In this document: one piece after another, positions 1 through 64,000 of the stretch
Layout: each line of letters begins with the position of its first letter
Numbering within the stretch: position 1 is the stretch's first letter
NCBI GenBank assembly: GCA_015056175.1
Contig: SVGT01000003.1
Coordinates: 1-64,000 of the forward strand
From: Clostridiales bacterium
Lineage (GTDB): Bacteria > Bacillota > Clostridia > Christensenellales > Aristaeellaceae
Length of the DNA stretch: 64,000 nucleotides
Direction: 5' to 3'
The notes under the pieces: generated by a model
Seen by the model: only the letters and a program-made list of their open reading frames with translations
Database searches by the model: none
Told to the model about the DNA's origin: nothing
Translations under genes and position numbers: made by a program

Positions 1-742
<742 letters not shown>

Positions 743-783
743 TTAATGGCCCCAGAAGACCAGTTTTATTTTATCCGTTCCGA

Positions 784-812
784 AAAACAAAATCAACCGC
801 ACGGGGCGGTTG
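784..812 (-). terminator. Rho-independent terminator after lysA
   Basis: On the minus strand the hairpin CAACCGC-cccgt-GCGGTTG is followed by ATTTTGTTTTT, about 25 bases after the lysA stop. Confidence 0.75.
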
Positions 813-838
813 AGATTGCATTTTACGTGTTTTCTTTT

Positions 839-2065
839 TTACATGAGGGTGGCAAAGTAATCCTCCGGCGTTTCCGCGCGGCGGATCATCTGATAGGTTC
901 CATCTTCCTTGTACAGAATTTCGGCGCAGCGCAGACGGCCGTTGTACTGGTAGCCCATGGCCAGGCCGTGAGCGCCCGTATCGTGGATGACCATCAAATC
1001 GCCCATTTCTGCCCTGGGCAGCATGCGGTCCACGGCAAACTTATCGTTGTTCTCGCACAGCGCGCCGGTGACATCATACAGGGTATCGGCGTCCTGATCC
1101 CTTTTTCCGCACAGGTGGATGTGGTGGTACGCGCCGTACATGGCCGGCCGCATCAGGCAGCTGGCGCAGGCGTCCACGCCCAGGTACCGCTTATGGATAT
1201 CCTTTTCGTGCATCACGCGGGTGATCAGCCAGCCAAAGGGCCCCGTCATAAAGCGGCCCAGCTCGGTTTTGATCGCCACGCCGCTGTCCCTGCCCAGCAC
1301 TTCTTCATAACACTTTTTCACATTTTCGCCGATGCGGAAAATATTGCTCTCCTCCTGGCCGGGATAGTAGGGAATGCCCACGCCGCCGGACAGATTGGCA
1401 AAGGCAAATTGGACGCCCGTTTCTTCCTGCAGTTCCCTGCCCAGTTCAAACACGATCCGGGCCAGGGTGGGATAATAGCTTTCTTCCGTGGTATTGCTGG
1501 CCAGGAAGGAATGGAGCCCGAAGCGCCTGACGCCCATACCCTTCAGCCGCAGGAGCGCCTGGGTCATCTGGGGGCGGGTGATGCCGTACTTGCTGTCGCC
1601 GGGCTGACCCATAATGGCGCCGCCCAGGTGAAATTCACCGCCGGGATTATAGCGCAGGGAAACCTCCTCGGGAATGCCGCCAAAGTCTCTGAGCGTGTCG
1701 ATATCGCTGATATCGTCCAGATTGACGATAGCGCCCAGCTGCCGTGCATGGGCAAACTCCTCAGGCGGCATGGCGTTGGCAGAAAACATAATGTCATTGC
1801 CGGCAAAACCCATGCGCTCCGCCATCAGCAGTTCCACTTCGCTGGAGCAATCCAGACCGCAGCCCTCCTCCTGGAAGATCTTGAGGATCCGGGGATTGGG
1901 CAGCGCCTTGACGGCAAAATATTCCTGAAAGGGCGCAAAAGAAAAAGCCTGCTTCAGGTCGCGGATACGCTGACGGATGCCCGCCTCATCATACAGATGG
2001 AAGGGGGTGGGAAACTGCGCAGCGGCCGCCTGAAAAACATCGTCGGAAAGCGAAAAATTGGGCAC
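839..2065 (-). CDS. lysA: Diaminopimelate decarboxylase-type PLP enzyme
   Basis: 408 aa. Fold-type III PLP decarboxylase: an N-terminal alanine-racemase-like barrel with the PLP lysine in EYFAVKALPNP (about K53), then CGLDCSSEVELLMAERMGF, a glycine-rich phosphate-binding segment LSGGVGIPYYPG, and the C-terminal sheet domain with GVDACASCLMRPAMYGAYHH. It would decarboxylate meso-diaminopimelate to lysine in the cytoplasm. The active-site Cys region CENNDKFA is present. The protein belongs to a clostridial subgroup of LysA-like enzymes rather than matching Bacillus LysA closely, so a related decarboxylase role is possible. dapL and dapF at 42-44 kb supply the same pathway. Own promoter and terminator, so monocistronic. 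Confidence 0.85.
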   Translation of the reverse strand: MPNFSLSDDVFQAAAAQFPTPFHLYDEAGIRQRIRDLKQAFSFAPFQEYFAVKALPNPRILKIFQEEGCGLDCSSEVELLMAERMGFAGNDIMFSANAMPPEEFAHARQLGAIVNLDDISDIDTLRDFGGIPEEVSLRYNPGGEFHLGGAIMGQPGDSKYGITRPQMTQALLRLKGMGVRRFGLHSFLASNTTEESYYPTLARIVFELGRELQEETGVQFAFANLSGGVGIPYYPGQEESNIFRIGENVKKCYEEVLGRDSGVAIKTELGRFMTGPFGWLITRVMHEKDIHKRYLGVDACASCLMRPAMYGAYHHIHLCGKRDQDADTLYDVTGALCENNDKFAVDRMLPRAEMGDLMVIHDTGAHGLAMGYQYNGRLRCAEILYKEDGTYQMIRRAETPEDYFATLM

Positions 2066-2114
2066 GGTACATACATCCTTTCATGCGATGCGCGCATAAA
2101 CGCGCGCAAGTGCT

Positions 2115-2143
2115 ATTATAATCCCCTTTTTTTCGCCACGCAA
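2115..2143 (-). promoter_or_regulatory. Sigma-A-type promoter for lysA
   Basis: Minus strand TTGCGT, 17-bp spacer, TATAAT, about 50 bp upstream of the lysA ATG. Confidence 0.6.
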
Positions 2144-2193
2144 CGCGCCCCGGGCAAAAGGACATGAAAAAAACAGCACAGAAAAAACAATAC

Positions 2194-2220
2194 AAAAACG
2201 GCAGGGGTTTTTCCCTGCCG
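2194..2220 (-). terminator. Terminator after the BlaR1-like gene
   Basis: Minus strand hairpin CGGCAGGG-gaaaaa-CCCTGCCG with a T-rich tail TTTTTGT, just downstream of the stop codon. Confidence 0.8.
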
Positions 2221-2228
2221 TTCTGTCT

Positions 2229-3821
2229 TTATCCGTTGCCGCCGCCGATCTCGATCATTTGGAACTCGGGCAACACCTGCACCGTGGCATAGACATAAGC
2301 ATAGTTCTCGTCCGCCACCGGCATTTCAAAGTACACGTAGTGCGCATTGCCGATGCGGTAATCCTGCGTGTCCGTTGGCTTTTGCAGCGTTTCTGCCCAG
2401 AGCGGATTCATTTGAAGCGCCCAGGCATAGGCAAAATCCACCGTCCTGTCCAGCGTGCTCTGCGGCAGATTGTTCACCGTATAGGCCGTCATATCGTAAA
2501 AGGAAAGCGGCTTGTTGGTAAGGGACAGCACGCTTCCGTCCTCCCGGACGGTCATGGAAAAATAGCGCTCCGGGTGATCCACGGTATACACCTGGTATGC
2601 GCCCTCCACGTCGCCGAACGCTTCCGCATTCCATTCCGCATCCTCCACGCCTGCGTTCAGCAAAGGATTTGCCGCCCAGGCTTTCGCCATATCCTCCGCA
2701 TCTGCGGGATCATGCAGCGGCACCGGCGTAGGCTGCATCTCCTGCGCAAACGCCGGTATGCGGGCGCGGGGCGTGTACTCCACTGTGGCAAAGGCACACA
2801 GGAGCAGCGCGGCGCAGCTGACGGCAAACGCACGGCTGAGCGCGCGGATCACAGTTTGCCCCGACAGGATGCTCCTTACGCGGTTTTGCAGCCGCCTGGC
2901 CGTCATGGTCATGCCGGTTGCGGCGACGGACAAGCCCGGCGCCGTACGCCGTGCCGCCGATGTGACCAGCAGCGTGGCGTAGCGTTTCTTTTCCGCTTCG
3001 GTTTTGTGCTGCGTCACGCGCTCATCGCAGCGCAGCTCCATATCCGTGCGGCTCGCATGGGCTGCCAGCCACACCAGCGGATTAAACCAGTGCACCGCGC
3101 AGCAGACCAGCCGGATAAGCGCAAAGAGATGATCCCTGTTTTTGTAGTGGCACAGTTCATGCTCCAGCGTCAGAAGCATATCTTCCTGCTTCATGGTCAG
3201 GGGCAGCGCGATAAAGGGCTTCCACACGCCCGCAAGGCAGGCGCCGGGCAAGGGATCGCACAGATACACGGGCAGGGGCTTGATCTGCATCCTTTCGCAC
3301 AATGCACGATAGCCCTCTGCCACATCTCCCTGCAGCGTATCCACCCGGCTCCTTTTGACCCGCGTAAGGAAGCGCACATTGCCGTACACAAACCAGGCCG
3401 CGATCAAAAGCAGCACCACTGCATAAACGGCCATCAGAAAACGGGGAAAATCGCCGTTCCACATGCCGAAATACGCGCTGCGGATGCCGCCTGCCACGGC
3501 GTTTTCCTCCGCAACGCCCATCTCCCTGCGGGTAAACACGTACAGATCGCTGAGCGCATCCCTTGTGCGCACCATCACCTGCCCGCCGATGGGGCGGATC
3601 ACGCCATCGCCCACGCTGCTTGGCCGGATGCTGCCGATCAGCGGATTGGGCAGCGCCAGCGGGCACAAAAGCCGCACGGCCACCATCAGCCAGCCAAAGC
3701 AGAGGGCACGGCTGCCCAGCGGCTTTCGCAGCCATTTGCGCAACGCCAGCATCAGCACGATGGCGGCAGACGCCATGATATTGGCCTCGATCAGAAAATT
3801 ATACACATACGCGGTTCTCAC
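2229..3821 (-). CDS. BlaR1/MecR1-type M56 membrane metallopeptidase sensor
   Basis: 530 aa, GTG start preceded by GGGGAGGGAG. N-terminal membrane segments surround the M56 zinc peptidase domain, whose HExxH motif reads HELCH at about residues 221-225, followed by NPLVWLAA and DMELRCDERV, typical of BlaR1. A further membrane segment lies near residue 330. In the BlaR family such proteins cleave or inactivate the partner repressor BlaI on sensing a signal. The ~180-residue extracytoplasmic tail does not look like the usual penicillin-binding sensor domain: I see no SxxK, SxN and KTG set. Directly downstream of the BlaI-type gene with no gap, so co-transcribed. The signal it senses is unknown. 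Confidence 0.88.
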   Translation of the reverse strand: MRTAYVYNFLIEANIMASAAIVLMLALRKWLRKPLGSRALCFGWLMVAVRLLCPLALPNPLIGSIRPSSVGDGVIRPIGGQVMVRTRDALSDLYVFTRREMGVAEENAVAGGIRSAYFGMWNGDFPRFLMAVYAVVLLLIAAWFVYGNVRFLTRVKRSRVDTLQGDVAEGYRALCERMQIKPLPVYLCDPLPGACLAGVWKPFIALPLTMKQEDMLLTLEHELCHYKNRDHLFALIRLVCCAVHWFNPLVWLAAHASRTDMELRCDERVTQHKTEAEKKRYATLLVTSAARRTAPGLSVAATGMTMTARRLQNRVRSILSGQTVIRALSRAFAVSCAALLLCAFATVEYTPRARIPAFAQEMQPTPVPLHDPADAEDMAKAWAANPLLNAGVEDAEWNAEAFGDVEGAYQVYTVDHPERYFSMTVREDGSVLSLTNKPLSFYDMTAYTVNNLPQSTLDRTVDFAYAWALQMNPLWAETLQKPTDTQDYRIGNAHYVYFEMPVADENYAYVYATVQVLPEFQMIEIGGGNG

Positions 3822-4202
3822 TTAACTCCCTCCCCTGGGTTTGTTGTCCCGGATGTATGCAAGGAGCGCCTCCATTTCCTGCTCGGTCACTTCGCCTGCA
3901 TCCACCAGCGTCTGCACCAGCAGAATGGGTCTGCCGGCAAAGGCATGGTTCAGCAGCCTGCGGGTTTCGCTCCGCACGGCGTCCTCCCGCTTGACAAGCG
4001 GCGTATAGGTTTTGACAGGGCCCGTTTCATCCACCAGCACGGCGCCCTTTTCCTGCATGCGTTTGAGCAGCGTGATCACCGTATGGCGGCTCCAGTTGGT
4101 GGCGGGCTGCAAAGCTTTGGTGATTTCCGGCATGGTGCGGGGCGCGCGCTCCCACAATACCTCCATGATCTTCCATTCCGCCTCGGTACATTGCACGTTC
4201 AT
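3822..4202 (-). CDS. BlaI/MecI/CopY-family transcriptional repressor
   Basis: 126 aa winged-helix repressor. The start MNVQCTEAEWKIMEVLWE and the recognition region ATNWSRHTVITLLKRMQEKG are characteristic of BlaI/MecI, followed by a short dimerisation tail. Its stop codon abuts the GTG of the M56 peptidase gene, the classic blaI-blaR1 arrangement. Three operator-like sites (GACAATTGTC type) lie directly upstream around its promoter, so it is very probably autorepressed. No beta-lactamase gene is visible, so the regulon is not evident from this window. Confidence 0.92.
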   Translation of the reverse strand: MNVQCTEAEWKIMEVLWERAPRTMPEITKALQPATNWSRHTVITLLKRMQEKGAVLVDETGPVKTYTPLVKREDAVRSETRRLLNHAFAGRPILLVQTLVDAGEVTEQEMEALLAYIRDNKPRGGS

Positions 4203-4226
4203 GTTGATTCCTCCGGTTAGTCAGGT

Positions 4227-4286
4227 GACAATTGTCTACCAAGAGTGTACGCTTGTCTACCATTTTTTGTCAAGAGGACAATTGTA
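4227..4286 (-). promoter_or_regulatory. BlaI-type operator cluster with promoter
   Basis: Perfect palindrome GACAATTGTC at 4227-4236, near-perfect GACAATTGTA at 4277-4286, and an imperfect site TACGCTTGTC at 4248-4257. On the minus strand TTGACA (4268-4273), an 18-bp spacer and TACACT (4244-4249) form the promoter, so the sites flank and overlap the -10 and -35. The core matches the TACA/TGTA-type dyads known for BlaI/MecI. Confidence 0.75.
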
Positions 4287-4306
4287 ACAACTGCGTTTAC
4301 ACAAAC

Positions 4307-4332
4307 AAAAAACCGGCGGAAATCTCCGCCGG
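4307..4332 (-). terminator. Terminator after DUF3048 gene
   Basis: Minus strand CCGGCGGA-gatt-TCCGCCGG followed by TTTTTTG. Confidence 0.85.
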
Positions 4333-4347
4333 CAGAAAATACAAGCC

Positions 4348-5421
4348 TTATTCGTACAAAACGTCCAGGAATTTTTCGCTGGCCATGACGATCCACGTGC
4401 GGCCGCGCTGGAGCTTGAGCTCGTTTCCGTCCTTATCAAAGAACACGGTGCGGTGGTTCACGTCAGGGCGCACCCAGTAGCCCTCCACGTGCACGCCGTT
4501 CATGAAAAAATCCGCATTGCCCTCGCCCACTTCAGTCAGCAGTGGACAATTGCTGGCGCCGTTGTACTTGAGCGTCGTCCACTGCACGATGATGTTTTCA
4601 TAGGCCAATGTGGTATCGGGATCGTTGGCATCCACATAGGGCGCATCGTCCTCCACATTGTAGCGGGCGTAGTGATCCGTTTCCGCATTGTACACATAGT
4701 AGGCGTCGCTGTGACCGCTGCCAAAGTCGGTGGTCACATGGGTGGCGGCGTCGCCCTGCGCCTTTTCATCGGTAAACAGGAAGGGGCGCTCCACAAAATC
4801 AAAGCCCGTTTCGATAAGATACGGCACCAGCTCGTTCAGCTGCACTTCATGGTGATGAGGGCTCTTTCTGTCCTCCCGGTCATGAAAGAAGCGGGCGCCG
4901 TTTTTGCCCTGCTGGTTGAAAATCAAATTCACATCCTGCTCGTACACGCCCAGCCTGTTGATGGCGGAAAATACATTGGAGCCGCTGGCCGTCTGGCCGC
5001 CCACAAACGCCCAGGCGGCGTTCCATTCCTGACGCAGCTCTGCGTGCATCACGCGGGCAGAACGCACAGGGCCCGCCGTTTCCGGGTACTGATTGGAAAA
5101 CAGCGCCATCAGACGGGTGTAGCCGATTCCGTCGATGGGCATTTCATAGATGATATCCGCCTTGGCGATGCCCCACTGGGGACGCGCGGGCTTCATATTG
5201 TCGATGTTCACCAGCACGGGGATATAGGCGCCCGTCCAGGCTTCGCCGGTGGTGGGGCTTTCGCCCTCGATGACGGGGTTTGGGGCAAAGGTGCCGTCCT
5301 CCAGCATGCCCTTGGGCGTGATGCCCCGGTCGGAGGAGGGGTCTGCCTCGGTGAGCGCCAGTGCGTTTACTGTGCCAGAGAGCATCACGCACGCAAGCAG
5401 CAAAATAATCAGTCTCTTCAT
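4348..5421 (-). CDS. DUF3048 (YerB-like) exported protein
   Basis: 357 aa. An N-terminal signal peptide (MKRLIILLLACVMLSGTVNALA) carries no clear lipobox cysteine, unlike Bacillus YerB. The mature part matches DUF3048: PVLVNIDNMKPARPQWGIAKADI, then YTRLMALFSNQYPETAGPVRSAR, and a C-terminal section with TDFGSGHSDAYYVYN and WTTLKYNG. The biochemical function of the family is not established; it acts outside the membrane. The gene is flanked by terminators on both sides and appears monocistronic. The start has AAGGAGAATG-type spacing with the ATG. Confidence 0.85.
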   Translation of the reverse strand: MKRLIILLLACVMLSGTVNALALTEADPSSDRGITPKGMLEDGTFAPNPVIEGESPTTGEAWTGAYIPVLVNIDNMKPARPQWGIAKADIIYEMPIDGIGYTRLMALFSNQYPETAGPVRSARVMHAELRQEWNAAWAFVGGQTASGSNVFSAINRLGVYEQDVNLIFNQQGKNGARFFHDREDRKSPHHHEVQLNELVPYLIETGFDFVERPFLFTDEKAQGDAATHVTTDFGSGHSDAYYVYNAETDHYARYNVEDDAPYVDANDPDTTLAYENIIVQWTTLKYNGASNCPLLTEVGEGNADFFMNGVHVEGYWVRPDVNHRTVFFDKDGNELKLQRGRTWIVMASEKFLDVLYE

Positions 5422-5554
5422 TCATTCTCCTTTTCTGCCGGACGTATCCGGCTGCCTGTGTTTTCCGTTCATAGAACGAAACAGGCTTTCCCTTTATTCC
5501 ACATTTCCCCTGTTTCTCCTGCAGGAGGGAATGCAGCCATCCATTTTTCCAATC

Positions 5555-5580
5555 AAAAAAACCCCGGAAAAAATCCGGGG
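5555..5580 (-). terminator. Terminator after purR
   Basis: Minus strand CCCCGGA-ttttt-TCCGGGG followed by TTTTTTT. Confidence 0.85.
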
Positions 5581-5592
5581 CAGGGTTTCGTT

Positions 5593-6405
5593 TTACAGCA
5601 CCCAGTCCGCAGGGCGCACGGTGTAGCTTTCGCCGGGCTTGATATCGGACAAAAGCATCAGGCACTTTTCGCCTTCGATCATGTGGGCGGTGGGGTTTTC
5701 AAGACCCAGCACAAAGCAGATGCCGGCCACCGTCACATTGAACTCCTTCATCAGGGCCACCATGCCGCCAGCCGTGCCACCGCCGCGCATAAAATCGTCC
5801 ACGATCAGGGCGCGGCTGCCTTCCTTCACCGCACGGCGGGAAAGGCTCATGGTTTCAATGCTGCCGTTGCCGCTGACGTAGCTGATGTTCACGGCGCTGC
5901 CCTCGTACACCTTGGTGGTGCGGCGGGCGATAATCAGCGGCACGTTCAGCGCCTGCGCCGCCATCAGCGCCACGGGAATGCCCTTGGTTTCCATGGTGAG
6001 CACAAAATCCACAGGCGTTCCGTAATAGGCGGTGGCAATCAGCTTGCCCATGCCGCTGACGTACTCGGGATCGGCCAGAATATCGGAAAAATACAGATAG
6101 CCGCCGGGCAGCACGCGGGAGGGATCCATCAGCTTGCGGCAGATGCCCTCCACAAAGGGACGCTGGGGGCCGCCCACCTGCACGGGGCGGTAGCGCACGC
6201 CGCCGGCAGCGCCGGTCACCGTTTCCAGACGGCCCAGGTGGAATTTTTTCATGGTATCTTCCAGCAGCGCCACGTCCTCGGACACAGTGGATTTGGCGGT
6301 ATTGAACATATCGCAGAAATACCCCAGGGTAAAAATGCGGTTGGGCGCAGCGGTGAGCACCTGCGTCATGACCGCCAGCCGCTCGTTGCGCTTGATCTTT
6401 TCCAT
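5593..6405 (-). CDS. purR: Purine operon repressor PurR
   Basis: 270 aa from the ATG at 6405 (MEKIKRNERLAVMTQVL), chosen over the longer ORF because GGGAGG lies upstream and PurR begins here. An N-terminal winged-helix domain (to about residue 75) is followed by a phosphoribosyltransferase-like domain with a PRPP-binding loop ALIVDDFMRGGGTAGGM. In Bacillus, PurR represses purine synthesis and transport genes, with PRPP as inducer. A pair of inverted PurBox-like sites lies in its own promoter region, indicating autoregulation. No purine genes are in this window. Confidence 0.94.
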   Translation of the reverse strand: MEKIKRNERLAVMTQVLTAAPNRIFTLGYFCDMFNTAKSTVSEDVALLEDTMKKFHLGRLETVTGAAGGVRYRPVQVGGPQRPFVEGICRKLMDPSRVLPGGYLYFSDILADPEYVSGMGKLIATAYYGTPVDFVLTMETKGIPVALMAAQALNVPLIIARRTTKVYEGSAVNISYVSGNGSIETMSLSRRAVKEGSRALIVDDFMRGGGTAGGMVALMKEFNVTVAGICFVLGLENPTAHMIEGEKCLMLLSDIKPGESYTVRPADWVL

Positions 6406-6495
6406 TGCCGTTTGCCTCCCGAAAATATCGTACGGGTTTTTATTTCCCGTGAAGTACAAAAAAAGACTTGACGGCTCCCGCCGTCCGCTCGCGTC

Positions 6496-6552
6496 ATTAT
6501 AACACAGAAATCCGAATATTAAAAGCCCCAAAATATACGAATGTTCGGAAAA
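6496..6552 (-). promoter_or_regulatory. PurBox pair and promoter of purR
   Basis: AAATCCGAATATT (6508-6520, plus strand) and TTTTCCGAACATT (6540-6552, minus strand) are inverted with a 19-bp gap; each has one mismatch to the Bacillus PurBox AWWWCCGAACWWT. A minus-strand TATAAT lies at 6496-6501 beside the first box, with only a weak -35. The pair may also affect the divergent mazF gene. Confidence 0.65.
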
Positions 6553-6633
6553 TTTTCACCTTTTTTCGACCTCTGGCATAGGATGGACAGGGGCCATGCC
6601 CCTTTTCCATCGATATCCGGAGCGTGACGATAT

Positions 6634-7035
6634 ATGAAACGCGGAGAGATCTATTACGCCGATCTGGACCCGGTGCAGGGCTCGGAGCAGGGCGGCATGC
6701 GCCCCGTACTGATCATCCAGAACGACCTGGGCAACCGGTTTTCCCCCACCGTCATCGTTTTGCCCCTGACCAGCCGCACGGGCAAAACGCCATTGCGTAC
6801 CCATGTAACGGTGCATCCCCCCATGGGCGGGCTGCAAAAGCCCTCCGTCATTCTGTGCGAGCAGGTGCGCACGCTGGAAAAAAAGCGCCTGCGGCGCTAC
6901 GTGGGCATGCTCAGGCCGGACAAAATGCGTCTGGTGGAGCAGGCGCTGCTCATCGCCGTGGGAGGCATTGACAAAGCGGCGGCAAATCCCTACAATGAAC
7001 ACGAAAACCAAACAGAAACGGACGAACACCCATGA
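6634..7035 (+). CDS. mazF: MazF/PemK (EndoA-type) endoribonuclease
   Basis: 133 aa. The start MKRGEIYYADLDPVQGSEQGGMRPVLI is the classic PemK/MazF signature, followed by VIVLPLTSRTGK, and SVILCEQVRTLEKKRL, where the catalytic Arg/Thr/Ser positions fall. Such toxins cleave single-stranded RNA at short motifs and are normally held by a small antitoxin. No antitoxin reading frame is seen in the 228 bp upstream (which holds the purR promoter), unlike the usual ndoAI-ndoA order. The C-terminus overlaps the next gene by 4 bp, so the two are translationally coupled. The tail after residue ~115 is hydrophilic and longer than in EndoA. Confidence 0.92.
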   Translation: MKRGEIYYADLDPVQGSEQGGMRPVLIIQNDLGNRFSPTVIVLPLTSRTGKTPLRTHVTVHPPMGGLQKPSVILCEQVRTLEKKRLRRYVGMLRPDKMRLVEQALLIAVGGIDKAAANPYNEHENQTETDEHP

Positions 7036-8381
7036 ACATACACACCCTATCCGGCATGGAGGCCTGGCAGTTTGACAGCCTGCCCTCCACCAACCTGTAT
7101 ATAAAGGAAGCATTCCGCCGGGGCGATCCCTTGCCCATGCCCCTGTGCGTATATGCAGACAGCCAGACGCAGGGCCGCGGCCGCATGACCCGCTCCTTCG
7201 TTTCCCCCGGGGGCGGCCTGTATATGAGCGTGCTGCTGCCCGCCAAAACGCCTGAGGAGGCCGCCGGCAAAACGCCCTATGCAGCCGTGGCCGTGCTGCG
7301 GGCGCTTTTGGATCTGGGCGTTAAAAACGTTCGGATCAAGTGGGTCAACGACCTGTACCTGGACGGCAAAAAGATCTGCGGTATTCTGTGCGAGCACGTG
7401 CCGGGCGGCGTAATCATCGGCATCGGGGTAAATATCCAAACGCCCCATGGCGGCTTTCCCCCGGAGGCCGGCCCCGCAGGCGCCATTGATCAAGACGGCG
7501 TCACCCGGGACAGCCTGCTGGAAAAGATTCTGCTGCACCTGCCCGCTGCCCTTGAAAACCCCACGGATTCGCTGGACGCCTACCGGACGCACGCGCTGCT
7601 CACCGGGAAGCAGGTGATCTGCCATGTGGGCGACCGGGAGCTCCGCGGCACGGTGCAGGGCGTAAGCGATGACTTTGGCCTGATCCTGAAAACGGAGGAG
7701 GATGAAACCGTGACGCTGCACAGCGGCGAAGTGACCCGGGTCCGGGAGCAAAAAAAGGCGGCCTTCTTCGATTTTGACGGCACCATCCGCCGGGGCGACA
7801 GCATTGTGCCCTATGTGTCCTTTGTGCGTAAAAAGGGCAAAATGCCCTTGACGCAGTACGCGTGGGTGCTGTGCGCCACGGCGCTGTACCTTTTGCGCCT
7901 GCAGCCCTCCACCCTGCCCAAGACGGCGGCGCTGGCCTTCCGCAAAAGACTGACCCCCCAAGAGCGATCCGCAATCGACAGCGAGTTTGCCGCCTATCTG
8001 ATCCAAACCGCCTACCGGGACGCCCTCCGGGAATGGGAAAAGCGCCGGGCAGAAGGGTATCAAATGGTGCTGCTTTCCGCCAGCACGGAAAACTATATGC
8101 AGTATGTGGCAGCGCTTTTGAAGGCTGATGCGCTGCTGTGCACCCCGGTGGAAAATGACGGCAAGGTCAAAAACAACTGCCACGGCAAAGCCAAGGTGAC
8201 GCGGGCGGAACAATATGCCTGGGAAAACGGCGTGGATTTTGCTTTGTCCTGCGCATACGGCGACAGCGGCAGCGATATTCATATCCTCACCCATGTAAAG
8301 GACGGCTTTGCCGTAAATCCCAAGCGCAAGCTGCTCAAGCTGTGCCGGGAAAAGCAGCTTCCCGTGCTCACCTGGAAATGA
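7032..8381 (+). CDS. Biotin-protein ligase fused to HAD-IB phosphatase
   Basis: 449 aa. Residues 1-240 are a BirA catalytic plus C-terminal domain without the DNA-binding N-terminus (group I): biotin loop GRGRMTR at 48-54, and KWVNDLYLDGKKICGIL around the lysine at 103. It would attach biotin to carboxylase carrier proteins. Residues 241-449 are a HAD-IB domain with motif I FDFDGTI (about 246-252), a serine motif LLSAST, and a late acidic motif YGDSGSDI. The join lies in EQKKAAFFDFDGT and coincides with a run of seven A. Starts inside mazF (ATGA overlap). A sequencing indel that merged two genes is the main alternative. Confidence 0.85.
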   Translation: MNIHTLSGMEAWQFDSLPSTNLYIKEAFRRGDPLPMPLCVYADSQTQGRGRMTRSFVSPGGGLYMSVLLPAKTPEEAAGKTPYAAVAVLRALLDLGVKNVRIKWVNDLYLDGKKICGILCEHVPGGVIIGIGVNIQTPHGGFPPEAGPAGAIDQDGVTRDSLLEKILLHLPAALENPTDSLDAYRTHALLTGKQVICHVGDRELRGTVQGVSDDFGLILKTEEDETVTLHSGEVTRVREQKKAAFFDFDGTIRRGDSIVPYVSFVRKKGKMPLTQYAWVLCATALYLLRLQPSTLPKTAALAFRKRLTPQERSAIDSEFAAYLIQTAYRDALREWEKRRAEGYQMVLLSASTENYMQYVAALLKADALLCTPVENDGKVKNNCHGKAKVTRAEQYAWENGVDFALSCAYGDSGSDIHILTHVKDGFAVNPKRKLLKLCREKQLPVLTWK

Positions 8382-8391
8382 TCCCATCAAA

Positions 8392-8421
8392 AAACAGGCC
8401 GGTACCGGCCTGTTTCTTTTT
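8392..8421. terminator. Bidirectional terminator between birA-HAD and the sensor kinase
   Basis: Perfect inverted repeat AAACAGGCC-GGTACC-GGCCTGTTT followed by CTTTTTT on the plus strand; preceded by an A-run serving the minus-strand gene. Confidence 0.85.
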
Positions 8422-8426
8422 TCTGT

Positions 8427-9809
8427 TTAGCCCTGATGCAGGGGGATTTCCACAATAAAGGTGGAGCCTTTGCCCTCCTCGCTCTCCACGCGGATGGCGC
8501 CGCCGTGCAAAAGCACCAGCTGATGCACAATGGAAAGGCCCAGACCCGTGCCGCCGGATTCGCGGCTGCGCGCCTTATCCACCCGGTAGAAGCGGTCGAA
8601 GATGTGGGGCAGGTTTTCCTTGGGGATGCCGGGGCCGTTGTCTGTGACGGACAGCACGGCGTCGCGCCCCTCCTTGACCAGCGTCACCTTCACCTGGCCG
8701 CCCACCTGGGTGTATTTGACGGCGTTTTCCATCAGGTTGTAGATGACCTGGGTCAGTTTGCTCTTGTCCGCATACAGATCGCAGGGATCGCCCAGGGTAA
8801 GGAGAATTTTCTGCTCCCGCTTTTGCGCAATGGGCTCCAGCCGGTGGGCCGTTTCCTTGCACAGGGCGGCGATGGACACGTTTTCCCGCGTCAATTTCAC
8901 GCTCTGGCTGTCCATCTGCACCAGCGTCAGCAGATCGCTTACGATGGTAGAAAGCCTGTCGATCTCCTTATTGATATCCGACATGAACTCGGTACGCAGT
9001 TCCTTATCCATATCCGGCTGATAGATCAGCGATTCGATCATGATCTTCATGGTGGCAAGGGGCGTTTTCAATTCATGGCTGGCGTTGCTCACAAAGCTGT
9101 TGCGGCTCTGGTCCAGCGTTTCCAGCTTTTCGCTCATGGAGTTAAAAGCACGGGCCAGTTCCAGCATTTCGCCCGAGCCCTTTTCCGGCACACGGGAGGA
9201 AAAATCGCCCTTGCCCATGCGCTGAATGCCGCGGCGCAGGTTGGTAATGGGCGATGTAAACACGTGGGAAAACACGCCGCTGCAAAGCAGCGCTGCGCCC
9301 GCCACCAGAATGAAAATGAGCATCATCTGGTCCTGCAATTGGTACAGGCGCTGCATCATGGCGTCAACAGGCGTGATAAGCAGCAGCACGCCGATGATGG
9401 CGCTTTCGTGCACCACGGCGGCGGAACAGAAGCTTTCCCATCTGCCCTGGCTGCGGGACAAAAACAGCATGTTGCCCGCATCCAGCCTTTCGCCGCTTTC
9501 CACGTCGCGGATGCCGTAATCCACGCTGTTGCCCAGCACCAGAATGCTCTTGACCTCGCTGTAGGAAAGCAATTGGCCGTTGAGGGTGCCAAAGGTATCC
9601 AATTGTACTTTGCCCCATTCATCCAGCAGCAGCACCCGGCCGCCCATTTCGATGCCGGAGAGCACCATTTCCTGCCGAAGGGCCTCCATATCGCGCCTTT
9701 CCAGCTCGGGCGACAGCTTTTCCGCCAGCATTTCCAGTCTGGCGCGCTCGGAGGCGATGCGCTCTTCAAACAAAAAGTCGCCTACCATGCGGCTCAGCGA
9801 GCTTGCCAT
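8427..9809 (-). CDS. Sensor histidine kinase (HAMP, HisKA, HATPase_c)
   Basis: 460 aa from the first ATG, but coding probably starts further upstream, near 9887: the frame stays open through GIRVRILLAFLLIVGLSFYV, an obvious first membrane helix that this ATG would discard. Order: extracytoplasmic sensor region, second helix (MMLIFILVAGAALLCSGVF), HAMP (LRRGIQRMGKGDFSSRV), HisKA with H-box SNASHELKTPLATMK, then HATPase with N, G1 (DNGPGIP) and G2 (GGTGLGLSIV) boxes. It phosphorylates the adjacent OmpR-type regulator. Domain order resembles PhoR/WalK. The signal is unknown. Confidence 0.93.
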   Translation of the reverse strand: MASSLSRMVGDFLFEERIASERARLEMLAEKLSPELERRDMEALRQEMVLSGIEMGGRVLLLDEWGKVQLDTFGTLNGQLLSYSEVKSILVLGNSVDYGIRDVESGERLDAGNMLFLSRSQGRWESFCSAAVVHESAIIGVLLLITPVDAMMQRLYQLQDQMMLIFILVAGAALLCSGVFSHVFTSPITNLRRGIQRMGKGDFSSRVPEKGSGEMLELARAFNSMSEKLETLDQSRNSFVSNASHELKTPLATMKIMIESLIYQPDMDKELRTEFMSDINKEIDRLSTIVSDLLTLVQMDSQSVKLTRENVSIAALCKETAHRLEPIAQKREQKILLTLGDPCDLYADKSKLTQVIYNLMENAVKYTQVGGQVKVTLVKEGRDAVLSVTDNGPGIPKENLPHIFDRFYRVDKARSRESGGTGLGLSIVHQLVLLHGGAIRVESEEGKGSTFIVEIPLHQG

Positions 9810-9882
9810 TACATAGAAGGACAGCCCGACGATCAGCAGGAAGGCGAGCAGGATGCGTACGCGGATGCCGGAAAAGGGGTTT

Positions 9883-10575
9883 TTAATCTTTATCGGTGAA
9901 ATAATAGCCCACTCCCCACTTGGTGAAGATGAACTCCGGCTGGGCGGGATTGCGCTCGATCTTTTCGCGCAGGCGGCGGATGTGCACGTCCACGGTACGG
10001 GCGTCGCCCATGTAGTCGTACTTCCACACCGTCTCCAGCATCACCTCGCGGGAGAACACCTTGCCCCGGTTGGTGATAAACAGCTGCAAAAGGTCAAACT
10101 CCTTGGCGGTCAGGCGCACGTCGCGGCCGCCCAGGGACACGCTGCGGTTCACCACGTTCACTTCCATATCGTGCACGCGGATGATCTTTTTATCCTCCTG
10201 CTGGGCAGGCTGGCCTGCACGGCGCAGGATGGTCTTGATGCGGGCCTTGACCTCCAGAATGTTGAAGGGCTTGGTCATATAATCGTCCGCACCGTATTCC
10301 AGGCCCAGGATCTTGTCCATATCCTCGCCCTTGGCGGTGAGCATGATGATGGGCACATTGCTGCCCTCACGGATGCGCTGGCAAACGGAGATGCCGTCCA
10401 GCTTGGGGAGCATCACGTCCAGCAGGATCAGATCCACCTGGTTTTCCATGAACACCTTGAGGGCTTCCTCGCCGTCCATGGCAGTCAAAATTTCATAGCC
10501 TTCCTGTTCCAGTGTATAGCGAAGACCTTTGAGGATCAACGGTTCGTCATCAACCAGCAAAATGCGCTTGGCCAC
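9883..10575 (-). CDS. OmpR/PhoB-family response regulator
   Basis: 230 aa. The receiver domain has the acidic pocket LLVDDEP, the phospho-acceptor Asp at about 53 in LILLDVMLP, and the conserved TAKG and KPF. The C-terminal winged helix (from about residue 130) has RDVRLTAKEFDLLQLFI and the DNA-contact region GDARTVDVHIRRLREKI. First gene of a two-gene operon with the sensor kinase; its TAA overlaps the putative upstream start of the kinase. Preceded by a promoter with a 14-bp palindrome. Confidence 0.95.
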   Translation of the reverse strand: MAKRILLVDDEPLILKGLRYTLEQEGYEILTAMDGEEALKVFMENQVDLILLDVMLPKLDGISVCQRIREGSNVPIIMLTAKGEDMDKILGLEYGADDYMTKPFNILEVKARIKTILRRAGQPAQQEDKKIIRVHDMEVNVVNRSVSLGGRDVRLTAKEFDLLQLFITNRGKVFSREVMLETVWKYDYMGDARTVDVHIRRLREKIERNPAQPEFIFTKWGVGYYFTDKD

Positions 10576-10633
10576 GGTATGTCATCCTTCCTGTGTACAC
10601 GGCCCTTCGGCAGGCCGCGGCAGCATGCATGAT

Positions 10634-10693
10634 CGTGGTATACCACGCATACCACGCTACCCTATTTTACACTCTTTTCATTACAAAAATCAA
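10634..10693 (-). promoter_or_regulatory. Two-component operon promoter with downstream palindrome
   Basis: Minus strand TTGATT (10688-10693), 18-bp spacer, TAAAAT (10664-10669). Downstream of the predicted start lies the perfect palindrome CGTGGTATACCACG (10634-10647), with the half-sequence GTGGTAT repeated next to it. This could be a repressor or autoregulatory site. Confidence 0.5.
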
Positions 10694-10797
10694 GAGTTTT
10701 GCAATCCTTTCTACATAATTTTGATTCTTTTTTTATCACAGCGGGTCGGTTTTTGTAATATTAGCTGTAAAAAACGCACAGCGTCCCGGGGCGCTGC

Positions 10798-10826
10798 TTG
10801 ACTTGCGCAAATTGCCATGCCATAAT
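10798..10826 (+). promoter_or_regulatory. Promoter for LRR-miaA genes
   Basis: TTGACT, 17-bp spacer, CATAAT, about 30 bp before the LRR protein start and its AAGGAGG site. Confidence 0.5.
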
Positions 10827-10855
10827 AAACCATATGACAAGGAGGGATTGTTTCC

Positions 10856-11773
10856 ATGAAAAAAGTGCTGATCGCCCTGCTGGCGCTCCTGATGCTGCTT
10901 CCCCTTTGCGCCCTGGGCGAAGAAAACACGGAAGAAACCATCCAGCTGCACAAGAACCTGACCGTGGATATCAACGCAGAATACGTGGACATGGGCGATA
11001 TCCGCATGTCCGGCAGCGATTTTGACCGCTTGATCGAAAAGCTGCAGCAGATGCCCAACCTGAAGAAGGTGGATATGTTTGCATCTCCCGTGTGGAAAAG
11101 CCATATTGAAAAATTTGTAGCGGCGCTTCCCGACGTAGAATTCGGCTGGACCATGCGCTTTGCAGAGCACACCATCCGCACCGACGCCACCGCCTTTTCC
11201 ACCCTGCACAATAACAAAAGCGAAACCCACTCCAGCAAGCACTGGACCATCCTCAAATACTGCAAAAACCTGGTGGCGCTGGACCTGGGCCACAACAACA
11301 TTACCGATCTGTCCTTCATCAGCGATCTGCCCTCCCTCAAGGTGCTGATCCTGGCCTGCAACTATATCGAGGATATTTCTCCCCTGGCCAATCACCCCAA
11401 CCTGGAATACATCGAGCTGTTCAAAAACCGCATCAAAGATATAAGCGTGCTGGCTACCATGCCCAACCTCATCGACCTGAACCTGTGCTACAACTATATT
11501 GAGGATTACACCCCCCTCTACGGCATGACCCAGCTGGAGCGTCTTTGGATCTACAATTCCAACAACTACATGACCTCCAAGCCCGTGCCTGAGGACATCG
11601 TAAACGGCCTCATCGAGGCGCTGCCCAACACCCATATCGACTATACCAATTACTCCACCGGCGGCGGCTGGCGCGAGCACGACCGCTACTTTGTGATCTA
11701 TGAAATGTTCAAAAACGGCACCTACATTCCCTTTGCCTCCCCTGCGGATGCAAATTTGACCGAGGCGGAATAA
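10856..11773 (+). CDS. Exported leucine-rich repeat protein
   Basis: 305 aa. Signal peptide MKKVLIALLALLMLLPLCALG, then a short N-terminal region and about five to six LRR units of internalin-like spacing: LVALDLGHNNITDLSFI, LKVLILACNYIEDISPL, LEYIELFKNRIKDISVL, LIDLNLCYNYIEDYTPL. The C-terminal ~70 residues lack repeats. Such proteins generally mediate protein-protein contacts at the cell surface; no anchor motif (LPxTG, SLH) is seen, so it may be secreted or loosely bound. Its TAA is followed immediately by the miaA ATG, so the two are co-transcribed although functionally unrelated. Confidence 0.88.
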   Translation: MKKVLIALLALLMLLPLCALGEENTEETIQLHKNLTVDINAEYVDMGDIRMSGSDFDRLIEKLQQMPNLKKVDMFASPVWKSHIEKFVAALPDVEFGWTMRFAEHTIRTDATAFSTLHNNKSETHSSKHWTILKYCKNLVALDLGHNNITDLSFISDLPSLKVLILACNYIEDISPLANHPNLEYIELFKNRIKDISVLATMPNLIDLNLCYNYIEDYTPLYGMTQLERLWIYNSNNYMTSKPVPEDIVNGLIEALPNTHIDYTNYSTGGGWREHDRYFVIYEMFKNGTYIPFASPADANLTEAE

Positions 11774-12664
11774 ATGGAAAAGCTCATCGTCATTTTAGGC
11801 ACCACGGCGGCCGGCAAAAGCGATATAGGCATCCGTCTGGCGCAAAAGTTTAACGGCGAAATCATTTCCGCCGATTCCCGGCAGGTGTTTCGGGGGCTGG
11901 ACCTGGGCAGCGGCAAGGTGACAAAGGAAGAGCAGCAGATGGTGCCTCACCACCTGATCGACGTATGCGAGCCCGGCGATTTTTTCTCCATGGCGGATTT
12001 CCAGAAGCTGGGCTACGCCGCCATTGAGGACGTGCTGCAAAGGGGCAAAACGCCCTTCCTGGTGGGCGGCACGGGGCTGTATGTGGACGCAATCACCCAG
12101 GGCTATCAGCTGTCCGACAAAATGCCGGACCTTGCCTACCGCGCAGAATTGGAGAAGCTGACCACCCCGGAGTTGTACGCCATGCTCATGGAAAAGCTGC
12201 CCGGCTATCAGGTGGATGCGAAAAACCGCAACCGCGTGATGCGCGTGCTTGAAAAGCTACACGACGGCGACGACGCCATTCCCTCCCGCAGCGCCCGGTA
12301 CGATTGCCTGCTGCTGGGCGTCAACTGGGAGCGGGAGGTGCTCAAAAAGCGCATTGACGAGCGGCTTGAAAAACGCTTCCGGATGGGCATGATCGACGAG
12401 ATCCGCGGCCTGATGGACAAGGGCGTTTCCACCGAGTTCCTGCTGGGGCTTGGGCTTGAGTACCGCTACATCACCCAGTATATCCTGGGCGATATCCCCT
12501 CCATGGAAAAGCTCACCGAGGAGCTGGGCAACGCCATCAAGCGCTTTGCCAGACGACAGATGACCTGGTTCCGCCGCCACGGAGACGATATCCACTGGCT
12601 GGACATGACCTGTGATCCCGACGGAGAAGCCGAAGCGCTGATCCGTGCATTTTTACAAAAGTAA
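11774..12664 (+). CDS. miaA: tRNA dimethylallyltransferase MiaA
   Basis: 296 aa, slightly shorter than the usual ~310. P-loop GTTAAGKS at residues 9-16, substrate loop ISADSRQVFRGLDLGSGKVT, VPHHLIDVCEPGDFFSMADFQ, GGTGLYVDAITQGY, and a C-terminal LGLEYRYITQYI and RFARRQMTWFRRH block. It transfers a dimethylallyl group to A37 of tRNAs reading UNN codons. Starts directly at the stop of the LRR gene and is followed after 12 bp by an M42 peptidase gene, indicating one transcript. Confidence 0.97.
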   Translation: MEKLIVILGTTAAGKSDIGIRLAQKFNGEIISADSRQVFRGLDLGSGKVTKEEQQMVPHHLIDVCEPGDFFSMADFQKLGYAAIEDVLQRGKTPFLVGGTGLYVDAITQGYQLSDKMPDLAYRAELEKLTTPELYAMLMEKLPGYQVDAKNRNRVMRVLEKLHDGDDAIPSRSARYDCLLLGVNWEREVLKKRIDERLEKRFRMGMIDEIRGLMDKGVSTEFLLGLGLEYRYITQYILGDIPSMEKLTEELGNAIKRFARRQMTWFRRHGDDIHWLDMTCDPDGEAEALIRAFLQK

Positions 12665-12676
12665 AGGAGCATGAAC

Positions 12677-13693
12677 ATGAAAACCATCGAATACATTCAG
12701 CAGCTGCTGGCCATCCCCTCTCCCACCGGCTATACGAAAAACGTGGCCGATCAGCTTTGCGCCTGGCTCTCCGGCATGGGCTACAGCCCCCGCGTGACCC
12801 GCAAGGGCCTGGTGTGGTGCGACCTGTGCGCAGGCGAGGGCGAGGGCATTTTGCTTTCCTCCCATGTGGATACCCTGGGCGCCATGGTGCGCTCGGTGAA
12901 GGGCAACGGCCGCATCCGCTATACCAAAACCTCCTCCGGCGCGGATACCACCGTGGAAACGGAAAACGTGCTCATCCACACAAGGGATGGCAAAACCTAC
13001 ACCGGCACCGTGCAGAGCTGCCATGCCAGCCAGCATGTGTTCCCCCGCATGGCCTCCGAAGAGCGCAACGATGAAACGCTGGAGATCGTGCTGGACGAAA
13101 TGGTGCACTCCGCCAAGGATGTATATGACCTGGGCATCGACACGGGCTGCTTCATTTCCTGGGAACCCCGCACCGTGGTCACCGAAAAGGGCTACGTCAA
13201 GAGCCGCTTCCTGGACGATAAGGCCAGCGCCGGCGTGCTGCTGAAGATCGCGGAGGATATTGCGGCGGGCGCCGTCAAGCCCACCCGTCCCGTATCCATC
13301 ATGTTCACCGTGCACGAGGAGATCGGCCACGGCGCCAGCATGAAGCTGCCCGATTCTATCGGCGATCTGATCGCCGTGGACATGGGCTGCGTTGGCAATG
13401 ATCTGAAGTGCGACGAAACCATGGTCTCCATCTGCGTGAAGGATTCCGGCGGCCCCTACAATTACGACCTGGTCAGCGAGCTGATTGCCATCGCCAAAGA
13501 GCAGGAGCTGCGCTACGCCGCGGACATCTACCCCTCCTACGGCTCGGACGCCGGCGCGTCCCTGCGCAGCGGCAACGACGTGCGCCACGCCTGCATCGGC
13601 CCCGGCGTGTTCGCCTCCCACGGCTACGAGCGCACCCACCTGCTGGGCATTGAGAATACCGAAAAGCTGCTCAAGTGCTACATCCAGAAATAA
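12677..13693 (+). CDS. M42-family metallo-aminopeptidase (divergent)
   Basis: 338 aa from the second ATG (12677), which sits 7 bases after AAAGGAG; the first ATG (12671) is too close. Shows the M42/M20-type metal-binding set: SSHVDTLGAMV, the bridging Asp in KSRFLDDKASAGV, the catalytic pair in TVHEEIGHGAS, and the late YGSDAGASLR. M42 enzymes are dinuclear, tetrahedral cytoplasmic aminopeptidases that trim peptides. More divergent than the three copies at 47-50 kb. Ends at a strong hairpin. Confidence 0.9.
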   Translation: MKTIEYIQQLLAIPSPTGYTKNVADQLCAWLSGMGYSPRVTRKGLVWCDLCAGEGEGILLSSHVDTLGAMVRSVKGNGRIRYTKTSSGADTTVETENVLIHTRDGKTYTGTVQSCHASQHVFPRMASEERNDETLEIVLDEMVHSAKDVYDLGIDTGCFISWEPRTVVTEKGYVKSRFLDDKASAGVLLKIAEDIAAGAVKPTRPVSIMFTVHEEIGHGASMKLPDSIGDLIAVDMGCVGNDLKCDETMVSICVKDSGGPYNYDLVSELIAIAKEQELRYAADIYPSYGSDAGASLRSGNDVRHACIGPGVFASHGYERTHLLGIENTEKLLKCYIQK

Positions 13694-13709
13694 TCAAGGC
13701 ATAAAACCG

Positions 13710-13747
13710 TCCCCTCTGCGCATACATTCTGGCGCGGAGGGGATTTT
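13710..13747 (+). terminator. Hairpin after M42 gene, overlapping next ribosome binding site
   Basis: CCCCTCTGCGC-loop-GCGCGGAGGGG then ATTTTTG. The right arm contains the GGAGGGG that serves the next small gene, so the same structure could terminate transcription or mask that site. Confidence 0.65.
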
Positions 13748-13749
13748 TG

Positions 13750-13953
13750 ATGGCCTATGACCGGGAAGAGAAGGGATATCTCAAAACAGCCTGCTATCCG
13801 CAGGCGCAAAGGGGCCCCAGACGCCTGATCGGCGCGGTGCTCATCGCAGCCGGGGTGGTGCTCATCCTGTTCTCCGTGCCCTACTGGGCCTGGTGGGCGC
13901 TGCTGGGCGCGGCGCTGATTGGCGTGGGGCTGATCCTTGCAGGCAGCGGCTGA
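13750..13953 (+). CDS. Small membrane protein upstream of spoVM
   Basis: 67 aa from the ATG at 13750, 7 bases after GGAGGGG (the track uses a TTG one codon earlier). A basic, polar N-terminus (MAYDREEKGYLKTACYPQA) is followed by two closely spaced hydrophobic segments, LIGAVLIAAGVVLILFSV and ALLGAALIGVGLILAG. Function unknown; I do not recognise the family. It precedes the spoVM-like gene by 16 bp and is probably co-transcribed, which hints at expression during sporulation. Confidence 0.6.
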   Translation: MAYDREEKGYLKTACYPQAQRGPRRLIGAVLIAAGVVLILFSVPYWAWWALLGAALIGVGLILAGSG

Positions 13954-13969
13954 AGGGAGGAAACAAGGC

Positions 13970-14059
13970 ATGTCCATGCGCATCATCTGCGTCCGTGCGC
14001 CAAGAGCCCTTCGGGGTCTTTTGCGCATGCTGTACGGAAGAAGGGGCAGGGCGCGGTAA
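13970..14059 (+). CDS. spoVM: Stage V sporulation protein SpoVM (micro-ORF)
   Basis: 29 codons, too short for the ORF track. AAGGGAGG sits 9 bases before the ATG at 13970; a second in-frame ATG at 13976 is the alternative. From the second Met the sequence begins MRIICVRAPRALRGLLRML, which aligns without gaps to Bacillus SpoVM (MKFYTIKLPKFLGGIVRAM): same basic residue 2, hydrophobic block, basic 7, the critical proline 9, L12, G14, R17 and G21. SpoVM is an amphipathic helix that recognises the convex forespore membrane and anchors the coat protein SpoIVA. This copy is unusually arginine-rich. Confidence 0.8.
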   Translation: MSMRIICVRAPRALRGLLRMLYGRRGRAR

Positions 14060-14135
14060 AGCGCCCCGCCGCACACTGTACACATTGACCGCCCTGTGTT
14101 ATGATACATGCATCACCCATAGGAGGATAAACACG

Positions 14136-14879
14136 ATGAACGATGTGATCCGCCAGCTGTACGAACGCAAATCCACCCGCGTATTTGAGGAGAGGGAGAT
14201 CCCGGAAGACGTCACCCAACAGATCCTGACCGCCGCCTGCATGGCGCCCACCGCCGGCAACCAGCAATTGTACACTGTTTTGCGCATTACCGATGAGGCG
14301 CTCAAAAATCAGCTCAGCGAAAGCTGCGATCATCAGCCCTTCATTGCCCAGGGCAAACTGGTGCTCATTTTCTGCGCCGACTGCCGCAAGTGGTACCGGG
14401 CTTTCAAGGAAAACGGCTGCGACCCCCGTCTGCCGGGGGAGGGCGATCTGCTCCTTGCCGTCAGCGACGCCAATATCGCAGCGCAAAACGCCGTGGTGGC
14501 CGCACATGCTCTGGGCGTTGGCTCCTGCTACATCGGCGATATCATGGAAAATATCGAGATCCACAGGGACATGCTGCACCTGCCGCAGTACGTGTTCCCC
14601 TGCGCCATGCTGGTGATGGGCTATCCCACCCCGCAGCAACTGGAGCGCACAAAGCCCCGCCGCGCGCCGCTTGAGTGCATCGTGCTGGAAAACGTTTACC
14701 GCGATCTTGAAGGAGACGCGCTGCGGGACGCGCTCTACAAGGGCGATGTTCCTGCGGATTACAAGCGCTGGCTGCACGCCTTCTGCGAACGGAAATACAA
14801 CTCCTCCTTTGCCCGGGAGATGACCCGCTCGGTGCGGCAATACCTGCTGGATTTTGCAAAAACAACAGAAGAAAGCTGA
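14136..14879 (+). CDS. Nitroreductase-family flavoprotein
   Basis: 247 aa from the ATG after AGGAGG (14121-14126); the longer track ORF includes out-of-frame spoVM sequence. MNDVIRQLYERKSTRVFEER is the typical nitroreductase start with FMN-phosphate-contacting RKSTR, then AACMAPTAGNQQLYTVL, DANIAAQNAVVAAHALGVGSCYIG and the C-terminal GYPT. Such enzymes bind FMN and reduce nitro or quinone-like substrates with NAD(P)H. The ~60-residue C-terminal extension is longer than in minimal nitroreductases. Substrate unknown. Confidence 0.92.
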   Translation: MNDVIRQLYERKSTRVFEEREIPEDVTQQILTAACMAPTAGNQQLYTVLRITDEALKNQLSESCDHQPFIAQGKLVLIFCADCRKWYRAFKENGCDPRLPGEGDLLLAVSDANIAAQNAVVAAHALGVGSCYIGDIMENIEIHRDMLHLPQYVFPCAMLVMGYPTPQQLERTKPRRAPLECIVLENVYRDLEGDALRDALYKGDVPADYKRWLHAFCERKYNSSFAREMTRSVRQYLLDFAKTTEES

Positions 14880-14880
14880 C

Positions 14881-14912
14881 AAAAAAGCGGGATACGTCGA
14901 TCCCGCTTTTGT
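14881..14912. terminator. Bidirectional terminator, nitroreductase / mreB
   Basis: AAAAGCGGGAT-acgtcg-ATCCCGCTTTT with A and T tracts on either side, between two convergent genes. Confidence 0.85.
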
Positions 14913-14927
14913 TTCCGCTATATACTT

Positions 14928-15953
14928 TTATTTCCGGGTCTGGCCGCGCTTGCCGATAAACCGGCCGTACTCGCTCCAGTTTTCCAGCGTCAGACCGCAG
15001 CCGCGGGCCACGCATTCGTGGGCGTTTTCGGCCAGACGGCAGTCGATCTTCAGCGTTTTGCTCACCGCCTGGGACAGCATGCTCAGGTGCGCGCCGCCGC
15101 CGGTCAAAACGATGCCGTTGTCAAAAATATCCGCCGCCAATTCGGCAGGGGTCTGCTCCAGCACCGCGTGGATGGCTTCCATCAGTTCCTCCAGCGGGCC
15201 TTCGATGGCCTCGGTGACCTCGTCGGAAGTCACACGCAATACTTTGGGCAGACCGGAGATCAGATTGCGGCCCGTCACTTCCATGTACAATTGCTCGGGC
15301 AACTGCAGCGCGGAGCCGATATTCACCTTCAGATCCTCGGCGGTCATTTCGCCGATGAGCATGTTGTGCTTGAGGCGGATGTACTTGATAATGGCGTCAT
15401 CCAGCTTATCGCCTGCGATCTTCACACTGTCGCGCAGCACGCAGCGCCCCTTGCTGATCACGGCAATTTCCGTCATGCCGCCGCCGATATCCACGATCAT
15501 GGAGCCGTAGGTATCGCCTACGGGCAGACCCGCGCCGATGGCAGCGGCCACGGGGCGCTCCATCAGGTGCGTACGGCGGGCGCCGGCGGAAAACAGGCTG
15601 GCCGTGATGGACTGCCTTTCCACCTCATTGACCCCGGCAGGCAGGGACAAAACCACCCTGGGGCCGCCCAGGAACAGCCTTTTGCCCACCACCTGCTGCA
15701 CAAAATAATTCAGCATGGCGGTAGCCATGGCAAAATCTTCAATATTGCCGTTGCGCAGCGGACGCATGGCCACCACGTTGCTGGGCGTACGCCCCAGCAT
15801 GCGATAGGCCTCATGACCCACCGCCAGTACGGCGCGGCTTTCCCGGTCGAAGGCGATCACGGCCGGCTCATCCAGCACAATGCCTTTGTTTTTGCCGTAG
15901 ATCACCACGCTCGCCGTGCCAAGATCCACGCCGATGTCCATAACCTGAGCCAT
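14928..15953 (-). CDS. mreB: MreB/Mbl-family bacterial actin
   Basis: 341 aa from the ATG at 15953 (MAQVMDIGVDLGTASVVIYG), 8 bases after AAGGAGA; the track start 10 codons earlier lacks such a site. Actin-fold ATPase motifs: phosphate 1 DIGVDLGTAS, connect 1 near GRTPSNVVAMRPLRNGNI, phosphate 2 MIVDIGGGMTEIAVIS, adenosine motif IVLTGGGAHL. MreB/Mbl filaments direct cell-wall elongation under the membrane. No mreC/mreD follow, which fits an Mbl-type or lone copy; exact paralog not decided. Has a long leader (promoter about 260 bp upstream). Confidence 0.92.
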   Translation of the reverse strand: MAQVMDIGVDLGTASVVIYGKNKGIVLDEPAVIAFDRESRAVLAVGHEAYRMLGRTPSNVVAMRPLRNGNIEDFAMATAMLNYFVQQVVGKRLFLGGPRVVLSLPAGVNEVERQSITASLFSAGARRTHLMERPVAAAIGAGLPVGDTYGSMIVDIGGGMTEIAVISKGRCVLRDSVKIAGDKLDDAIIKYIRLKHNMLIGEMTAEDLKVNIGSALQLPEQLYMEVTGRNLISGLPKVLRVTSDEVTEAIEGPLEELMEAIHAVLEQTPAELAADIFDNGIVLTGGGAHLSMLSQAVSKTLKIDCRLAENAHECVARGCGLTLENWSEYGRFIGKRGQTRK

Positions 15954-16215
15954 TGGAACAGTCTCCTTACCCATTGGGCGCATCGTTTGCCGGGCAAAGC
16001 CGGCTATTTCCGCCCATTCTCCGTATGTATTCGACGCCCGCCCGTCATTTCCTCTTTTTGGGGCTTTTTCAGGGCGTCATTCTCCACTTTGACCTATTTT
16101 CTTGTCGAAAATTGGCACTTTATCCCCACTCGCAAGGATATTTCGGCCCTATCGACGCTGTTTTTGCCCATTGCGCACCACAAGACGGGCGCTGCATGCT
16201 CTTTTCAACGCCCCC

Positions 16216-16244
16216 ATTGTAAAAGATTTCCATCCATCTGTCAA
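16216..16244 (-). promoter_or_regulatory. Promoter for mreB
   Basis: Minus strand TTGACA, 17-bp spacer, TACAAT; predicted leader of roughly 255 nt. Confidence 0.6.
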
Positions 16245-16301
16245 CAAAGAGGCGCTGCGGCGAAAATTTATCAAAAATCGCGGCAGCATTTTGTCCCCCT
16301 C

Positions 16302-16331
16302 TTGACAAGAGAAAGCCCTGTCTGCTATAAA
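16302..16331 (+). promoter_or_regulatory. Promoter for ZIP transporter
   Basis: TTGACA, 18-bp spacer, TATAAA, about 30 bp before the ATG. Confidence 0.65.
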
Positions 16332-16362
16332 CTAAAATGATTTTTGTTCAAGTGAGGTCTCC

Positions 16363-17079
16363 ATGGAAAACGTAGTGTACATTCTGCTGGCGGCATTTTT
16401 ATCCGGCGTCATCGGCACAGGCCTGGGCGGCCTGATGGGCGTCATGTTCCCCCGTATTTCCCCGCTTTCCCTCAAGCGCATGCTCAGCGCAACAGCAGGG
16501 CTCATGCTGGCTATCGTCTGCTTTGAACTGCTGCCCGAAAGCATGGAGGGAAGCATGCTGTGGGGCTCCGTCGGCCTGATCGCCGGCATCATGGGCATGC
16601 TGCTGCTTTCGCCCCTGGTCCGCGAGGATAACGAAAAGCTGCGGACGGGCAAGCTGGTGGGCGCGGGCATCGCGCTGCACAATTTTCCCGAAGGTCTGGC
16701 CATCGGCGCCGGCATGGCAGGCTCGGGTCTGCTGGGCGCGACCCTGGCGCTGACCATCGCCCTCCACGATATCCCCGAGGGCGTGGCCATGGCGCTGCCC
16801 CTGCGCGAGGGCGGCACGGGCCGCAAAAAAGCGGTACTGGCCGCCGTGATCAGCGGCATTCCCACCGTACTTGGCGCGGCTGTGGGCATTTTCCTGGGCG
16901 GCGTAAGCCAGGGCGCGCTGGCATTCAGCCTGGGCCTTGCGGGCGGCGCCATGCTGGAAGTGACCTGCTGCCAATTGCTCCCCGAAAGCACGGAAAAAAA
17001 GACGGGCGGCAGCCTGATGGCCGGCTTGCTCTTTGGCGCAGCCATCTGCTTTTTTCTGCACGGAAACCTGCATCATTAA
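16363..17079 (+). CDS. ZIP-family divalent metal transporter
   Basis: 238 aa with about eight membrane segments. The two metal-site helices carry the ZIP signatures HNFPEGLAIGAGM and ALHDIPEGVAMALPL. A glycine-rich first segment (GTGLGGLMGVMFPR) is typical of bacterial ZupT/GufA-like members. Members move Zn, Mn or Fe into the cytoplasm; the exact metal is not readable. No metalloregulator box was recognised in the promoter. Monocistronic, with its own terminator. Confidence 0.93.
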   Translation: MENVVYILLAAFLSGVIGTGLGGLMGVMFPRISPLSLKRMLSATAGLMLAIVCFELLPESMEGSMLWGSVGLIAGIMGMLLLSPLVREDNEKLRTGKLVGAGIALHNFPEGLAIGAGMAGSGLLGATLALTIALHDIPEGVAMALPLREGGTGRKKAVLAAVISGIPTVLGAAVGIFLGGVSQGALAFSLGLAGGAMLEVTCCQLLPESTEKKTGGSLMAGLLFGAAICFFLHGNLHH

Positions 17080-17092
17080 CCCATCCGGGGAA

Positions 17093-17120
17093 GAGAGACG
17101 CATAAGCGTCTCTTTTTTTT
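17093..17120 (+). terminator. Terminator after ZIP transporter
   Basis: GAGACGC-ataa-GCGTCTC followed by eight T. Confidence 0.9.
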
Positions 17121-17162
17121 GACGCCGGACGCACCCAGCGGCTTCCGGCGGCAGCAAACAGA

Positions 17163-17200
17163 AAAGGAAAAAGGCTCCGCCATATGGCAGAGCCTTTTTT
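17163..17200 (-). terminator. Terminator after F420-ligase-like gene
   Basis: Minus strand AAGGCTCTGCC-atat-GGCGGAGCCTT followed by TTTCCTTTTC. Confidence 0.8.
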
Positions 17201-17228
17201 CGCCCGCATGCAGCGGGACGGAAACACA

Positions 17229-17975
17229 TCAGTTTTCGGGACGGATCAGGATGAGAGGGGTCAGTTCGTCGCCCTGACCGGAGGGATTGTCGCGCATGGC
17301 GTCCTGGATCTGCTCGTCGGTGAGGGGGAAGTTATGACACTTGCCCAATTGATCCTGCTGGATGTCGTTGGCGTCCATCAGCACCACGGGGATGCCGGTT
17401 TTCTTTTCCAGTTCATCGCACAGTTCCACAGGGTTTTCCGGGTTGATCAGCGCCAGCTGCTTGTACACGTCAAAGCTGGAGCGGAAGTAGAAGCCGTCGA
17501 TGCCGCCCACGCCCTTGCCGCACACCTTGTAAAACACGCCGCGGATGCCAAAGGGCTTGGTCAGCGCAGAGCAGACCACGGCCAGCAGCACCCGGGGCAG
17601 ACCGCACAGGTCGATGACCAATTGCAGCTTGTAGGGCTCGTGCATGCCGACGCCGGTATGGTTGATTGCGGCAAAGCGCCACAGGAAATTGGCCCAGAAG
17701 CCGGGCTTTACTTCATCGCGGGTGCGCACGCTTTCCACGCACATGCACATCACCTTGGCGCCGAAGGACAGCATATCGCCCTCCCGGTAGATGGGGCGCA
17801 CATACTTTTCCACAAGTTCTGCCTGATCCTCGCCGCGCTGCACAAAGTGGGTCTGGATGGCCAGACGGCGGTACTTGCGGCCGTCGCGGCCCTCCACCAC
17901 GCCGCGGTCAAAATAGGTAACGCCGTTTTCCTCGCGGCGCTGTTCTTCCAGGTTACGGGACGGAATGATGCCCAT
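17229..17975 (-). CDS. CofE-like F420-0:L-glutamate ligase domain protein
   Basis: 248 aa from the ATG at 17975; the track start (GTG) is itself the GGAGGAG ribosome binding site. Begins MGIIPSRNLEEQ, then IQTHFVQRGEDQAELVEKYVRP and EGDMLSFGAKV (metal/GTP site region of the CofE fold), FYKVCGKGVGGIDGF, and a C-terminal DNPSGQGDELTPLILIR. In methanogens and actinobacteria CofE/FbiB adds glutamates to F420. This group of Firmicute homologues occurs without other F420 genes and none are seen here, so the substrate is probably different; a glutamyl-type ligase reaction is inference. Confidence 0.82.
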   Translation of the reverse strand: MGIIPSRNLEEQRREENGVTYFDRGVVEGRDGRKYRRLAIQTHFVQRGEDQAELVEKYVRPIYREGDMLSFGAKVMCMCVESVRTRDEVKPGFWANFLWRFAAINHTGVGMHEPYKLQLVIDLCGLPRVLLAVVCSALTKPFGIRGVFYKVCGKGVGGIDGFYFRSSFDVYKQLALINPENPVELCDELEKKTGIPVVLMDANDIQQDQLGKCHNFPLTDEQIQDAMRDNPSGQGDELTPLILIRPEN

Positions 17976-18052
17976 TACGTTCTCCTCCACGGGCCAAATG
18001 GCCCCTTTCTTCCTTAGGATTACCCTATTCTACAACGGTTTATACGGCCTTG

Positions 18053-19204
18053 TCAATCAATCGAGGGAGGATCATCCTCTCCCCGCAGTTCTTTTTCCCT
18101 GTTTCGGATATTGTCCCGCAATGTTTTCAGCGACGCTTCCCCCAGCTCCCTGACAAGGCGCAGCACAGCGTCCTTGTGCTCCCTGTCCAGCGTGCTCATT
18201 TTCCGCACGATCTGGGGCAGCGCAGCAAAGAACGCCGCCGGCGCATCGCCGATCACCCGGGCCTCCATGCCGGAAAAGGTATCAAACACCGTTTCCAGAA
18301 ATTCCCTGCGCTGGCTTTCGTCCAGCTCCTCCAGCCACCTCCTGACCACGGCGCTCATATATTCGCTGTAGGGGGTCATGCGGGAAGAGCGCAGCAGCTC
18401 CTTCCCCTGTACCTGCCAGGAGTAGGCGTCGTGCTGCAAAATGCCCAGTGCTTTGGAATCGATGATGTGGTACTGCTGCTCATGCTCCAAGAGCCTGCCT
18501 ACGATGGAGCTTTCCGGCAGCATGACGGAGAGCTTCGTGCGGATTTTTTCATAGCCCATGGACTCAATCAGCCCCTTGGAAAAGCCGGGGCCGTCCAGGT
18601 TGCAGATGCGCAATATTTTTTCCTGCACATCGTCCGGCGCATCTGCCGCCGCAAACACCGCCAGGTTTCCGCCCTTGCTGTGGCCTGTCAGGATGATTTT
18701 GCCGTTTAATTGGGGCGCCAGATGCGCCAGATATTCCGCCGCCTTCTTCTGCGCCGGGATGGGATCGGATAGCGCCATGAGCAAATCCTCCTTCCAGCCG
18801 GCGATGGAATCGTCGGTACCCCGGAAGGCGATCACATAAAGGCCCTTTTGCACCTCCATGCACAGCGCCGCAAACTGGCTTTCCGCGCTGAGCTCATCCG
18901 CATAGGCCGTCAGGCGCATTTCCCCAAACCGCCGGGATTGGGCGCACAATTCCAGCAGGCGCTTGTTGTTTTTCCACATAAAGGCGTGCTGATGGATGCG
19001 CCCGCCGTCGGGATCGTACTCCAATAGCCTCTGCGCCGCCGCCCGGAGCGTGACAAAGTGAGGATACATCTTGACACCCGGCACAAAGGGCCCGAAGGAC
19101 ACGTATGCCAGTTGGGACAAAAGCAGATCATCCACCTCGTTCAGCGGTGATTGCTCAAAGCTCAGGTCGCCCCGCCAGAGCACATAATCGTGCAAATTGC
19201 CCAC
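18053..19204 (-). CDS. Mbeg1-like (DUF2974) alpha/beta hydrolase
   Basis: 383 aa. Conserved start NLHDYVLWRGDLSFEQSPLNEVDDLLLSQLAYV, then GLYVIAFRGTDDSIAGWKED and the lipase-type nucleophile elbow ILTGHSKGGNLA, followed by NLDGPGFSKG. DUF2974 proteins resemble class 3 lipases with a catalytic Ser in GHSKGG; the substrate is unknown and no signal peptide is visible, so it acts in the cytoplasm. The 33-bp gap from the CotH gene upstream suggests co-transcription with it. Confidence 0.88.
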   Translation of the reverse strand: MGNLHDYVLWRGDLSFEQSPLNEVDDLLLSQLAYVSFGPFVPGVKMYPHFVTLRAAAQRLLEYDPDGGRIHQHAFMWKNNKRLLELCAQSRRFGEMRLTAYADELSAESQFAALCMEVQKGLYVIAFRGTDDSIAGWKEDLLMALSDPIPAQKKAAEYLAHLAPQLNGKIILTGHSKGGNLAVFAAADAPDDVQEKILRICNLDGPGFSKGLIESMGYEKIRTKLSVMLPESSIVGRLLEHEQQYHIIDSKALGILQHDAYSWQVQGKELLRSSRMTPYSEYMSAVVRRWLEELDESQRREFLETVFDTFSGMEARVIGDAPAAFFAALPQIVRKMSTLDREHKDAVLRLVRELGEASLKTLRDNIRNREKELRGEDDPPSID

Positions 19205-19237
19205 CTTGATTCACCTCCTGTTCACAGGGATGGGGGA

Positions 19238-21223
19238 TCAATCCTCCAGCACATTCTGCTCGTCCAGCAATTGCTGCACCGGGCCAAAGTAGGTTTCCAC
19301 CTCGCTGTCCGTCAGCTTCATTCGCTTGGCCAGCATGGAGACGATTTTTCTGGGCCGCACGCGGGCGTAATACTTCACCGCATCCACGTTCTGCCGCCAT
19401 TCCTTCATGGTCAGGTACGGCCAGCGCTCGTTCTGCCGGGGGAGCAATTCCTCCAGCACCTGTTCCCAGGGCTCAAACTTGCTTTCCACATAGGGCCACA
19501 GGAAGCTGCTTTCCAGAATTTCCGCAAAGCGGCGCAGGAACTTGTCCTTCATTTCGGGGACGGCAAGCAGCGCGTTCAGCGGCTCATGGCGGAAGGCCTG
19601 GATGGGCCTATCCACGTCCTTGATATAATTTTCAAGGGGCGCAGGGTCCAGGGACAAAAAGCCCGCCTCCACGTCAAAGAGCAGATACTTCCACTTGCCG
19701 CCCGGCACCCGGTACACGCGCACGTTGGTAATATCGTAATTGCCGGTGATAATCTCAAAGGCGGCGTGGGTAAAGAGGCTGTCCACGTCCAGATTGTCCA
19801 ACACGTACTTGAGATTATCCCCTTCGTTCAGATCCTCCGTTTTGCAGAAATCGCACAGCTCAAGCCAATCCTCATTGCTGCCGTTTTGCACATAGGCGTC
19901 CGAGCCCGTGCGGGCCAGGATATCGATATGATCCACCGTTTCCTCATCGGTGTAGGGCACATTTTCCCATGCGGCCACAAAATGCTTGTTGATCTTTTCC
20001 CGCAGGTTATAGTGTCCCCAGTATTCGCCGTTGATGTACACCTGGATGGGCCGCGCATCCTGATAGATGATGTCCAGCTTTTCCGCAAGGGAGGTAAAGA
20101 CCACGTCCCTCAGGCGAGTGGAGAAGGCGTCCGAATTGGTGGAGCGCAGCAGGATGGATTTGTAGCTGTCGTAATCCCGGTTGGGGAAAGGGTTAAAGTA
20201 GAACCGGTCTTCGCCAAAGGCGTTGCGGGCATAGAGCGCAATGGATTTTTGCGAGTTCTGCCTGGCGCTGTGGCCGGATGCGGTAAAGGTGCCCATCTGG
20301 TTGATCAGGCACAAACCGTTTTCGTCAAAGTATTCGATGTGGACGGGATATTCCCATTCCTTTTCGTAATTGGGCGTACTGCCCGTGCCCTTGACCAGCG
20401 CGCCGGTCTTCTGGTTGAACAGATACTTGTTGTCCGTAGTCAGACTGACCACCGCAACGGGGGAAGGATCGCTGATAAAATAGGTGGCCGCCGATGTCTT
20501 AGAGGGCACCTTGTTTTCCTCAAAGGCGATGACGCGAAGGGCGCTTGTTTCCGTGATCACAAGCCCTTCTTCCGGGAACAAAGCGCTTTCCTCATCCGGC
20601 GTTTCGCCGCTTAGGGTGTAGCGCAGAATCTGTCCTTCTTTTCCCGCCGCCGTGACGGTCACGCTTTCCTCATAAAAGCCGCCTGCAGTCCGGATGACAG
20701 GTTCGTCCGCGCGGGCTGCATACACCCTGTCCTCATTCTTTTTGCCGGGGGTCTGCTCAGCAAAAAAGCCCGTTTCACCGTTTTTCGTCACGCCGTAGGA
20801 AATATTGCCGTACTGCTCGGGGAAGGAAAAACGCTGCACCAGAGCGCCTTCACTGTCAGTCAAAACCACGTCGTCCCCGGAGAAGGAGAGCTTGAAATTG
20901 GCGTAGTACTCGCCGTTTTTGCCCTTGTCCATGTCCTCGCCCGTGCAGTAGACGATGAGGCTTTCGCCGCCCTTGAGGCGGACGCCCTCGGGAAACTGCC
21001 ACTTTTTCGGCTTATCCACATTGTCGCTCAGGTACCACAAGCTCATGTCCACGGCGGATTTTCCCGGATTGGTGATCTCCACCCAGTCGTAGGCATGGCC
21101 GTTTTTGTAGGTGCCGTTTGAGGCCATCACCTCGGACACATAGGGCATATCCTCCGCAAATACAGGCACACCCTGTGCCAGCGCGCACAGAATAAGCAAA
21201 CAGGCAACGATCCTTTTCATCAT
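19238..21223 (-). CDS. Exported lamin-tail / CotH-kinase family protein
   Basis: 661 aa. Signal peptide (MMKRIVACLLILCALAQGVPVFA), then a lamin-tail domain at about 28-125 (VSEVMASNG, YDWVEITNPGKSAVDMSLWYLSDN), a chitobiase-like beta-sandwich at about 175-250 (ILRYTLSGETPD), and a CotH domain (GHSARQNSQKSIALYARNAFG, LLRSTNSDAFSTRLRD, YINGEYWGHYNLREKIN, NYDITNVRVYR, LFDVEAGF). CotH proteins are atypical secreted kinases that phosphorylate spore-coat proteins in Bacillus; the LTD-CotH form here is common in Clostridia and its substrate is unknown. A phosphate-transfer role is inferred from the family only. Confidence 0.88.
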   Translation of the reverse strand: MMKRIVACLLILCALAQGVPVFAEDMPYVSEVMASNGTYKNGHAYDWVEITNPGKSAVDMSLWYLSDNVDKPKKWQFPEGVRLKGGESLIVYCTGEDMDKGKNGEYYANFKLSFSGDDVVLTDSEGALVQRFSFPEQYGNISYGVTKNGETGFFAEQTPGKKNEDRVYAARADEPVIRTAGGFYEESVTVTAAGKEGQILRYTLSGETPDEESALFPEEGLVITETSALRVIAFEENKVPSKTSAATYFISDPSPVAVVSLTTDNKYLFNQKTGALVKGTGSTPNYEKEWEYPVHIEYFDENGLCLINQMGTFTASGHSARQNSQKSIALYARNAFGEDRFYFNPFPNRDYDSYKSILLRSTNSDAFSTRLRDVVFTSLAEKLDIIYQDARPIQVYINGEYWGHYNLREKINKHFVAAWENVPYTDEETVDHIDILARTGSDAYVQNGSNEDWLELCDFCKTEDLNEGDNLKYVLDNLDVDSLFTHAAFEIITGNYDITNVRVYRVPGGKWKYLLFDVEAGFLSLDPAPLENYIKDVDRPIQAFRHEPLNALLAVPEMKDKFLRRFAEILESSFLWPYVESKFEPWEQVLEELLPRQNERWPYLTMKEWRQNVDAVKYYARVRPRKIVSMLAKRMKLTDSEVETYFGPVQQLLDEQNVLED

Positions 21224-21235
21224 ACAGCTTCCTCT

Positions 21236-21526
21236 TTACAGATACCGTTCGTTGACGCTCTTTTTGGCGTCGGGATCGATGTACTCCACCTCCATGCGGT
21301 CAAAGGGCACATCCTCCATAAAATGCTCGCGCAAAAAGCGGGTCTGGGAAAACTCCTCCCAATCCCGTTCGTGACGGGGCAGCACCATAGGCCGCGTCAC
21401 ATCCAGCTTGTGGCAGGCTTCGTCCAGCGCCTCCTGCCAGTCCATCGCCTCACAGGGCTGTGTAATATCCTTCATGATGCGGGTGCGCTTCATCAGCCTG
21501 ACCCAGATGCCGCCTGCCAAATGCAT
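21236..21526 (-). CDS. Small conserved hypothetical protein
   Basis: About 96 aa. The track start (TTG, 21541) precedes the AAAGGAG site; the ATG at 21526 is 3 bases after it and a TTG at 21520 is 9 bases after it, so the real N-terminus is probably MHLAGGIWVRLMKR or (TTG) MAGGIWVRLMKR. No membrane segment; the acidic C-terminal half reads FDRMEVEYIDPDAKKS. I believe this is a conserved clostridial family of unknown role. It follows rsmE by about 25 bp and precedes the CotH gene by 12 bp, so it is probably in the same transcript. Confidence 0.65.
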   Translation of the reverse strand: MHLAGGIWVRLMKRTRIMKDITQPCEAMDWQEALDEACHKLDVTRPMVLPRHERDWEEFSQTRFLREHFMEDVPFDRMEVEYIDPDAKKSVNERYL

Positions 21527-21550
21527 GCACTCCTTTTGCAAATCTAAGCT

Positions 21551-22273
21551 TTATTCCATATTGCCGCTCAGCGCCATGATGCCGATGACGGCGGCCAGGC
21601 CTGCCGTTTCCGTGCGGAAAATGCGCGGGCCAAGCGTAACGCACCGGGCGCCGGCTTCCGTCATGGCGTCCACATCCTCCTTTGCCATGCCGCCCTCAGG
21701 GCCGATGACGATAGCAATATCCTCGGGGAACGCGCCGCTTTTTTCATACAGGGTTTTCAGCCCGTTGCCCTCCTGATCCTCCCAGGGCACCAGCGCCAGC
21801 TCGTGCTCCCCCAGGCGCTGCAAAAGCTGCTTGAGGGTAATGGGGCTTCCGATCTGGGGGCAATGGGCGCGGAAGCTTTGCTTGGCTGCCTCCTGGGCGA
21901 TGCGCTGGGCGCGCTGCACCTTTTTGTCCACGTCTTTCCCGTCCCATTTACTGACGCACCGGGGCATGCTGATGGGCACGATGGCGTGCACGCCTGCCTC
22001 GGTGCATTTTTGCACGATATAGTCCATCTTATCCCCCTTGGGGATGCCCTGATACAGCGTGATGCGGATATTGCTTTCGGTGGTGGGCACTTCCTCCAGA
22101 AGAGGGAGTTCCCCCTCGGACGCAAAGGCCGACTGATACAGTTTGCCCTCCAGGATCAGCGTGATGCTCTCGCCCTCGCGCAGGCGCAGCACGCTTTTCG
22201 CATGGTGCATTTCGTCCCTGTCCAGCACGGCATGGCCGCCGTCTGACCCCCTCACAGCATAAAAACGGGGCAT
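21551..22273 (-). CDS. rsmE: 16S rRNA m3U1498 methyltransferase RsmE
   Basis: 240 aa. N-terminal PUA-like domain (MPRFYAVRGSDGGHAVLDRDEMHHAKSVLRLREGE) and a C-terminal SPOUT knot with IAIVIGPEGGMAKEDVDAMTEAGA, LGPRIFRTETAGLAAVIGI, and QKCTEAGVHAIVPISMPRCVSKW, all RsmE hallmarks. It methylates U1498 in the decoding centre of 16S rRNA using SAM. First gene of a minus-strand cluster running into the hypothetical, CotH and Mbeg1 genes. Confidence 0.96.
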   Translation of the reverse strand: MPRFYAVRGSDGGHAVLDRDEMHHAKSVLRLREGESITLILEGKLYQSAFASEGELPLLEEVPTTESNIRITLYQGIPKGDKMDYIVQKCTEAGVHAIVPISMPRCVSKWDGKDVDKKVQRAQRIAQEAAKQSFRAHCPQIGSPITLKQLLQRLGEHELALVPWEDQEGNGLKTLYEKSGAFPEDIAIVIGPEGGMAKEDVDAMTEAGARCVTLGPRIFRTETAGLAAVIGIMALSGNME

Positions 22274-22437
22274 AAAAAACCTCCTCGCGGGAAAAATATT
22301 TTTTCCACTCCCCTTATTTTAGCAGAAAAAACACCCGTTGAAAAGAGGCCGCACCTACCACCCATTGGGGTAGAGGGACAAATCCATGCGCAAGATATGC
22401 CATTCAACAAAATTATGCGAAATTATTTGAAAAACGC

Positions 22438-22466
22438 TTGCATTTTGGATTTTCACGTGCTATAAT
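22438..22466 (+). promoter_or_regulatory. Promoter for rpsT
   Basis: TTGCAT, 17-bp spacer, TATAAT, about 45 bp before the start. Confidence 0.7.
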
Positions 22467-22512
22467 AACCAATGCTTGTCTGAGCAAAGCATTTACCAGG
22501 AGGTGAAGGAAG

Positions 22513-22782
22513 TTGCCTAATATTAAGTCCGCCATGAAGCGCGTGAAGGTTTCCGAAAAGAAGAATCTGCGGAATCGTATGGTGAAATCTGGTGTAAAGA
22601 CCGCTGTGAAGAAGTACTACGCGGCCCTGAACGAGGGCGTTGCCCCCGCCAGCGCGCAGCTGAGCGCCACCACCTCCGCTATCGATAAAGCGGCTGCCAA
22701 GGGTGTTATGCACAAGAATACCGCCAACCGTAAGAAGGCGCGTATGGCCCTGGCTCTGCAGAAGGCTTCTGCCAACGTGTAA
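22513..22782 (+). CDS. rpsT: 30S ribosomal protein S20
   Basis: 89 aa, TTG start behind AGGAGGTGAAGGAAG. PNIKSAMKRVKVSEKKNLRN and GVMHKNTANRKKARMALAL are the standard S20 helices that bind 16S rRNA. A TTG start for rpsT is common in Firmicutes, and S20 can autoregulate through start-codon choice in other bacteria. Own promoter and terminator. Confidence 0.97.
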   Translation: MPNIKSAMKRVKVSEKKNLRNRMVKSGVKTAVKKYYAALNEGVAPASAQLSATTSAIDKAAAKGVMHKNTANRKKARMALALQKASANV

Positions 22783-22810
22783 TCTTTAACGGCTTCTGAG
22801 CCGAACAAAA

Positions 22811-22838
22811 CCTCCGCGGATCATCCGCGGGGGTTTTT
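22811..22838 (+). terminator. Terminator after rpsT
   Basis: CCTCCGCGGAT-c-ATCCGCGGGGG followed by TTTTTG. Confidence 0.85.
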
Positions 22839-22912
22839 GTATTCCGTGGGTTTTGTATGCCGGAAGCGCTCTTGCCGCACAAAAAGAGACGGCTTTGCGG
22901 CCGTCCCCTGAT

Positions 22913-23728
22913 TTATTCTTCTTCCCGTTTGTTGTACCTGGGGCCCAGATTGCTGTAGCGGCGGGTGATCCACTTGCAGATGCCGTCAAGGCCCGGATAG
23001 ATCATGCGCTCGGAAATGTTGATGTAGTCCAGTTTATCCCGGATTTCCAGCTTGATCTCATGGGGGATCACGATGCGCTTGAAGCACCCTTCCTCCACCG
23101 TTAGATCGCTCAGCTTGGTTTCCGCCCTGCTGCACACGGAGAACAGCGCGTACTGGTTGGCAATGCGGTTGACGGCGCTGGCCGGCTCAAAGAACAGGGC
23201 AAAGGGCGCGTCCTCCTCCTCCATTTCCCGAAGCACGTCAAAATCCCTGCACAGCGTATCCATCATTTCCATGGTGAAGATGTTGCCGCGCTCTTTTTTC
23301 AGCGTGTTCTTGAAGGCGTCGGGCAGCTGGGCGTTCACCTTATCGATATCCGCGCACCAGATGATGCCGTCCTTATCGTACAGTTCCTGATCCTCGGTGG
23401 CAAAGTGGGCGGCCACCAAGGGAGAATAGGTCCAGTCCAGCAATCTCGTAGGCAGACCAAACTGCTGCGCCATGGCAAGCAATTGCCAGAAGCTCTGCAC
23501 GCCCCGCAGATCCGCATAGCCGTACTTGCGGAAGGAGCGCAGCATTTGCCTTTCCAGCGACAGATCATGGGCGCAGGCGCGGTGTAGAGAATGGGAAAGC
23601 CCCCAGGTTTCCACCGCCATGCCCCTGTACACGCAGTTGGTGCGGTAGCGCATGATGCTCTCGTCCCATACGCCGTCAAAGATCTCTCTTTGCAGATCAT
23701 CCCAGGAATGGACTACCACTTCGCGCAT
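22913..23728 (-). CDS. FRG domain protein
   Basis: 271 aa from the ATG at 23728 (MREVVVHSWDDLQREIF). The upstream ATG (23761) lies only 3 bp past the -10 and would be outside the transcript. The FRG domain is seen in NCVYRGMAVETWGLSHSLHRA, QHYG-like AMAQQFGLPTRLLDWTYSPLVAAHFAT, followed by a C-terminal segment RIVIPHEIKLEIRDKLDYINI. FRG proteins are of unknown activity, scattered in genomic islands and phages. No partner gene here; the gene stands alone between rpsT and DUF2232, with its own promoter. Confidence 0.87.
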   Translation of the reverse strand: MREVVVHSWDDLQREIFDGVWDESIMRYRTNCVYRGMAVETWGLSHSLHRACAHDLSLERQMLRSFRKYGYADLRGVQSFWQLLAMAQQFGLPTRLLDWTYSPLVAAHFATEDQELYDKDGIIWCADIDKVNAQLPDAFKNTLKKERGNIFTMEMMDTLCRDFDVLREMEEEDAPFALFFEPASAVNRIANQYALFSVCSRAETKLSDLTVEEGCFKRIVIPHEIKLEIRDKLDYINISERMIYPGLDGICKWITRRYSNLGPRYNKREEE

Positions 23729-23764
23729 CTCTTTGCCGCTCCTCTGCCGTGTTTTTTCCATTAA

Positions 23765-23793
23765 ATTATAAATTTTCCACTTCTCTTTGTCAA
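23765..23793 (-). promoter_or_regulatory. Promoter for FRG gene
   Basis: Minus strand consensus TTGACA, 17-bp spacer, TATAAT; predicted start near 23758 decides the downstream start codon. Confidence 0.75.
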
Positions 23794-23809
23794 TGCCGCC
23801 TCCCATCCA

Positions 23810-23839
23810 TTGACAACGCCCCTTGAAAGGGGGTAGAAT
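23810..23839 (+). promoter_or_regulatory. Promoter for DUF2232-rplI-dnaB
   Basis: TTGACA, 18-bp spacer, TAGAAT; its -35 is 16 bp from the -35 of the divergent FRG promoter. Confidence 0.65.
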
Positions 23840-23891
23840 AATCATGGAGGGGAGTAACCATACGGTTTTTTCCCATCGGAAGGAGTTTTCA

Positions 23892-25007
23892 ATGACCGCA
23901 ATACCCCTGATCGCGAACCGCAAAAAAGCCGTTGTCGGCGTACTGCTTTTTGCCCTTTTGTTTGCCGCCTGCCACACGCCTTTTTCGCTGTGGGCGCTCC
24001 TGTTTTTGTATCTGCTGGGTCCCGTCGCCCTGTGTACCATGACGCTCACCGGCGGCGTTTTGCCTGCCGCAGCAGCCGTGATCCTGTCCGGACTGGGGCT
24101 CTACCGCGCCTTTGGCGTCGGCTCCATGGTCTGCATGCTGTGCTACCTTGTGCCCACCTGGCTTTTGTTTATGGGGCTTTACATGTACAAGGTGCGCTAT
24201 ACCGTTTGCTTTGCCGCCATGATCGCCTGTCAGGTGATCACCCAGGCCGCCACGCTTCTGGTGCTCAACAGCATCGTGGGCGGCGAGCTGTTTGTCAAGG
24301 CCAGCGAAGCCATCTGCTCCCTCATTGAGTACAGCGACTTTGGCGATATGCTGCTCATCACCATGGCCCAGTACGGCCTGGTTTCCTTAAGCGGCGATCT
24401 GATGGACGGCGCCGTACTAATGACGGAACTGGGATATGTGCTGACGGATCCGGCGCGGCAGGAGCTGCTTTTGTCCCTGCGCTCCATGCTCATTACCATG
24501 CTGACGGCGCTGCTGCCCGGCATGCTCATTTCCCACAGCGTGGAAACGGCGCTGCTTTCCCACGTGTGGCCCCGCCACCGCCTGCAGCGTTTGTCTGCGC
24601 CTCCCGAGGAGCTCACCGAAATGCCGGGAGCGCCCGAGGGCGACGAAATGCCTCACATTTCCCTGTGGCACATTCCCCGTCCCTGGGGGCTGCGCATCGG
24701 CATTCTGGGCGCGGGCTACTTCCTCACCACCAGTGCAAACCCCGCCCTGTCCATGCTGGGGCAGATGTTCTTTTCCCTGTTTACCGTGGTCTTTTCCATT
24801 CAGGGCGTGGCCACCCTCAACTTTGTGCAGCACAGGCGCGGTACCTCCTATCCCTGGCGCGTGGCGCTGCCCATCGTGCTCACGCTGTTTCTCCCCAACA
24901 CCCTCACCTTCCTGGGCATCATGGATCAGATGACCAACATGCGCCAGCTGCGGCCGCCTGTCCGCCGCCCGGATGATGATACCGATCCCCGCAACGATGA
25001 ATTTTAA
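23892..25007 (+). CDS. DUF2232 (YybS-like) membrane protein
   Basis: 371 aa from the ATG at 23892 after AAGGAG. About eight membrane segments (GVLLFALLFAACHTPFSL, LFLYLLGPVALCTMTL, VCMLCYLVPTWLLFMGLYMY and others), a central loop with proline/acidic residues, and a short charged tail. DUF2232 is of unknown function, S-component-like in topology, and sits next to rplI and dnaB/C in many Firmicutes. The usual neighbour gdpP (yybT) between it and rplI is absent here. Confidence 0.8.
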   Translation: MTAIPLIANRKKAVVGVLLFALLFAACHTPFSLWALLFLYLLGPVALCTMTLTGGVLPAAAAVILSGLGLYRAFGVGSMVCMLCYLVPTWLLFMGLYMYKVRYTVCFAAMIACQVITQAATLLVLNSIVGGELFVKASEAICSLIEYSDFGDMLLITMAQYGLVSLSGDLMDGAVLMTELGYVLTDPARQELLLSLRSMLITMLTALLPGMLISHSVETALLSHVWPRHRLQRLSAPPEELTEMPGAPEGDEMPHISLWHIPRPWGLRIGILGAGYFLTTSANPALSMLGQMFFSLFTVVFSIQGVATLNFVQHRRGTSYPWRVALPIVLTLFLPNTLTFLGIMDQMTNMRQLRPPVRRPDDDTDPRNDEF

Positions 25008-25028
25008 CCTGTAAGGAGGCTATATATC

Positions 25029-25475
25029 ATGAAAGTTATTCTGCTGACCGACGTCAAAGGCATGGGCAAGAAGGACGAAATCCACAACGTGTCCGACGGT
25101 TATGCCCGCAACTTCCTCTTCCCCAAGAAGCTGGCTGTGGAAGCCACCCCCGGCGCCGCCAAGGAAATCGAGCGCAAGCGCGCCGCCGAGCGTCAGCGCG
25201 AGATGGAACGCCGCCAGGAGGCGGACAAGAAGGCCGCATCCCTGCGCGGCAAGGTGATCTCCATCGTGGCCAAGGGCGGCTCTCAGGGCCGTCTCTACGG
25301 CTCCGTTACCGGCGCGGAAGTGGCCGCCGCCCTGGAAAAGCAGCACAACGTGACCGTGGACAAGCGCAAGATTGACCTCAGCGAAACCATCCGCTCCGTG
25401 GGCGAATACGAAGCCGTCATCAAGCTGTACCCCGAGATCTCCGCCAAGATGAAGGTCGTTGTGACCGTCGAATAA
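25029..25475 (+). CDS. rplI: 50S ribosomal protein L9
   Basis: 148 aa. The start [37 protein letters not shown] is diagnostic for L9, followed by the long charged connecting helix ([25 protein letters not shown]) and the C-terminal domain with [16 protein letters not shown]. Preceded by AAGGAGG. Between the DUF2232 gene and dnaB on the same strand with short gaps, so one operon. Confidence 0.98.
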
Positions 25476-25505
25476 CTGATTTACACATCAAGAAAGCGGT
25501 TTTTT

Positions 25506-26861
25506 ATGAGCGAAAGCCCTTACATGCTGCAGCGGCAGCAAATGCCCCATAACCTGGACGCCGAGCGCAGCGTCCTGGGCGCCATCATGCAGGATTCCAC
25601 CGCCATGATGGCTGCCGCGGAGTCCCTGTCTGCAGAGGACTTTTTTACCCCTGCCCATCAGCAGATCTTCACCGCCGCGCTGGACCTGAACCGGGTCTCC
25701 ATGGCGGTGGATCTGGTCACCATGGACGCAGAGCTGAGCAAAAAGGGCAGTCTGACGGGCATCGGCGGCGTGGAATACCTGATCGACCTGATTCAGTTCG
25801 TTCCCTCCACCGCCAATGTGCGCTACTACATCCGCATCGTGCAGGAAAAAAGCATCCTGCGCCACCTGATCGAGGCGGGCAGGGACATTGAAAAAATGTC
25901 CTTCTCCCAGGAGGAGGATCTTCCCGTCATCCTCAATCAGGCGGAAAAAAAGATTTTTGATATCGCCATGCGCCGCACCGGCGCGGACAGCCTGAAGCCC
26001 ATTTCCGACGTGCTGCTCAACACCTTCGCCCAGATCGAAGAATACGCACGCCTGAAGGGCGGCGTCAGCGGCGTGCCCACCGGCTTTTATGATCTGGACA
26101 ATCTGCTCACCGGTCTCCACGGCGGCGAACTGATCCTGATCGGCGCCCGCCCGTCCATGGGTAAAACCAGCTTTGCCATCAATATCGCCACCCACGCGGC
26201 GCTGAAAAAAAAGCGCATCGCCGTGTTCTCGCTGGAAATGCCCCGCGAGCAGATCGCCCTGCGTATGCTCTGCGGCGACGCCAGGGTCAACATGCAGTCC
26301 GTGCGCCAGGGTACTTTGCGGGACGAGGACTGGGTGAAACTGGCCAGAAGCCTTGGCCCGCTTTCCGCCAGCAACGTGTACATTGACGATACTGCGGGCC
26401 TTACGCCCTCTCAGGTGCGCTCCCGCTGCCGCCGTCTGATGATGGACAAGGGTCTGGATTTGATCATCATCGACTACATGCAGTTGATGGCCGCCGACGG
26501 CAAGGTGGAAAACCGCCAGCTGGAAGTGAGCGAAATTTCCCGTAACCTGAAGGCCATCGCGCTGGAATTGAAGGTGCCGCTCATTGCGCTGGCGCAGCTG
26601 TCCCGTGCAAACGTGCAGCGCGCCGTAAAAAAGCCCATGCTTTCCGACCTTCGCGACTCCGGCTCTATCGAACAGGACGCCGACGTTTGTATGTTCCTCC
26701 ACCGCGAGGCCTACTACGACGATACCATCGAAGAAAAGAACGTGGCAGAGGTCATCGTGGCCAAGCAGCGTAACGGCCCTCTGGGCACCATCAAGGTGGC
26801 GTGGCTGGGCGAGTACACGCTGTTTGACAATCTGGCAGGCGGAGGACTTGTCCAAGACTGA
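25506..26861 (+). CDS. dnaB: Replicative DNA helicase DnaB (DnaC of Bacillus)
   Basis: 451 aa. N-terminal helical domain begins PHNLDAERSVLGAIMQDS; the RecA-type C-terminal domain has Walker A GARPSMGKTSFAINIA, Walker B LIIIDYMQLM, and SREISRNLKAIA-like SEISRNLKAIALELKVPLIALAQLSR. Standard length. It unwinds DNA ahead of the replication fork as a hexamer. Last gene of the DUF2232-rplI-dnaB unit; followed by a 440-bp gap full of hairpins and repeats. Confidence 0.98.
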   Translation: MSESPYMLQRQQMPHNLDAERSVLGAIMQDSTAMMAAAESLSAEDFFTPAHQQIFTAALDLNRVSMAVDLVTMDAELSKKGSLTGIGGVEYLIDLIQFVPSTANVRYYIRIVQEKSILRHLIEAGRDIEKMSFSQEEDLPVILNQAEKKIFDIAMRRTGADSLKPISDVLLNTFAQIEEYARLKGGVSGVPTGFYDLDNLLTGLHGGELILIGARPSMGKTSFAINIATHAALKKKRIAVFSLEMPREQIALRMLCGDARVNMQSVRQGTLRDEDWVKLARSLGPLSASNVYIDDTAGLTPSQVRSRCRRLMMDKGLDLIIIDYMQLMAADGKVENRQLEVSEISRNLKAIALELKVPLIALAQLSRANVQRAVKKPMLSDLRDSGSIEQDADVCMFLHREAYYDDTIEEKNVAEVIVAKQRNGPLGTIKVAWLGEYTLFDNLAGGGLVQD

Positions 26862-26914
26862 GGCACAACTGCGTTGTGCTTTCGGCCCAAATCAGGATTT
26901 GGGCCGGTTTATCG

Positions 26915-26952
26915 CAGATTTTGCTGTGGCATAGCCACGGCCGCAAAATCTG
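26915..26952. repeat. Inverted repeat with nested stem
   Basis: CAGATTTTGC at 26915-26924 pairs with GCAAAATCTG at 26943-26952, and GTGGC/GCCAC nest inside. Confidence 0.75.
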
Positions 26953-27010
26953 TAAGGAATGAAATTTTCATCCGGCGGGACAAGCTCGCCTCCTGAAAAT
27001 CTCTCCTCGA

Positions 27011-27160
27011 ACCGGCAAAGCCGGTCCTGCGGATTTGTTGTTTTCGGACTGGCAATGCCGCTGCTGCGGATTTCGTTTCTGCGGACTGGCAACACTGCCG
27101 CTGTGTATTTCGTTTTTTCCCAGACCGGCAGTGCTGCCGCTGCGGTCTCCCAATTTGTCT
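27011..27160. repeat. Four degenerate tandem repeats, period 37-39 bp
   Basis: Units start at 27011, 27048, 27085 and 27124, each beginning ACYGGCA and mostly continuing to a CTGCGG...TTTCGTTT segment. Direct visual comparison only. Confidence 0.7.
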
Positions 27161-27173
27161 GCTTGATAAATTT

Positions 27174-27220
27174 CAAAGGCTCCTTTGGCAAAGGAGCTCC
27201 CGCGTAGCGGGTGAGGATTG
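27174..27220. repeat. Double-hairpin dispersed-type repeat
   Basis: CTCCTTT-gg-CAAAGGAG followed by CCCGC-gta-GCGGG and GTGAGGATTG. This resembles a family of interspersed hairpin repeats I know from gut Clostridia; number of genomic copies not testable here. Confidence 0.6.
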
Positions 27221-27301
27221 CCTTCCCGCCGCTCCACATTCTTCAACCTGCGGCAGGGTTTTATCCCTGCCTCATTCCACCCAAGAAAGGTAAGCATTTT
27301 T

Positions 27302-28312
27302 ATGAACCAACTCCCCGTTTCCTCCCTGCAAAAGGACATGCGCTTTGAAGGCTTCCTGCTGGTGCGCATGGCCGAGCAGCGCACCTCCTCCAACGGCAGC
27401 AAGTACCTGGATATGACGCTGTGCGATAAATCCGGCGATCTGAACTGCAAAATGTGGGACGGTACCGTCAATCCCCCCAGGGTGGGCAGCGTGGTCAAGG
27501 TGCGCTCCACCGTGCAGGAATACAACGGCCGGCTGCAAATGCGCATCGAGCGCATGCGCGACAGGCAGGATACCGACGATGTGGATCTGTCCATGCTCAT
27601 GCCCTGCGCCCCCGAAAAGCCCGAAAAAATGATGCAGGAGATCTCCGACACCATCGAGGGCATGCAGTGGGAGGCGCTCAAAAAGCTGATGCGCGAATTG
27701 ATCCGCATGACGGGCGACAAGCTTCTGTACTTCCCCGCCGCCCAGCGCCTGCACCACGCAGAGCGCAGCGGTCTTTTGCACCACACCACCTCCATGCTGC
27801 GCACCGCCAAGGCCGTTTTGCCCCTCTACCCCTTCCTCAACGGCGATCTGCTCCTGGCCGGCGTCATTGCCCATGACCTGAGCAAGACCATCGAAATGCT
27901 GTCGGACGAGGCGGGCAACGTGACCGATTATACCGCCCAGGGCCTGCTGCTGGGCCATCTGGTGGACGGCGTGGCTCAGGTGCGCACGGCTGCACAGAAC
28001 GCCGGCGTGCAGGATGACGAATGTGTGCTGCTGCTTTCCCACATGGTCATCAGCCATCACGGCGTACCCGAATTTGGCTCCCCCCGCGCGCCCATGTTCC
28101 CGGAGGCGGAAATGCTCCACATGATCGACGATATGGACGCCAAGATGAACGAGATGGAAACGGTGATGAAGCGCACCCCCAGGGGCGCCTTCTCGGAAAA
28201 GATCTGGTCGCTGGACCGCCGCCTTTACCATCCCAATTATCCGGAGGAATCCCCCGCCGGGGAGGAGGATCATCCCATCGCCTCCAAGCGGGCGTATGAC
28301 GGGCTGCTGTAA
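27302..28312 (+). CDS. yhaM: YhaM-type 3'-5' exoribonuclease (OB fold plus HD domain)
   Basis: 336 aa from the ATG at 27302, behind AAGAAAGG; the track start lies in the repeat region. N-terminal OB-fold (KDMRFEGFLLVRMAEQRTSSNGSKYLDMTLCD, KMWDG) and an HD domain with metal ligands in HHAERSGLLHHTTSM, AGVIAHDLSKT and LLSHMVISHHG. In Bacillus YhaM shortens RNA and DNA from the 3' end with Mn2+. The acidic C-terminal tail (ESPAGEEDHP) is slightly extended. Monocistronic. Confidence 0.92.
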   Translation: MNQLPVSSLQKDMRFEGFLLVRMAEQRTSSNGSKYLDMTLCDKSGDLNCKMWDGTVNPPRVGSVVKVRSTVQEYNGRLQMRIERMRDRQDTDDVDLSMLMPCAPEKPEKMMQEISDTIEGMQWEALKKLMRELIRMTGDKLLYFPAAQRLHHAERSGLLHHTTSMLRTAKAVLPLYPFLNGDLLLAGVIAHDLSKTIEMLSDEAGNVTDYTAQGLLLGHLVDGVAQVRTAAQNAGVQDDECVLLLSHMVISHHGVPEFGSPRAPMFPEAEMLHMIDDMDAKMNEMETVMKRTPRGAFSEKIWSLDRRLYHPNYPEESPAGEEDHPIASKRAYDGLL

Positions 28313-28320
28313 GATAGCCC

Positions 28321-28349
28321 TTGACGGAAGATTAAATAATTGTTACAAT
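28321..28349 (+). promoter_or_regulatory. Promoter for lipoprotein gene
   Basis: TTGACG, 17-bp spacer, TACAAT; begins 9 bp after the yhaM stop. Confidence 0.6.
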
Positions 28350-28421
28350 ATGGTTAACCTGCATGGTATTCACCCGGTAGCCCGTTAAATAGGCGTATCC
28401 GGTCAAGGAGGTCCTACTGTT

Positions 28422-29180
28422 ATGAAGCAGTTTTCTGTCAAAAAGCTCCTGCTGCTGGCGCTTGTCTGCGCCATGGCGCTGATCCTGTGCGGCTGTAAGG
28501 GCGGCAGCGGCAACACCTTCCCCACCAGCGAGCCCACCCAGAAGGCCGCGCTGGACGCCGTGCCCACCGTGCTGCCCACCGATGAACCCGAAGTGGACGA
28601 AGGCCCTGCCTTTGTGCCCGCTCAGGTCAGCCAGTATGCCGGTGCGTCCCCCGTCCCGCTGGATCCGGTGGATATGCCTACCCCCACCCCCCGTCCCGAA
28701 TTGACCTTCACCTACGTGGATATGAAGGCCGAAAACCTGGGCATCCAGTTCCAGATGCCCGGCAGCTTTACCCGCGATGACAGCGTGTCCGGCCAGATCA
28801 CCTTTACCGACCCCAACACCCTGGACAACGTGAACGCCACCGTCACAATCAAGCTGGCTTCCGTCAGCAGCGAGCATAAGCTGGAAGACCTGAAGGAAGA
28901 TATCAAGAACGAACTGGCGCTGCTTGGCCAGTATAACTACACCGACTGGTCCACCACCGACGCCACCGCCCGCCGCCTGATGGGCAAGGACGGCTACTAT
29001 GCCGATTACCGCGGCGTGATGGTGGACGGCACCATCGTGCGCGGCCGCGTGCAGATGGCCCTGATGGACAATAATCTGCTCCTCACCATGGAATACCGCG
29101 CTCCCGGCTGGTTTAACTCCAGCTACAAGAACGTGTTTGACAACCTGCGCAGCACGCTGGAAGCCTATTCCGCCGAATAA
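28422..29180 (+). CDS. Putative lipoprotein of unknown function
   Basis: 252 aa behind AAGGAGGT. Signal peptide with lipobox ALILCGC (modified Cys at about 25), then a Thr/Pro-rich linker (TSEPTQK, PTPTPRPE) and a soluble domain from about residue 95 (FTYVDMKAENLGIQFQMPGSF, NATVTIKLASVSS, GWFNSSYKNVFDNLRSTLEA). The domain resembles PsbP/DUF1795-like lipoprotein domains in layout, but I do not identify the family. Attached to the outer face of the membrane. Confidence 0.8.
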   Translation: MKQFSVKKLLLLALVCAMALILCGCKGGSGNTFPTSEPTQKAALDAVPTVLPTDEPEVDEGPAFVPAQVSQYAGASPVPLDPVDMPTPTPRPELTFTYVDMKAENLGIQFQMPGSFTRDDSVSGQITFTDPNTLDNVNATVTIKLASVSSEHKLEDLKEDIKNELALLGQYNYTDWSTTDATARRLMGKDGYYADYRGVMVDGTIVRGRVQMALMDNNLLLTMEYRAPGWFNSSYKNVFDNLRSTLEAYSAE

Positions 29181-29196
29181 CGCTGATCTTTTGCGG

Positions 29197-29305
29197 CATT
29201 GCCGCCTACCAATGCAGTGGCGAATTTCACCGCCCGCCCAACGAACGAGAAACGTTCCCCGGCGGGACAGGAATGTGGCCTGCGCCACCGCCGCTGCATT
29301 TTATT
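29197..29305 (+). other. Structured intergenic element, possible terminator
   Basis: AATGCAGTGGCG (29211-29222) pairs with CGCCAC...CTGCATT (29283-29300) around an inner CGCCCGCC/GGCGGG stem, ending in TTTTATTTTTG. May be an elaborate terminator for the lipoprotein gene or a dispersed element. Confidence 0.5.
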
Positions 29306-29326
29306 TTTGAAAGGATTTTTTATACC

Positions 29327-30331
29327 GTGAGTACATCCCGTTTTGCCCTTTTTGTGGATCTGGAAAACTGCGGCGCCAAGGCCGCCACGCTTTTGAACAT
29401 TCTGGAAAAGGTGAAAATCCGCGGCGATATTCTGCTGGGTAAGGTGTACGGCTACACCGACCGCTTTTCCGATCTGAAGGAAATCCTCCTCAGCAACACC
29501 TTTACCGTGGTGCCCTCATTGCGCCACGGCGTAGCCCAGAAAAACAACGCCGATATCCTGCTGGTGCTGGACGCGCTGGAAGTGGCCTACACCAACCCTC
29601 TCATCGACAGCTTCTGCATCGTGTCCGGCGACAGCGATTATACCCCGCTGGTAGGCCGCCTCAAAAGCATGGGCAAGTTCGTGCTGGGCATCAGCCGAAG
29701 CGAAGTGGCCTCCTCCATTTTTATCAACGCCTGCAACGAGTTCCAGTTTCTGGAAAGTGTGGGCGCATCCAACCGCAAGACCCGCGGCAAGCGCAATGTG
29801 AACAAGGACGAGCCGCTGGATGACGCCGCCCTCAACAAGGTGCTGGAGGATATCCTGTCCGAGCAGGAAGAGGACGAGATGTTTGCCAGCGAGCTCAAGG
29901 GCGTGCTCTTGCGACTGCGTCCCGATTTTAACGAAAAGAGCCACGGCTGCGCCACCTTCGGAAAGCTGCTCACCAAGCTGAGCCAGAAGTTTGGCACCAT
30001 CCGCATCAAGAACGATAATTTCAACGTGCTGGTCTCCCTGGTGGGCGAGGAAAACGCCGCCCGTCAGGAGCAGATGACCCGGGATAACTGGAAAGCCGTT
30101 TTCACCGAGCAATTGCGCCATTACCGGGACGACGGCTTTGAGCGCATCAACCCCTCCATCCTCAAGGCGGATATCACCGCCGCCTACCCGGATTTCAGCG
30201 AAAAGGCCATCGGCTTCAAGCGTTTTTCCGACGTGCTCAAGCAGCTGGAAAAGGATAAGGTGCTCTCCCTGGAAATGGACGAGCAGAAAAACATGCTCAT
30301 CCGCTGCAAGGCCGCCCAGAGCGCCGAATGA
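29327..30331 (+). CDS. NYN-domain nuclease-like protein with LOTUS/OST-HTH domains
   Basis: 334 aa from the GTG at 29327 (STSRFALFVDLENCGAKAATLL). The N-terminal NYN/PIN-like domain (to about 150) shows the acidic active-site residues in FVDLENC, NNADILLVLDALE and IVSGDSDYTPLVGRL. Two OST-HTH/LOTUS winged-helix units follow (about 170-240 and 255-325: SELKGVLLRLRPDFNEKSHGCATFGKLLTKL and INPSILKADITAAYPDFSEKAIGFKRFSDVLKQL). NYN-LOTUS proteins are predicted RNA-binding nucleases of unknown target. The connecting segment is strongly basic then acidic. Possibly co-transcribed with the next gene (48-bp gap). Confidence 0.9.
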   Translation: MSTSRFALFVDLENCGAKAATLLNILEKVKIRGDILLGKVYGYTDRFSDLKEILLSNTFTVVPSLRHGVAQKNNADILLVLDALEVAYTNPLIDSFCIVSGDSDYTPLVGRLKSMGKFVLGISRSEVASSIFINACNEFQFLESVGASNRKTRGKRNVNKDEPLDDAALNKVLEDILSEQEEDEMFASELKGVLLRLRPDFNEKSHGCATFGKLLTKLSQKFGTIRIKNDNFNVLVSLVGEENAARQEQMTRDNWKAVFTEQLRHYRDDGFERINPSILKADITAAYPDFSEKAIGFKRFSDVLKQLEKDKVLSLEMDEQKNMLIRCKAAQSAE

Positions 30332-30379
30332 TTTTCCCTTTCTCCGCTGCATCCCATTCCCTTCACAGGAGGTAATCCT

Positions 30380-31312
30380 ATGCCCACCTATTCTGTCATC
30401 ATCCCCTGCTATAACGAGGAAGAGGTGCTCCGCGAAACCCATAAGCGCATGACGCGCGTCATGCAGGGTATGGGCGAAAGCTACGAGCTCATCTACGTAA
30501 ACGACGGCTCCCGCGACGATACCGCAAAGATCCTGGAGGATATCTGCAAGCAGGACGCCAACGCCCGCGCCATCATGTTTGCCCGCAACGCCGGTCACCA
30601 GATGGCCGTGTCCGCAGGTCTGGATTATGCCGACGGCGACGCCGTGATCATCATCGATGCAGATCTGCAGGATCCCCCCGAGGTGATCCCCGAAATGGCC
30701 AAGCGCTGGAAGGACGGCGTGCAGGTGGTGTACGGCCAGCGCAAAAAGCGGGACGGCGAAACCTTCTTCAAAAAGTTCACCGCCTCTGTGTACTACAAGT
30801 CCCTGAGCAAGCTGACCAACGGCATGGTGCCCCGGGATACCGGCGATTTCCGCCTGGTGGACCGTCAGGTGGCGGATGTGATCCGCTCCATGCCCGAGCA
30901 CGCCCGGTTCCTCCGCGGCATGTTTGCCTGGGCAGGCTTCAAACAGGAAGCCTACCTCTATGACCGGGACAAGCGCTTTGCCGGCGAAACCCACTATCCC
31001 CTCAAAAAGATGCTCAAATTGGCCGCCGACGGCGTGTTCAGCTTCTCCGTAAAGCCCCTGAAGGCCGCCTGGATGTGCGGACTTTGCTGGATCGGCCTTG
31101 GCTGTCTGATCGGCTTTGTGCTGCTCATCTGCCTGCTCTTTGGCGCAAGCTCCTCTGCCTGGTGGCTGGCCGCGCTGATGATGGTGCTTGCGGGCAACGT
31201 GCTGGTGTGCGTGGGCATTGCCGGGGAATACATGGGCCGCATTTATGACGACGTGCGCGCGCGCCCCTTGTACATCGTAGCCCGTACGCTGGGCTTTGAC
31301 CGGGCGGAATAA
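30380..31312 (+). CDS. GT2 glycosyltransferase (polyprenyl-phosphate type)
   Basis: 310 aa. GT-A domain with TYSVIIPCYNEEEVL, YVNDGSRDDT, FARNAGHQMAVSAGLDYADGDAVIIIDADLQDPPE (metal-binding DAD) and the TGDFRLVDRQV acceptor motif, followed by two C-terminal membrane helices (CWIGLGCLIGFVLLICLLF and WWLAALMMVLAGNVLVCVGI). This is the DPM1/GtrB/YkoT architecture that loads a sugar on undecaprenyl phosphate at the inner face of the membrane. Sugar and final glycoconjugate unknown. Confidence 0.92.
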   Translation: MPTYSVIIPCYNEEEVLRETHKRMTRVMQGMGESYELIYVNDGSRDDTAKILEDICKQDANARAIMFARNAGHQMAVSAGLDYADGDAVIIIDADLQDPPEVIPEMAKRWKDGVQVVYGQRKKRDGETFFKKFTASVYYKSLSKLTNGMVPRDTGDFRLVDRQVADVIRSMPEHARFLRGMFAWAGFKQEAYLYDRDKRFAGETHYPLKKMLKLAADGVFSFSVKPLKAAWMCGLCWIGLGCLIGFVLLICLLFGASSSAWWLAALMMVLAGNVLVCVGIAGEYMGRIYDDVRARPLYIVARTLGFDRAE

Positions 31313-31400
31313 GCGTTTGTTTCCCCAATCAAACTATTGACAACGCTCCCAAAGGGATTTATCATGGGAGCGAACGGATTTTTTCAGGAGGTATGTTCTT

Positions 31401-31607
31401 ATGGAACTGACTGTCACCAAGGATATGGCCATCGGCCAGGTACTCAATATTCACCGCGGCACTGCCCGCATTTTCATGGAATTCGGCATGCACTGCCTGG
31501 GCTGCCCCCATGCCACCGCCGAATCTCTGGAAGACGCCTGCGCGGCCCATGGCGCCAATGTGGACGAGCTGGTGCATCAGCTCAACACCTTCCTTTCGGA
31601 GCAGTAA
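31401..31607 (+). CDS. DUF1858 redox-disulfide-type small protein
   Basis: 68 aa behind CAGGAGG. Contains VTKDMAIGQVLNIHRGTARIFMEFGMHCLGCPHATAESLEDAC, the DUF1858 pattern (N-terminal ScdA-like, hybrid-cluster-associated) with a CLGC motif. Members are linked to nitrosative stress or redox proteins; function not established. Its stop is 1 bp before the ATG of the ferritin-like gene, indicating tight coupling. Confidence 0.88.
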   Translation: MELTVTKDMAIGQVLNIHRGTARIFMEFGMHCLGCPHATAESLEDACAAHGANVDELVHQLNTFLSEQ

Positions 31608-31608
31608 G

Positions 31609-32082
31609 ATGAATCTGCGTGCAGCGGAGGAGGCCTTCTTCACCGCACAGGAAATGGAAAAGCGCGCCATCCGTCTGTATGAAAGAGCGCTGCTGGTCTT
31701 CGGCAGCCAGGCGGATATGCACAGGGAGATCAGCGCCATTCTCAGGGAGGAGCAGGAGCATCTGCGCAGGTTCACCGCGCTTTGCGGCGAATACTTCCCC
31801 TCCCTGGAGGAGCAGACGCTGCTCTCCTCCAAAGCGGCGGATGCGCTTTTTACCGGCGGACTGGTGGAGGCACAGCGCCTGGGCGCCTTTGAATCGCCCC
31901 GGGGGCTTATTGCCTATGCCGCAAGCGAGGAACAAAACGCCCAGGATTTTTACAGCTCCATGGGCGCCGCACTGAAGGACGCCGGCGAAACGGCCGCTGC
32001 CGACGCACTTTTCAAGATCGCTCAGGAAGAAAGCATGCACCTGTGCGCCCTCAACGCGCATCTGGAAAGTATGCAGGCCTGA
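31609..32082 (+). CDS. Rubrerythrin/ferritin-like diiron protein
   Basis: 157 aa from the ATG at 31609; the track start lies inside DUF1858 in another frame. Four-helix ferritin-like layout with Glu/His ligands: FTAQEMEKRAIRLYERAL, REEQEHLRRF, ASEEQNAQDFYSSM and AQEESMHLCALNAH. No rubredoxin domain, so not a full rubrerythrin. Likely a diiron oxidative-stress or iron-handling protein of the cytoplasm. The intergenic distance of 1 bp to DUF1858 suggests the two act together. Confidence 0.82.
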   Translation: MNLRAAEEAFFTAQEMEKRAIRLYERALLVFGSQADMHREISAILREEQEHLRRFTALCGEYFPSLEEQTLLSSKAADALFTGGLVEAQRLGAFESPRGLIAYAASEEQNAQDFYSSMGAALKDAGETAAADALFKIAQEESMHLCALNAHLESMQA

Positions 32083-32155
32083 CAAAACCGCAATACCCAA
32101 AGGGAGAGGCGCTGGCCCCTCCCTTTTCATCACACAAAAGACGGGAGTATCTGCC

Positions 32156-33181
32156 ATGGAAGGCGTCATTTGCGAACACATCTGGCATAAATACGGCGAG
32201 CGCATGCTGCTGCGGGATATCACCCTTCCCCTGCAGCCGGGCAGCATCCTGTGCCTGCTGGGCGGCGAGGGCGAGGGCAAAACCACGCTGCTGCGCATCC
32301 TGACGGGCGAAATTGCGCCCTCGGGCGGCACGGTGCATGCTGACGGCGTGCTGCTTGCACAGGAGGAGCTGCTGCATGCCCGCCTGACGGCGGAGGAAAA
32401 CCTGCTCCGGGCGCTGCGCGTCCGCGGCGCGGACAAAATCCTCACCCAGGATCGCTATGCCCGCCTGGCGGAGCTTTTTTCCCTTGAAAGCTGCAGCCAT
32501 GTGCCTTGCAAAAGCCTTTCCCACAGCCAGAAGGAGCGCCTGACAATCGCCTGCGCCGTGGCCAGGCGGCCCAAGCTTTTGCTGCTGGACGCGCCCATGT
32601 GCATGGATGCGCTGCAGGAGCCCCTGCGCCTGCTGGCTGCGGAAAGCGGCATGACGGTGCTCTTTACCGCCAATGATCCCGCCGCCCTGCGCTGCGCGGA
32701 CCTTGTCGCCCTGCTCTCTGACGGCCGCATCGCCCAGTGCGATGCGCCGGAAAATGTGTGCGCAAAGCCTGCCACGCTCCTCTGCGCCCAGTTCCTGTTC
32801 CCCTGCAATACGCTGCGGGGCACGGTGACCGGCGTTCGCAAGCACGGCGAAAAGTGTATACTGGACATGGGCGGCCTGGAAATGGACTGCCTGTGCGATG
32901 CAGCGCCCGAGGTGGACGATCCCATGACCCTGTGCATCCGCTGCGACCGGGTGCATATCGCACGCTCGCCCCTGCCATTTGGGCAGAACGTCAGCGCCGC
33001 CGTAACAAGCGTATCCTATTCCCTGGGCGTTGAGTGGATCACCGCCCTTTTGCAGAACGGTCAGAGCGTTTCCGCCTGCCGCCATGCAGAGAAAATAAGC
33101 AAGCTGGAAACGGGCGACAAGGTGTTTCTGTGCTGGGATCCCCATGCTGCCTGGCTCTATCCCGACGCGCCCGTCATCTGA
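32156..33181 (+). CDS. ABC-type ATPase domain protein with degenerate catalytic motifs
   Basis: 341 aa, layout of CysA/PotA-type ATPases with a C-terminal TOBE-like region (RGTVTGVRKHGEKCILDMGG). Walker A LLGGEGEGKTTLLR (about 36-46) is intact, but the signature is LSHSQ instead of LSGGQ, Walker B ends LLLLDAP where the catalytic Glu is replaced by Ala (about 146), and the switch His region reads FTANDP (Asn at about 173). No permease or binding protein is adjacent. It may bind ATP without efficient hydrolysis, for example a regulatory or decaying subunit. Confidence 0.82.
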   Translation: MEGVICEHIWHKYGERMLLRDITLPLQPGSILCLLGGEGEGKTTLLRILTGEIAPSGGTVHADGVLLAQEELLHARLTAEENLLRALRVRGADKILTQDRYARLAELFSLESCSHVPCKSLSHSQKERLTIACAVARRPKLLLLDAPMCMDALQEPLRLLAAESGMTVLFTANDPAALRCADLVALLSDGRIAQCDAPENVCAKPATLLCAQFLFPCNTLRGTVTGVRKHGEKCILDMGGLEMDCLCDAAPEVDDPMTLCIRCDRVHIARSPLPFGQNVSAAVTSVSYSLGVEWITALLQNGQSVSACRHAEKISKLETGDKVFLCWDPHAAWLYPDAPVI

Positions 33182-33192
33182 TTCATTCTTCC

Positions 33193-33217
33193 GACTGCCT
33201 GCGGGCAGTCTTTTTTT
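33193..33217 (+). terminator. Terminator after ABC ATPase gene
   Basis: GACTGCC-tgc-GGGCAGTC followed by TTTTTTTG. Confidence 0.85.
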
Positions 33218-33257
33218 GTTTCTTTTCCGCTCGTCCGGGGCAAATTTTGCCCGCACG

Positions 33258-33285
33258 TTGATTTTTGTCCCACCTGTGGTATAAT
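33258..33285 (+). promoter_or_regulatory. Promoter for iron alcohol dehydrogenase gene
   Basis: TTGATT, 16-bp spacer, TATAAT, about 38 bp before the ATG. Confidence 0.6.
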
Positions 33286-33323
33286 CATGATGCGAATATG
33301 TAATAAACGGAGGTAGATTCCCC

Positions 33324-34472
33324 ATGGCCAACCGCATCGTTCTGAACACCATTTCCCATCATGGCAAGGGCGCCATCCAGCAGATCGCCGGCGAGATCCT
33401 CTCCCGCGGCTACAAGAAGGCTTTCGTCTGCTCCGATCCCGATCTGATCCGCTTTGGCGTGACGGACAAGGTAACTGCGCTGCTGGACAGCGCCAATATC
33501 CCCTACGCCGTGTTTTCCGATATCAAGCCCAATCCCACCATTGAAAACGTGCTTGCCGGCGTGGAAGCCTACAAAAACAGCGGCGCCGATATGATCGTCA
33601 CCATCGGCGGCGGCTCCTCCATGGATACCGCCAAGGCCATCGGCATCATCATCAACAACCCCGAATTTGCCGACGTGCGCTCTCTGGAGGGCGTTGCCCC
33701 CACCAGGAACCACGCTGTGTTCACCATCGCCGTGCCCACCACCGCCGGCACCGCCGCGGAAGTGACCATCAACTACGTGATCACCGACGCAGACAAGAAG
33801 CGTAAGTTTGTCTGCGTGGACGTGAACGATATTCCCGAAGTAGCCGTTATCGATCCCGATATGATGGCCACCATGCCCAAGGGCCTCACCGCCGCCACCG
33901 GCATGGACGCCCTGACCCACGCCATCGAAGGCTACATCACCCGCGCGGCCTGGGAAATGACGGACATGTTCCATCTCAAGGCCATTGAGCTCATCGCCAA
34001 GCATCTGCGCGGCGCCGTCAACAACACCGAGGAAGGCCGCGAGGGCATGGCGCTGGCCCAGTATGTGGCCGGCATGGGCTTCAGCAACGTGGGTCTGGGC
34101 ATCGTGCACTCCATGGCCCACGGCCTGGGCGCCCTGTATGATACTCCCCACGGCGTGGCCAACGCCATTTTGCTTCCCACCATCATGGAATACAACGCGC
34201 CCTGCACCGGCGAAAAGTATCGCGATATTGCCCGCGCCATGGGCGTTGAAAACGTGGACGCGATGACCCAGGAAGAATACCGTGCCGCCGCCGTCAAGGC
34301 CGTGCAGCAGTTGTCCCTGGACGTTGGCATCCCCGCCGACCTGAAGGAAATCGTCAGGGACGAGGACGTTCAGTTCCTCTCCGAAAGCGCCTATGCCGAC
34401 GCCTGCCGTCCCGGCAACCCCCGCGATACCTCCGTGGAGGAGATCGCAGCCCTCTACCGCAAGCTGCTGTAA
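33324..34472 (+). CDS. Iron-containing alcohol dehydrogenase (lactaldehyde reductase-like)
   Basis: 382 aa behind CGGAGGT. NAD-binding TIGGGSSMDTAKAIGIII, AVPTTAGTAAEVT, Fe-binding residues in GMDALTHAIEGY and HSMAHGLGALYDTPHG (D, H, H, H). Overall closest in my recognition to FucO/DhaT-type enzymes reducing lactaldehyde or 3-hydroxypropionaldehyde with NADH. A GH95 fucosidase-like gene is present at the window end but 28 kb away, so a fucose link is only a suggestion. Monocistronic. Confidence 0.92.
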   Translation: MANRIVLNTISHHGKGAIQQIAGEILSRGYKKAFVCSDPDLIRFGVTDKVTALLDSANIPYAVFSDIKPNPTIENVLAGVEAYKNSGADMIVTIGGGSSMDTAKAIGIIINNPEFADVRSLEGVAPTRNHAVFTIAVPTTAGTAAEVTINYVITDADKKRKFVCVDVNDIPEVAVIDPDMMATMPKGLTAATGMDALTHAIEGYITRAAWEMTDMFHLKAIELIAKHLRGAVNNTEEGREGMALAQYVAGMGFSNVGLGIVHSMAHGLGALYDTPHGVANAILLPTIMEYNAPCTGEKYRDIARAMGVENVDAMTQEEYRAAAVKAVQQLSLDVGIPADLKEIVRDEDVQFLSESAYADACRPGNPRDTSVEEIAALYRKLL

Positions 34473-34492
34473 CACGCCTTCCATTTTTCACA

Positions 34493-34522
34493 TGCACCCG
34501 TTTTTTTCCGGGTGCATTTTTG
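34493..34522 (+). terminator. Terminator after alcohol dehydrogenase gene
   Basis: TGCACCCG-loop-CGGGTGCA followed by TTTTTG. Confidence 0.85.
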
Positions 34523-34592
34523 CTTTTTCCTGCGCTTTCTGCTATACTGAAAACAACCTGACCCGCTTTCTGATCTTGAAGGAGGCACTGCC

Positions 34593-35120
34593 ATGTCCAC
34601 CTGCAAATCCTGTGAAAAAAGACGCCGGCGCAAACTGCTTGTGCGCTTTGGTATATTGCTCATCGCCTTTGCGGTGCTGCTGACAAGCGCTCTGTTTGCC
34701 AATCGTCCAAAGCAGATCGGCAAACACATTGCGCCTCATAGCATTCTTTCCTTTACCTATACCTATTCTTCATCCGTCAATCCGCCTAGCTATCTGCGCT
34801 ATCATTTCAGTGCGGAAGACGGAACGCCCATCTTTGATTGTGAACGCCGACAGGGCGACCATTGGCCATTGACGGAAGAGGACGTTTCTTTTTCCCGCAG
34901 CCTGATCCTTACGCAAACGCAATGGCAGCAGGTGCTTTCCTGTTTGGAGGGAGGCTTGGTCACCAGACGTACCGAGCAAATCACCTCCGGCTACGCAGGA
35001 CCATGGACATATATCACCTATCATGGCGATAAAGGAACCGATCAGGTCTTTTCCTTCGCTGATTTCGGGAAGAAAACTGCCTTTGAACAACTGTGCGCCC
35101 AGTTTGAACAAATGCCGTGA
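34593..35120 (+). CDS. Hypothetical membrane-anchored protein
   Basis: 175 aa behind GAAGGAGG. A basic, Cys-containing N-terminus (MSTCKSCEKRRRRK) is followed by one membrane helix (LLVRFGILLIAFAVLLTSALFA) and an extracytoplasmic domain with PSYLRYHFSAEDGTPIFDCERR and VFSFADFGKKTAFEQLC. No family recognised. Base composition is visibly AT-richer than its neighbours. The gene lies 130 bp before the response regulator on the same strand; a link is not shown. Confidence 0.65.
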   Translation: MSTCKSCEKRRRRKLLVRFGILLIAFAVLLTSALFANRPKQIGKHIAPHSILSFTYTYSSSVNPPSYLRYHFSAEDGTPIFDCERRQGDHWPLTEEDVSFSRSLILTQTQWQQVLSCLEGGLVTRRTEQITSGYAGPWTYITYHGDKGTDQVFSFADFGKKTAFEQLCAQFEQMP

Positions 35121-35250
35121 GGCCGGATATGGCATACCCAAGGCTCAATTGGGGCAATGCTGTGTCCATGCCTTGTTTGCGCCGATGCGCCTGTGGTAAA
35201 ATCATATCGAACGTATCACAAACGCCCTCCCCTGTACCAAAGGAGAATAT

Positions 35251-35949
35251 ATGAATAAGAAAAAGCTGATCCTCATTGCCGACGACGAGATCGGCATCCA
35301 CGAATCCCTGCGCATGTACCTGCAGCGGGAGGATTATGAAGTATATTCCGTGTTCCGCGGCAGCGACGTGATGGAGGCCTTCCACCGCATGCGCCCGGAT
35401 CTGGTCATTCTGGATATCATGATGCCCGGCCGCAGCGGCACCCAGGTGTGCGCCGATATCCGGGCAGTCAGCATGACGCCCGTCATTATGCTCACCGCCA
35501 AGGGCGAGGAGGTGGACAAGCTCCTGGGCTTTGCCCTGGGCGCGGATGATTACATCGTCAAGCCCTTCTCTCCCCGGGAGATCGTCAGCCGCATCCAGGT
35601 GATCTTCCGCCGCATGAATCAGATGACATCTGCCCCCGAGCAGGGGAAGCTGACCGTTGGCAACACGGTGATCGACCTTAAGTGCTACGAGGTGACCGTA
35701 GACGGCGAAAAGGTGCTTCTGTCCCCCAAGGAGGTAGAGATCCTCCACCTGATGGCCTCCCATCCCCGGCAGGTGTTTACCCGCGAGCAATTGCTTGACA
35801 ATATCTGGGGCTTCGATTTTAACGGCGATCCCCGTGTGGTGGATACGGGCATCAAGCGCATCCGCAAAAAGCTGCCGGAGAATACGGATATCCTGCTCAA
35901 GAGCGTGTACGGCGTAGGCTATAAAGCCGAGGTGCGTGACGATGCCTAA
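35251..35949 (+). CDS. OmpR-family response regulator
   Basis: 232 aa. Receiver with DDE pocket, phospho-Asp at about 55 in LVILDIMMPG, LTAKGEEVDKLLGFALGADDYIVKPFSPRE, then winged-helix DNA binding (VLLSPKEVEILHLM, DPRVVDTGIKRIRKKL, VYGVGYKAEV). Its last codons overlap the ATG of the downstream sensor kinase by 8 bp, so translation is coupled. A distinct system from the one at 8.4-10.6 kb. Confidence 0.95.
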   Translation: MNKKKLILIADDEIGIHESLRMYLQREDYEVYSVFRGSDVMEAFHRMRPDLVILDIMMPGRSGTQVCADIRAVSMTPVIMLTAKGEEVDKLLGFALGADDYIVKPFSPREIVSRIQVIFRRMNQMTSAPEQGKLTVGNTVIDLKCYEVTVDGEKVLLSPKEVEILHLMASHPRQVFTREQLLDNIWGFDFNGDPRVVDTGIKRIRKKLPENTDILLKSVYGVGYKAEVRDDA

Positions 35950-37675
35950 GTGGCACAGCTATATTACCCGTTTCCTTTTGCTCGCCGCAGCCAGCGTGCT
36001 GAGCATTTCCGTGCTGCTCTTTTTTCTGAGCAGCTATTTGTTTTCCAGTATTTCGAATAACGCCATCCATGCATCCCTCACCTCCACCCTGGAGACGGGC
36101 GAAAGCCTGCTGGCGGATTATGCAAGGGGAAAAATCGATCTTTCCCTGCTGCGGGAGCGTGTAAACCCCGCCTTCAATTCCGGCGGCGAGTTTGTGCTGC
36201 TGATGGATCCCCAGGGAAGGGTGATCACCTACACGGACAGCGCCGTGCCCTATCTGGCCGGCGATGAAGCCGAAGCGCTGCTGCGCTCTGTGCAGGAAAG
36301 CGATCAGGTGCAGATGGCTACCATCCGCCACCGGGGCGGCTCTGCCATGCTGGCGGTGCAGCGCACCGATTACGGTTATGTGCTGGGCGGCACCACGCTG
36401 CTCTCCACCGTCAGCTCCAACGCATCCTTCCAGCAGCGTCTGCTTTTGTGGATGTGCTGCAGCGTGCTGCTGATATTGATCATCTCCTCCATCGCCACCA
36501 AGCGCATGGGCAGGCCCACCCGCATCCTGGCGGACGCCGCCGCCAAGCTGATCAGCGGCGAGGACGTGCAGCTGCCCGATACCCTGCACGGCGAGCTTTC
36601 CGAGATCGCCCGGGGCTTTAACCACATGTCCCGCACCGTCGCCCGGGCCTTCCAGGAGCTGCGCCACGAAAAGGAAACCATGCAGCAGGTGCTGGAAGCG
36701 CTGAACGAGGGCATTTACGCCGTGGACGAAAACGGCCAGGTGCTGCACCGGAATACCGCCGCGCTGCGGCTGCTGGGCGGCGAAGAAACCCTTGCCGCCA
36801 AAGAGGTGCTCGCCTGCCTGCAGCGGATGATTGCGGCGCAAGCGGACAGCGACATGCCGCCGATGGCCACCTGTCAGGTGGAGCAGGGCGGACGGCTGCT
36901 GGAATATATCGTCACACCGCTTCCCGATCAGCCGGGCACACCCCGGGGCGCCAGCGCGCTGATCCGCGATATTACCGAGCAGGAGCGTCTGGAGCGCACC
37001 CGCCATGATTATGTGGCCAATATCTCCCACGAGCTGCGCACGCCCCTGGCCTCCATGCGCGGGCTGGCCGAGGGCATGCGGGACGGCCTGGTCACCGATC
37101 CCCAGGAGCAGTTGCGCTACCTGAACATCATCGTAAACGAAGTGACCCGCCTTTCCCGCCTGGTCAACGATCTGCTGGAATTGAGCGGCCTGCAGAGCAA
37201 CCCCGTGGCCTTTGAAATGGAAAAGATCGATCCGGGCCAGGTGGTGTGGGAGCTGCATGACCTGAACCTGAGTTTGTTTGAGGAAAAGCAGTTGCACTTT
37301 ACCTTCTCGCTGCCGGAGGAGGAATTGCCCCCTGTGCGCAGCAACGAGGACCGCATCAACCAGGTGCTGACCATTTTCCTGGACAACGCCCGCAAATATA
37401 CCCCCGAGGGGGGCCATGTGGTGCTGGGCGCGGAGCGGCATCCTGACGGCGTGCGCTTCTATGTGAAGGACGACGGCATCGGCATGGATGAGGAAACCTG
37501 CCTGCACGCCTTTGACCGCTTCCATCAGGCCGAAAAGAGCCACAGCGGCAAGGGCAGCGGCCTGGGTCTGGCCATCGCCAAAGAGGTGATGAGCAAGCTG
37601 GGCGTGGAGATCTTTTTGCAGAGCGCGCCCGGCAGGGGCAGCGAGTTTTCCTTCGTGCTGCCGCTGTGCGCCTGA
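35942..37675 (+). CDS. PAS-containing sensor histidine kinase
   Basis: 577 aa from the ATG at 35942 (MPKWHSYITRFLLLAAASVL). Two membrane helices (near 10-32 and 165-185) frame an extracytoplasmic sensor; HAMP (PTRILADAAAKLISGEDVQ), a PAS domain (ALNEGIYAVDENGQVLHRN), HisKA H-box NISHELRTPLASMRGL, and HATPase with DNARKYTPEG, KDDGIGMD and GKGSGLGLAIAKEV. Cognate partner of the preceding regulator. The PhoR-like architecture suggests an envelope signal, which is inference. Confidence 0.94.
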   Translation: MPKWHSYITRFLLLAAASVLSISVLLFFLSSYLFSSISNNAIHASLTSTLETGESLLADYARGKIDLSLLRERVNPAFNSGGEFVLLMDPQGRVITYTDSAVPYLAGDEAEALLRSVQESDQVQMATIRHRGGSAMLAVQRTDYGYVLGGTTLLSTVSSNASFQQRLLLWMCCSVLLILIISSIATKRMGRPTRILADAAAKLISGEDVQLPDTLHGELSEIARGFNHMSRTVARAFQELRHEKETMQQVLEALNEGIYAVDENGQVLHRNTAALRLLGGEETLAAKEVLACLQRMIAAQADSDMPPMATCQVEQGGRLLEYIVTPLPDQPGTPRGASALIRDITEQERLERTRHDYVANISHELRTPLASMRGLAEGMRDGLVTDPQEQLRYLNIIVNEVTRLSRLVNDLLELSGLQSNPVAFEMEKIDPGQVVWELHDLNLSLFEEKQLHFTFSLPEEELPPVRSNEDRINQVLTIFLDNARKYTPEGGHVVLGAERHPDGVRFYVKDDGIGMDEETCLHAFDRFHQAEKSHSGKGSGLGLAIAKEVMSKLGVEIFLQSAPGRGSEFSFVLPLCA

Positions 37676-37684
37676 GGACGCGTC

Positions 37685-37714
37685 TTGCGTTATCTGTCGC
37701 CTGTATGCTATAAT
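37685..37714 (+). promoter_or_regulatory. Promoter for DUF624 gene
   Basis: TTGCGT, 18-bp spacer, TATAAT, just after the kinase stop. Confidence 0.6.
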
Positions 37715-37772
37715 ATAGTGCTTTTACACAGCAATACCGCGCGGCTGCGGCCGCTGCATTGGGGGATATGCC

Positions 37773-38819
37773 ATGTTTGGAAGAATGATGAACAATTTCT
37801 ACTACGGAAAAAGCGGCAAGGGCGACTTCCGCAAGGAGGATCTGCCCAAGAACCGCTTCCAGCTGTTTTTTGCCATGCTGCGCGTGCGCTTCATGGGGCT
37901 GTGCTCCCTGAACGTGATCTCCGCTCTGGCCTTTGTGCCCATGGGGCTGGTGCTGGGCTACGCCGTGCTCAGCCTGATCACCAGCCTGAACGTGAAGAGC
38001 GCCTGCGATGAGATCCTGCTGAACGCCGGCTTTGTGCTGGACGGCATGATGGACGAAAGCACCCTGGCGCTGGCCGCGCAAACGCTGCTGGACGCCGGCA
38101 AGATCCAAGCCGAGGTGAACATTGCCCTCAACCTGTCGGGCGCCCTGCAGTCCATGCTGCTCATCACCCTGGCGCTGCTGGTGCCCTGCATTGCCATCAC
38201 CGGCCCCGTGCAGGTGGGCATGGCCTATATCACCCGCAACTGGGCCCGCGACGAGCACGCCTTTGTCTGGGCGGATTTCAAGGACGCCGTCAAGCAGAAC
38301 TGGAAGCAGTCCCTGCCCGTCAGCGTGATCACCGGCCTCATTCCGCTGGTGGTGTACACCTCCTGGACCTATTACGAGGCGCTGGCCGTGCAGAACACCC
38401 TGTTCATCGTGCCGCAGGCCATCGTATGCATGGCGGCTATTCTGTGGTGCCTGGCGCTGGTGTACATCTATCCCCTCATCGTGGGCTATGAGGCCAAGCT
38501 TTCCCTCATCCTGAAGAACGCGTTCATGATCGCCATCGCCCGTCTCCCGCAGACCGTGCTGTGCCGCCTGGTGACCGTCCTTCCCGCCGTCATCGCGCTG
38601 CTGGTGGGCTACTTCACCCCCTACGCCATGTACGCCATGCTGATCCTGTTTGCCTATTATCTGATCATCGGCAACGCGCTGAGCCGCTTCGTTTTTGCCT
38701 CCGTCAGCAACGCCGCCTTTGATAAGCTGATCAACGTGCACATCGAAGGCGCCAAGGTCAACCGCGGCATGTCCGAAGAGGACGATTGGGACGACGAGGA
38801 AGAAACCCTCGAAAACTGA
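37773..38819 (+). CDS. DUF624-like (YesL-type) membrane protein
   Basis: 348 aa with about six membrane helices. Starts MFGRMMNNFYYGKSGKGDFRKEDLPKNRFQLFFAMLRVRF, and has the GPVQVGMAYITRNWARDEHAFVWADFKDAVKQNWKQ segment typical of DUF624/YesL proteins, ending in an acidic cytoplasmic tail (MSEEDDWDDEEE). Function unknown; YesL-like proteins are often near sugar transport genes, which are absent here. Larger than the ~200-aa YesL because of an inserted region after the second helix. Confidence 0.8.
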   Translation: MFGRMMNNFYYGKSGKGDFRKEDLPKNRFQLFFAMLRVRFMGLCSLNVISALAFVPMGLVLGYAVLSLITSLNVKSACDEILLNAGFVLDGMMDESTLALAAQTLLDAGKIQAEVNIALNLSGALQSMLLITLALLVPCIAITGPVQVGMAYITRNWARDEHAFVWADFKDAVKQNWKQSLPVSVITGLIPLVVYTSWTYYEALAVQNTLFIVPQAIVCMAAILWCLALVYIYPLIVGYEAKLSLILKNAFMIAIARLPQTVLCRLVTVLPAVIALLVGYFTPYAMYAMLILFAYYLIIGNALSRFVFASVSNAAFDKLINVHIEGAKVNRGMSEEDDWDDEEETLEN

Positions 38820-38866
38820 TACTAAAACCGCACAAAAATGCGCATGCTATCCCCGGGAGGGATGGC

Positions 38867-39052
38867 ATGCGTTTTTTATCCGAGCAGGAAAAGGCCCGCT
38901 ACCGGGCGGCCAGGGAGCTGGGGCTTCTGGACCGGCTGCTCAAGGTGGGCTGGGCAGGATTGACAGCCGCGGAAAGCGGACGCATCGGCGGGTATCTGAG
39001 CGCCTGCCGGCGCAGGGAGCAACCTTCTCCCAACAAAAAAGACGGCCTGTAA
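38867..39052 (+). CDS. Alpha/beta-type SASP-like small spore protein
   Basis: 61 aa from the ATG at 38867, 5 bases after GGGAGGG. Sequence core RAARELGLLDRLLKVGWAGL and LTAAESGRIGGYLSACRR resembles the alpha/beta small acid-soluble spore protein pattern, in which an ELG segment is followed by LTSREaGriGG and basic residues. These proteins coat spore DNA and are degraded by Gpr at germination. The N-terminal protease-site region (MRFLSEQEKARYR) is not canonical, so a divergent or lineage-specific member. sleB-ypeB lie 1.1 kb downstream. Confidence 0.65.
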   Translation: MRFLSEQEKARYRAARELGLLDRLLKVGWAGLTAAESGRIGGYLSACRRREQPSPNKKDGL

Positions 39053-39068
39053 GCCGTCTTTATTTTTA
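39038..39068. terminator. Bidirectional terminator, SASP-like / degV
   Basis: AAAGACGGC-loop-GCCGTCTTT with A and T tracts on both sides; it overlaps the SASP-like stop codon. Confidence 0.85.
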
Positions 39069-39073
39069 TACCG

Positions 39074-39964
39074 TCAGTTGGCGCGTTCCTTGCCCATGAA
39101 GCACACCGCCAGCGTGCCGGGGCCGCAATGGGCGCCGATCACCGGGCCGATCATCTGGATGCGGATATCCTTCACTTCCGGAATACGGCTGCGCAGCAGC
39201 GTTTCCAGACGCTGGGCGTCCTCCAGACAGTCGCCGTGCAGCAGGATCAGGGTCTGCTCTCCGGGGTTTTCAATGTTTTCCGCCGCGCGCTCCGCCAGTA
39301 TGCGCATGGCCTTCTTGCGTCCCTGGGCTTTTTCGGCGGCTTCCAGCTTGCCGGCCTTGCTCATGCAGATGATGGGCTTGATATCCAGCACCGTGCCGAA
39401 CACCGCGCTCAGCGCGCTGATGCGGCCGCCGCGCTTGAGATACTTGAGATCATCCACGGTGAAATAAGCCTGGCTCTTCATGCGGTTGTCCCGCAGCCAC
39501 TGCTCAATTTCCTCCATGGAGGCGCCTTCCTCATACAGCTTGTGGGCGCCCAGCAGCAAAAGCGTCATGGGGCCGGAGATGGAGAAGGTATCCACCACGA
39601 TAAACTTGCGGTCCGGATACTTGCCCAGCAGTTCCTCGCGGGCTTCGTAAACAAAATTCAGCGTGGCGCTCATCTGGCTGGAGAAGGAGATAAACAGAAT
39701 ATCCTTGCCGCCTGCCAGGATGGGCTCAAAATATTCCAGATAAATGGGGGTGCTCAGGCAGGCCGTGCTGGGCGCGGCGCCGGCGCGCATCTTTTCAAAA
39801 AACGCCTTCTGCACTTCCTCGCCCTCGCGGCCGTTTTCATCGTAATATTCCTGACCCTCCAGCACATAGGGCATTTTGACTACCGAGATGCCTTTTTCGT
39901 CTGCTATATCAAACGGCAGGTCGCTGTCGCTGTCCGTCATAAACACATAATTCTGTTCCAACAT
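39074..39964 (-). CDS. DegV-family fatty-acid-binding protein
   Basis: 296 aa from the ATG at 39964, 8 bases after AAAGGAG; the longer track ORF extends into non-coding sequence. VFMTDSDSDLPFDIADEKGISVVKMPYVLEG, the fatty-acid-contact region AAPSTACLSTPIYLEYFEP, ISFSSQMSATLNF, DTFSISGPMTLL, and DDLKYLKRGGRIS are typical DegV. DegV/FakB proteins present fatty acids to the kinase FakA; no fakA is in this window. Apparently monocistronic. Confidence 0.95.
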   Translation of the reverse strand: MLEQNYVFMTDSDSDLPFDIADEKGISVVKMPYVLEGQEYYDENGREGEEVQKAFFEKMRAGAAPSTACLSTPIYLEYFEPILAGGKDILFISFSSQMSATLNFVYEAREELLGKYPDRKFIVVDTFSISGPMTLLLLGAHKLYEEGASMEEIEQWLRDNRMKSQAYFTVDDLKYLKRGGRISALSAVFGTVLDIKPIICMSKAGKLEAAEKAQGRKKAMRILAERAAENIENPGEQTLILLHGDCLEDAQRLETLLRSRIPEVKDIRIQMIGPVIGAHCGPGTLAVCFMGKERAN

Positions 39965-40140
39965 ATTCGTAACTCCTTTCTGTGGTACGAGATGTTGAGC
40001 AGTCAACCGATGCTCTATTATCAATATATCACATTTTCGGTCATCTGGCAAGTAAAGACGCACAGGTCTGCCCTTGCCGGGGTATGAAATCCGCATTTTG
40101 CACCACAATATACCTGACAAACCACCGGAAGGATGATCCT

Positions 40141-40809
40141 ATGAGCTTGATCCGCAAGCATCTGCGCACCTGCATGGCGCTGCTTTTGTGCGCCGTGCTG
40201 GTGCTCATCACCCTGCAGGGGCAGAGCGCCGTTTCCTGGGGCGACCGGGGCGATACCGTGCGCCGCGCCCAGGAGCGGCTGAAGCAGTACGGCTATTACT
40301 CGGGCAGCGTGGACGGCATATACGGGCAAAAGACCTATGACGCGGTGATCTGGTTCCAGAAAAACAACAACCTGCGCCAGGACGGCGTCATCGGCCCGGC
40401 CACGGCGGCGGCGCTGGGCATTTCCCTTCACGAAAGCGCGCAGGCCAGCTCCGGCACGGAAAGCGAGATCTACACCCTGGCAAGGCTGGTGCACGGCGAA
40501 GCCCGGGGCGAACCCTACATCGGCAAGGTAGCCGTGGCCGCCGTGGTGCTCAACCGGGTGCGCAGCGCCCAGTTCCCCAACACCATCAGCGGCGTGATCT
40601 TCCAGAGCGGCGCCTTTGACGCCGTGCGGGACGGGCAGATCTGGCTGACGCCGGACAGCGATTCCATCCGCGCCGCCCACGACGCCCTGAACGGCTGGGA
40701 TCCCACCTACGGCTGCATTTACTACTACAATCCCGCCACCGCCACCAACGCCTGGATCTGGACGCGGGAGGTGCGTTTGACCATTGGCGCGCACGCCTTC
40801 GCGGTATAA
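40141..40809 (+). CDS. sleB: Spore cortex-lytic enzyme SleB
   Basis: 222 aa. Signal peptide (MSLIRKHLRTCMALLLCAVLVLITLQGQSAVSW), a peptidoglycan-binding domain (GDTVRRAQERLKQYGYYSGSVDGIYG, TYDAVIWFQKNNNLRQDGVIGPATAAAL), then a hydrolase_2 catalytic domain starting ARLVHGEARGEPYIGKVAVAAVVLNRV (catalytic Glu in HGEARGEP) with GAFDAVRDGQIW and YYYNPATATNAWIW. A lytic transglycosylase that cleaves muramic-lactam cortex at germination. Followed after 9 bp by ypeB, the classic operon. Confidence 0.96.
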   Translation: MSLIRKHLRTCMALLLCAVLVLITLQGQSAVSWGDRGDTVRRAQERLKQYGYYSGSVDGIYGQKTYDAVIWFQKNNNLRQDGVIGPATAAALGISLHESAQASSGTESEIYTLARLVHGEARGEPYIGKVAVAAVVLNRVRSAQFPNTISGVIFQSGAFDAVRDGQIWLTPDSDSIRAAHDALNGWDPTYGCIYYYNPATATNAWIWTREVRLTIGAHAFAV

Positions 40810-40818
40810 GGAGGCGCT

Positions 40819-42096
40819 ATGAGCAAAAAGATCTGGATCTGGATCACCGCCCTGCTGTGCGCAGGGCTTCTGCTGATCACCCTTCTTCATTTTTTCTCTG
40901 TGAAGCGCGCCCGTGCTGCGGAAAACGCCCTGCGCGCCGTGTACGAGAACGCTGCGCTCAGCGCCATCCATCACCTGGACGATCTCAAATGGCATATCGA
41001 CAAAACCCTGTTATCTCAGGATACCGGCGCATCCGCCCAGCTTCTGTCCCAGGTATCCTCCGGCGCCGCAGGCGTCCGCCAGAGCATGGCGCTGCTGCCC
41101 GTCCGGGACGACGGCGTCAGCGCTGCGCTGAAATTTGCCAATCAATTGGAGGATTATGCCCTCATGCTGGAAGGCACGGTGGCGCAGGGCGTAAGCGACA
41201 GCCAGATCGCCACGCTGGAAAAGCTGTCCGACGCCTGCGATGCGCTGATGCAGGCGCTGACCCATGCCCGCGACAACTGGGATGCGGAGGGCGTGACCAC
41301 AGGCAGCCGCACGCTGACGGACGATCAGGTGGTCTATCCCACGCTGATCTACGACGGCCCCTTTTCCGACGCGCAGCAGGTGCATGCCGCAGCCGCACTG
41401 AACTCGCTCCCCGAGATCACAAGGGAGGAGGCTCTCAAAAAAGCCCGGGATTTCCTGGGCGACGGCGTGCGCACCCTTTCCCCGGGGACGGATTCCTTCG
41501 GCCCCATTCCCTGCTACGGCGTGACGGCGGAGGCGGACGGCGTAACGCTGCAAATGGCAGTGACCCGACAGGGCGGAAAGATCTTGTGGATGTTCCCCGA
41601 GCACGGAGGCTTTGACATGCATATGACGGTGGAAGCCTGCCGCCAAAATGCGCTGACGTTTCTGGAAAACCACGGCTACGCCGCCATGGAGCCGCTGCAC
41701 TTTGAGGTATACGAAGGCCTGGCCGTCATCAACTTTGCCGCCACTCAGGGCAGCGTGCTGCTCTACCCCGATCAGGTGAAGGTACAGGTGCGCATGGACA
41801 ACGGCCAGGTGATCGGCCTGGAGAGCCGCAGCTACCTGAGCAATCACCGCCCCCGCAGCGGCCTTGTTCCATCCGTCACCCGGGAGGAGGCCGTAGCCGT
41901 GCTCAGCGGCAGGCTTTCCCCTGTCAGCGAAGGGCGGCTGTGCCTGATCCCCAAAGGCGCGCAGGAGGTGCTGTGCTACGAATTTCGGGGAACGTACCGG
42001 GAGGACGAGTATCTTGTCTACATCAACGCCGAAACGCTCCGGCAGGAGGAGATCCTCAAGCTGGTAGAGACCCACAGCGGCGTCGGCACGGTATGA
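40819..42096 (+). CDS. ypeB: Germination protein YpeB
   Basis: 425 aa. One N-terminal membrane anchor (IWIWITALLCAGLLLITLLHFF), a helical N-terminal domain with RAAENALRAVYENAALSAIHHLDDLKWHIDKTLLS, and three PepSY-like units in the C-terminal half (ITREEALKKARDFLGDG, VEACRQNALTFLENHGYAAM, VTREEAVAVLSGRLSPV). YpeB stabilises and inhibits SleB in the dormant spore and is processed on germination. Length as in Bacillus (about 450). Confidence 0.95.
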   Translation: MSKKIWIWITALLCAGLLLITLLHFFSVKRARAAENALRAVYENAALSAIHHLDDLKWHIDKTLLSQDTGASAQLLSQVSSGAAGVRQSMALLPVRDDGVSAALKFANQLEDYALMLEGTVAQGVSDSQIATLEKLSDACDALMQALTHARDNWDAEGVTTGSRTLTDDQVVYPTLIYDGPFSDAQQVHAAAALNSLPEITREEALKKARDFLGDGVRTLSPGTDSFGPIPCYGVTAEADGVTLQMAVTRQGGKILWMFPEHGGFDMHMTVEACRQNALTFLENHGYAAMEPLHFEVYEGLAVINFAATQGSVLLYPDQVKVQVRMDNGQVIGLESRSYLSNHRPRSGLVPSVTREEAVAVLSGRLSPVSEGRLCLIPKGAQEVLCYEFRGTYREDEYLVYINAETLRQEEILKLVETHSGVGTV

Positions 42097-42134
42097 CCGA
42101 ATACGCCTTGCCCCGATAACCCGCTGCCATCAAG

Positions 42135-42164
42135 AAAAAACGGATGCCTTTGCATCCGTTTTTT
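42135..42164. terminator. Bidirectional terminator, ypeB / dapL
   Basis: AACGGATGC-cttt-GCATCCGTT flanked by AAAAAA and TTTT. Confidence 0.9.
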
Positions 42165-42171
42165 GATTGGC

Positions 42172-43392
42172 TTACAGCACGTCCACAATGCGTTTGACCG
42201 CCTCGATGGTATTCTCTTTGGTATTGAAGGCCGTCAGGCGGAAATAGCCTTCGCCGGAGGGGCCAAAGCCCTCGCCGGGCGTGCCCACCACATGGGCCCG
42301 GGTCAGCAGCAGATCAAAGAAATCCCAGGATTTCATATCGCCGGGCGTTTTCATCCACACATAGGGAGAGTCCACGCCGCCAAATACCGTGCAGCCGGCC
42401 TTCTCCAGCCCTTCGCGGATGATGCGGGCGTTTTCCAGATAGGCGTCGATGGATTCCTGAATTTCCTTCTTGCCCTGCGGGGCGTACACGGCGGCGGCGG
42501 CCACCTGCACCGGGTAGCTGACGCCGTTGAACTTGGTGGAGGTGCGGCGCTGCCACAGCTTGTTGAGGGACACCTGCTTGCCCTCCGCATCGCCCGTCAG
42601 CTTCTTGGGGATCACCATATAGCCGCAGCGCACGCCGGTGAAGCCCGCCGTTTTGCTGAAGGAGCAGCACTCGATGGCACATTCGTCCGCGCCCTCCACC
42701 TCATAAATGCTGTGAGGCACCTGGGGCGTGGAGATGAAGGCCTTGTAGGCGCTGTCATACACGATGATGGCGTCATGCGCCCGCGCATAATCCACAAAGG
42801 GCTTGAGCTGTTCCCTGGTCAGCACCGTGCCGGTGGGGTTATTGGGGTAGCACAGGTAGATCACGTCCACATGGCCCTTGGGCACTTCGGGCACAAAGCC
42901 GTTTTCCGCGTTGCAGGGCAGATAGCACAACTTGCTCCACTTGCCGTCCTCATAATGGCCCAGACGGCCGGCCATGGCGTTGGAATCCACATACACGGGA
43001 TAGACGGGATCGGTGACGGCGATCACCGCGTCCGGGGAAAACAGCTCCTGCAGATTGCCCACGTCCGGCTTGGCGCCGTCGGAGATAAACACTTCCTCCA
43101 CGTCCAGGTTCACGCCGTAGGGCTTATAATCGTTTTCAATAATGGCGTTGATCAGAAATTCGTAGCCGTAGTCCGGGCCGTAGCCGCGGAAGCCCTCCGG
43201 GGTGCCCATGGCGGCGGCAGCCTTGGCCATTTCATCCGCCACATAGCGGGACAGGGGGCGGGTCACGTCGCCGATGCCCAGCTTCAAAATATCCGCATCG
43301 GGATGGGCGGCGGAATAGGTCTTCACGCGCTTGGCGATCTCCGCAAATAAATAGCCCGCGGGCAGGGCGGCAATATAAGGGTTCAGCTTCAT
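42172..43392 (-). CDS. dapL: LL-diaminopimelate aminotransferase
   Basis: 406 aa from the ATG at 43392 ([42 protein letters not shown]), preceded by GGAGGATATC. Class I/II aminotransferase with the [18 protein letters not shown] substrate segment, [10 protein letters not shown], and PLP lysine in [15 protein letters not shown]. It converts tetrahydrodipicolinate directly to LL-DAP with glutamate, bypassing succinyl or acetyl intermediates. dapF lies 207 bp upstream on the same strand but is separated by a terminator. Confidence 0.96.
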
Positions 43393-43513
43393 TTGATATC
43401 CTCCGAAAATAAACAAAAAATACGATTGCGAAATCAACCGCTTCCTTATTTTATCAGAGCCAGAAAAAATAACAACTGCCCTTTTGTATTCAAATTGCAC
43501 TAAAAAGATACAC

Positions 43514-43540
43514 AAAAAAACCAACGCCGGAGGGCGTTGG
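43514..43540 (-). terminator. Terminator after dapF
   Basis: Minus strand CCAACGCC-ctc-CGGCGTTGG followed by TTTTTTTG. Confidence 0.85.
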
Positions 43541-43599
43541 TCATCATACAATAAAAGCTGTAAAGCCGTGAACATGGAAGCCCCATTTTCACAAACGCA

Positions 43600-44436
43600 T
43601 CAGTCTCCCAGCCATTCTCCGTCAAACACGAAGGAGGCGGGGCCGGTCTGGTACACATGATTGTCTTCCGCGTTCCAGCACACGTTCAAATTGCCGCCGG
43701 TCAGCTTGATCTGCACCTCGCGGTCGCACAAACCGCTCAGCACCGAAGCCACCAGCGCAGCGCTTGCGCCCGTGCCGCAGGCCAGCGTTTCGCCGGCGCC
43801 GCGCTCCCACACGCGCATCTGCAGAATGTTCCTGTCAATGACGCGGACAAATTCCACATTGGTGCGGCGGGGGAACAGGGGATGATGCTCAATGATGGGG
43901 CCGATCTCCGGCACGTTGACCACTTCCGGATCCCGCACAAACAGAACGGCGTGGGGGTTGCCCATATTGACGCAGGTGATAAAGTAGGTCTGCCCCAGGA
44001 TCTGCAGCCGGTGCTTGAGCACCAGATCGCCCGTCAGCGTGGTGGGGATATTGCCGGGGTTCAGTTCGGGAGAGCCCATGTCGGCGGTCACGCTGTGCAC
44101 CTTGCCGTCCTCAACATGGAGGCGCAGCACCTTAAGACCGCCCTTGGTGGATACCGTCACCTCGGTCTTGTCCGTCATGCCCCGCTCGTACACATATTTG
44201 CCAATGCAGCGCAGGGCGTTGCCGCACATTTCGGCCTCGCTGCCGTCGCTGTTGAAGATGCGCATGCCAAAGTCCGCACTCTCGTTGGGCTCGATCAGCA
44301 CCAGGCCGTCCGCGCCCACGCCAAAATGCTGCTTGCTCATCACCAGCGCCAGACGGCTGGGATCGCGCACCACTTCTTCAAAGCAGTTCACATAGATGTA
44401 GTCGTTGCCAATGCCGTGCATCTTGGTAAAACGCAT
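43600..44436 (-). CDS. dapF: Diaminopimelate epimerase
   Basis: 278 aa. MRFTKMHGIGNDYIYVNCFEE is the standard start; the catalytic cysteines lie in EMCGNALRCIG and LACGTGASAAL. Converts LL-DAP to meso-DAP for peptidoglycan and for LysA. Follows argS by about 57 bp on the minus strand, possibly co-transcribed with it. Confidence 0.97.
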   Translation of the reverse strand: MRFTKMHGIGNDYIYVNCFEEVVRDPSRLALVMSKQHFGVGADGLVLIEPNESADFGMRIFNSDGSEAEMCGNALRCIGKYVYERGMTDKTEVTVSTKGGLKVLRLHVEDGKVHSVTADMGSPELNPGNIPTTLTGDLVLKHRLQILGQTYFITCVNMGNPHAVLFVRDPEVVNVPEIGPIIEHHPLFPRRTNVEFVRVIDRNILQMRVWERGAGETLACGTGASAALVASVLSGLCDREVQIKLTGGNLNVCWNAEDNHVYQTGPASFVFDGEWLGD

Positions 44437-44493
44437 GCAAGCATCCTCCTTTACAGGGTCGTCCTTACAGTATATGCTGTTCCTTGCAACAGG

Positions 44494-46206
44494 TTACATC
44501 CGCTCGGGCGCTTCCACGCCGATCAGGTACAGACCGGTCTTGATGACCGCCTTCACCGCGCGGGTCACTTCCACGCGGGCGGCCACTTCGCTCAGTTCGC
44601 CGTCCAGGATGCGGTGCTCGTAATAATACTTGTTATACGCCTTGGCGATCTCGGTGGTGGCGCGGGTGACGATGGAGGGTTCGTTGCGCAGGCAAGCTTC
44701 GCTGACCGCCTCGGGGAAGCGGGAGATGAGGCGCAGCAGGTGCTGGGCTTCATCATCGCACAGCGCCTTGTAATCGGGCGCAGGCAGGTTTTCGGGGGCC
44801 TTGCGCAGAATGCTGCCGCAGCGGGCGTGGGTGTACTGCACATAGGGGCCGGTTTCGCCGTCAAAGTTCAGTGCGCGATCCCACCAGAAGTCGATGTCCT
44901 TGATGCGGCTGTTCTGCAGCGTGGAATAGACCACGGCGCCGATGCCCACCTGACGGGCGGCTTCTTCCTTGTTTTCCAGGTTGGGGGATTTTTCTTTGAT
45001 GATATCCAGCGCCTTTTCCTGGGCGCGGGCGAGCAGATCCTCCAGATAGACCACATGGCCGCTGCGGGTAGCCAGCGTCTGGCCCTCGTAGGAGACCATG
45101 CCGAAGGCCACGTGGATCAGGCCGTCCTTAGCCCAATCGTAGCCCATCTTTTCCACCACCTTGAAGATCTGGCGGAAATGCAGGTCCTGCTGATAGGCCA
45201 CCACGTACAGGCACTTGTCAAAGTTGTAGGTATCCTTGCGGTAGAAGATGGCAGCCAGATCGCGGGTGGCGTAGATGGTGGTGCCGTCGCGCTTGATGAT
45301 CAGGCAGGGAGGCATTTTATCCTCCTCCAGGTTCACGATCAAAGCGCCCTCGGATTCCTCCAGCAGCCCCTTGTCGCGCAGTTCGTTCACCACGCGGTCG
45401 GTCTTGTCCACATAGAAGCTTTCGCCGGCGTAGCTGTCAAAGGTGACGCCCAGCTTTTCGTACACCTTCATGGCGTCGCGCAGGGTGACTTCCTTGAACC
45501 AGCGGAAGATGGAGAGGGCTTCCTCATCGCCGTCCTCGATCTTCTTGAACCAGGCGCGGCCTTCATCCTCCAGCGCGGGATCCTTTTCGCATTCCTCATG
45601 GAAGCGCACATACAGGCGGGTCATTTCCTCCACGCCGTGCTTTTCCACTTCTTCCTTCACGCCCCACTTTTTGTAGGCGCACACCATCTTGCCAAACTGG
45701 GTGCCCCAGTCGCCCAGATGGTTGATGCCCACCGTCTTCCAGCCCAGGAACTCGTAGATGCGCTTGAGGGCGTTGCCCAGCACCGTGGTGCTCAGATGGC
45801 CGATGTGGAAGCGCTTGGCGATGTTGATGGAGGAATAGTCCAGGCATACGGTCTTGCCGTTGCCCTCCTCACCGCTGCCCCACTTTTCAGGCGCGGCCAT
45901 TACAGCCTGCATAATATCGCGGGCAAAATTTTCTCGGTTGAAAAAGAAATTCAGATAACCGCCCACGCACTCCACGCGAGCCACTTCGGGGGCGTTGATA
46001 TTTTCCGCCAGCTTCTTTGCGATCATGGGCGGGCCCATGCGCAGCGCGCGGCTCAGCTTAAAGCAGGGAAAGGCAAAATCGCCCATTTCCCTTTCCGGCG
46101 GCACCTCCAGCAGCGCGCCGATATCCTCCGGCACGCCCTGTGCGCCGGGGTAGGCAGCTTCGATGGCATTCCGGACCAGTTCTGCAATGCTCAAACGCAT
46201 ATCCAT
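44494..46206 (-). CDS. argS: Arginyl-tRNA synthetase
   Basis: 570 aa, class I synthetase. N-terminal Add-1 domain (NAIEAAYPGAQGVPEDIGALLEVPPEREMGDFAFPCFKLS), HIGH-type motif FHIGHLSTTVLGNALKRIYEFLG with SSINIAKRFHIGH, catalytic region with DRALNFDGETGPYVQYTHARCGSIL, and a C-terminal anticodon-binding domain (PAPDYKALCDDEAQHLLRLI) ending GVEAPERM. Charges tRNA-Arg in the cytoplasm. No T-box leader was recognised in the short upstream region. Confidence 0.97.
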   Translation of the reverse strand: MDMRLSIAELVRNAIEAAYPGAQGVPEDIGALLEVPPEREMGDFAFPCFKLSRALRMGPPMIAKKLAENINAPEVARVECVGGYLNFFFNRENFARDIMQAVMAAPEKWGSGEEGNGKTVCLDYSSINIAKRFHIGHLSTTVLGNALKRIYEFLGWKTVGINHLGDWGTQFGKMVCAYKKWGVKEEVEKHGVEEMTRLYVRFHEECEKDPALEDEGRAWFKKIEDGDEEALSIFRWFKEVTLRDAMKVYEKLGVTFDSYAGESFYVDKTDRVVNELRDKGLLEESEGALIVNLEEDKMPPCLIIKRDGTTIYATRDLAAIFYRKDTYNFDKCLYVVAYQQDLHFRQIFKVVEKMGYDWAKDGLIHVAFGMVSYEGQTLATRSGHVVYLEDLLARAQEKALDIIKEKSPNLENKEEAARQVGIGAVVYSTLQNSRIKDIDFWWDRALNFDGETGPYVQYTHARCGSILRKAPENLPAPDYKALCDDEAQHLLRLISRFPEAVSEACLRNEPSIVTRATTEIAKAYNKYYYEHRILDGELSEVAARVEVTRAVKAVIKTGLYLIGVEAPERM

Positions 46207-46281
46207 ACGTTCATCCCATCCTTACAAACATAGAAATACATGGTAATATTACCACAGATATCGCCAACTTGCAAGTTTTCC

Positions 46282-46760
46282 TGGGACTGTTCGTGGGGGC
46301 TTCTCGCCCCCACACCCCGAGGCAGGGTATTGAATACCCTGCACCCTCAGTATTGGTCAAGCAATTCACCCTGTCAAACCATTTCCCAATGATACAGGAC
46401 TCGCCTGTGACCGCTCCGGGGTTTTCTCCGTGAACGGAGATTCATGGGGCTGTTCGTGGGGGCTTCTCGCCCCCACGCCCCGAGGCAGGGTATTGAATAC
46501 CCTGCACCCTCAGTATTGGACAAAAAAGATCATCCCATCCAGCAATTTCCCAATGATACAGGACTGCCTGCATGACCGCTCCGGGTTTTTCTCCGCACAC
46601 GGAGATTCATGGGGCTCCTCGCCCCCACACCCTGAGGCAGGGTATTGAATACCCTGCACCCTCAGTATTGGTCAGGCAATTCACCCTGTCAAACCATTTC
46701 CCAATGGCACAGGACAACCTGCATGACCACTCCGGGTTTTTCTCCGCACACGGAGAAAAA
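46282..46760. repeat. Three tandem long repeats
   Basis: Units start at 46282, 46445 and 46610 (periods 163 and 165 bp; the third is shorter). Each contains a GTGGGGGC/GCCCCCAC-type stem, the inverted repeat GCAGGGTATT-g-AATACCCTGC, a conserved CACCCTCAGTATTGG, AATTTCCCAATG-like text and CTCCG...CGGAG. Third unit lacks the first left stem arm. Confidence 0.85.
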
Positions 46761-46765
46761 CGAAA

Positions 46766-46822
46766 CATCATCACACCAAGGCAGGGAACGAATGCATTCG
46801 TTCCTGCTCTTGGTTGATGATG
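46766..46822. repeat. 57-bp near-perfect inverted repeat
   Basis: CATCATCA...CCAAG outer arms, with the central palindrome GGAACGAATGCATTCGTTCC, mirrored by CTTGG...TGATGATG. Directly adjoins the tandem repeats. Confidence 0.8.
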
Positions 46823-46976
46823 AAGGCGCAAAGCGCCGCCGGAGCGGTCTTACCATACTCGTCTTTCAACCACACAAAAAACCTCCCCTTTCAGGGAGGT
46901 CATATACGGTTGATTTGTCCCGCTGCATTCGGAAGCCAGCCGTTCTTTTCACATGGCTCATCGAATACTGCGAGGT

Positions 46977-47025
46977 CCAGGAGGCTCAGCCTCCTGGCAG
47001 GGGTGGAGGGGGCAGCGCCCCTCCC
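46977..47025. repeat. Double-hairpin element at 3' end of M42 gene
   Basis: CCAGGAGGCT-c-AGCCTCCTGG (46977-46997) then GGAGGGG...CCCCTCC. Ends directly at the stop codon of the minus-strand peptidase. Similar elements are familiar to me from gut clostridial genomes. Confidence 0.65.
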
Positions 47026-48015
47026 TTACAGCTCGGCGTTGACGAAGCCCTTCATGATCTCCAGCGCGCTGTCCATATCCCGCATGTCGATCACTTCGCA
47101 GGCGGAATGCACATAGCGGCAGGGGATGGAGATGGTGCAGGAGGGAATGCCGCCGCGGGTCTGCTGAATAGCGGCGCCGTCGGTACCGCCGTAGGGCAGC
47201 ACTTCGCGCTGGTAGGGGATCTTACCCTTTTCGGCCACGGCGATCAGCGCGTCACGCACCCAGGGGGTGGAGATCATGCTGCGGTCCATAAACTTGATGC
47301 CGGCGCCCTTGCCCAGCTTGATGTCGGGATACTTCACTTCGGGGGTATCGCCCCAGCCTGTCACGTCCACGCCGATGCCGATATCGGGGTTGACGGCGTA
47401 GGCCGCGGGACGGGCGCCGCGCATGCCCACTTCTTCCTGGGTGGAGAACACGGCCACGATGGTGTTGCGGGGGTTTTGTACCTGGATGAGCAGCTCGGCC
47501 AGCAGCGCGCAGGCGCAGCGGTCGTCCATGGCGGGCGCGGCCACGCGGTTGCTGCCCAGCATGACGGTATCGTTGGCAAACACGCACACGTCGCCCACGC
47601 TCACGCGCTTTTCGGCGTCTTCCTTATCCTCCGCGCCGATATCGATGAACATCTGGGCCATGCCGGGCGTATCCTTGGTAGGCTGGCACACGGCCACGCC
47701 GTGCACGCCGTTGCCAAACACCACATGGCGGGTATCCGTCATCTTGGTGCCCAGACCGCCCACGTTGGTCACGCGGAGGAAGCCGTCCTTTTCAATGGCG
47801 GTCACCACCATGCCGATGTGATCCATATGAGCGGAGAACATGATCTTCTTGCCGCCCTCCTGACCCTTCTTTTCGATGATCAGGTTGCCCATCACGTCCA
47901 CCTTGGCGTTATCCACCTTGCCGGCGACGATCTTCTTCACAGCTTCGGCCACCTGGGTTTCATTGCCGGTGGGGCCGTATACGGAAAGCAATGTTTTCAA
48001 AGTTTCAAGCAGCAT
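47026..48015 (-). CDS. M42-family aminopeptidase, copy 3 of operon
   Basis: 329 aa. Metal and catalytic motifs: SAHMDHIGMVV, APAMDDRCACALLAEL (bridging Asp), STQEEVGMRGARPAAY (general-base Glu pair), TGWGDTPE, and PYGGTDGAAIQQTRGGIPSCTISIPCRYVHS (final His ligand). Begins with LLETLKTLLSVYGPTGNE. Expected to form tetrahedral dodecamers trimming peptides from the N-terminus. Last of three tandem paralogs, 21 bp after the second. Confidence 0.95.
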   Translation of the reverse strand: MLLETLKTLLSVYGPTGNETQVAEAVKKIVAGKVDNAKVDVMGNLIIEKKGQEGGKKIMFSAHMDHIGMVVTAIEKDGFLRVTNVGGLGTKMTDTRHVVFGNGVHGVAVCQPTKDTPGMAQMFIDIGAEDKEDAEKRVSVGDVCVFANDTVMLGSNRVAAPAMDDRCACALLAELLIQVQNPRNTIVAVFSTQEEVGMRGARPAAYAVNPDIGIGVDVTGWGDTPEVKYPDIKLGKGAGIKFMDRSMISTPWVRDALIAVAEKGKIPYQREVLPYGGTDGAAIQQTRGGIPSCTISIPCRYVHSACEVIDMRDMDSALEIMKGFVNAEL

Positions 48016-48036
48016 AATGTACGTCCTTTCTTGGCC

Positions 48037-49047
48037 TTACAGGCTGTTGACCACATGGCGGGCCAGGGTCAGCTGGTCTTCCACGTCGCTGAGTTTCACA
48101 ACAGAGGAGGGGCCGTGGATATAGCGGCAGGGTACGCTGAGCACGCAGGTGGCCTTGGCGTCGGCGGTGGCCTGATAGGCAGAGGCGTCGTTGCCGCCGG
48201 TAGCCGCTTCCTTGATCTGGTAGTGGCAGCCGTTCTTTTCCGCGATATCGATCACGCTCTTGTACAGTTTCCGGGTCACGATGGAGCCGTTGTCCATAAA
48301 GCTGACGGCTACGCCCTTGCCCAGACGGCACACCTGAGATACCTCAGGCACATTGCCCATATCGCCGGCGGTGGTGCCTTCCAGCACCAGCACGGCGTCC
48401 GCCTTGGTATTGAAGGCGGCGGCACGGGCGCCGCGGCAGCCGATTTCTTCCTTCACCACAAAGGCGTAGGTCACGTCGTTCTGGGTGCTTTCCTGCAGCA
48501 GCTTGAGCATCACATAGCAGCCCACGCGGTCGTCCAGCGCCTTGCTCACCACGCAGCCGTCGCCGAACTTTTCATACTTGCTGTCAAAATAGATGTAGGT
48601 GCCTTCGGGCGCTGCGCCCAGCGCCTCATCCTTGCTCTGCGCGCCGATATCCACATACAGGTTGTCAAAATCCAGCACGCGCTGACGGTCCGCCGCGCTC
48701 TGCAGGTGGATGGCCATGGCGCCGATAACGCCCTTGACCTTCTCTTCGCCCACGGTCACATGCTTGCTGACGCATACGCGGGGGTCAATGCCGCCCACAG
48801 GCTGGATGCGAATCATGCCGTCCTCGGTGGCACCCACGGAAATGAAGGCCACTTCGTCCATATGGGCGTTGAGGATGATATGCTTGCGGCCGCTCTTCTT
48901 GACGCCCTTTTTGAAGGCGATCACGTTGCCGGCCTTGTCGATGCGCACGTCGTCGCACACCTTGGAGGCGGCTGCCATAATGGCGTTGCGCACCGCGCCC
49001 TCATCACCGGGCGCGCCGTTGAGTTCACACAGTTTGTTCAGTTCCAT
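48037..49047 (-). CDS. M42-family aminopeptidase, copy 2 of operon
   Basis: 336 aa from the ATG at 49047 (MELNKLCELNGAPGDEGAVRN), behind GGGAGGA; the track start is upstream of that site. Motifs: LNAHMDEVAFISV, SKALDDRVGCYVMLKLL, FVVKEEIGCRGARAAAF, and GGNDASAYQATADAKATCVLSVPCRYIHGPSS. The DEVAFI variant of the DExG metal motif differs from its neighbours and may shift specificity. Starts inside the end of the preceding gene (10-bp overlap), so coupled. Confidence 0.95.
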   Translation of the reverse strand: MELNKLCELNGAPGDEGAVRNAIMAAASKVCDDVRIDKAGNVIAFKKGVKKSGRKHIILNAHMDEVAFISVGATEDGMIRIQPVGGIDPRVCVSKHVTVGEEKVKGVIGAMAIHLQSAADRQRVLDFDNLYVDIGAQSKDEALGAAPEGTYIYFDSKYEKFGDGCVVSKALDDRVGCYVMLKLLQESTQNDVTYAFVVKEEIGCRGARAAAFNTKADAVLVLEGTTAGDMGNVPEVSQVCRLGKGVAVSFMDNGSIVTRKLYKSVIDIAEKNGCHYQIKEAATGGNDASAYQATADAKATCVLSVPCRYIHGPSSVVKLSDVEDQLTLARHVVNSL

Positions 49048-50078
49048 AGCTGTTCCTCCCACGTATCGTCAATGGCGCGGAGGTAATGCGCCAGCAGCCG
49101 CGCGCCTTCGGTGAGGGCGTGCATGTCAAAGGTTTCCACGTTGGTATGCATGTACTTGAGGGGCAATTCCAGCAGCACGCAGGGCACGCCACCGCGCACG
49201 ATGGACAGCCTGTCGGTATCCGTACCGGTGCCGCGGGTGGCGATGGCCTTCTGAATCTTGATGTTCTGCTCCTTTGCCACCTCGTCCAGCTTTTTGCGCA
49301 GGAAGGGATGGATGAAGGGGCCCTTGGTGGCCACCAGATCGGTGATCTCGTGGGTGCGGGCGGGAGACGCGCCGGGGGTATGGGCATGGCACACATCCAG
49401 CACCACCGCATAATCCGGATCCACCTCGTAGCCCGTGGTCCACGCGCCGATGCAGCCGATCTCCTCCTGACAGGAGGCCACAAAGTACACGTCGGCATCG
49501 CACTTCATATCCTTGAGCAGCTCCGCCGCCTTGAGCATGATGGCCACGCATGCGCGGTCATCCGCCGTCTTCATGGAGATGCGGCCGTTCTTCAGCTCCG
49601 TAAAGCGGTTTTCAAAGCACACCTTATCGCCCACGCTGACCACTTTGCGCACCTTTTCGGCGGGCATACCCAGATCCACAAACAGGGTATCCTGGAAGTT
49701 ATAGTTGCTCTGGCGATCCTTGGCAGACAAAAGATGGGGAGGCGTTGCGCCCACCACGCCCATGAGCAGCTTTTTGCCGTACACGCGCACGCGCATGCCG
49801 GGCAGCACGCGGGGATCCACGCCGCCCACGCTCTGCATACGCAGGCATCCGTCCTCTTCGATCTTGCTCACCATCATGCCGATCTCGTCCAGATGGGCAG
49901 ACAGCATCACCTTGGGGCCCTTGCCCTTGCGGCGGGCCACCACGCTGGCAAGCGGCGTGATATGCACCTCGTCCACATAGGGGCGGAAGGCGTCGGCGAT
50001 AAATTCCGCCGCCGGCAGCTCCATGCCCGTTACGCCGGGCTTACCCGCTGCTTCCCGCAGAAATTCTTCAATATTCAT
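49038..50078 (-). CDS. M42-family aminopeptidase, copy 1 of operon
   Basis: 346 aa from the ATG at 50078 (MNIEEFLREAAGKPGVTGMELPAAEFI), after AAGGAGC. Motifs: LSAHLDEIGMMVSK, MKTADDRACVAIMLKAAEL, VASCQEEIGCIGAWTTGY, DVCHAHTPGASPAR, and TGTDTDRLSIVRGGVPCVLLELPLKYMHTN. First gene of the tandem M42 operon, with a TATAAT promoter about 95 bp upstream. Together the three copies suggest enzymes of different N-terminal specificity, as with glutamyl, lysyl and other M42 members; specificities here are not readable. Confidence 0.95.
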   Translation of the reverse strand: MNIEEFLREAAGKPGVTGMELPAAEFIADAFRPYVDEVHITPLASVVARRKGKGPKVMLSAHLDEIGMMVSKIEEDGCLRMQSVGGVDPRVLPGMRVRVYGKKLLMGVVGATPPHLLSAKDRQSNYNFQDTLFVDLGMPAEKVRKVVSVGDKVCFENRFTELKNGRISMKTADDRACVAIMLKAAELLKDMKCDADVYFVASCQEEIGCIGAWTTGYEVDPDYAVVLDVCHAHTPGASPARTHEITDLVATKGPFIHPFLRKKLDEVAKEQNIKIQKAIATRGTGTDTDRLSIVRGGVPCVLLELPLKYMHTNVETFDMHALTEGARLLAHYLRAIDDTWEEQLWN

Positions 50079-50171
50079 AGAACGCTCCTTCCACAAAGTA
50101 TATTTGTACTTGACTTGAAATGGTGCCGTTCATGCCATGCACTTTGTGCGCGGCATGGTACAAGTACGTTC

Positions 50172-50199
50172 ATTATACCATACGCCCCAAGGGAAGCAA
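50172..50199 (-). promoter_or_regulatory. Promoter for M42 operon
   Basis: Minus strand TTGCTT, 16-bp spacer, TATAAT. The leader contains an inverted repeat GTACTTG...CAAGTAC around a CATGCC/GGCATG stem. Confidence 0.55.
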
Positions 50200-50211
50200 G
50201 CACAAAACAGC

Positions 50212-50240
50212 AAAAAAACACCCGTCCCGACACGGGACAG
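50212..50240 (-). terminator. Terminator after DUF3343 gene
   Basis: Minus strand CCTGTCCCG-tgt-CGGGACGGG followed by TGTTTTTTT. Confidence 0.8.
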
Positions 50241-50275
50241 GCAAAAGGCTTCCCTGTTTATTCCGCTGCGGCATG

Positions 50276-50542
50276 CTACATGACCGGCTGTACCAGCACC
50301 CGTCCGTTTACGTTTTCCACCCGGTAGATGCCAAGGTAAGTGCTCGTTTCCGCCTGGCTCAGGCGGCGGACGGCATTCAGATCCCTTTCATCAAACCGGA
50401 TGGACAAGCCGCAGCCCACCGCCACCGCACGCGGGGTGGATACGATCTGCGTGCGCACGCCCATGCGGCGCAATTGCCCGTCCACCCGGAGCACCGCCTG
50501 CCGCGAGCGGAACGATGCGATCATAAACCTTTCCGTATTCAT
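50276..50542 (-). CDS. DUF3343 protein (putative Se/S carrier-like)
   Basis: 88 aa, from the ATG at 50542 behind AAAGGGGG; in the track it is only the tail of a long shadow ORF. MNTERFMIASFRSRQAVLRVDGQLRR, TPRAVAVGCGLSIRFD and STYLGIYRVENVNG match the DUF3343 family, which is annotated as putative selenium or sulfur carrier because it occurs with cysteine desulfurases and YedF/SirA-like proteins. A conserved Cys lies in VGCGLS. Divergent from a cysteine desulfurase-like gene 102 bp away. Confidence 0.85.
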   Translation of the reverse strand: MNTERFMIASFRSRQAVLRVDGQLRRMGVRTQIVSTPRAVAVGCGLSIRFDERDLNAVRRLSQAETSTYLGIYRVENVNGRVLVQPVM

Positions 50543-50644
50543 CCATGACGCCCCCTTTGCTTCATGGTATGCAGGCGTCTGCACGCCCGTGCGGCATAGG
50601 CAGAGGGCTGATCGCATATCATGCACGGAAGGAGCGTGGGCGCG

Positions 50645-51775
50645 ATGATCTATCTGGATAATGCAGCCACCAGCTATCCCAAGCCGCCGCAGGTCAGGCG
50701 GGCTGTTTCCGGCGTGATCGACCGCATCGGAGGCAATCCGGGGCGCGGCGGGCATGCAGGGGCGCTGGCAGGCGGGCGCATCATGGAGAACTGCCGCAGC
50801 CGTCTTGCCGGGCTGCTGGGCGCAAAGGACAGCAGCCGCGTCATATTCACCATGGGCTGCACCGACGCCCTGAACACCGCCATCCGCGGCTTTCTGCACC
50901 GGGGCGACGAGGTGCTCATATCGCCCTTTGAGCATAACGCCGTCATGCGCCCGCTGACCATGCTGGAAAAGACGGGGCAGATCAGCATCCGCACGCTGCC
51001 TGCGGATGTAAACGGCCGCATCGATCCCGCATCCGTTGCCAAATCCCTTTGCAGCAAAACGGCGCTGTGCGTCCTTTGCCACGCCTCCAACGTGACGGGG
51101 GTCATCCAGCCTGCAAGGGAGATCGCCAGACAGCTTATGCAGTACGGCATTCCGATGCTGCTGGATGCGGCGCAGACAGCCGGCGTGGAGGATCTTTCGG
51201 ATACGGGCGCCGCCATGATCGCCCTGCCCGGGCACAAGGGGCTGCTGGGCCCCATGGGCGTGGGCGCGCTGTACGTGCACCCCGATATCACCCTGCGTCC
51301 GCTGCGTACGGGCGGCACGGGAAGCGTATCCGAATCCATGGAGCAGCCGGACATGATGCCAGATCTCCTGGAAAGCGGCACGCCGCCCCTGCCTGCCATT
51401 GCAGGCCTTTTGCAGGGCACGCGCTTTGCCCTTGCCCACATGGGCGCCATCGCCCAGTACGAGCAGGCGCTCCTCCGGGAAATGTACGAAGGCCTTGCCC
51501 GCATCCCCGGCGTAACGCTTTACGGCCCCCCGCTTTCCACGCCCCGCACGGCGGTATGCGCCTTCAATATCGGCGATCTGGAAAGCGGCGCGGCGGCGGA
51601 TCTGCTTTCCGCCTCCGGCTTTGCGCTGCGGGGCGGGCTGCACTGTGCGCCAAGCACACACCGCCAAATGGGCACATTGGACCGGGGCGCCCTGCGCGCA
51701 TCCCCCGGCCCCTTCAGCACAGAGGAAGAGATCGACCAATTTCTCCGCAAAGTTCACACCCTCTGCACCAAATGA
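50645..51775 (+). CDS. Cysteine desulfurase-family PLP enzyme (class V)
   Basis: 376 aa from the ATG at 50645 (MIYLDNAATSYPKPPQVRRA), behind GGAAGGAG. PLP contacts: CHASNVTGV, LLDAAQTAGV, and PLP lysine in ALPGHKGLLGPMGVGALYV. The catalytic Cys loop near FALRGGLHCAPSTHRQMG supports a desulfurase/selenocysteine-lyase role. The neighbour DUF3343 gene on the opposite strand may accept the sulfur or selenium. The C-terminus FSTEEEIDQFLRKVHTL is typical. Not the iscS-iscU type; no scaffold gene adjoins. Confidence 0.9.
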   Translation: MIYLDNAATSYPKPPQVRRAVSGVIDRIGGNPGRGGHAGALAGGRIMENCRSRLAGLLGAKDSSRVIFTMGCTDALNTAIRGFLHRGDEVLISPFEHNAVMRPLTMLEKTGQISIRTLPADVNGRIDPASVAKSLCSKTALCVLCHASNVTGVIQPAREIARQLMQYGIPMLLDAAQTAGVEDLSDTGAAMIALPGHKGLLGPMGVGALYVHPDITLRPLRTGGTGSVSESMEQPDMMPDLLESGTPPLPAIAGLLQGTRFALAHMGAIAQYEQALLREMYEGLARIPGVTLYGPPLSTPRTAVCAFNIGDLESGAAADLLSASGFALRGGLHCAPSTHRQMGTLDRGALRASPGPFSTEEEIDQFLRKVHTLCTK

Positions 51776-51932
51776 CATCTTTTGCCGTTGTTGTATACAA
51801 TTTTTGCCTATTCTGCCCATTGTATACACATTCAATTTCCTGTATAATGTCATTATAATAGGAAGGAAGGTGTGTGCATTTGTGCAAAATGCACACCCAT
51901 GACAAGATACACATCCCTGCGGAGGTGAAGGT

Positions 51933-53468
51933 TTGAAGCAGCTTCTGGAACGCCTGAAAGAATCACTTTATTCCGTACTGCCGATCACCGCAATCGTCCT
52001 GGTACTGAGCATCTCGCTGGCGCCGCTGGATTCGGGGGTCATGGTGGTCTTTGTCATGGGCTCTATCCTGCTTATCGGCGGGATGAGCCTGTTCGCGCTG
52101 GGCGCAGGCATGTCCATGCAGCCTCTGGGCGAGGGCATCGGCATCCAGCTGAACAAAAGCAAAAAGGTGTGGCTGTCGCTGCTGTGCTGCTTTGCGCTGG
52201 GCCTGCTCATCACGGTAGCGGAGCCGGATCTGACCGTGCTGGCGGAGCAGATTCCCTCTGTGCCCAACATGGTGCTCATCCTGTCCGTGGGCGTCGGCGT
52301 GGGCATTTTCCTGGTCATCTCCATGCTGCGCACGCTGAAGGGCTGGGCGCTCAATTACCTGCTCATCGGCTTTTATCTGCTGACGGCTGTGGCCGCCTGC
52401 TTTGCCCCTGCGGATTTTTTGCCCGTGGGCTTTGATTCCGGCGGCGTGACCACCGGCCCCATTACGGTTCCCTTCATCATGGCGCTTGGCGCCGGTATGG
52501 CCTCCATCCGCGGCGATAAGCACGCAGGGGAGGATTCCTTCGGCCTCATCGCGCTGTGCTCGGTAGGCCCCATCCTGTCCGTACTGCTGCTGAGCATCTT
52601 CTACGATCCGCAGCCGGCCAGCGAAGTGCCTGTGCTGGTGGAGGCCGCCACCACGCTGGACGCGTTCAAGCTGTTTTCCCATTCGCTGCCCCATTACGCG
52701 GAGGAGGTGCTCATCGCCTTTGCTCCCATGGTGGGCGTGTTTGTGATCTTCCAGATGGTGTTCAGGCGCTATACCCTGCACCAGCTGCTGCGCATCTGCC
52801 TGGGTCTGCTTTACACCTATGTGGGGCTGGTTTGCTTCCTGACGGGCGCCAACGTGGGCTTCATGCCCGCAGGCCAGCTGCTGGGCTCCTCCCTGGCAGA
52901 CGGCGGCACCAAGTACTGGCTGTTGCCCGTGGGCGCGGTGATCGGCTTCTTCACCGTCGCGGCGGAGCCTGCCGTGCACGTGCTCAAAAAGCAGGTGGCC
53001 GAGGTTTCCAACGGCCGCATCAGCCAGAAGAGCATCTCCCTGGGCCTGAGCATCGGCGTGAGCATTTCCGTATGCCTGAGCATGGCCCGCATCGTGTGGG
53101 GTTTTCCCATCCAGTACTTCCTCATTCCCGGCTATATTCTGTCCCTGGCCATCAGCTTCTTTGTGCCCCACATTTACACGGGCATCGCCTTTGACTCCGG
53201 CGGCGTGGCATCCGGTCCCATGACCACCACCTTCATTCTGCCCTTCGCGCTGGGCGCATGCCGCATGCTGGGCGGCAACATCATGACCGACGCCTTTGGC
53301 ATTGTGGCCATGGTGGCCATGACGCCGCTCATCACCATCCAGCTGATCGGCCTGTTCAGCGAGATCAGGCACAAGCTCCATCTCAAGCATACCGCCGGCC
53401 GTGCGGTGGACGACGAGGACGACGTGATCCTCTACTACGAGGATATGGGAGGTGCCCAGTATGAGTGA
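51933..53468 (+). CDS. DUF1538 membrane protein (internally duplicated)
   Basis: 511 aa, TTG start behind GGAGGTGAAG. About 12 or more membrane helices arranged as two related halves: the first contains GFDSGGVTTGPITVPFIMALGAGM, the second AFDSGGVASGPMTTTFILPFALG; VLPITAIVLVLSIS and EVLIAFAPMVGVFVIFQMVF likewise match. DUF1538 proteins are predicted transporters. It overlaps the following PII-family gene by 8 bp, a recurrent arrangement that suggests PII-like gating of transport. Substrate unknown. Confidence 0.92.
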   Translation: MKQLLERLKESLYSVLPITAIVLVLSISLAPLDSGVMVVFVMGSILLIGGMSLFALGAGMSMQPLGEGIGIQLNKSKKVWLSLLCCFALGLLITVAEPDLTVLAEQIPSVPNMVLILSVGVGVGIFLVISMLRTLKGWALNYLLIGFYLLTAVAACFAPADFLPVGFDSGGVTTGPITVPFIMALGAGMASIRGDKHAGEDSFGLIALCSVGPILSVLLLSIFYDPQPASEVPVLVEAATTLDAFKLFSHSLPHYAEEVLIAFAPMVGVFVIFQMVFRRYTLHQLLRICLGLLYTYVGLVCFLTGANVGFMPAGQLLGSSLADGGTKYWLLPVGAVIGFFTVAAEPAVHVLKKQVAEVSNGRISQKSISLGLSIGVSISVCLSMARIVWGFPIQYFLIPGYILSLAISFFVPHIYTGIAFDSGGVASGPMTTTFILPFALGACRMLGGNIMTDAFGIVAMVAMTPLITIQLIGLFSEIRHKLHLKHTAGRAVDDEDDVILYYEDMGGAQYE

Positions 53469-54123
53469 ACGGGTCCAGATGATCCTGTCCATTGTCCGGC
53501 AGGGCCACGGACAGATGCTGATCGAAAAGCTGCAGCGCTCCGGCATACCGGTGCACTACCAGTGCGTAGGCCACGGCACCGCCCCCTCCGAGATCCTGGA
53601 TATTCTGGGTCTTGGCACCAGCGATAAGGACGTGGTCATCTCCTTTGCCACCGAATCCCATGCCCGGGATCTGCTGGGCAATCTGCACAGCGCATTTCTG
53701 CACATCGGCCGTGTTCACGGCCTCATCCTGCTGCTGAACACCACCGCCGTCAGCAAGCTTTTGTCCCTGATGGTGCAGACCCCCTTGACCGAAACGACGG
53801 GAGGCTCCAATATGAATTACAACGCCAACAATTCCCTGATCTGCATTTCCGTAAACCTGGGCTTTACCGATCAGGTGATGCACACCGCACGTCAGGCAGG
53901 CGCCCGCGGCGGCACGGTGATCAAGGCCCGTCTGGCCAGCAGCGAGAGCGCCGAGGAAACGCTGGGCAAGGAACTGCACCAGGAAAAGGAACTGCTGCTC
54001 ATCCTGGCTCCCAGCAAGGACGCGCCCAACATTATGAACGCCGTCAACAAGGAATACGGTCTGCGCAAGGAAGCCCAGGCCATCATCCATTCCCTGCCGG
54101 TGGAGCATGCCATGAAGATCTGA
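53461..54123 (+). CDS. PII-like regulator with two PII-type halves
   Basis: 220 aa from the ATG at 53461. It carries two ferredoxin-like PII-type units: QMILSIVRQGHGQMLIEKLQRSGIPVHYQCVGHGTAPSEIL and, after ~125, LICISVNLGFTDQVMHTARQAGARGGTVIKARLA. Neither has a recognisable uridylylation Tyr loop; the second has the GARGGT motif of PII-like proteins. Translated by coupling to the DUF1538 gene. Probably binds the transporter and a small ligand (nucleotide), as in other PII-transporter pairs. Confidence 0.88.
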   Translation: MSERVQMILSIVRQGHGQMLIEKLQRSGIPVHYQCVGHGTAPSEILDILGLGTSDKDVVISFATESHARDLLGNLHSAFLHIGRVHGLILLLNTTAVSKLLSLMVQTPLTETTGGSNMNYNANNSLICISVNLGFTDQVMHTARQAGARGGTVIKARLASSESAEETLGKELHQEKELLLILAPSKDAPNIMNAVNKEYGLRKEAQAIIHSLPVEHAMKI

Positions 54124-54137
54124 TCCCCATGCAAATT

Positions 54138-54160
54138 AGACCGCTTTCGCGGTCTTTTTA
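54138..54160 (+). terminator. Terminator after PII gene
   Basis: AGACCGC-tttc-GCGGTCT followed by TTTTA. Confidence 0.85.
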
Positions 54161-54239
54161 TTTTGCGCCGTTTCAGTCTGCCAAGGGGAGGGTATATATA
54201 TTCCGTACAAGCTATTTCCGTTTTGAAGGAGGCACTGCC

Positions 54240-54695
54240 ATGCTGACTGAACATACCAAGGCCCCCGATTTTACCCTGCCCGATATGCACGGCAATCCCG
54301 TATCTCTTGCCGATTTTGCAGGCAAAAAGGTGGTGCTCTATTTCTATCCCAAGGATAACACCTCCGGCTGCACCAAGCAGGCCTGCGCCTTTGCCGCGCT
54401 CTACAACGGCTTTGCGGAGAAGAACGCCGTGGTCATCGGCGTCAGCCGCGACAGCGCCGCATCCCATAAAAAGTTTGCGGAAAAGAACAACCTGCCCTTC
54501 ATCCTGCTCACCGACGCCGACGCCCGCGTTACCGATCTGTACGGCGCCTGGCAGGAAAAGACCATGTGCGGCAAAACCTCCATGGGCGTGGTGCGCACCA
54601 CCTACATCATTGACGAACAGGGCATGATCGAAAAAGTGATGCCCAAGGTGAAGGCGGACACCAACCCCCAGGATGTGCTACGTTTCCTTGGCTGA
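54240..54695 (+). CDS. bcp: Peroxiredoxin Bcp/PrxQ
   Basis: 151 aa from the ATG at 54240 behind GAAGGAGG. APDFTLPDMHGNPVSLADFAGKKVVLYFYPKDNTSGCTKQACAF carries the peroxidatic and resolving cysteines (five residues apart). Followed by IGVSRDSAASHKKFAEKNNLPF and RTTYIIDEQG. Reduces hydroperoxides using thioredoxin in the cytoplasm. Same organism shows other anti-oxidant genes (ferritin-like, nitroreductase). Confidence 0.96.
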   Translation: MLTEHTKAPDFTLPDMHGNPVSLADFAGKKVVLYFYPKDNTSGCTKQACAFAALYNGFAEKNAVVIGVSRDSAASHKKFAEKNNLPFILLTDADARVTDLYGAWQEKTMCGKTSMGVVRTTYIIDEQGMIEKVMPKVKADTNPQDVLRFLG

Positions 54696-54749
54696 CGAGC
54701 ACCCACTGACCCTCGGTGCCGTAAGCTTTGGATAAATCCTCTTTCGCAA

Positions 54750-54781
54750 GGGCGTCCCTGTGACGGGACGCCTTCTTTTTT
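54750..54781 (+). terminator. Terminator after bcp
   Basis: GGCGTCCC-tgtgac-GGGACGCC followed by TTCTTTTTT. Confidence 0.85.
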
Positions 54782-54795
54782 ACGCAAAACTGCGC

Positions 54796-54820
54796 CAAAA
54801 AACCTCCCCGGAAGGGAAGG
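54796..54820 (-). terminator. Terminator after FMN-binding lipoprotein gene
   Basis: Minus strand CCTTCCC-ttcc-GGGGAGG followed by TTTTTTGG. Confidence 0.6.
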
Positions 54821-54829
54821 CTTTTCATG

Positions 54830-55408
54830 TTACTGGGCGCTGTCCGTCTGCGCAGCGTCAGGCGCTGCATTTTCCGCATCGTCCGCCAGGGTGACGGTGG
54901 CCGTATTGCCCGTGCGGGCAGCGTTCAGCGCGGCGGCATACAGCCGCTCTGCCATGCGGGAAGACTGGGTGGCGCCCGTCACGCCGTCGATCTTCGTCTT
55001 TTCGCCTGCAGCCTTCAGCTGCCGTTCAATTTCGGGGATCCACTTGGAAGGATGCGGATCCATGGGATATTCGTCAGCGGTGGTTTCGCTCTTCTTTTTG
55101 CCGTCCATGTCGGCGTCATACTCCACATCCGTCACCTGACCGCCCGTCACGGTCACCTTCACATATTCCTGCCAGCCGCCGTTCTGCGCAGCATACGCCT
55201 CAGACGCCTGCGCGGTATACACGCCGTCCTTGTACATGCTTTCGGCGGTAGGCGCAGGGGAATTGAGTGCCTGGGGCGAGGGCGAGGTCATGGTAGGCGA
55301 TTGGGTGACCTGCGGCGGGTTCATGGCCGCGCAGCCCGTCAGCATCACGGCGCACACCGCGCACAGCATGGGCGCCACGGCCTTTTTCCAGAGAGGTACA
55401 TGTTTCAT
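54830..55408 (-). CDS. FMN-binding domain lipoprotein
   Basis: 192 aa. Lipobox AVMLTGC (Cys at about 26) with a Thr/Ser/Pro linker, then an FMN-binding domain: KDGVYTAQASEAYAAQNGGWQEYVKVTVTGGQVTDVEYDAD and the flavinylation motif KIDGVTGATQSSRM, in which a Thr is expected to carry covalently attached FMN via ApbE. Likely an electron carrier in extracytoplasmic transfer, as in Rnf/EET-associated proteins. No ApbE or membrane partner is near. Confidence 0.88.
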   Translation of the reverse strand: MKHVPLWKKAVAPMLCAVCAVMLTGCAAMNPPQVTQSPTMTSPSPQALNSPAPTAESMYKDGVYTAQASEAYAAQNGGWQEYVKVTVTGGQVTDVEYDADMDGKKKSETTADEYPMDPHPSKWIPEIERQLKAAGEKTKIDGVTGATQSSRMAERLYAAALNAARTGNTATVTLADDAENAAPDAAQTDSAQ

Positions 55409-55442
55409 TGCGTATTTCCCTTCCTTTCATGGCGCGTTGGGC

Positions 55443-55473
55443 GCGCCCATGCACCAAGTATATGCATGGGCGC
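55443..55473. repeat. Inverted repeat in divergent promoter region
   Basis: GCGCCCATGCA (55443-55453) and TGCATGGGCGC (55463-55473), perfect 11-bp arms with a 9-nt loop, upstream of the FMN lipoprotein (minus) and CBS protein (plus). Confidence 0.65.
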
Positions 55474-55504
55474 TGCAAAATATGCACCCTGCGCCGATGC
55501 TCTC

Positions 55505-55533
55505 TTGCACTTGTACAGGAAAGATGCTATAAT
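55505..55533 (+). promoter_or_regulatory. Promoter for CBS/CorC gene
   Basis: TTGCAC, 17-bp spacer, TATAAT at 55528-55533. The -10 overlaps an in-frame ATG (55532), which rules that codon out as start. Confidence 0.7.
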
Positions 55534-55603
55534 GAAAAATACTGCACCGGCTGCGACCGGCGCAGGTGCGAAACGCACAATATTCACGTTTGGAGGGAGT
55601 CTC

Positions 55604-56950
55604 TTGGAGGACCCGTTAGGTAGTTATCTCATCGCATGCATCTGTTTCATTTTTTCCGCACTGCTGTGCGCCTGTGAATCGGGCGTGAAGCACGCCAGCG
55701 AGGAAAAGGTAGCCCCCGCCGGCAGCCGCATCATGCGCTATGTGCGGGACAACAAATATCCCCTGGCTACGCTGGGCGGCTTGAGAACGCTGCTGCTCAT
55801 GGCGGGCACGGCGGAGATCGCCTGTCTCCACACCCGCAGCCCCTGGGGCGTGTTGCTGCTTTCCGCCGTGTGCATCCTGATCGCCATGCCGCTGTGCGTG
55901 CTGCTGCCCAACCGCCTGTGCAAGCGCCATGCCGATTCCGCCGTCATGCATCTAAAGCCGCTGATCGTCACCGTGTGCGTGCTGCTCAAGCCCTTTGCCG
56001 TATTCTCCGTATGGCTCAGCGACGTGTTCCTGCGTCTGCTTGGCAACGATACCCAGGATAAGGAAGAGGTCACCGAAGAAGAAATTCTGGCCATGGTGGA
56101 TATCGGCGAGGAAAACGGCGTCATTGAACAGAGTGAGCATGAGATGATCACCAATGTGCTGGAATTTACCGATATGACCGCCGCGGACTGCATGACCCAC
56201 CGCAGGGATATTGCCGCCCTGTGGATCGGCGATGATGACGAAACCATTCTTTCCACCATCAAGGAATCCGGCCGCAGCCGTCTGCCCGTGTACGACGAGG
56301 ACATTGACGACGTGATCGGCGTGCTCTTCGCCCGCGACTTTTTCATCAACTCCCGCAGCAAAAAGCCCCAGCCCATCCGCAATCTGCTGCGCGAGCCCTA
56401 TTTTGTGCCCAAGACGGTGAAAACGGACGTGCTGCTGCGCAACATGCAGCGCGCCAAGACCCATATCGCCATCGTGCTGGACGAATTCGGCGGCGTCAGC
56501 GGTCTGGTCACCATGGAGGATCTGCTGGAAGAGATCGTGGGCAATATCTACGATGAGTTTGATCCTCTGGAGGAAAAGGAAATTATCCCCCTGGGCGAGG
56601 ATCGCTGGCAGGTGCTGGGCAGCGCCGAGCTGGACACCCTCAGCGATGAAATGCATCTTACCCTTCCCGAGGATGAGGATTACGATACCATCGGCGGCCT
56701 GATCTTCAGCAAATTCAACGTGATCCCCGACGACGGCGCCACTCCCGACGTGGACATCTGGTGCACCGCGGACGGCGAAGTGCCCGAATACGACGGCGAT
56801 GACGATGAAGAGGATCTGCTGTGCGACCTGCTCCATGTGCATGTGGACAAAATTCTGGACCACCGCGTGGAAAAGGCCACCATCACCGTGCTGCGCAGCC
56901 AGATCGTTCCCCGCGAAGAGGACGAAAAGGAAGCGGAAGGCGACAATTGA
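55604..56950 (+). CDS. CNNM/CorC (HlyC-type) CBS-domain membrane protein
   Basis: 448 aa with a TTG start behind GGAGGGAG; the ATG at 55532 lies inside the -10. N-terminal CNNM domain with three or four membrane helices (LIACICFIFSALLCACESGVKHASEEK, LRTLLLMAGTAEIACL and others), an EEEILAMVDIGEENGVIEQSEHEMI segment, two CBS domains (about 170-300: CMTHRRDIAAL, SRLPVYDEDIDDVIGVL, KTHIAIVLDEFGGVSGLVTMEDLLEEIVG), and a CorC_HlyC tail (YDTIGGLIFSKF). Members export Mg2+/Co2+ or regulate ion levels. Acidic insert EYDGDDDEEDLL in the tail. Confidence 0.9.
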   Translation: MEDPLGSYLIACICFIFSALLCACESGVKHASEEKVAPAGSRIMRYVRDNKYPLATLGGLRTLLLMAGTAEIACLHTRSPWGVLLLSAVCILIAMPLCVLLPNRLCKRHADSAVMHLKPLIVTVCVLLKPFAVFSVWLSDVFLRLLGNDTQDKEEVTEEEILAMVDIGEENGVIEQSEHEMITNVLEFTDMTAADCMTHRRDIAALWIGDDDETILSTIKESGRSRLPVYDEDIDDVIGVLFARDFFINSRSKKPQPIRNLLREPYFVPKTVKTDVLLRNMQRAKTHIAIVLDEFGGVSGLVTMEDLLEEIVGNIYDEFDPLEEKEIIPLGEDRWQVLGSAELDTLSDEMHLTLPEDEDYDTIGGLIFSKFNVIPDDGATPDVDIWCTADGEVPEYDGDDDEEDLLCDLLHVHVDKILDHRVEKATITVLRSQIVPREEDEKEAEGDN

Positions 56951-56957
56951 TCATCAG

Positions 56958-56982
56958 GGAGCGGTTATCCGCTCCTTTTTTT
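56958..56982 (+). terminator. Terminator after CBS gene
   Basis: GGAGCGG-ttat-CCGCTCC followed by TTTTTTT. Confidence 0.85.
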
Positions 56983-57385
56983 ATGCCTGCTGCCGGCGGA
57001 TCAGCCCGGCAAGCCCGCCGATGCTGACGCCCATCAGGATATCCATCAGGTACGCTGTCTGGGACAGCTGCTGCCCGGTCAGCAGCGCGTAGATCAGCAC
57101 GCCTGCGCCCATGTACATAAGCCCCAGCAGCGCACCCCGCAGCGCGCCCTGCATTTCACCCCGGCGCACCGCCGCAAATACGCCAAGCACAATGCTGATC
57201 AGCTTGATCACCTGGTTGGCCGTGCGGATAAAGGCGTCGCCCGCATCCGTGATGCCCACGATCAAGGCCAGCAGCACCACCAGCACCGCCGTCACGGCAA
57301 CAGAAAGCAGCAGCCCCTTCAGCCACCGCCCAAATGCGCTTTGCAAAAAGGAACACCTGCGCCCGTAATAATTGGTTTTTGCCAT
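56981..57385 (-). CDS. TIGR04086-type small membrane protein
   Basis: 134 aa from the ATG at 57385 (MAKTNYYGRRCSFLQSAFGR), 6 bases after GGGAGG; the earlier track ATG is too close to that site. Four membrane helices: LLLSVAVTAVLVVLLALIVGI, VIKLISIVLGVFAAVRRGE, GALRGALLGLMYMGAGVLIY, and AYLMDILMGVSIGGLAGLI. Resembles the TIGR04086 family found near YajC in spore formers; function unknown. The stop overlaps the terminator of the convergent gene. Confidence 0.75.
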   Translation of the reverse strand: MAKTNYYGRRCSFLQSAFGRWLKGLLLSVAVTAVLVVLLALIVGITDAGDAFIRTANQVIKLISIVLGVFAAVRRGEMQGALRGALLGLMYMGAGVLIYALLTGQQLSQTAYLMDILMGVSIGGLAGLIRRQQA

Positions 57386-57548
57386 AAACATCCTCCCTGT
57401 GCTTTTGTATCAGCCTATGCCGCCCTCCCTGCCGTCTATGACCCCATCTTTTTTGTAAAAAAGTTTTTGTCATCATTGCCTGCCCTGCAAAAATATGATA
57501 TGCTTATCAGGTTACAAGAGCTTTTTCCCGTAAGAAAGGACAGATGTT

Positions 57549-58385
57549 ATGACCATTTTCGAAGCTGCCATCCTGGGCATCGTACAGGGTCTGGCGGAAT
57601 TTCTGCCCATCTCCTCCAGCGGCCATCTGGAGCTTTTCCAGCACATCATGGGCCTGAGCGATAATTCCGCCTCCATGATGCTGCTCACCGTGCTGCTCCA
57701 TGTGGGCACGCTGGTGGCAGTCGCCGTGGTGTTCTGGAACGACTGGATGGATATCCTGCGTCATCTCTTCAAGAGCAAAACCCTGGGCCTGCTGTTTATC
57801 GCATCCCTGCCCGCGCTGTTTGCGGCGCTGCTGCTGGGCGACGCCATGGACAGCCTGTTTGGCAGCGGCTTCCTGGGCCTGGCCTTCCTGATCACCGCGC
57901 TGTTCCTGCTGCTCACCGAATACATCGGCAAAAAGATGAAAAACCGCACCGACCTCCAGGACGAAGTGGGCGTCAAGCATGCCCTTTGCATGGGCGTGAT
58001 GCAAGCCGTAGCCATCCTGCCCGGCGTGAGCCGCAGCGGCAGCACCCTGCTTGGCGGTATCTTCAGCGGCATGAAGCGCGAAAAGGCGGCCAAGTTCTCC
58101 TTCATGATGAGCGCGCCCGCTATTCTGGGCAGCCTGCTGGTGGAGGGCAAGGACGTGCTGGAAAACGGCGGCATGGAGCTGCTGAGCTCCAATCTGATCC
58201 CCGTGCTGGTAGGCGTGGCACTGGCTGCCGTATCCGGCTATCTGGCCATCCGCTATATGCTGAAGCTGATCAACCGCATTTCCTTTAACTGGTTTGCCCT
58301 GTATGTGGGCATCGTGGGCGTCACCGTGGTGGTGCTGCAGATCGCAGGCGTCTCCTTCCTGCCCGCGTTCCCCTTCTTTGGCTGA
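57549..58385 (+). CDS. uppP: Undecaprenyl-diphosphate phosphatase UppP (BacA)
   Basis: 278 aa. The catalytic motif LGIVQGLAEFLPISSSGHLEL and GVMQAVAILPGVSRSGSTLLGGI are diagnostic of UppP. About eight membrane helices. It dephosphorylates undecaprenyl-PP outside the membrane to recycle the lipid carrier of peptidoglycan synthesis; members confer bacitracin tolerance. Behind AAGAAAGGAC. Followed by a terminator that has been interrupted (see the split terminator entry). Confidence 0.97.
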   Translation: MTIFEAAILGIVQGLAEFLPISSSGHLELFQHIMGLSDNSASMMLLTVLLHVGTLVAVAVVFWNDWMDILRHLFKSKTLGLLFIASLPALFAALLLGDAMDSLFGSGFLGLAFLITALFLLLTEYIGKKMKNRTDLQDEVGVKHALCMGVMQAVAILPGVSRSGSTLLGGIFSGMKREKAAKFSFMMSAPAILGSLLVEGKDVLENGGMELLSSNLIPVLVGVALAAVSGYLAIRYMLKLINRISFNWFALYVGIVGVTVVVLQIAGVSFLPAFPFFG

Positions 58386-58451
58386 TCCGGCAAAAATAAA
58401 AAAGGACCCCTGGCAGGAGATGTCTTAAGGAATCATTTATCCAATAGCGAA

Positions 58452-58482
58452 AAACGAGCATCCGAATACCGGATGCTCGTTT
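58452..58482 (-). terminator. Terminator for inserted small gene
   Basis: Minus strand AAACGAGCATCC-ggtattc-GGATGCTCGTTT then TTCGC; 93 bases past the stop of the small gene. Confidence 0.7.
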
Positions 58483-58574
58483 GCTTATGTGGCCCCACAA
58501 ACGCAATGCACTGGTACAGTGCGTATAATTGCGCCCTCCTGTGGTCTGTGGCTGCTCGATAAATTGGACTTTAC

Positions 58575-58805
58575 TCACTTCTCTTTGCTGAACAATTCAA
58601 TTGTCATTAAGATAATACCAAGCACAATAAACACAACAGAGAAGGCAAACAGCAACGTCAAGTCCATCTCAATTATAGTTGACAAAAATCTTCCAAGTTT
58701 AGTGTCCCAAGAGGTAACGAGATTGTTGCCTGCGATAAAAACAATCGCCAAAGCCCAAATGCTACCTATCAGGGAAAGAAATCCACCTATCACTGCTCTT
58801 TTCAT
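58575..58805 (-). CDS. Small two-helix membrane protein, AT-rich
   Basis: 76 aa behind GGGAGTG. Two membrane segments (MKRAVIGGFLSLIGSIWALAIVFIAG and LTLLFAFSVVFIVLGIILMTIELF) joined by a short loop with NNLVTSWDTKLGRFLSTIIEMD, and a charged end FSKEK. No family assigned with confidence. Codon use is clearly more AT-rich than the flanking genes. It carries its own promoter and terminator inside the uppP terminator loop, consistent with recent acquisition as a unit. Confidence 0.72.
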   Translation of the reverse strand: MKRAVIGGFLSLIGSIWALAIVFIAGNNLVTSWDTKLGRFLSTIIEMDLTLLFAFSVVFIVLGIILMTIELFSKEK

Positions 58806-58844
58806 ACAATCACACTCCCTGTCAAATTCGAGTTTATCGCTTTC

Positions 58845-58873
58845 ATTCTATCACGCAGAACAAGAAACAGCAA
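58845..58873 (-). promoter_or_regulatory. Promoter for small AT-rich gene
   Basis: Minus strand TTGCTG, 17-bp spacer, TAGAAT; the -35 lies in the right-hand hairpin of the cassette. Confidence 0.5.
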
Positions 58874-58894
58874 GCCTTGGTGGGCTTGCTGTTT
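58865..58894. terminator. Hairpin at right side of cassette
   Basis: AAACAGCAAGCC-ttggtg-GGCTTGCTGTTT, symmetric, so able to act in either direction. Confidence 0.6.
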
Positions 58895-58970
58895 CGGTAT
58901 TTCCTTGGCGCAAAGTGAAGGATAACTCTTTCCTTTCTATCACTCTTACTGTCGGGTCCTTTTTGCTTGC

Positions 58971-59360
58971 TTATTTTTCGGTAAAGAATTCCACTTCTTC
59001 GCCGGCGGCGCCCAGGCAGAAAGCCACGCGCACGGGATAGCCGTCCGCCGTGGGGATGACCACGTCCGCAGGCTCGCGGATGATCTCAAAGCCCTCCGCG
59101 CGCACCTTGGCGACCAATTCGTCCACGTTATCCGTGGCAAAGGCCACGTGCAGCAGTTGGCCCTGGGGCATTCTTTCCGTGCCGTTGGAGAAAATTTCCA
59201 TGCAGCCGGCGCCGGTGGACAGCATAATGCTCTGGGCGTCGCCGCCGCCCCAGCGCTTGTATTCCTCAAGGCCCAAAAGATCGCGGTAAAAATGGACGGC
59301 TTTTTCGTATTCGGCAACGCCGCAGCAGCGCAGCGCAATGTGGTGGATCCCGGTGATCAT
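58971..59360 (-). CDS. VOC/glyoxalase-family protein
   Basis: 129 aa from the ATG at 59360 (MITGIHHIALRCCGVAEYEKAVHFYRDLLGLEEYKRWG), with AAGGAGGAAAC upstream. Metal-binding positions of a glyoxalase I fold are seen in IHHIAL, GQLLHVAFATDNVDELVAKV and EVEFF. Paired beta-alpha-beta-beta-beta units in a single domain. Exact reaction (lactoylglutathione lyase, epimerase or dioxygenase type) not readable. The gene is convergent with the inserted cassette. Confidence 0.88.
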   Translation of the reverse strand: MITGIHHIALRCCGVAEYEKAVHFYRDLLGLEEYKRWGGGDAQSIMLSTGAGCMEIFSNGTERMPQGQLLHVAFATDNVDELVAKVRAEGFEIIREPADVVIPTADGYPVRVAFCLGAAGEEVEFFTEK

Positions 59361-59449
59361 GGGTGTTTCCTCCTTATGTGGTTGATATCTGCTGCTATTA
59401 TAGCACAGACCCCGCATCCTGCAAACAGTACGTTTGATTTTTTCCGCAA

Positions 59450-59480
59450 AGCAAAACGCCCTCTCCGGAGAAAGGGCGTT
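59450..59480 (-). terminator. Terminator after zinc-ribbon gene
   Basis: Minus strand AACGCCCT-loop-AGGGCGTT followed by TTGCTTTG. Confidence 0.7.
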
Positions 59481-59499
59481 CGTTTGTCAGTTCAAGTTA

Positions 59500-59781
59500 T
59501 TACTTGCGCTGCATGGCCGCGTAGCATTCGCTGCAATACACGGGACGGTCTTCGCGGGGCTGGAAGGGCACCTTGGTGGCGGCGCCGCAGTTCGCGCAGA
59601 TAGCGTCGTGCATTTCGCGGACAGTGCCGTTGTTACGCGCAGCCTTGTGAGCCTGACGGCAGTCACGGCAGCGGGTGGGTTCGTTCTGGAAGCCCTTTTC
59701 GGCGTAGAATTCCTGCTCACCGGCGGAGAACACAAATTCCTTGCCGCAGTCACGGCACACCAGCGTCTTGTCCTGATACAT
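59500..59781 (-). CDS. Zinc-ribbon protein with four CxxC motifs
   Basis: 93 aa. MYQDKTLVCRDCGKEFVFSAGEQEFYAEKGFQNEPTRCRDCRQAHKAARN matches the zf-trcl probable zinc-binding domain, followed by a second pair in ICANCGAATKVPFQPREDRPVYCSECY. Binds two zinc ions by inference; function unknown. Very basic, so nucleic-acid or ribosome contact is possible. Its ribosome binding site (CAGGGGG) directly follows a structured RNA in the same transcript. Confidence 0.9.
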   Translation of the reverse strand: MYQDKTLVCRDCGKEFVFSAGEQEFYAEKGFQNEPTRCRDCRQAHKAARNNGTVREMHDAICANCGAATKVPFQPREDRPVYCSECYAAMQRK

Positions 59782-59810
59782 GGTCTAAATCCCCCTGAGA
59801 TGAATGATGT

Positions 59811-60024
59811 TTGGTTTGAAGGGCTGACCTGGTCTTTGACCCCACACTCGCCGGCAGGAGGTTTGCTCATAGCGCATTGGCGCTCCCACTCTGCTCTCTC
59901 GCGTTTACACGCGGCCGGACTTACTTCTAAGCCGCACCATGCTCCCCGGCGCTTTGGCCGGATTACGTGGACCGTTTTGCCTGCGACTGGCATCGGCTTT
60001 CAACCACAGACCCGCTTCAACCAA
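59811..60024 (-). ncRNA. Structured ncRNA or leader, raiA-motif-like candidate
   Basis: About 214 nt between a promoter and the zinc-ribbon gene. Its two ends pair: TTGGTTGAAG at the 5' end with CTTCAAACCAA at the 3' end, and GGGTCT with AGACC. Inside are CCGGC-caaagc-GCCGG, GCGT-GTAA-ACGC (GNRA loop) and GCGC-caat-GCGC hairpins. No reading frame is credible. Size and place recall the raiA RNA motif of Firmicutes, known from memory only; 6S RNA or a new class are alternatives. Could be a stand-alone RNA processed from the mRNA or a cis-regulatory leader. Confidence 0.6.
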
Positions 60025-60029
60025 CGATT

Positions 60030-60057
60030 ATTATAACACTTTACATTTTTCTTGCAA
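60030..60057 (-). promoter_or_regulatory. Promoter of the structured RNA
   Basis: Minus strand TTGCAA, 16-bp spacer, TATAAT; predicted start near 60023, exactly at the first paired base. Confidence 0.7.
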
Positions 60058-60086
60058 GTGTTTTTTTACATTTTTCTTAAAATAAT

Positions 60087-60977
60087 TCAATTTTTCTCAA
60101 TCTTTTGTATTGGTTGGTACCATTTCGGACATGTCTTGTGCATATCGTCATACCAGGCCAGCACATCCGCCGCCTGCTTGAGCATCACGTTGATCTGCTG
60201 CTGCCCGTATGGCACCGCCCAGGCCACGCTGGACAGGGTGTTGCTGGCGATGTACAGCGCCAGCAATCGCCAGAACATGTCCGGCGGCGGGCCGTCAAAG
60301 TATCCGTCCACCATGCCGCCGGCAAAGGCGGGCGACAGCTGGGCGCACCACACGATGCGGTTGAATTCCTCCCAGGGATCGCCGTAATCAAACCGGTCAA
60401 AATCGATGATCACGATCTTCCCGTCCTCCACCATCATGTTGCCGGTGTGGTAATCCCCGTGCTGGAAGGATTGGGGCCTGTTTTTCAGCAGGTGACGGTT
60501 TTCCTCGATGTAGCGGATAAAGTGCTCCGCGCCGGCATATTGCACGGGACACTGCCGGTGCAGGGTAATCTTCCGGTCCATCTTGGCGTTGAAGCGCTTT
60601 TCCCAGTCTGCCTGATCCGCAGGCGCCGGGATACGGTGCAGCTTTTGCAGCATTTTTCCCGCATCCATGCCCAGGGCATACTGCCTTTCCTCCGTTTCAT
60701 CCGGCAGCACGTCCTCGGCGTCCTGTCCGTGCACCCAGGTCTGCAAAAGGTACACGCCCTCTTCACACACGCCTGTTTCCACGGCGGCGCACATGCGAAC
60801 GCCCGTCTCTTCAGCCGTTTTCTGCACGCGGAACAGCTCCCTGCGCTGCTCCAGCCGCTCCATGGGGCTGATGCGCAGCAGATATTCCCCGCCGTCCCGG
60901 GTGTACACATGATATTTTTTGTCCCCGGACCAGCCTTTATCCACCAATTCCCGGGACACGATGGTATCAAAGATCAT
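60087..60977 (-). CDS. APH-family phosphotransferase (small-molecule kinase)
   Basis: 296 aa from the ATG at 60977 (MIFDTIVSRELVDKGWSGDKKYHVYTRDG), 8 bases after GAAGGA; the ATG at 60992 overlaps the previous stop and has no site. Kinase-like fold with the ATP lysine region EYLLRIS, Brenner motif SFQHGDYHTGNMMV and DFG-equivalent IIDFDRFDYGDPWEEFNR. Such enzymes phosphorylate aminoglycosides, choline or homoserine-like substrates; resistance should not be assumed. In operon with the MBL-fold gene just upstream. Confidence 0.9.
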   Translation of the reverse strand: MIFDTIVSRELVDKGWSGDKKYHVYTRDGGEYLLRISPMERLEQRRELFRVQKTAEETGVRMCAAVETGVCEEGVYLLQTWVHGQDAEDVLPDETEERQYALGMDAGKMLQKLHRIPAPADQADWEKRFNAKMDRKITLHRQCPVQYAGAEHFIRYIEENRHLLKNRPQSFQHGDYHTGNMMVEDGKIVIIDFDRFDYGDPWEEFNRIVWCAQLSPAFAGGMVDGYFDGPPPDMFWRLLALYIASNTLSSVAWAVPYGQQQINVMLKQAADVLAWYDDMHKTCPKWYQPIQKIEKN

Positions 60978-60988
60978 GTTTTCGTCCT

Positions 60989-61651
60989 TCATACGCTGTG
61001 CGGTTTGATTTCCAGCACGCAGATGCGCTTTTGCTCGCTCAGATCGCCCCGGGTCACCCGCACGGTGGGCATGGGCGTGCGCTCGTCCCCGGATGCGTTC
61101 ATTTCGTCCAGGAATTCGTCCAGTGCGGCGATAGGCCAATCCGCGTTGACCTGGGTCTTGTAATGCATGGGGATCACCATGCGCGGCCCGATAAGGCGCA
61201 CCGTTTCCGCCGCCTGACGGGCGTCGATGGTGTAAAAGCCGCCTACGGGGATCATCAGCACGTCCACCCTGCCTATGTCATCCAGCAGCTTTCTGTCCGG
61301 CACATGGCCCAGATCGCCGCAGTGCAGCACGGTGACGCCGTCCATATGCACCCTGGCCAGCAGATTGCTGCCGCGCCTGGCGCCCATATCCCCATCATGC
61401 CAGCAGGGGATCATCTCCACCTGCACGTCGGGCAGCGGAGAGCACTTTCCTGCCTTATCCACCACGATAGCGTCGGCAGGGCATTTCTGCGTCCAGTTGT
61501 GGTCATGATGGCCGTGGGACACCGTCACCGCATCGCATTCCGCGCCGTTGTTGCCATAGCCCACCGCCGGATCGCAGGGATCGGTGAGGATCCGTGCGCC
61601 TGCGCCGTCGATCAGGGAAAATTCCGAATGCCCGTGATAAATGATGCGCAT
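60989..61651 (-). CDS. MBL-fold metal-dependent hydrolase
   Basis: 220 aa. Begins MRIIYHGHSEFSLIDGAGARILTDPCDPAVG; metal ligands in VSHGHHDHNW (HxHxDH), TVLHCGDLGH (Asp/His) and IPMHYKT (final His). Resembles the UPF0173/UlaG-like subgroup of the metallo-beta-lactamase fold with a short length. Substrate unknown. Its stop overlaps by a few bases with the APH-type gene, so the two are translationally linked. Confidence 0.92.
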   Translation of the reverse strand: MRIIYHGHSEFSLIDGAGARILTDPCDPAVGYGNNGAECDAVTVSHGHHDHNWTQKCPADAIVVDKAGKCSPLPDVQVEMIPCWHDGDMGARRGSNLLARVHMDGVTVLHCGDLGHVPDRKLLDDIGRVDVLMIPVGGFYTIDARQAAETVRLIGPRMVIPMHYKTQVNADWPIAALDEFLDEMNASGDERTPMPTVRVTRGDLSEQKRICVLEIKPHSV

Positions 61652-61691
61652 AACTGCCGCCTTTCCCGGGGAGCTGCCCCGTCAGGTTCAT

Positions 61692-61707
61692 TGTTTCACG
61701 TGAAACA
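61692..61707. promoter_or_regulatory. parS partition site (ParB/Spo0J binding)
   Basis: TGTTTCACGTGAAACA is a perfect 16-bp palindrome identical to the consensus parS of Bacillus and relatives. It sits between the MBL gene and the GH95 gene. parS sites cluster near oriC, and ParB/SMC loading starts there. No other perfect copy was found by eye in this window. Confidence 0.88.
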
Positions 61708-61712
61708 TTTGC

Positions 61713-63974
61713 TTATGCCTGCAGAATTTCGCTGTGCGTCACCCGGCCCTGCTGCCAGGTCATGTTCAAAATGCGCCGTCCGGGCAGCCGCAAGCCCTTG
61801 ACGCTGCCGTCCTGCCATGCATCGGGCAGCGCCGGCAGGAGCGTAACGCTGCCGTCCTTTTCCACCTGACACAGCATTTCCATGATGCCACTGGCCGCGC
61901 CGAAATTGCCGTCGATCTGGAAGGGCGGATGGGCGCAGAACAGGTTGGAATAGGTGCCGCCGGACTGCCAGTCGTTTTCCCTGCACAGCATCAGCTGATT
62001 GGAAAGCAGCTTCAGCGCCCGGTTGCCGTCCCTAAGGCGCGCCCACAGATTGATGCGCCAGGCCATAGCCCAGCCCGTGCTTTCATCTCCGCGCATATCC
62101 AGCGTGCGGCGCACGGCGTCCGTCCACTCCGGCATGTCCGGGGTGATCTGCTGCGCCGGGAACAGGGCATAGAGATGACTCACATGGCGGTGTTGATCCT
62201 CGCCGTCCTGCCTGTCGCCGTCAAATTCGGCAATGCGTCCGTGGCTGTCCTTCTCAAGACCCTTAAGCTTGGGCAGCTTGTCCATGATTTCTGCGGAAAG
62301 CGCGCACTTTCCTGCCGCTTTCTCCGCTTCCAGACACATTTCCCACACGTCTCTCGTGATCTGCTGCATCATGCCGGAGGCGCGGTCCACCTGGCAATCG
62401 CCCGTTTCGCTCCGGTACCAGTGCTCGGCGGACGTGGCCGGGCAGAAGATCCATTCGCCCCTGTCCTCGATCACCGTATCCAGCAGGAAGCGGGCCGACG
62501 CCTGCAGCGCAGGCAGGACAATATCCGCAAGCGCCGCTTCATCCCGGGTGTACAGATAATATTCCCAGCCGCTGCGGCACAGCCAGGCAAGACCGAAGGG
62601 CCAGAAGGCGAATTCTGCCGTCATATGACAGCCCGCGCCCACGGGGGTGGCCATACGCCACAGATCCGTATTGTGATGGGCGCAGGCGCCGCCGGCGTCA
62701 TAATATTCCCCGGCCGACCATTTGCCGGACTCCGTCAGATCCCGGATCAGCGAAAGCATGGGCTGCATACAATGCTCAAGACCCATCCGCAGCGTGGGCC
62801 AGTAATTCATTTCCGTATTGATGTTCAGCGTGTAGTTGCAGTGCCACGGCGGATTATCGCTGTCATTCCAGATGCCCTGCAAATTCATGGGCTGGGTGCC
62901 TGCGCGGCTGGCGGCCACGGTGAGATAGCGGGCGTGATTGAAGCACAGCACATACAAGCCGTTTTCCCGCTGACCCGCCTGATGCCGGCGCATCCTTTCG
63001 TCGGTTGGCAGCGCGGCGATCTCGTCATCGCCGGGGATATCCAATTCTATCTGATCGTACAGCGCCCGGTGATCCGCCTCATGGCGCTTCAAAAGCGCCG
63101 CGAAGGGCCATTTTTTTACATTCAGCGCGTCCTGCAGGGATTTTTGCACATATTCCCTGCCTTCCAGTACGGGATGCATGTCCCATCCGGCAAAGGAGGT
63201 GCGTGCGGTGAAGATCAGCGTCACGGCGTCCGCATCCTGAACGCTCAGGCCATCCGCCGACACACACAGGCTGCCGCCCTCATAGAGCGCAGTCAGTCGC
63301 GCCGCATAGCCCATGCCCTGCTGCGCCGGATCGTCGCTGTAATCAACATGTGCGCCGCCGCCCTGCATAACGCCTTTGGTGTGATGCACCACCGGGCAGT
63401 GACCGGTGAGCAGCAGACCGTTTTCCGCGTCGGCTTGCAGCTCGGTAAACTGAAGCGCCGGCGCAAGCGCAGCCGTCAGCGTGATCTTTCCTTTATTTTC
63501 ACTGTGGATCCGCACGATCAGCGCCTGATCCGGATGGGAAACGAAGGTCTCCCGGCAGATCGTCTGTCCATCCGGCAGCGTAAAGCGCACGGTATGCACG
63601 CCGCGCTGCATATCCAGACGGCGGGTATAGTCCGTCACATGCTCCGCGGCGGGCATGCGGATATGCAGATCGCACAGGGGCATATACATCTGCGACCAGA
63701 GTCCGGTGCAGAATTCCTGCTCCAGCACGTCCTGCGCACCCTTTTGATCGCCTTGCAGGGACAGCGCCCGGGCTTTTTGCAGCGCCTGATGGGCATTTGG
63801 GTTTTCATACCGCATGGGCATGCCCGTCCACAGCGTATCCTCGTTGATCTGGATACGTGCGTCCGCCGCGCCGCCAAACAACATGGCGCCGATCCGGCCG
63901 TTGCCCACGGGCAGCGCCTCATTCCAGGTAGCGGCGCTCTGCCGGTACCAAAGCTGATGATTGTCTATACGCAT
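61713..63974 (-). CDS. GH95-family glycoside hydrolase (alpha-fucosidase type)
   Basis: 753 aa from the ATG at 63974 (MRIDNHQLWYRQSAATWNEALPVGNGRIGAMLFGG), after GGGAGG; the track start is that site itself. The N-terminal beta domain includes IQINEDTLWTGMP; the (alpha/alpha)6 catalytic domain has NLQGIWNDSDNPPWHCNYTLNINTEMNYWPTLRMGLEHCMQPM, DLWRMATPVG, and DESTGWAMAWRINLWARLRDG, with HPPFQIDGNFGAASGIMEML near the end. GH95 members cleave alpha-1,2-L-fucosides or L-galactosides. No signal peptide, so it acts on imported oligosaccharides. Tail LLPALPDAWQDGSVKGLRLPG is typical. Confidence 0.93.
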   Translation of the reverse strand: MRIDNHQLWYRQSAATWNEALPVGNGRIGAMLFGGAADARIQINEDTLWTGMPMRYENPNAHQALQKARALSLQGDQKGAQDVLEQEFCTGLWSQMYMPLCDLHIRMPAAEHVTDYTRRLDMQRGVHTVRFTLPDGQTICRETFVSHPDQALIVRIHSENKGKITLTAALAPALQFTELQADAENGLLLTGHCPVVHHTKGVMQGGGAHVDYSDDPAQQGMGYAARLTALYEGGSLCVSADGLSVQDADAVTLIFTARTSFAGWDMHPVLEGREYVQKSLQDALNVKKWPFAALLKRHEADHRALYDQIELDIPGDDEIAALPTDERMRRHQAGQRENGLYVLCFNHARYLTVAASRAGTQPMNLQGIWNDSDNPPWHCNYTLNINTEMNYWPTLRMGLEHCMQPMLSLIRDLTESGKWSAGEYYDAGGACAHHNTDLWRMATPVGAGCHMTAEFAFWPFGLAWLCRSGWEYYLYTRDEAALADIVLPALQASARFLLDTVIEDRGEWIFCPATSAEHWYRSETGDCQVDRASGMMQQITRDVWEMCLEAEKAAGKCALSAEIMDKLPKLKGLEKDSHGRIAEFDGDRQDGEDQHRHVSHLYALFPAQQITPDMPEWTDAVRRTLDMRGDESTGWAMAWRINLWARLRDGNRALKLLSNQLMLCRENDWQSGGTYSNLFCAHPPFQIDGNFGAASGIMEMLCQVEKDGSVTLLPALPDAWQDGSVKGLRLPGRRILNMTWQQGRVTHSEILQA

Positions 63975-63987
63975 GGGGAAACCTCCC

Positions 63988-63993
63988 ATTATA
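63988..63993 (-). promoter_or_regulatory. -10 element for GH95 gene
   Basis: Minus strand TATAAT, 3 bp before GGGAGG; the -35 lies outside the window. Confidence 0.5.
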
Positions 63994-64000
63994 CTGCTTG

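Follow-up and report, generated by a model that had tools for sequence, protein, structure and literature searches.

To our knowledge no molecular job has been settled for the raiA RNA, despite a high-resolution structure, its abundance, and phenotypes in sporulation and growth transition, and we know of no specific ligand for it. Rfam files the class, RF03072, under the type 'Cis-reg; riboswitch'. According to one recent study, the class displays an rRNA-like abundance and high stability, its C. difficile representative ModT acts in trans on the stationary-phase transition and on sporulation, and probing of ModT has given first hints of protein association (PMC11706538). The genes comFC (74%) and raiA (66%) are frequent but not defining neighbours, and the genes flanking the RNA differ among lineages (PMC11706538).

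The window, i.e., the whole stretch of 64,000 nucleotides that was analysed, contains one RNA of this class. The segment 59811-60024 encodes a canonical, full-length raiA RNA; the class is known, while the copy in the window is a new member of it. It is the single raiA RNA in the genome (60 contigs).

A full-length raiA RNA

An Rfam search of the window matched RF03072 at 59816-60020 on the minus strand, over the complete model (positions 1-209), with a score of 177.1 bits (E 6e-45), which is 76 bits above the curated cut-off of 101.3 bits. UUGG/CCAA pairs lengthen P1 past the Rfam model, out to 60024 and 59811. The parts of the RNA are as follows:

59811..60024, minus strand: raiA RNA (ModT), full length; Rfam model 59816-60020 plus UUGG/CCAA in P1
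60015..60024, minus strand: P1, 5' strand UUGGUUGAAG, pairing with 59811-59821
59971..59997, minus strand: P3 hairpin, outer pairs GCCG/CGGU and inner pairs GCC/GGC, fitting the published P3
59982-59988, minus strand: P3 loop AGUCGCA, 5' partner in pseudoknot pk-1
59945..59962, minus strand: P5 hairpin UCCGGC/GCCGGG, double changes in six of six pairs
59930..59936, minus strand: UGCGGCU, 3' partner in pk-1, forming a 7-bp pseudoknot with the P3 loop
59900..59918, minus strand: P6 5' strand CCGGC and P7 hairpin with a GUAA (GNRA) loop, from the covariation alignment
59858..59896, minus strand: P8 arm, from the Rfam alignment and covariation
59851-59855, minus strand: closing strand of P6, GCCGG, pairing with CCGGC
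59811..59821, minus strand: P1, 3' strand CUUCAAACCAA, from the covariation alignment and the sequence

The secondary structure of RF03072 (P1, P3, and P4-P8) is thus present in the window RNA, and the decisive evidence for it is covariation, which was counted in 40 aligned homologues over 57 pairs that follow the Rfam model and the published account of the cryo-EM structure. Paired cells make up 85.2% versus 76.5% in shuffles and 31-43% when the structure is slid along the alignment, a control that flatters the structure because it was drawn on the window sequence. Double changes are less affected by this; 247 were observed against 100 expected, spread over 30 pairs. The covariation score is 0.298 versus 0.137 in shuffles, and none of 500 shuffles reached the observed pairing and covariation values. 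The seven pairs of pk-1, which connect the P3 loop to the P5-P6 junction as in the published cryo-EM structure, are formed in 97.5% of the cells, with double changes at three pairs including the exchanges U-G/C-G/A-U and A-U/G-C. Only 46-50% of the cells are paired in P7 and P8a, which align poorly because the arm lengths vary among the homologues. The folding energy does not differ significantly from that of shuffles (z = -0.96), and energy alone would not have revealed the RNA.

The preliminary description had taken 59811-60024 for a structured RNA with ends that close on each other and at least three internal hairpins including one with a GNRA loop, and the Rfam match, the covariation, the extended P1, and the hairpins P5, P7 (GUAA), and P8 bear this out. 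It had left the choice between a raiA-motif-type RNA and an undescribed class to an Rfam search and a covariation analysis. The whole-model match well above the cut-off, the published helices with their pseudoknot, and pairs that covary across the 40 homologues beyond all shuffles settle this for the former, and the match to RF03072 led to rejection of the undescribed class for the window. Its statement that the segment holds no reading frame needs an adjustment, as a frame of 168 codons opens at 59993 within the RNA, on its strand, and extends far enough to overlap with the zinc-finger gene. This frame is judged to be due to chance, since the relatives show stops in most frames and the RNA lengths vary freely, and a coding frame through the RNA was rejected on these grounds. 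Two further Rfam families with hits at the locus, BSR0626 and sR23, scored far under their cut-offs and were dismissed as chance.

The zinc-finger gene and its leader

The RNA is flanked by the following elements:

60030..60057, minus strand: sigma-70 type promoter, from a promoter scan; relatives have a similar -10 position
60057-60052, minus strand: -35 TTGCAA, 16-nt spacer to the -10 TATAAT
60038-60030, minus strand: extended -10 TGTTATAAT, with TG before TATAAT
59790..59796, minus strand: Shine-Dalgarno sequence AGGGGGA, separated from the start codon by 8 nt
59500..59781, minus strand: gene for a 93-aa zinc-finger protein, zf_Tbcl (PF13451) plus zf_Tbcl_2 (PF23477, TIGR04272)
59455..59480, minus strand: terminator-like hairpin, AACGCCC/GGGCGTT, followed by a short T-rich stretch; read from the sequence

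The promoter at 60057-60030 has 10 of 12 matches to the consensus, and the region holds two promoter-like sites compared with 0.4 expected in shuffles. Transcription would be expected to start at about 60022-60025. A -10 box had been described earlier as ending exactly where the pairing begins; the box is there, but it ends at 60030, six bases ahead of 60024.

That the RNA lies upstream of a zinc-ribbon gene was seen correctly in the preliminary description: zf_Tbcl starts 29 nt past the RNA, and this gap carries AGGGGGA. A terminator scan of the window found no terminator between the RNA and the gene, while the hairpin at 59455..59480, directly 3' of the gene, was missed by the simple scan. 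Another promoter-like site with an extended -10 is seen at 59397-59425 (minus strand), just upstream of a glyoxalase-family gene (approximately 58971-59360), which is therefore probably a separate unit.

The protein is a double treble-clef, with zf_Tbcl_2 of the form CxxC-x17-CxxC. A search of solved structures gave just weak zinc-finger look-alikes, and a literature search by the Pfam and NCBIfam names of the family returned nothing relevant. The genome has a second zf_Tbcl gene, on another contig (C5) and unlinked to the RNA. At L143, L150, L175, L184, L186, L123, and other loci, zf_Tbcl carries ahead of its start codon a motif like CAAAGTGAGGGG that exceeds an ordinary Shine-Dalgarno sequence in length. 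The motif is seen whether or not the lineage has the RNA, and it could be a binding site. At L150, L184, and L186, where zf_Tbcl occurs without raiA RNA, a short hairpin is found between the promoter and the Shine-Dalgarno sequence.

Conserved gene order and reduced RNAs

The RNA was found in 68 of 200 sampled genomes of the order, and in 44 of these zf_Tbcl follows on the same strand, with its domain beginning 35-57 nt downstream; the gene itself starts roughly 30-50 nt past the RNA. This link is present in 10 of 13 families; the window's own family has it in 12 of 12 RNA-bearing genomes, while the families f31, f21, and f17 (23 genomes) have it in none. The RNA and zf_Tbcl co-occur in the order with p = 1.9e-17, a value uncorrected for shared ancestry. 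RF03072 matches were found in 35 of 300 genomes in a phylum sample, with the link in 24 of the 35 (15 of 26 above the cut-off and nine of nine below it). A search seeded with the protein identified raiA RNA, recognised by its end motifs, upstream of 49 of the nearest 80 relatives. Of the 22 stand-alone RNAs, 16 are followed by terminator-like U-runs, which occur in seven of the 44 linked gaps (p = 1.5e-5), as judged by a lenient scan in which six more linked hits inside the gene were left out.

Loci with mixed gene orders are also found, namely comFC-RNA-zf at L006, L021, and L022 and RNA-zf-raiA at L130, where comFC and raiA were called by eye from sequence motifs. The tie to a four-CxxC protein had been regarded as a clue to function. 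The adjacency is indeed conserved and non-random, but zf_Tbcl is far more widespread than the RNA (200 of the 300 phylum genomes versus 35), and the RNA also occurs without a detectable zf_Tbcl in well-assembled genomes such as G031, which is a single contig, and G238. Genomes holding one without the other rule out an obligate partnership.

The nine phylum matches below the cut-off were all upstream of zf_Tbcl, and eight of them were just 113-120 nt. A model of the reduced RNA was built from five of these sequences and used to search one class (26 species); the same 26 genomes were recovered with a second genome as the search centre. This gave 19 reduced RNAs in two families of the class, all before zf_Tbcl and about 100-125 nt long, i.e., about half of full length. 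They are found at loci L187-L205, at approximately 1501-1625 in each, and those that were searched with Rfam scored below its cut-off. Three other species of the class retain the RNA at full length in this position, ahead of the same gene; for one of these (L208) the link comes from the phylum analysis, as the script had overlooked the gene. The reduced RNA keeps P1, P3, and a GCCG/CGGC pseudoknot and has lost the P6-P8 region, and it has gained a closing helix of 5-7 bp, CCCTC/GAGGG in one family and CCCAG/TTGGG or CTGGG in the other. All 19 species share one 20-mer and one 15-mer of its core without a mismatch, whereas identity between the two families is 48.7% at third codon positions of the neighbouring gene, which points to purifying selection and not decay. 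The reduced RNAs thus show which parts are kept by selection (P1, P3, and the pseudoknot) and which are dispensable (P6-P8). It is conceivable, if rather doubtful, that the raiA RNA and the two-domain zf_Tbcl constitute an old functional unit in which P1, P3, and pk-1 are the essential part of the RNA. That all 19 precede zf_Tbcl could alternatively mean a mainly cis role where the RNA and the gene are so arranged.

In a further species of the same families (L176) the core is gone and the outer stem alone is left. The zf_Tbcl leaders at L149 and L176 appear as remnants of raiA RNA, with an outer stem TTGCTTAG/CTAAGCAA or GGCATTCTAA/TTAGGAATGCC and an altered or lost core. Stand-alone raiA RNAs with a shortened P8 arm and a core span of 151-179 nt are found at L119, L120, L134, and L139 and make up a further size class.

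Possible roles of the RNA and comparison with known systems

The locus has one promoter, the RNA, no terminator, a Shine-Dalgarno sequence, and then zf_Tbcl, and this order is conserved across many Clostridia. The explanation that we find reasonably probable is that a trans-acting raiA RNA doubles as the 5' leader of the zf_Tbcl mRNA and is not a riboswitch. As the RNA precedes the gene with no terminator in between, the two are probably cotranscribed as a leader-plus-mRNA unit. Like ModT in C. difficile, for which action in trans is reported, the compact RNA would exert its effect mainly in trans; processing or early termination of transcription might release it, or else it might stay on the mRNA as a stabilising leader. 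The remaining transcript would be translated into the zinc-finger protein, and the 5' RNA may stabilise this mRNA and couple its level to the growth-phase pattern of the RNA. If the RNA is as abundant here as elsewhere, this would imply either a very abundant zinc-finger mRNA or an unseen 3' end; no site of processing was found. This explanation is favoured because the partnership is non-obligatory both ways, and RNAs found without the gene, as in G031, indicate that the core function is independent of it.

A cis-acting leader or riboswitch, in which the RNA would regulate zf_Tbcl at the level of translation or termination in response to something such as a metal, the growth state, or the zinc-finger protein, would fit the position directly ahead of the Shine-Dalgarno sequence, the conserved short spacing, the reduced RNAs that are invariably upstream of zf_Tbcl, and the type label in Rfam. 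We nevertheless consider it improbable, and a ligand-sensing riboswitch in the window is unlikely. The gap, in the window as well as in the relatives, has no riboswitch expression platform in the form of a terminator or a conserved element masking the Shine-Dalgarno sequence, and the relatives have no conserved switch-like element there; their gaps hold the Shine-Dalgarno sequence. A CCUCC in the window RNA complements AGGGGGA, but an anti-Shine-Dalgarno switch was dropped because CCUCC is unconserved among the 40 homologues. Stand-alone copies, furthermore, have no gene to control, and action in trans is reported for C. difficile (PMC11706538).

The zinc-finger protein might alternatively bind the raiA RNA, with the adjacency serving to match their amounts. 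The genomic coupling is strong, the linked genes are of the two-domain form in 89 of 89 cases while none of seven sampled single-domain genes is linked, and the linked state follows the protein tree, changing 10 times versus 51 for shuffled labels; the first hints of protein association from ModT probing point the same way (PMC11706538). Such a pair is hard to reconcile with G031 and G238 and with the distributions in the phylum, where neither partner needs the other, and it is given little credence. That zf_Tbcl is a neutral neighbour, read by functionally meaningless run-through, is very improbable, as order and spacing are conserved over about ten families per sample together with terminator loss, and the link persists where half of the RNA is gone, even though the surroundings of raiA RNAs are lineage-variable (PMC11706538) and some families lack the link.

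The conserved and apparently cotranscribed gene is a concrete, testable partner for the raiA RNA. It also suggests that neighbourhood statistics confined to comFC and raiA overlook what is, in several groups of Clostridia, the most frequent gene downstream. No mention of zinc was found in the raiA motif literature searched, a scope that did not extend to the class-defining papers (PNAS 2024; NAR 2017). Within the literature covered, neither the RNA as leader of zf_Tbcl nor its reduced form seems to have been described, and these two papers may already note the link.

Like other members of RF03072 the window RNA has P1, P3-P8, the 7-bp pk-1, and the conserved ends GGUCUGUGGUUGAAAG and GACCAGGUCAG, while its P1 extends further than in the Rfam model. 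Unlike typical members it is followed by zf_Tbcl and not by raiA, and it has no terminator of its own. Its neighbours are zf_Tbcl and unrelated genes, with comFC and raiA absent, and the only raiA/HPF match of the genome is on another contig. The stand-alone arrangement comFC - raiA RNA - raiA, as at L119 and L120, contains the same RNA class, but there the RNA mostly runs out into a U-run or a terminator, and no zinc-finger gene adjoins it. The window RNA resembles riboswitch 5' leaders in being a structured RNA between a promoter and a Shine-Dalgarno sequence; it differs from them in that no expression platform is seen and in belonging to a class whose action is in trans and which is also found with no target downstream.
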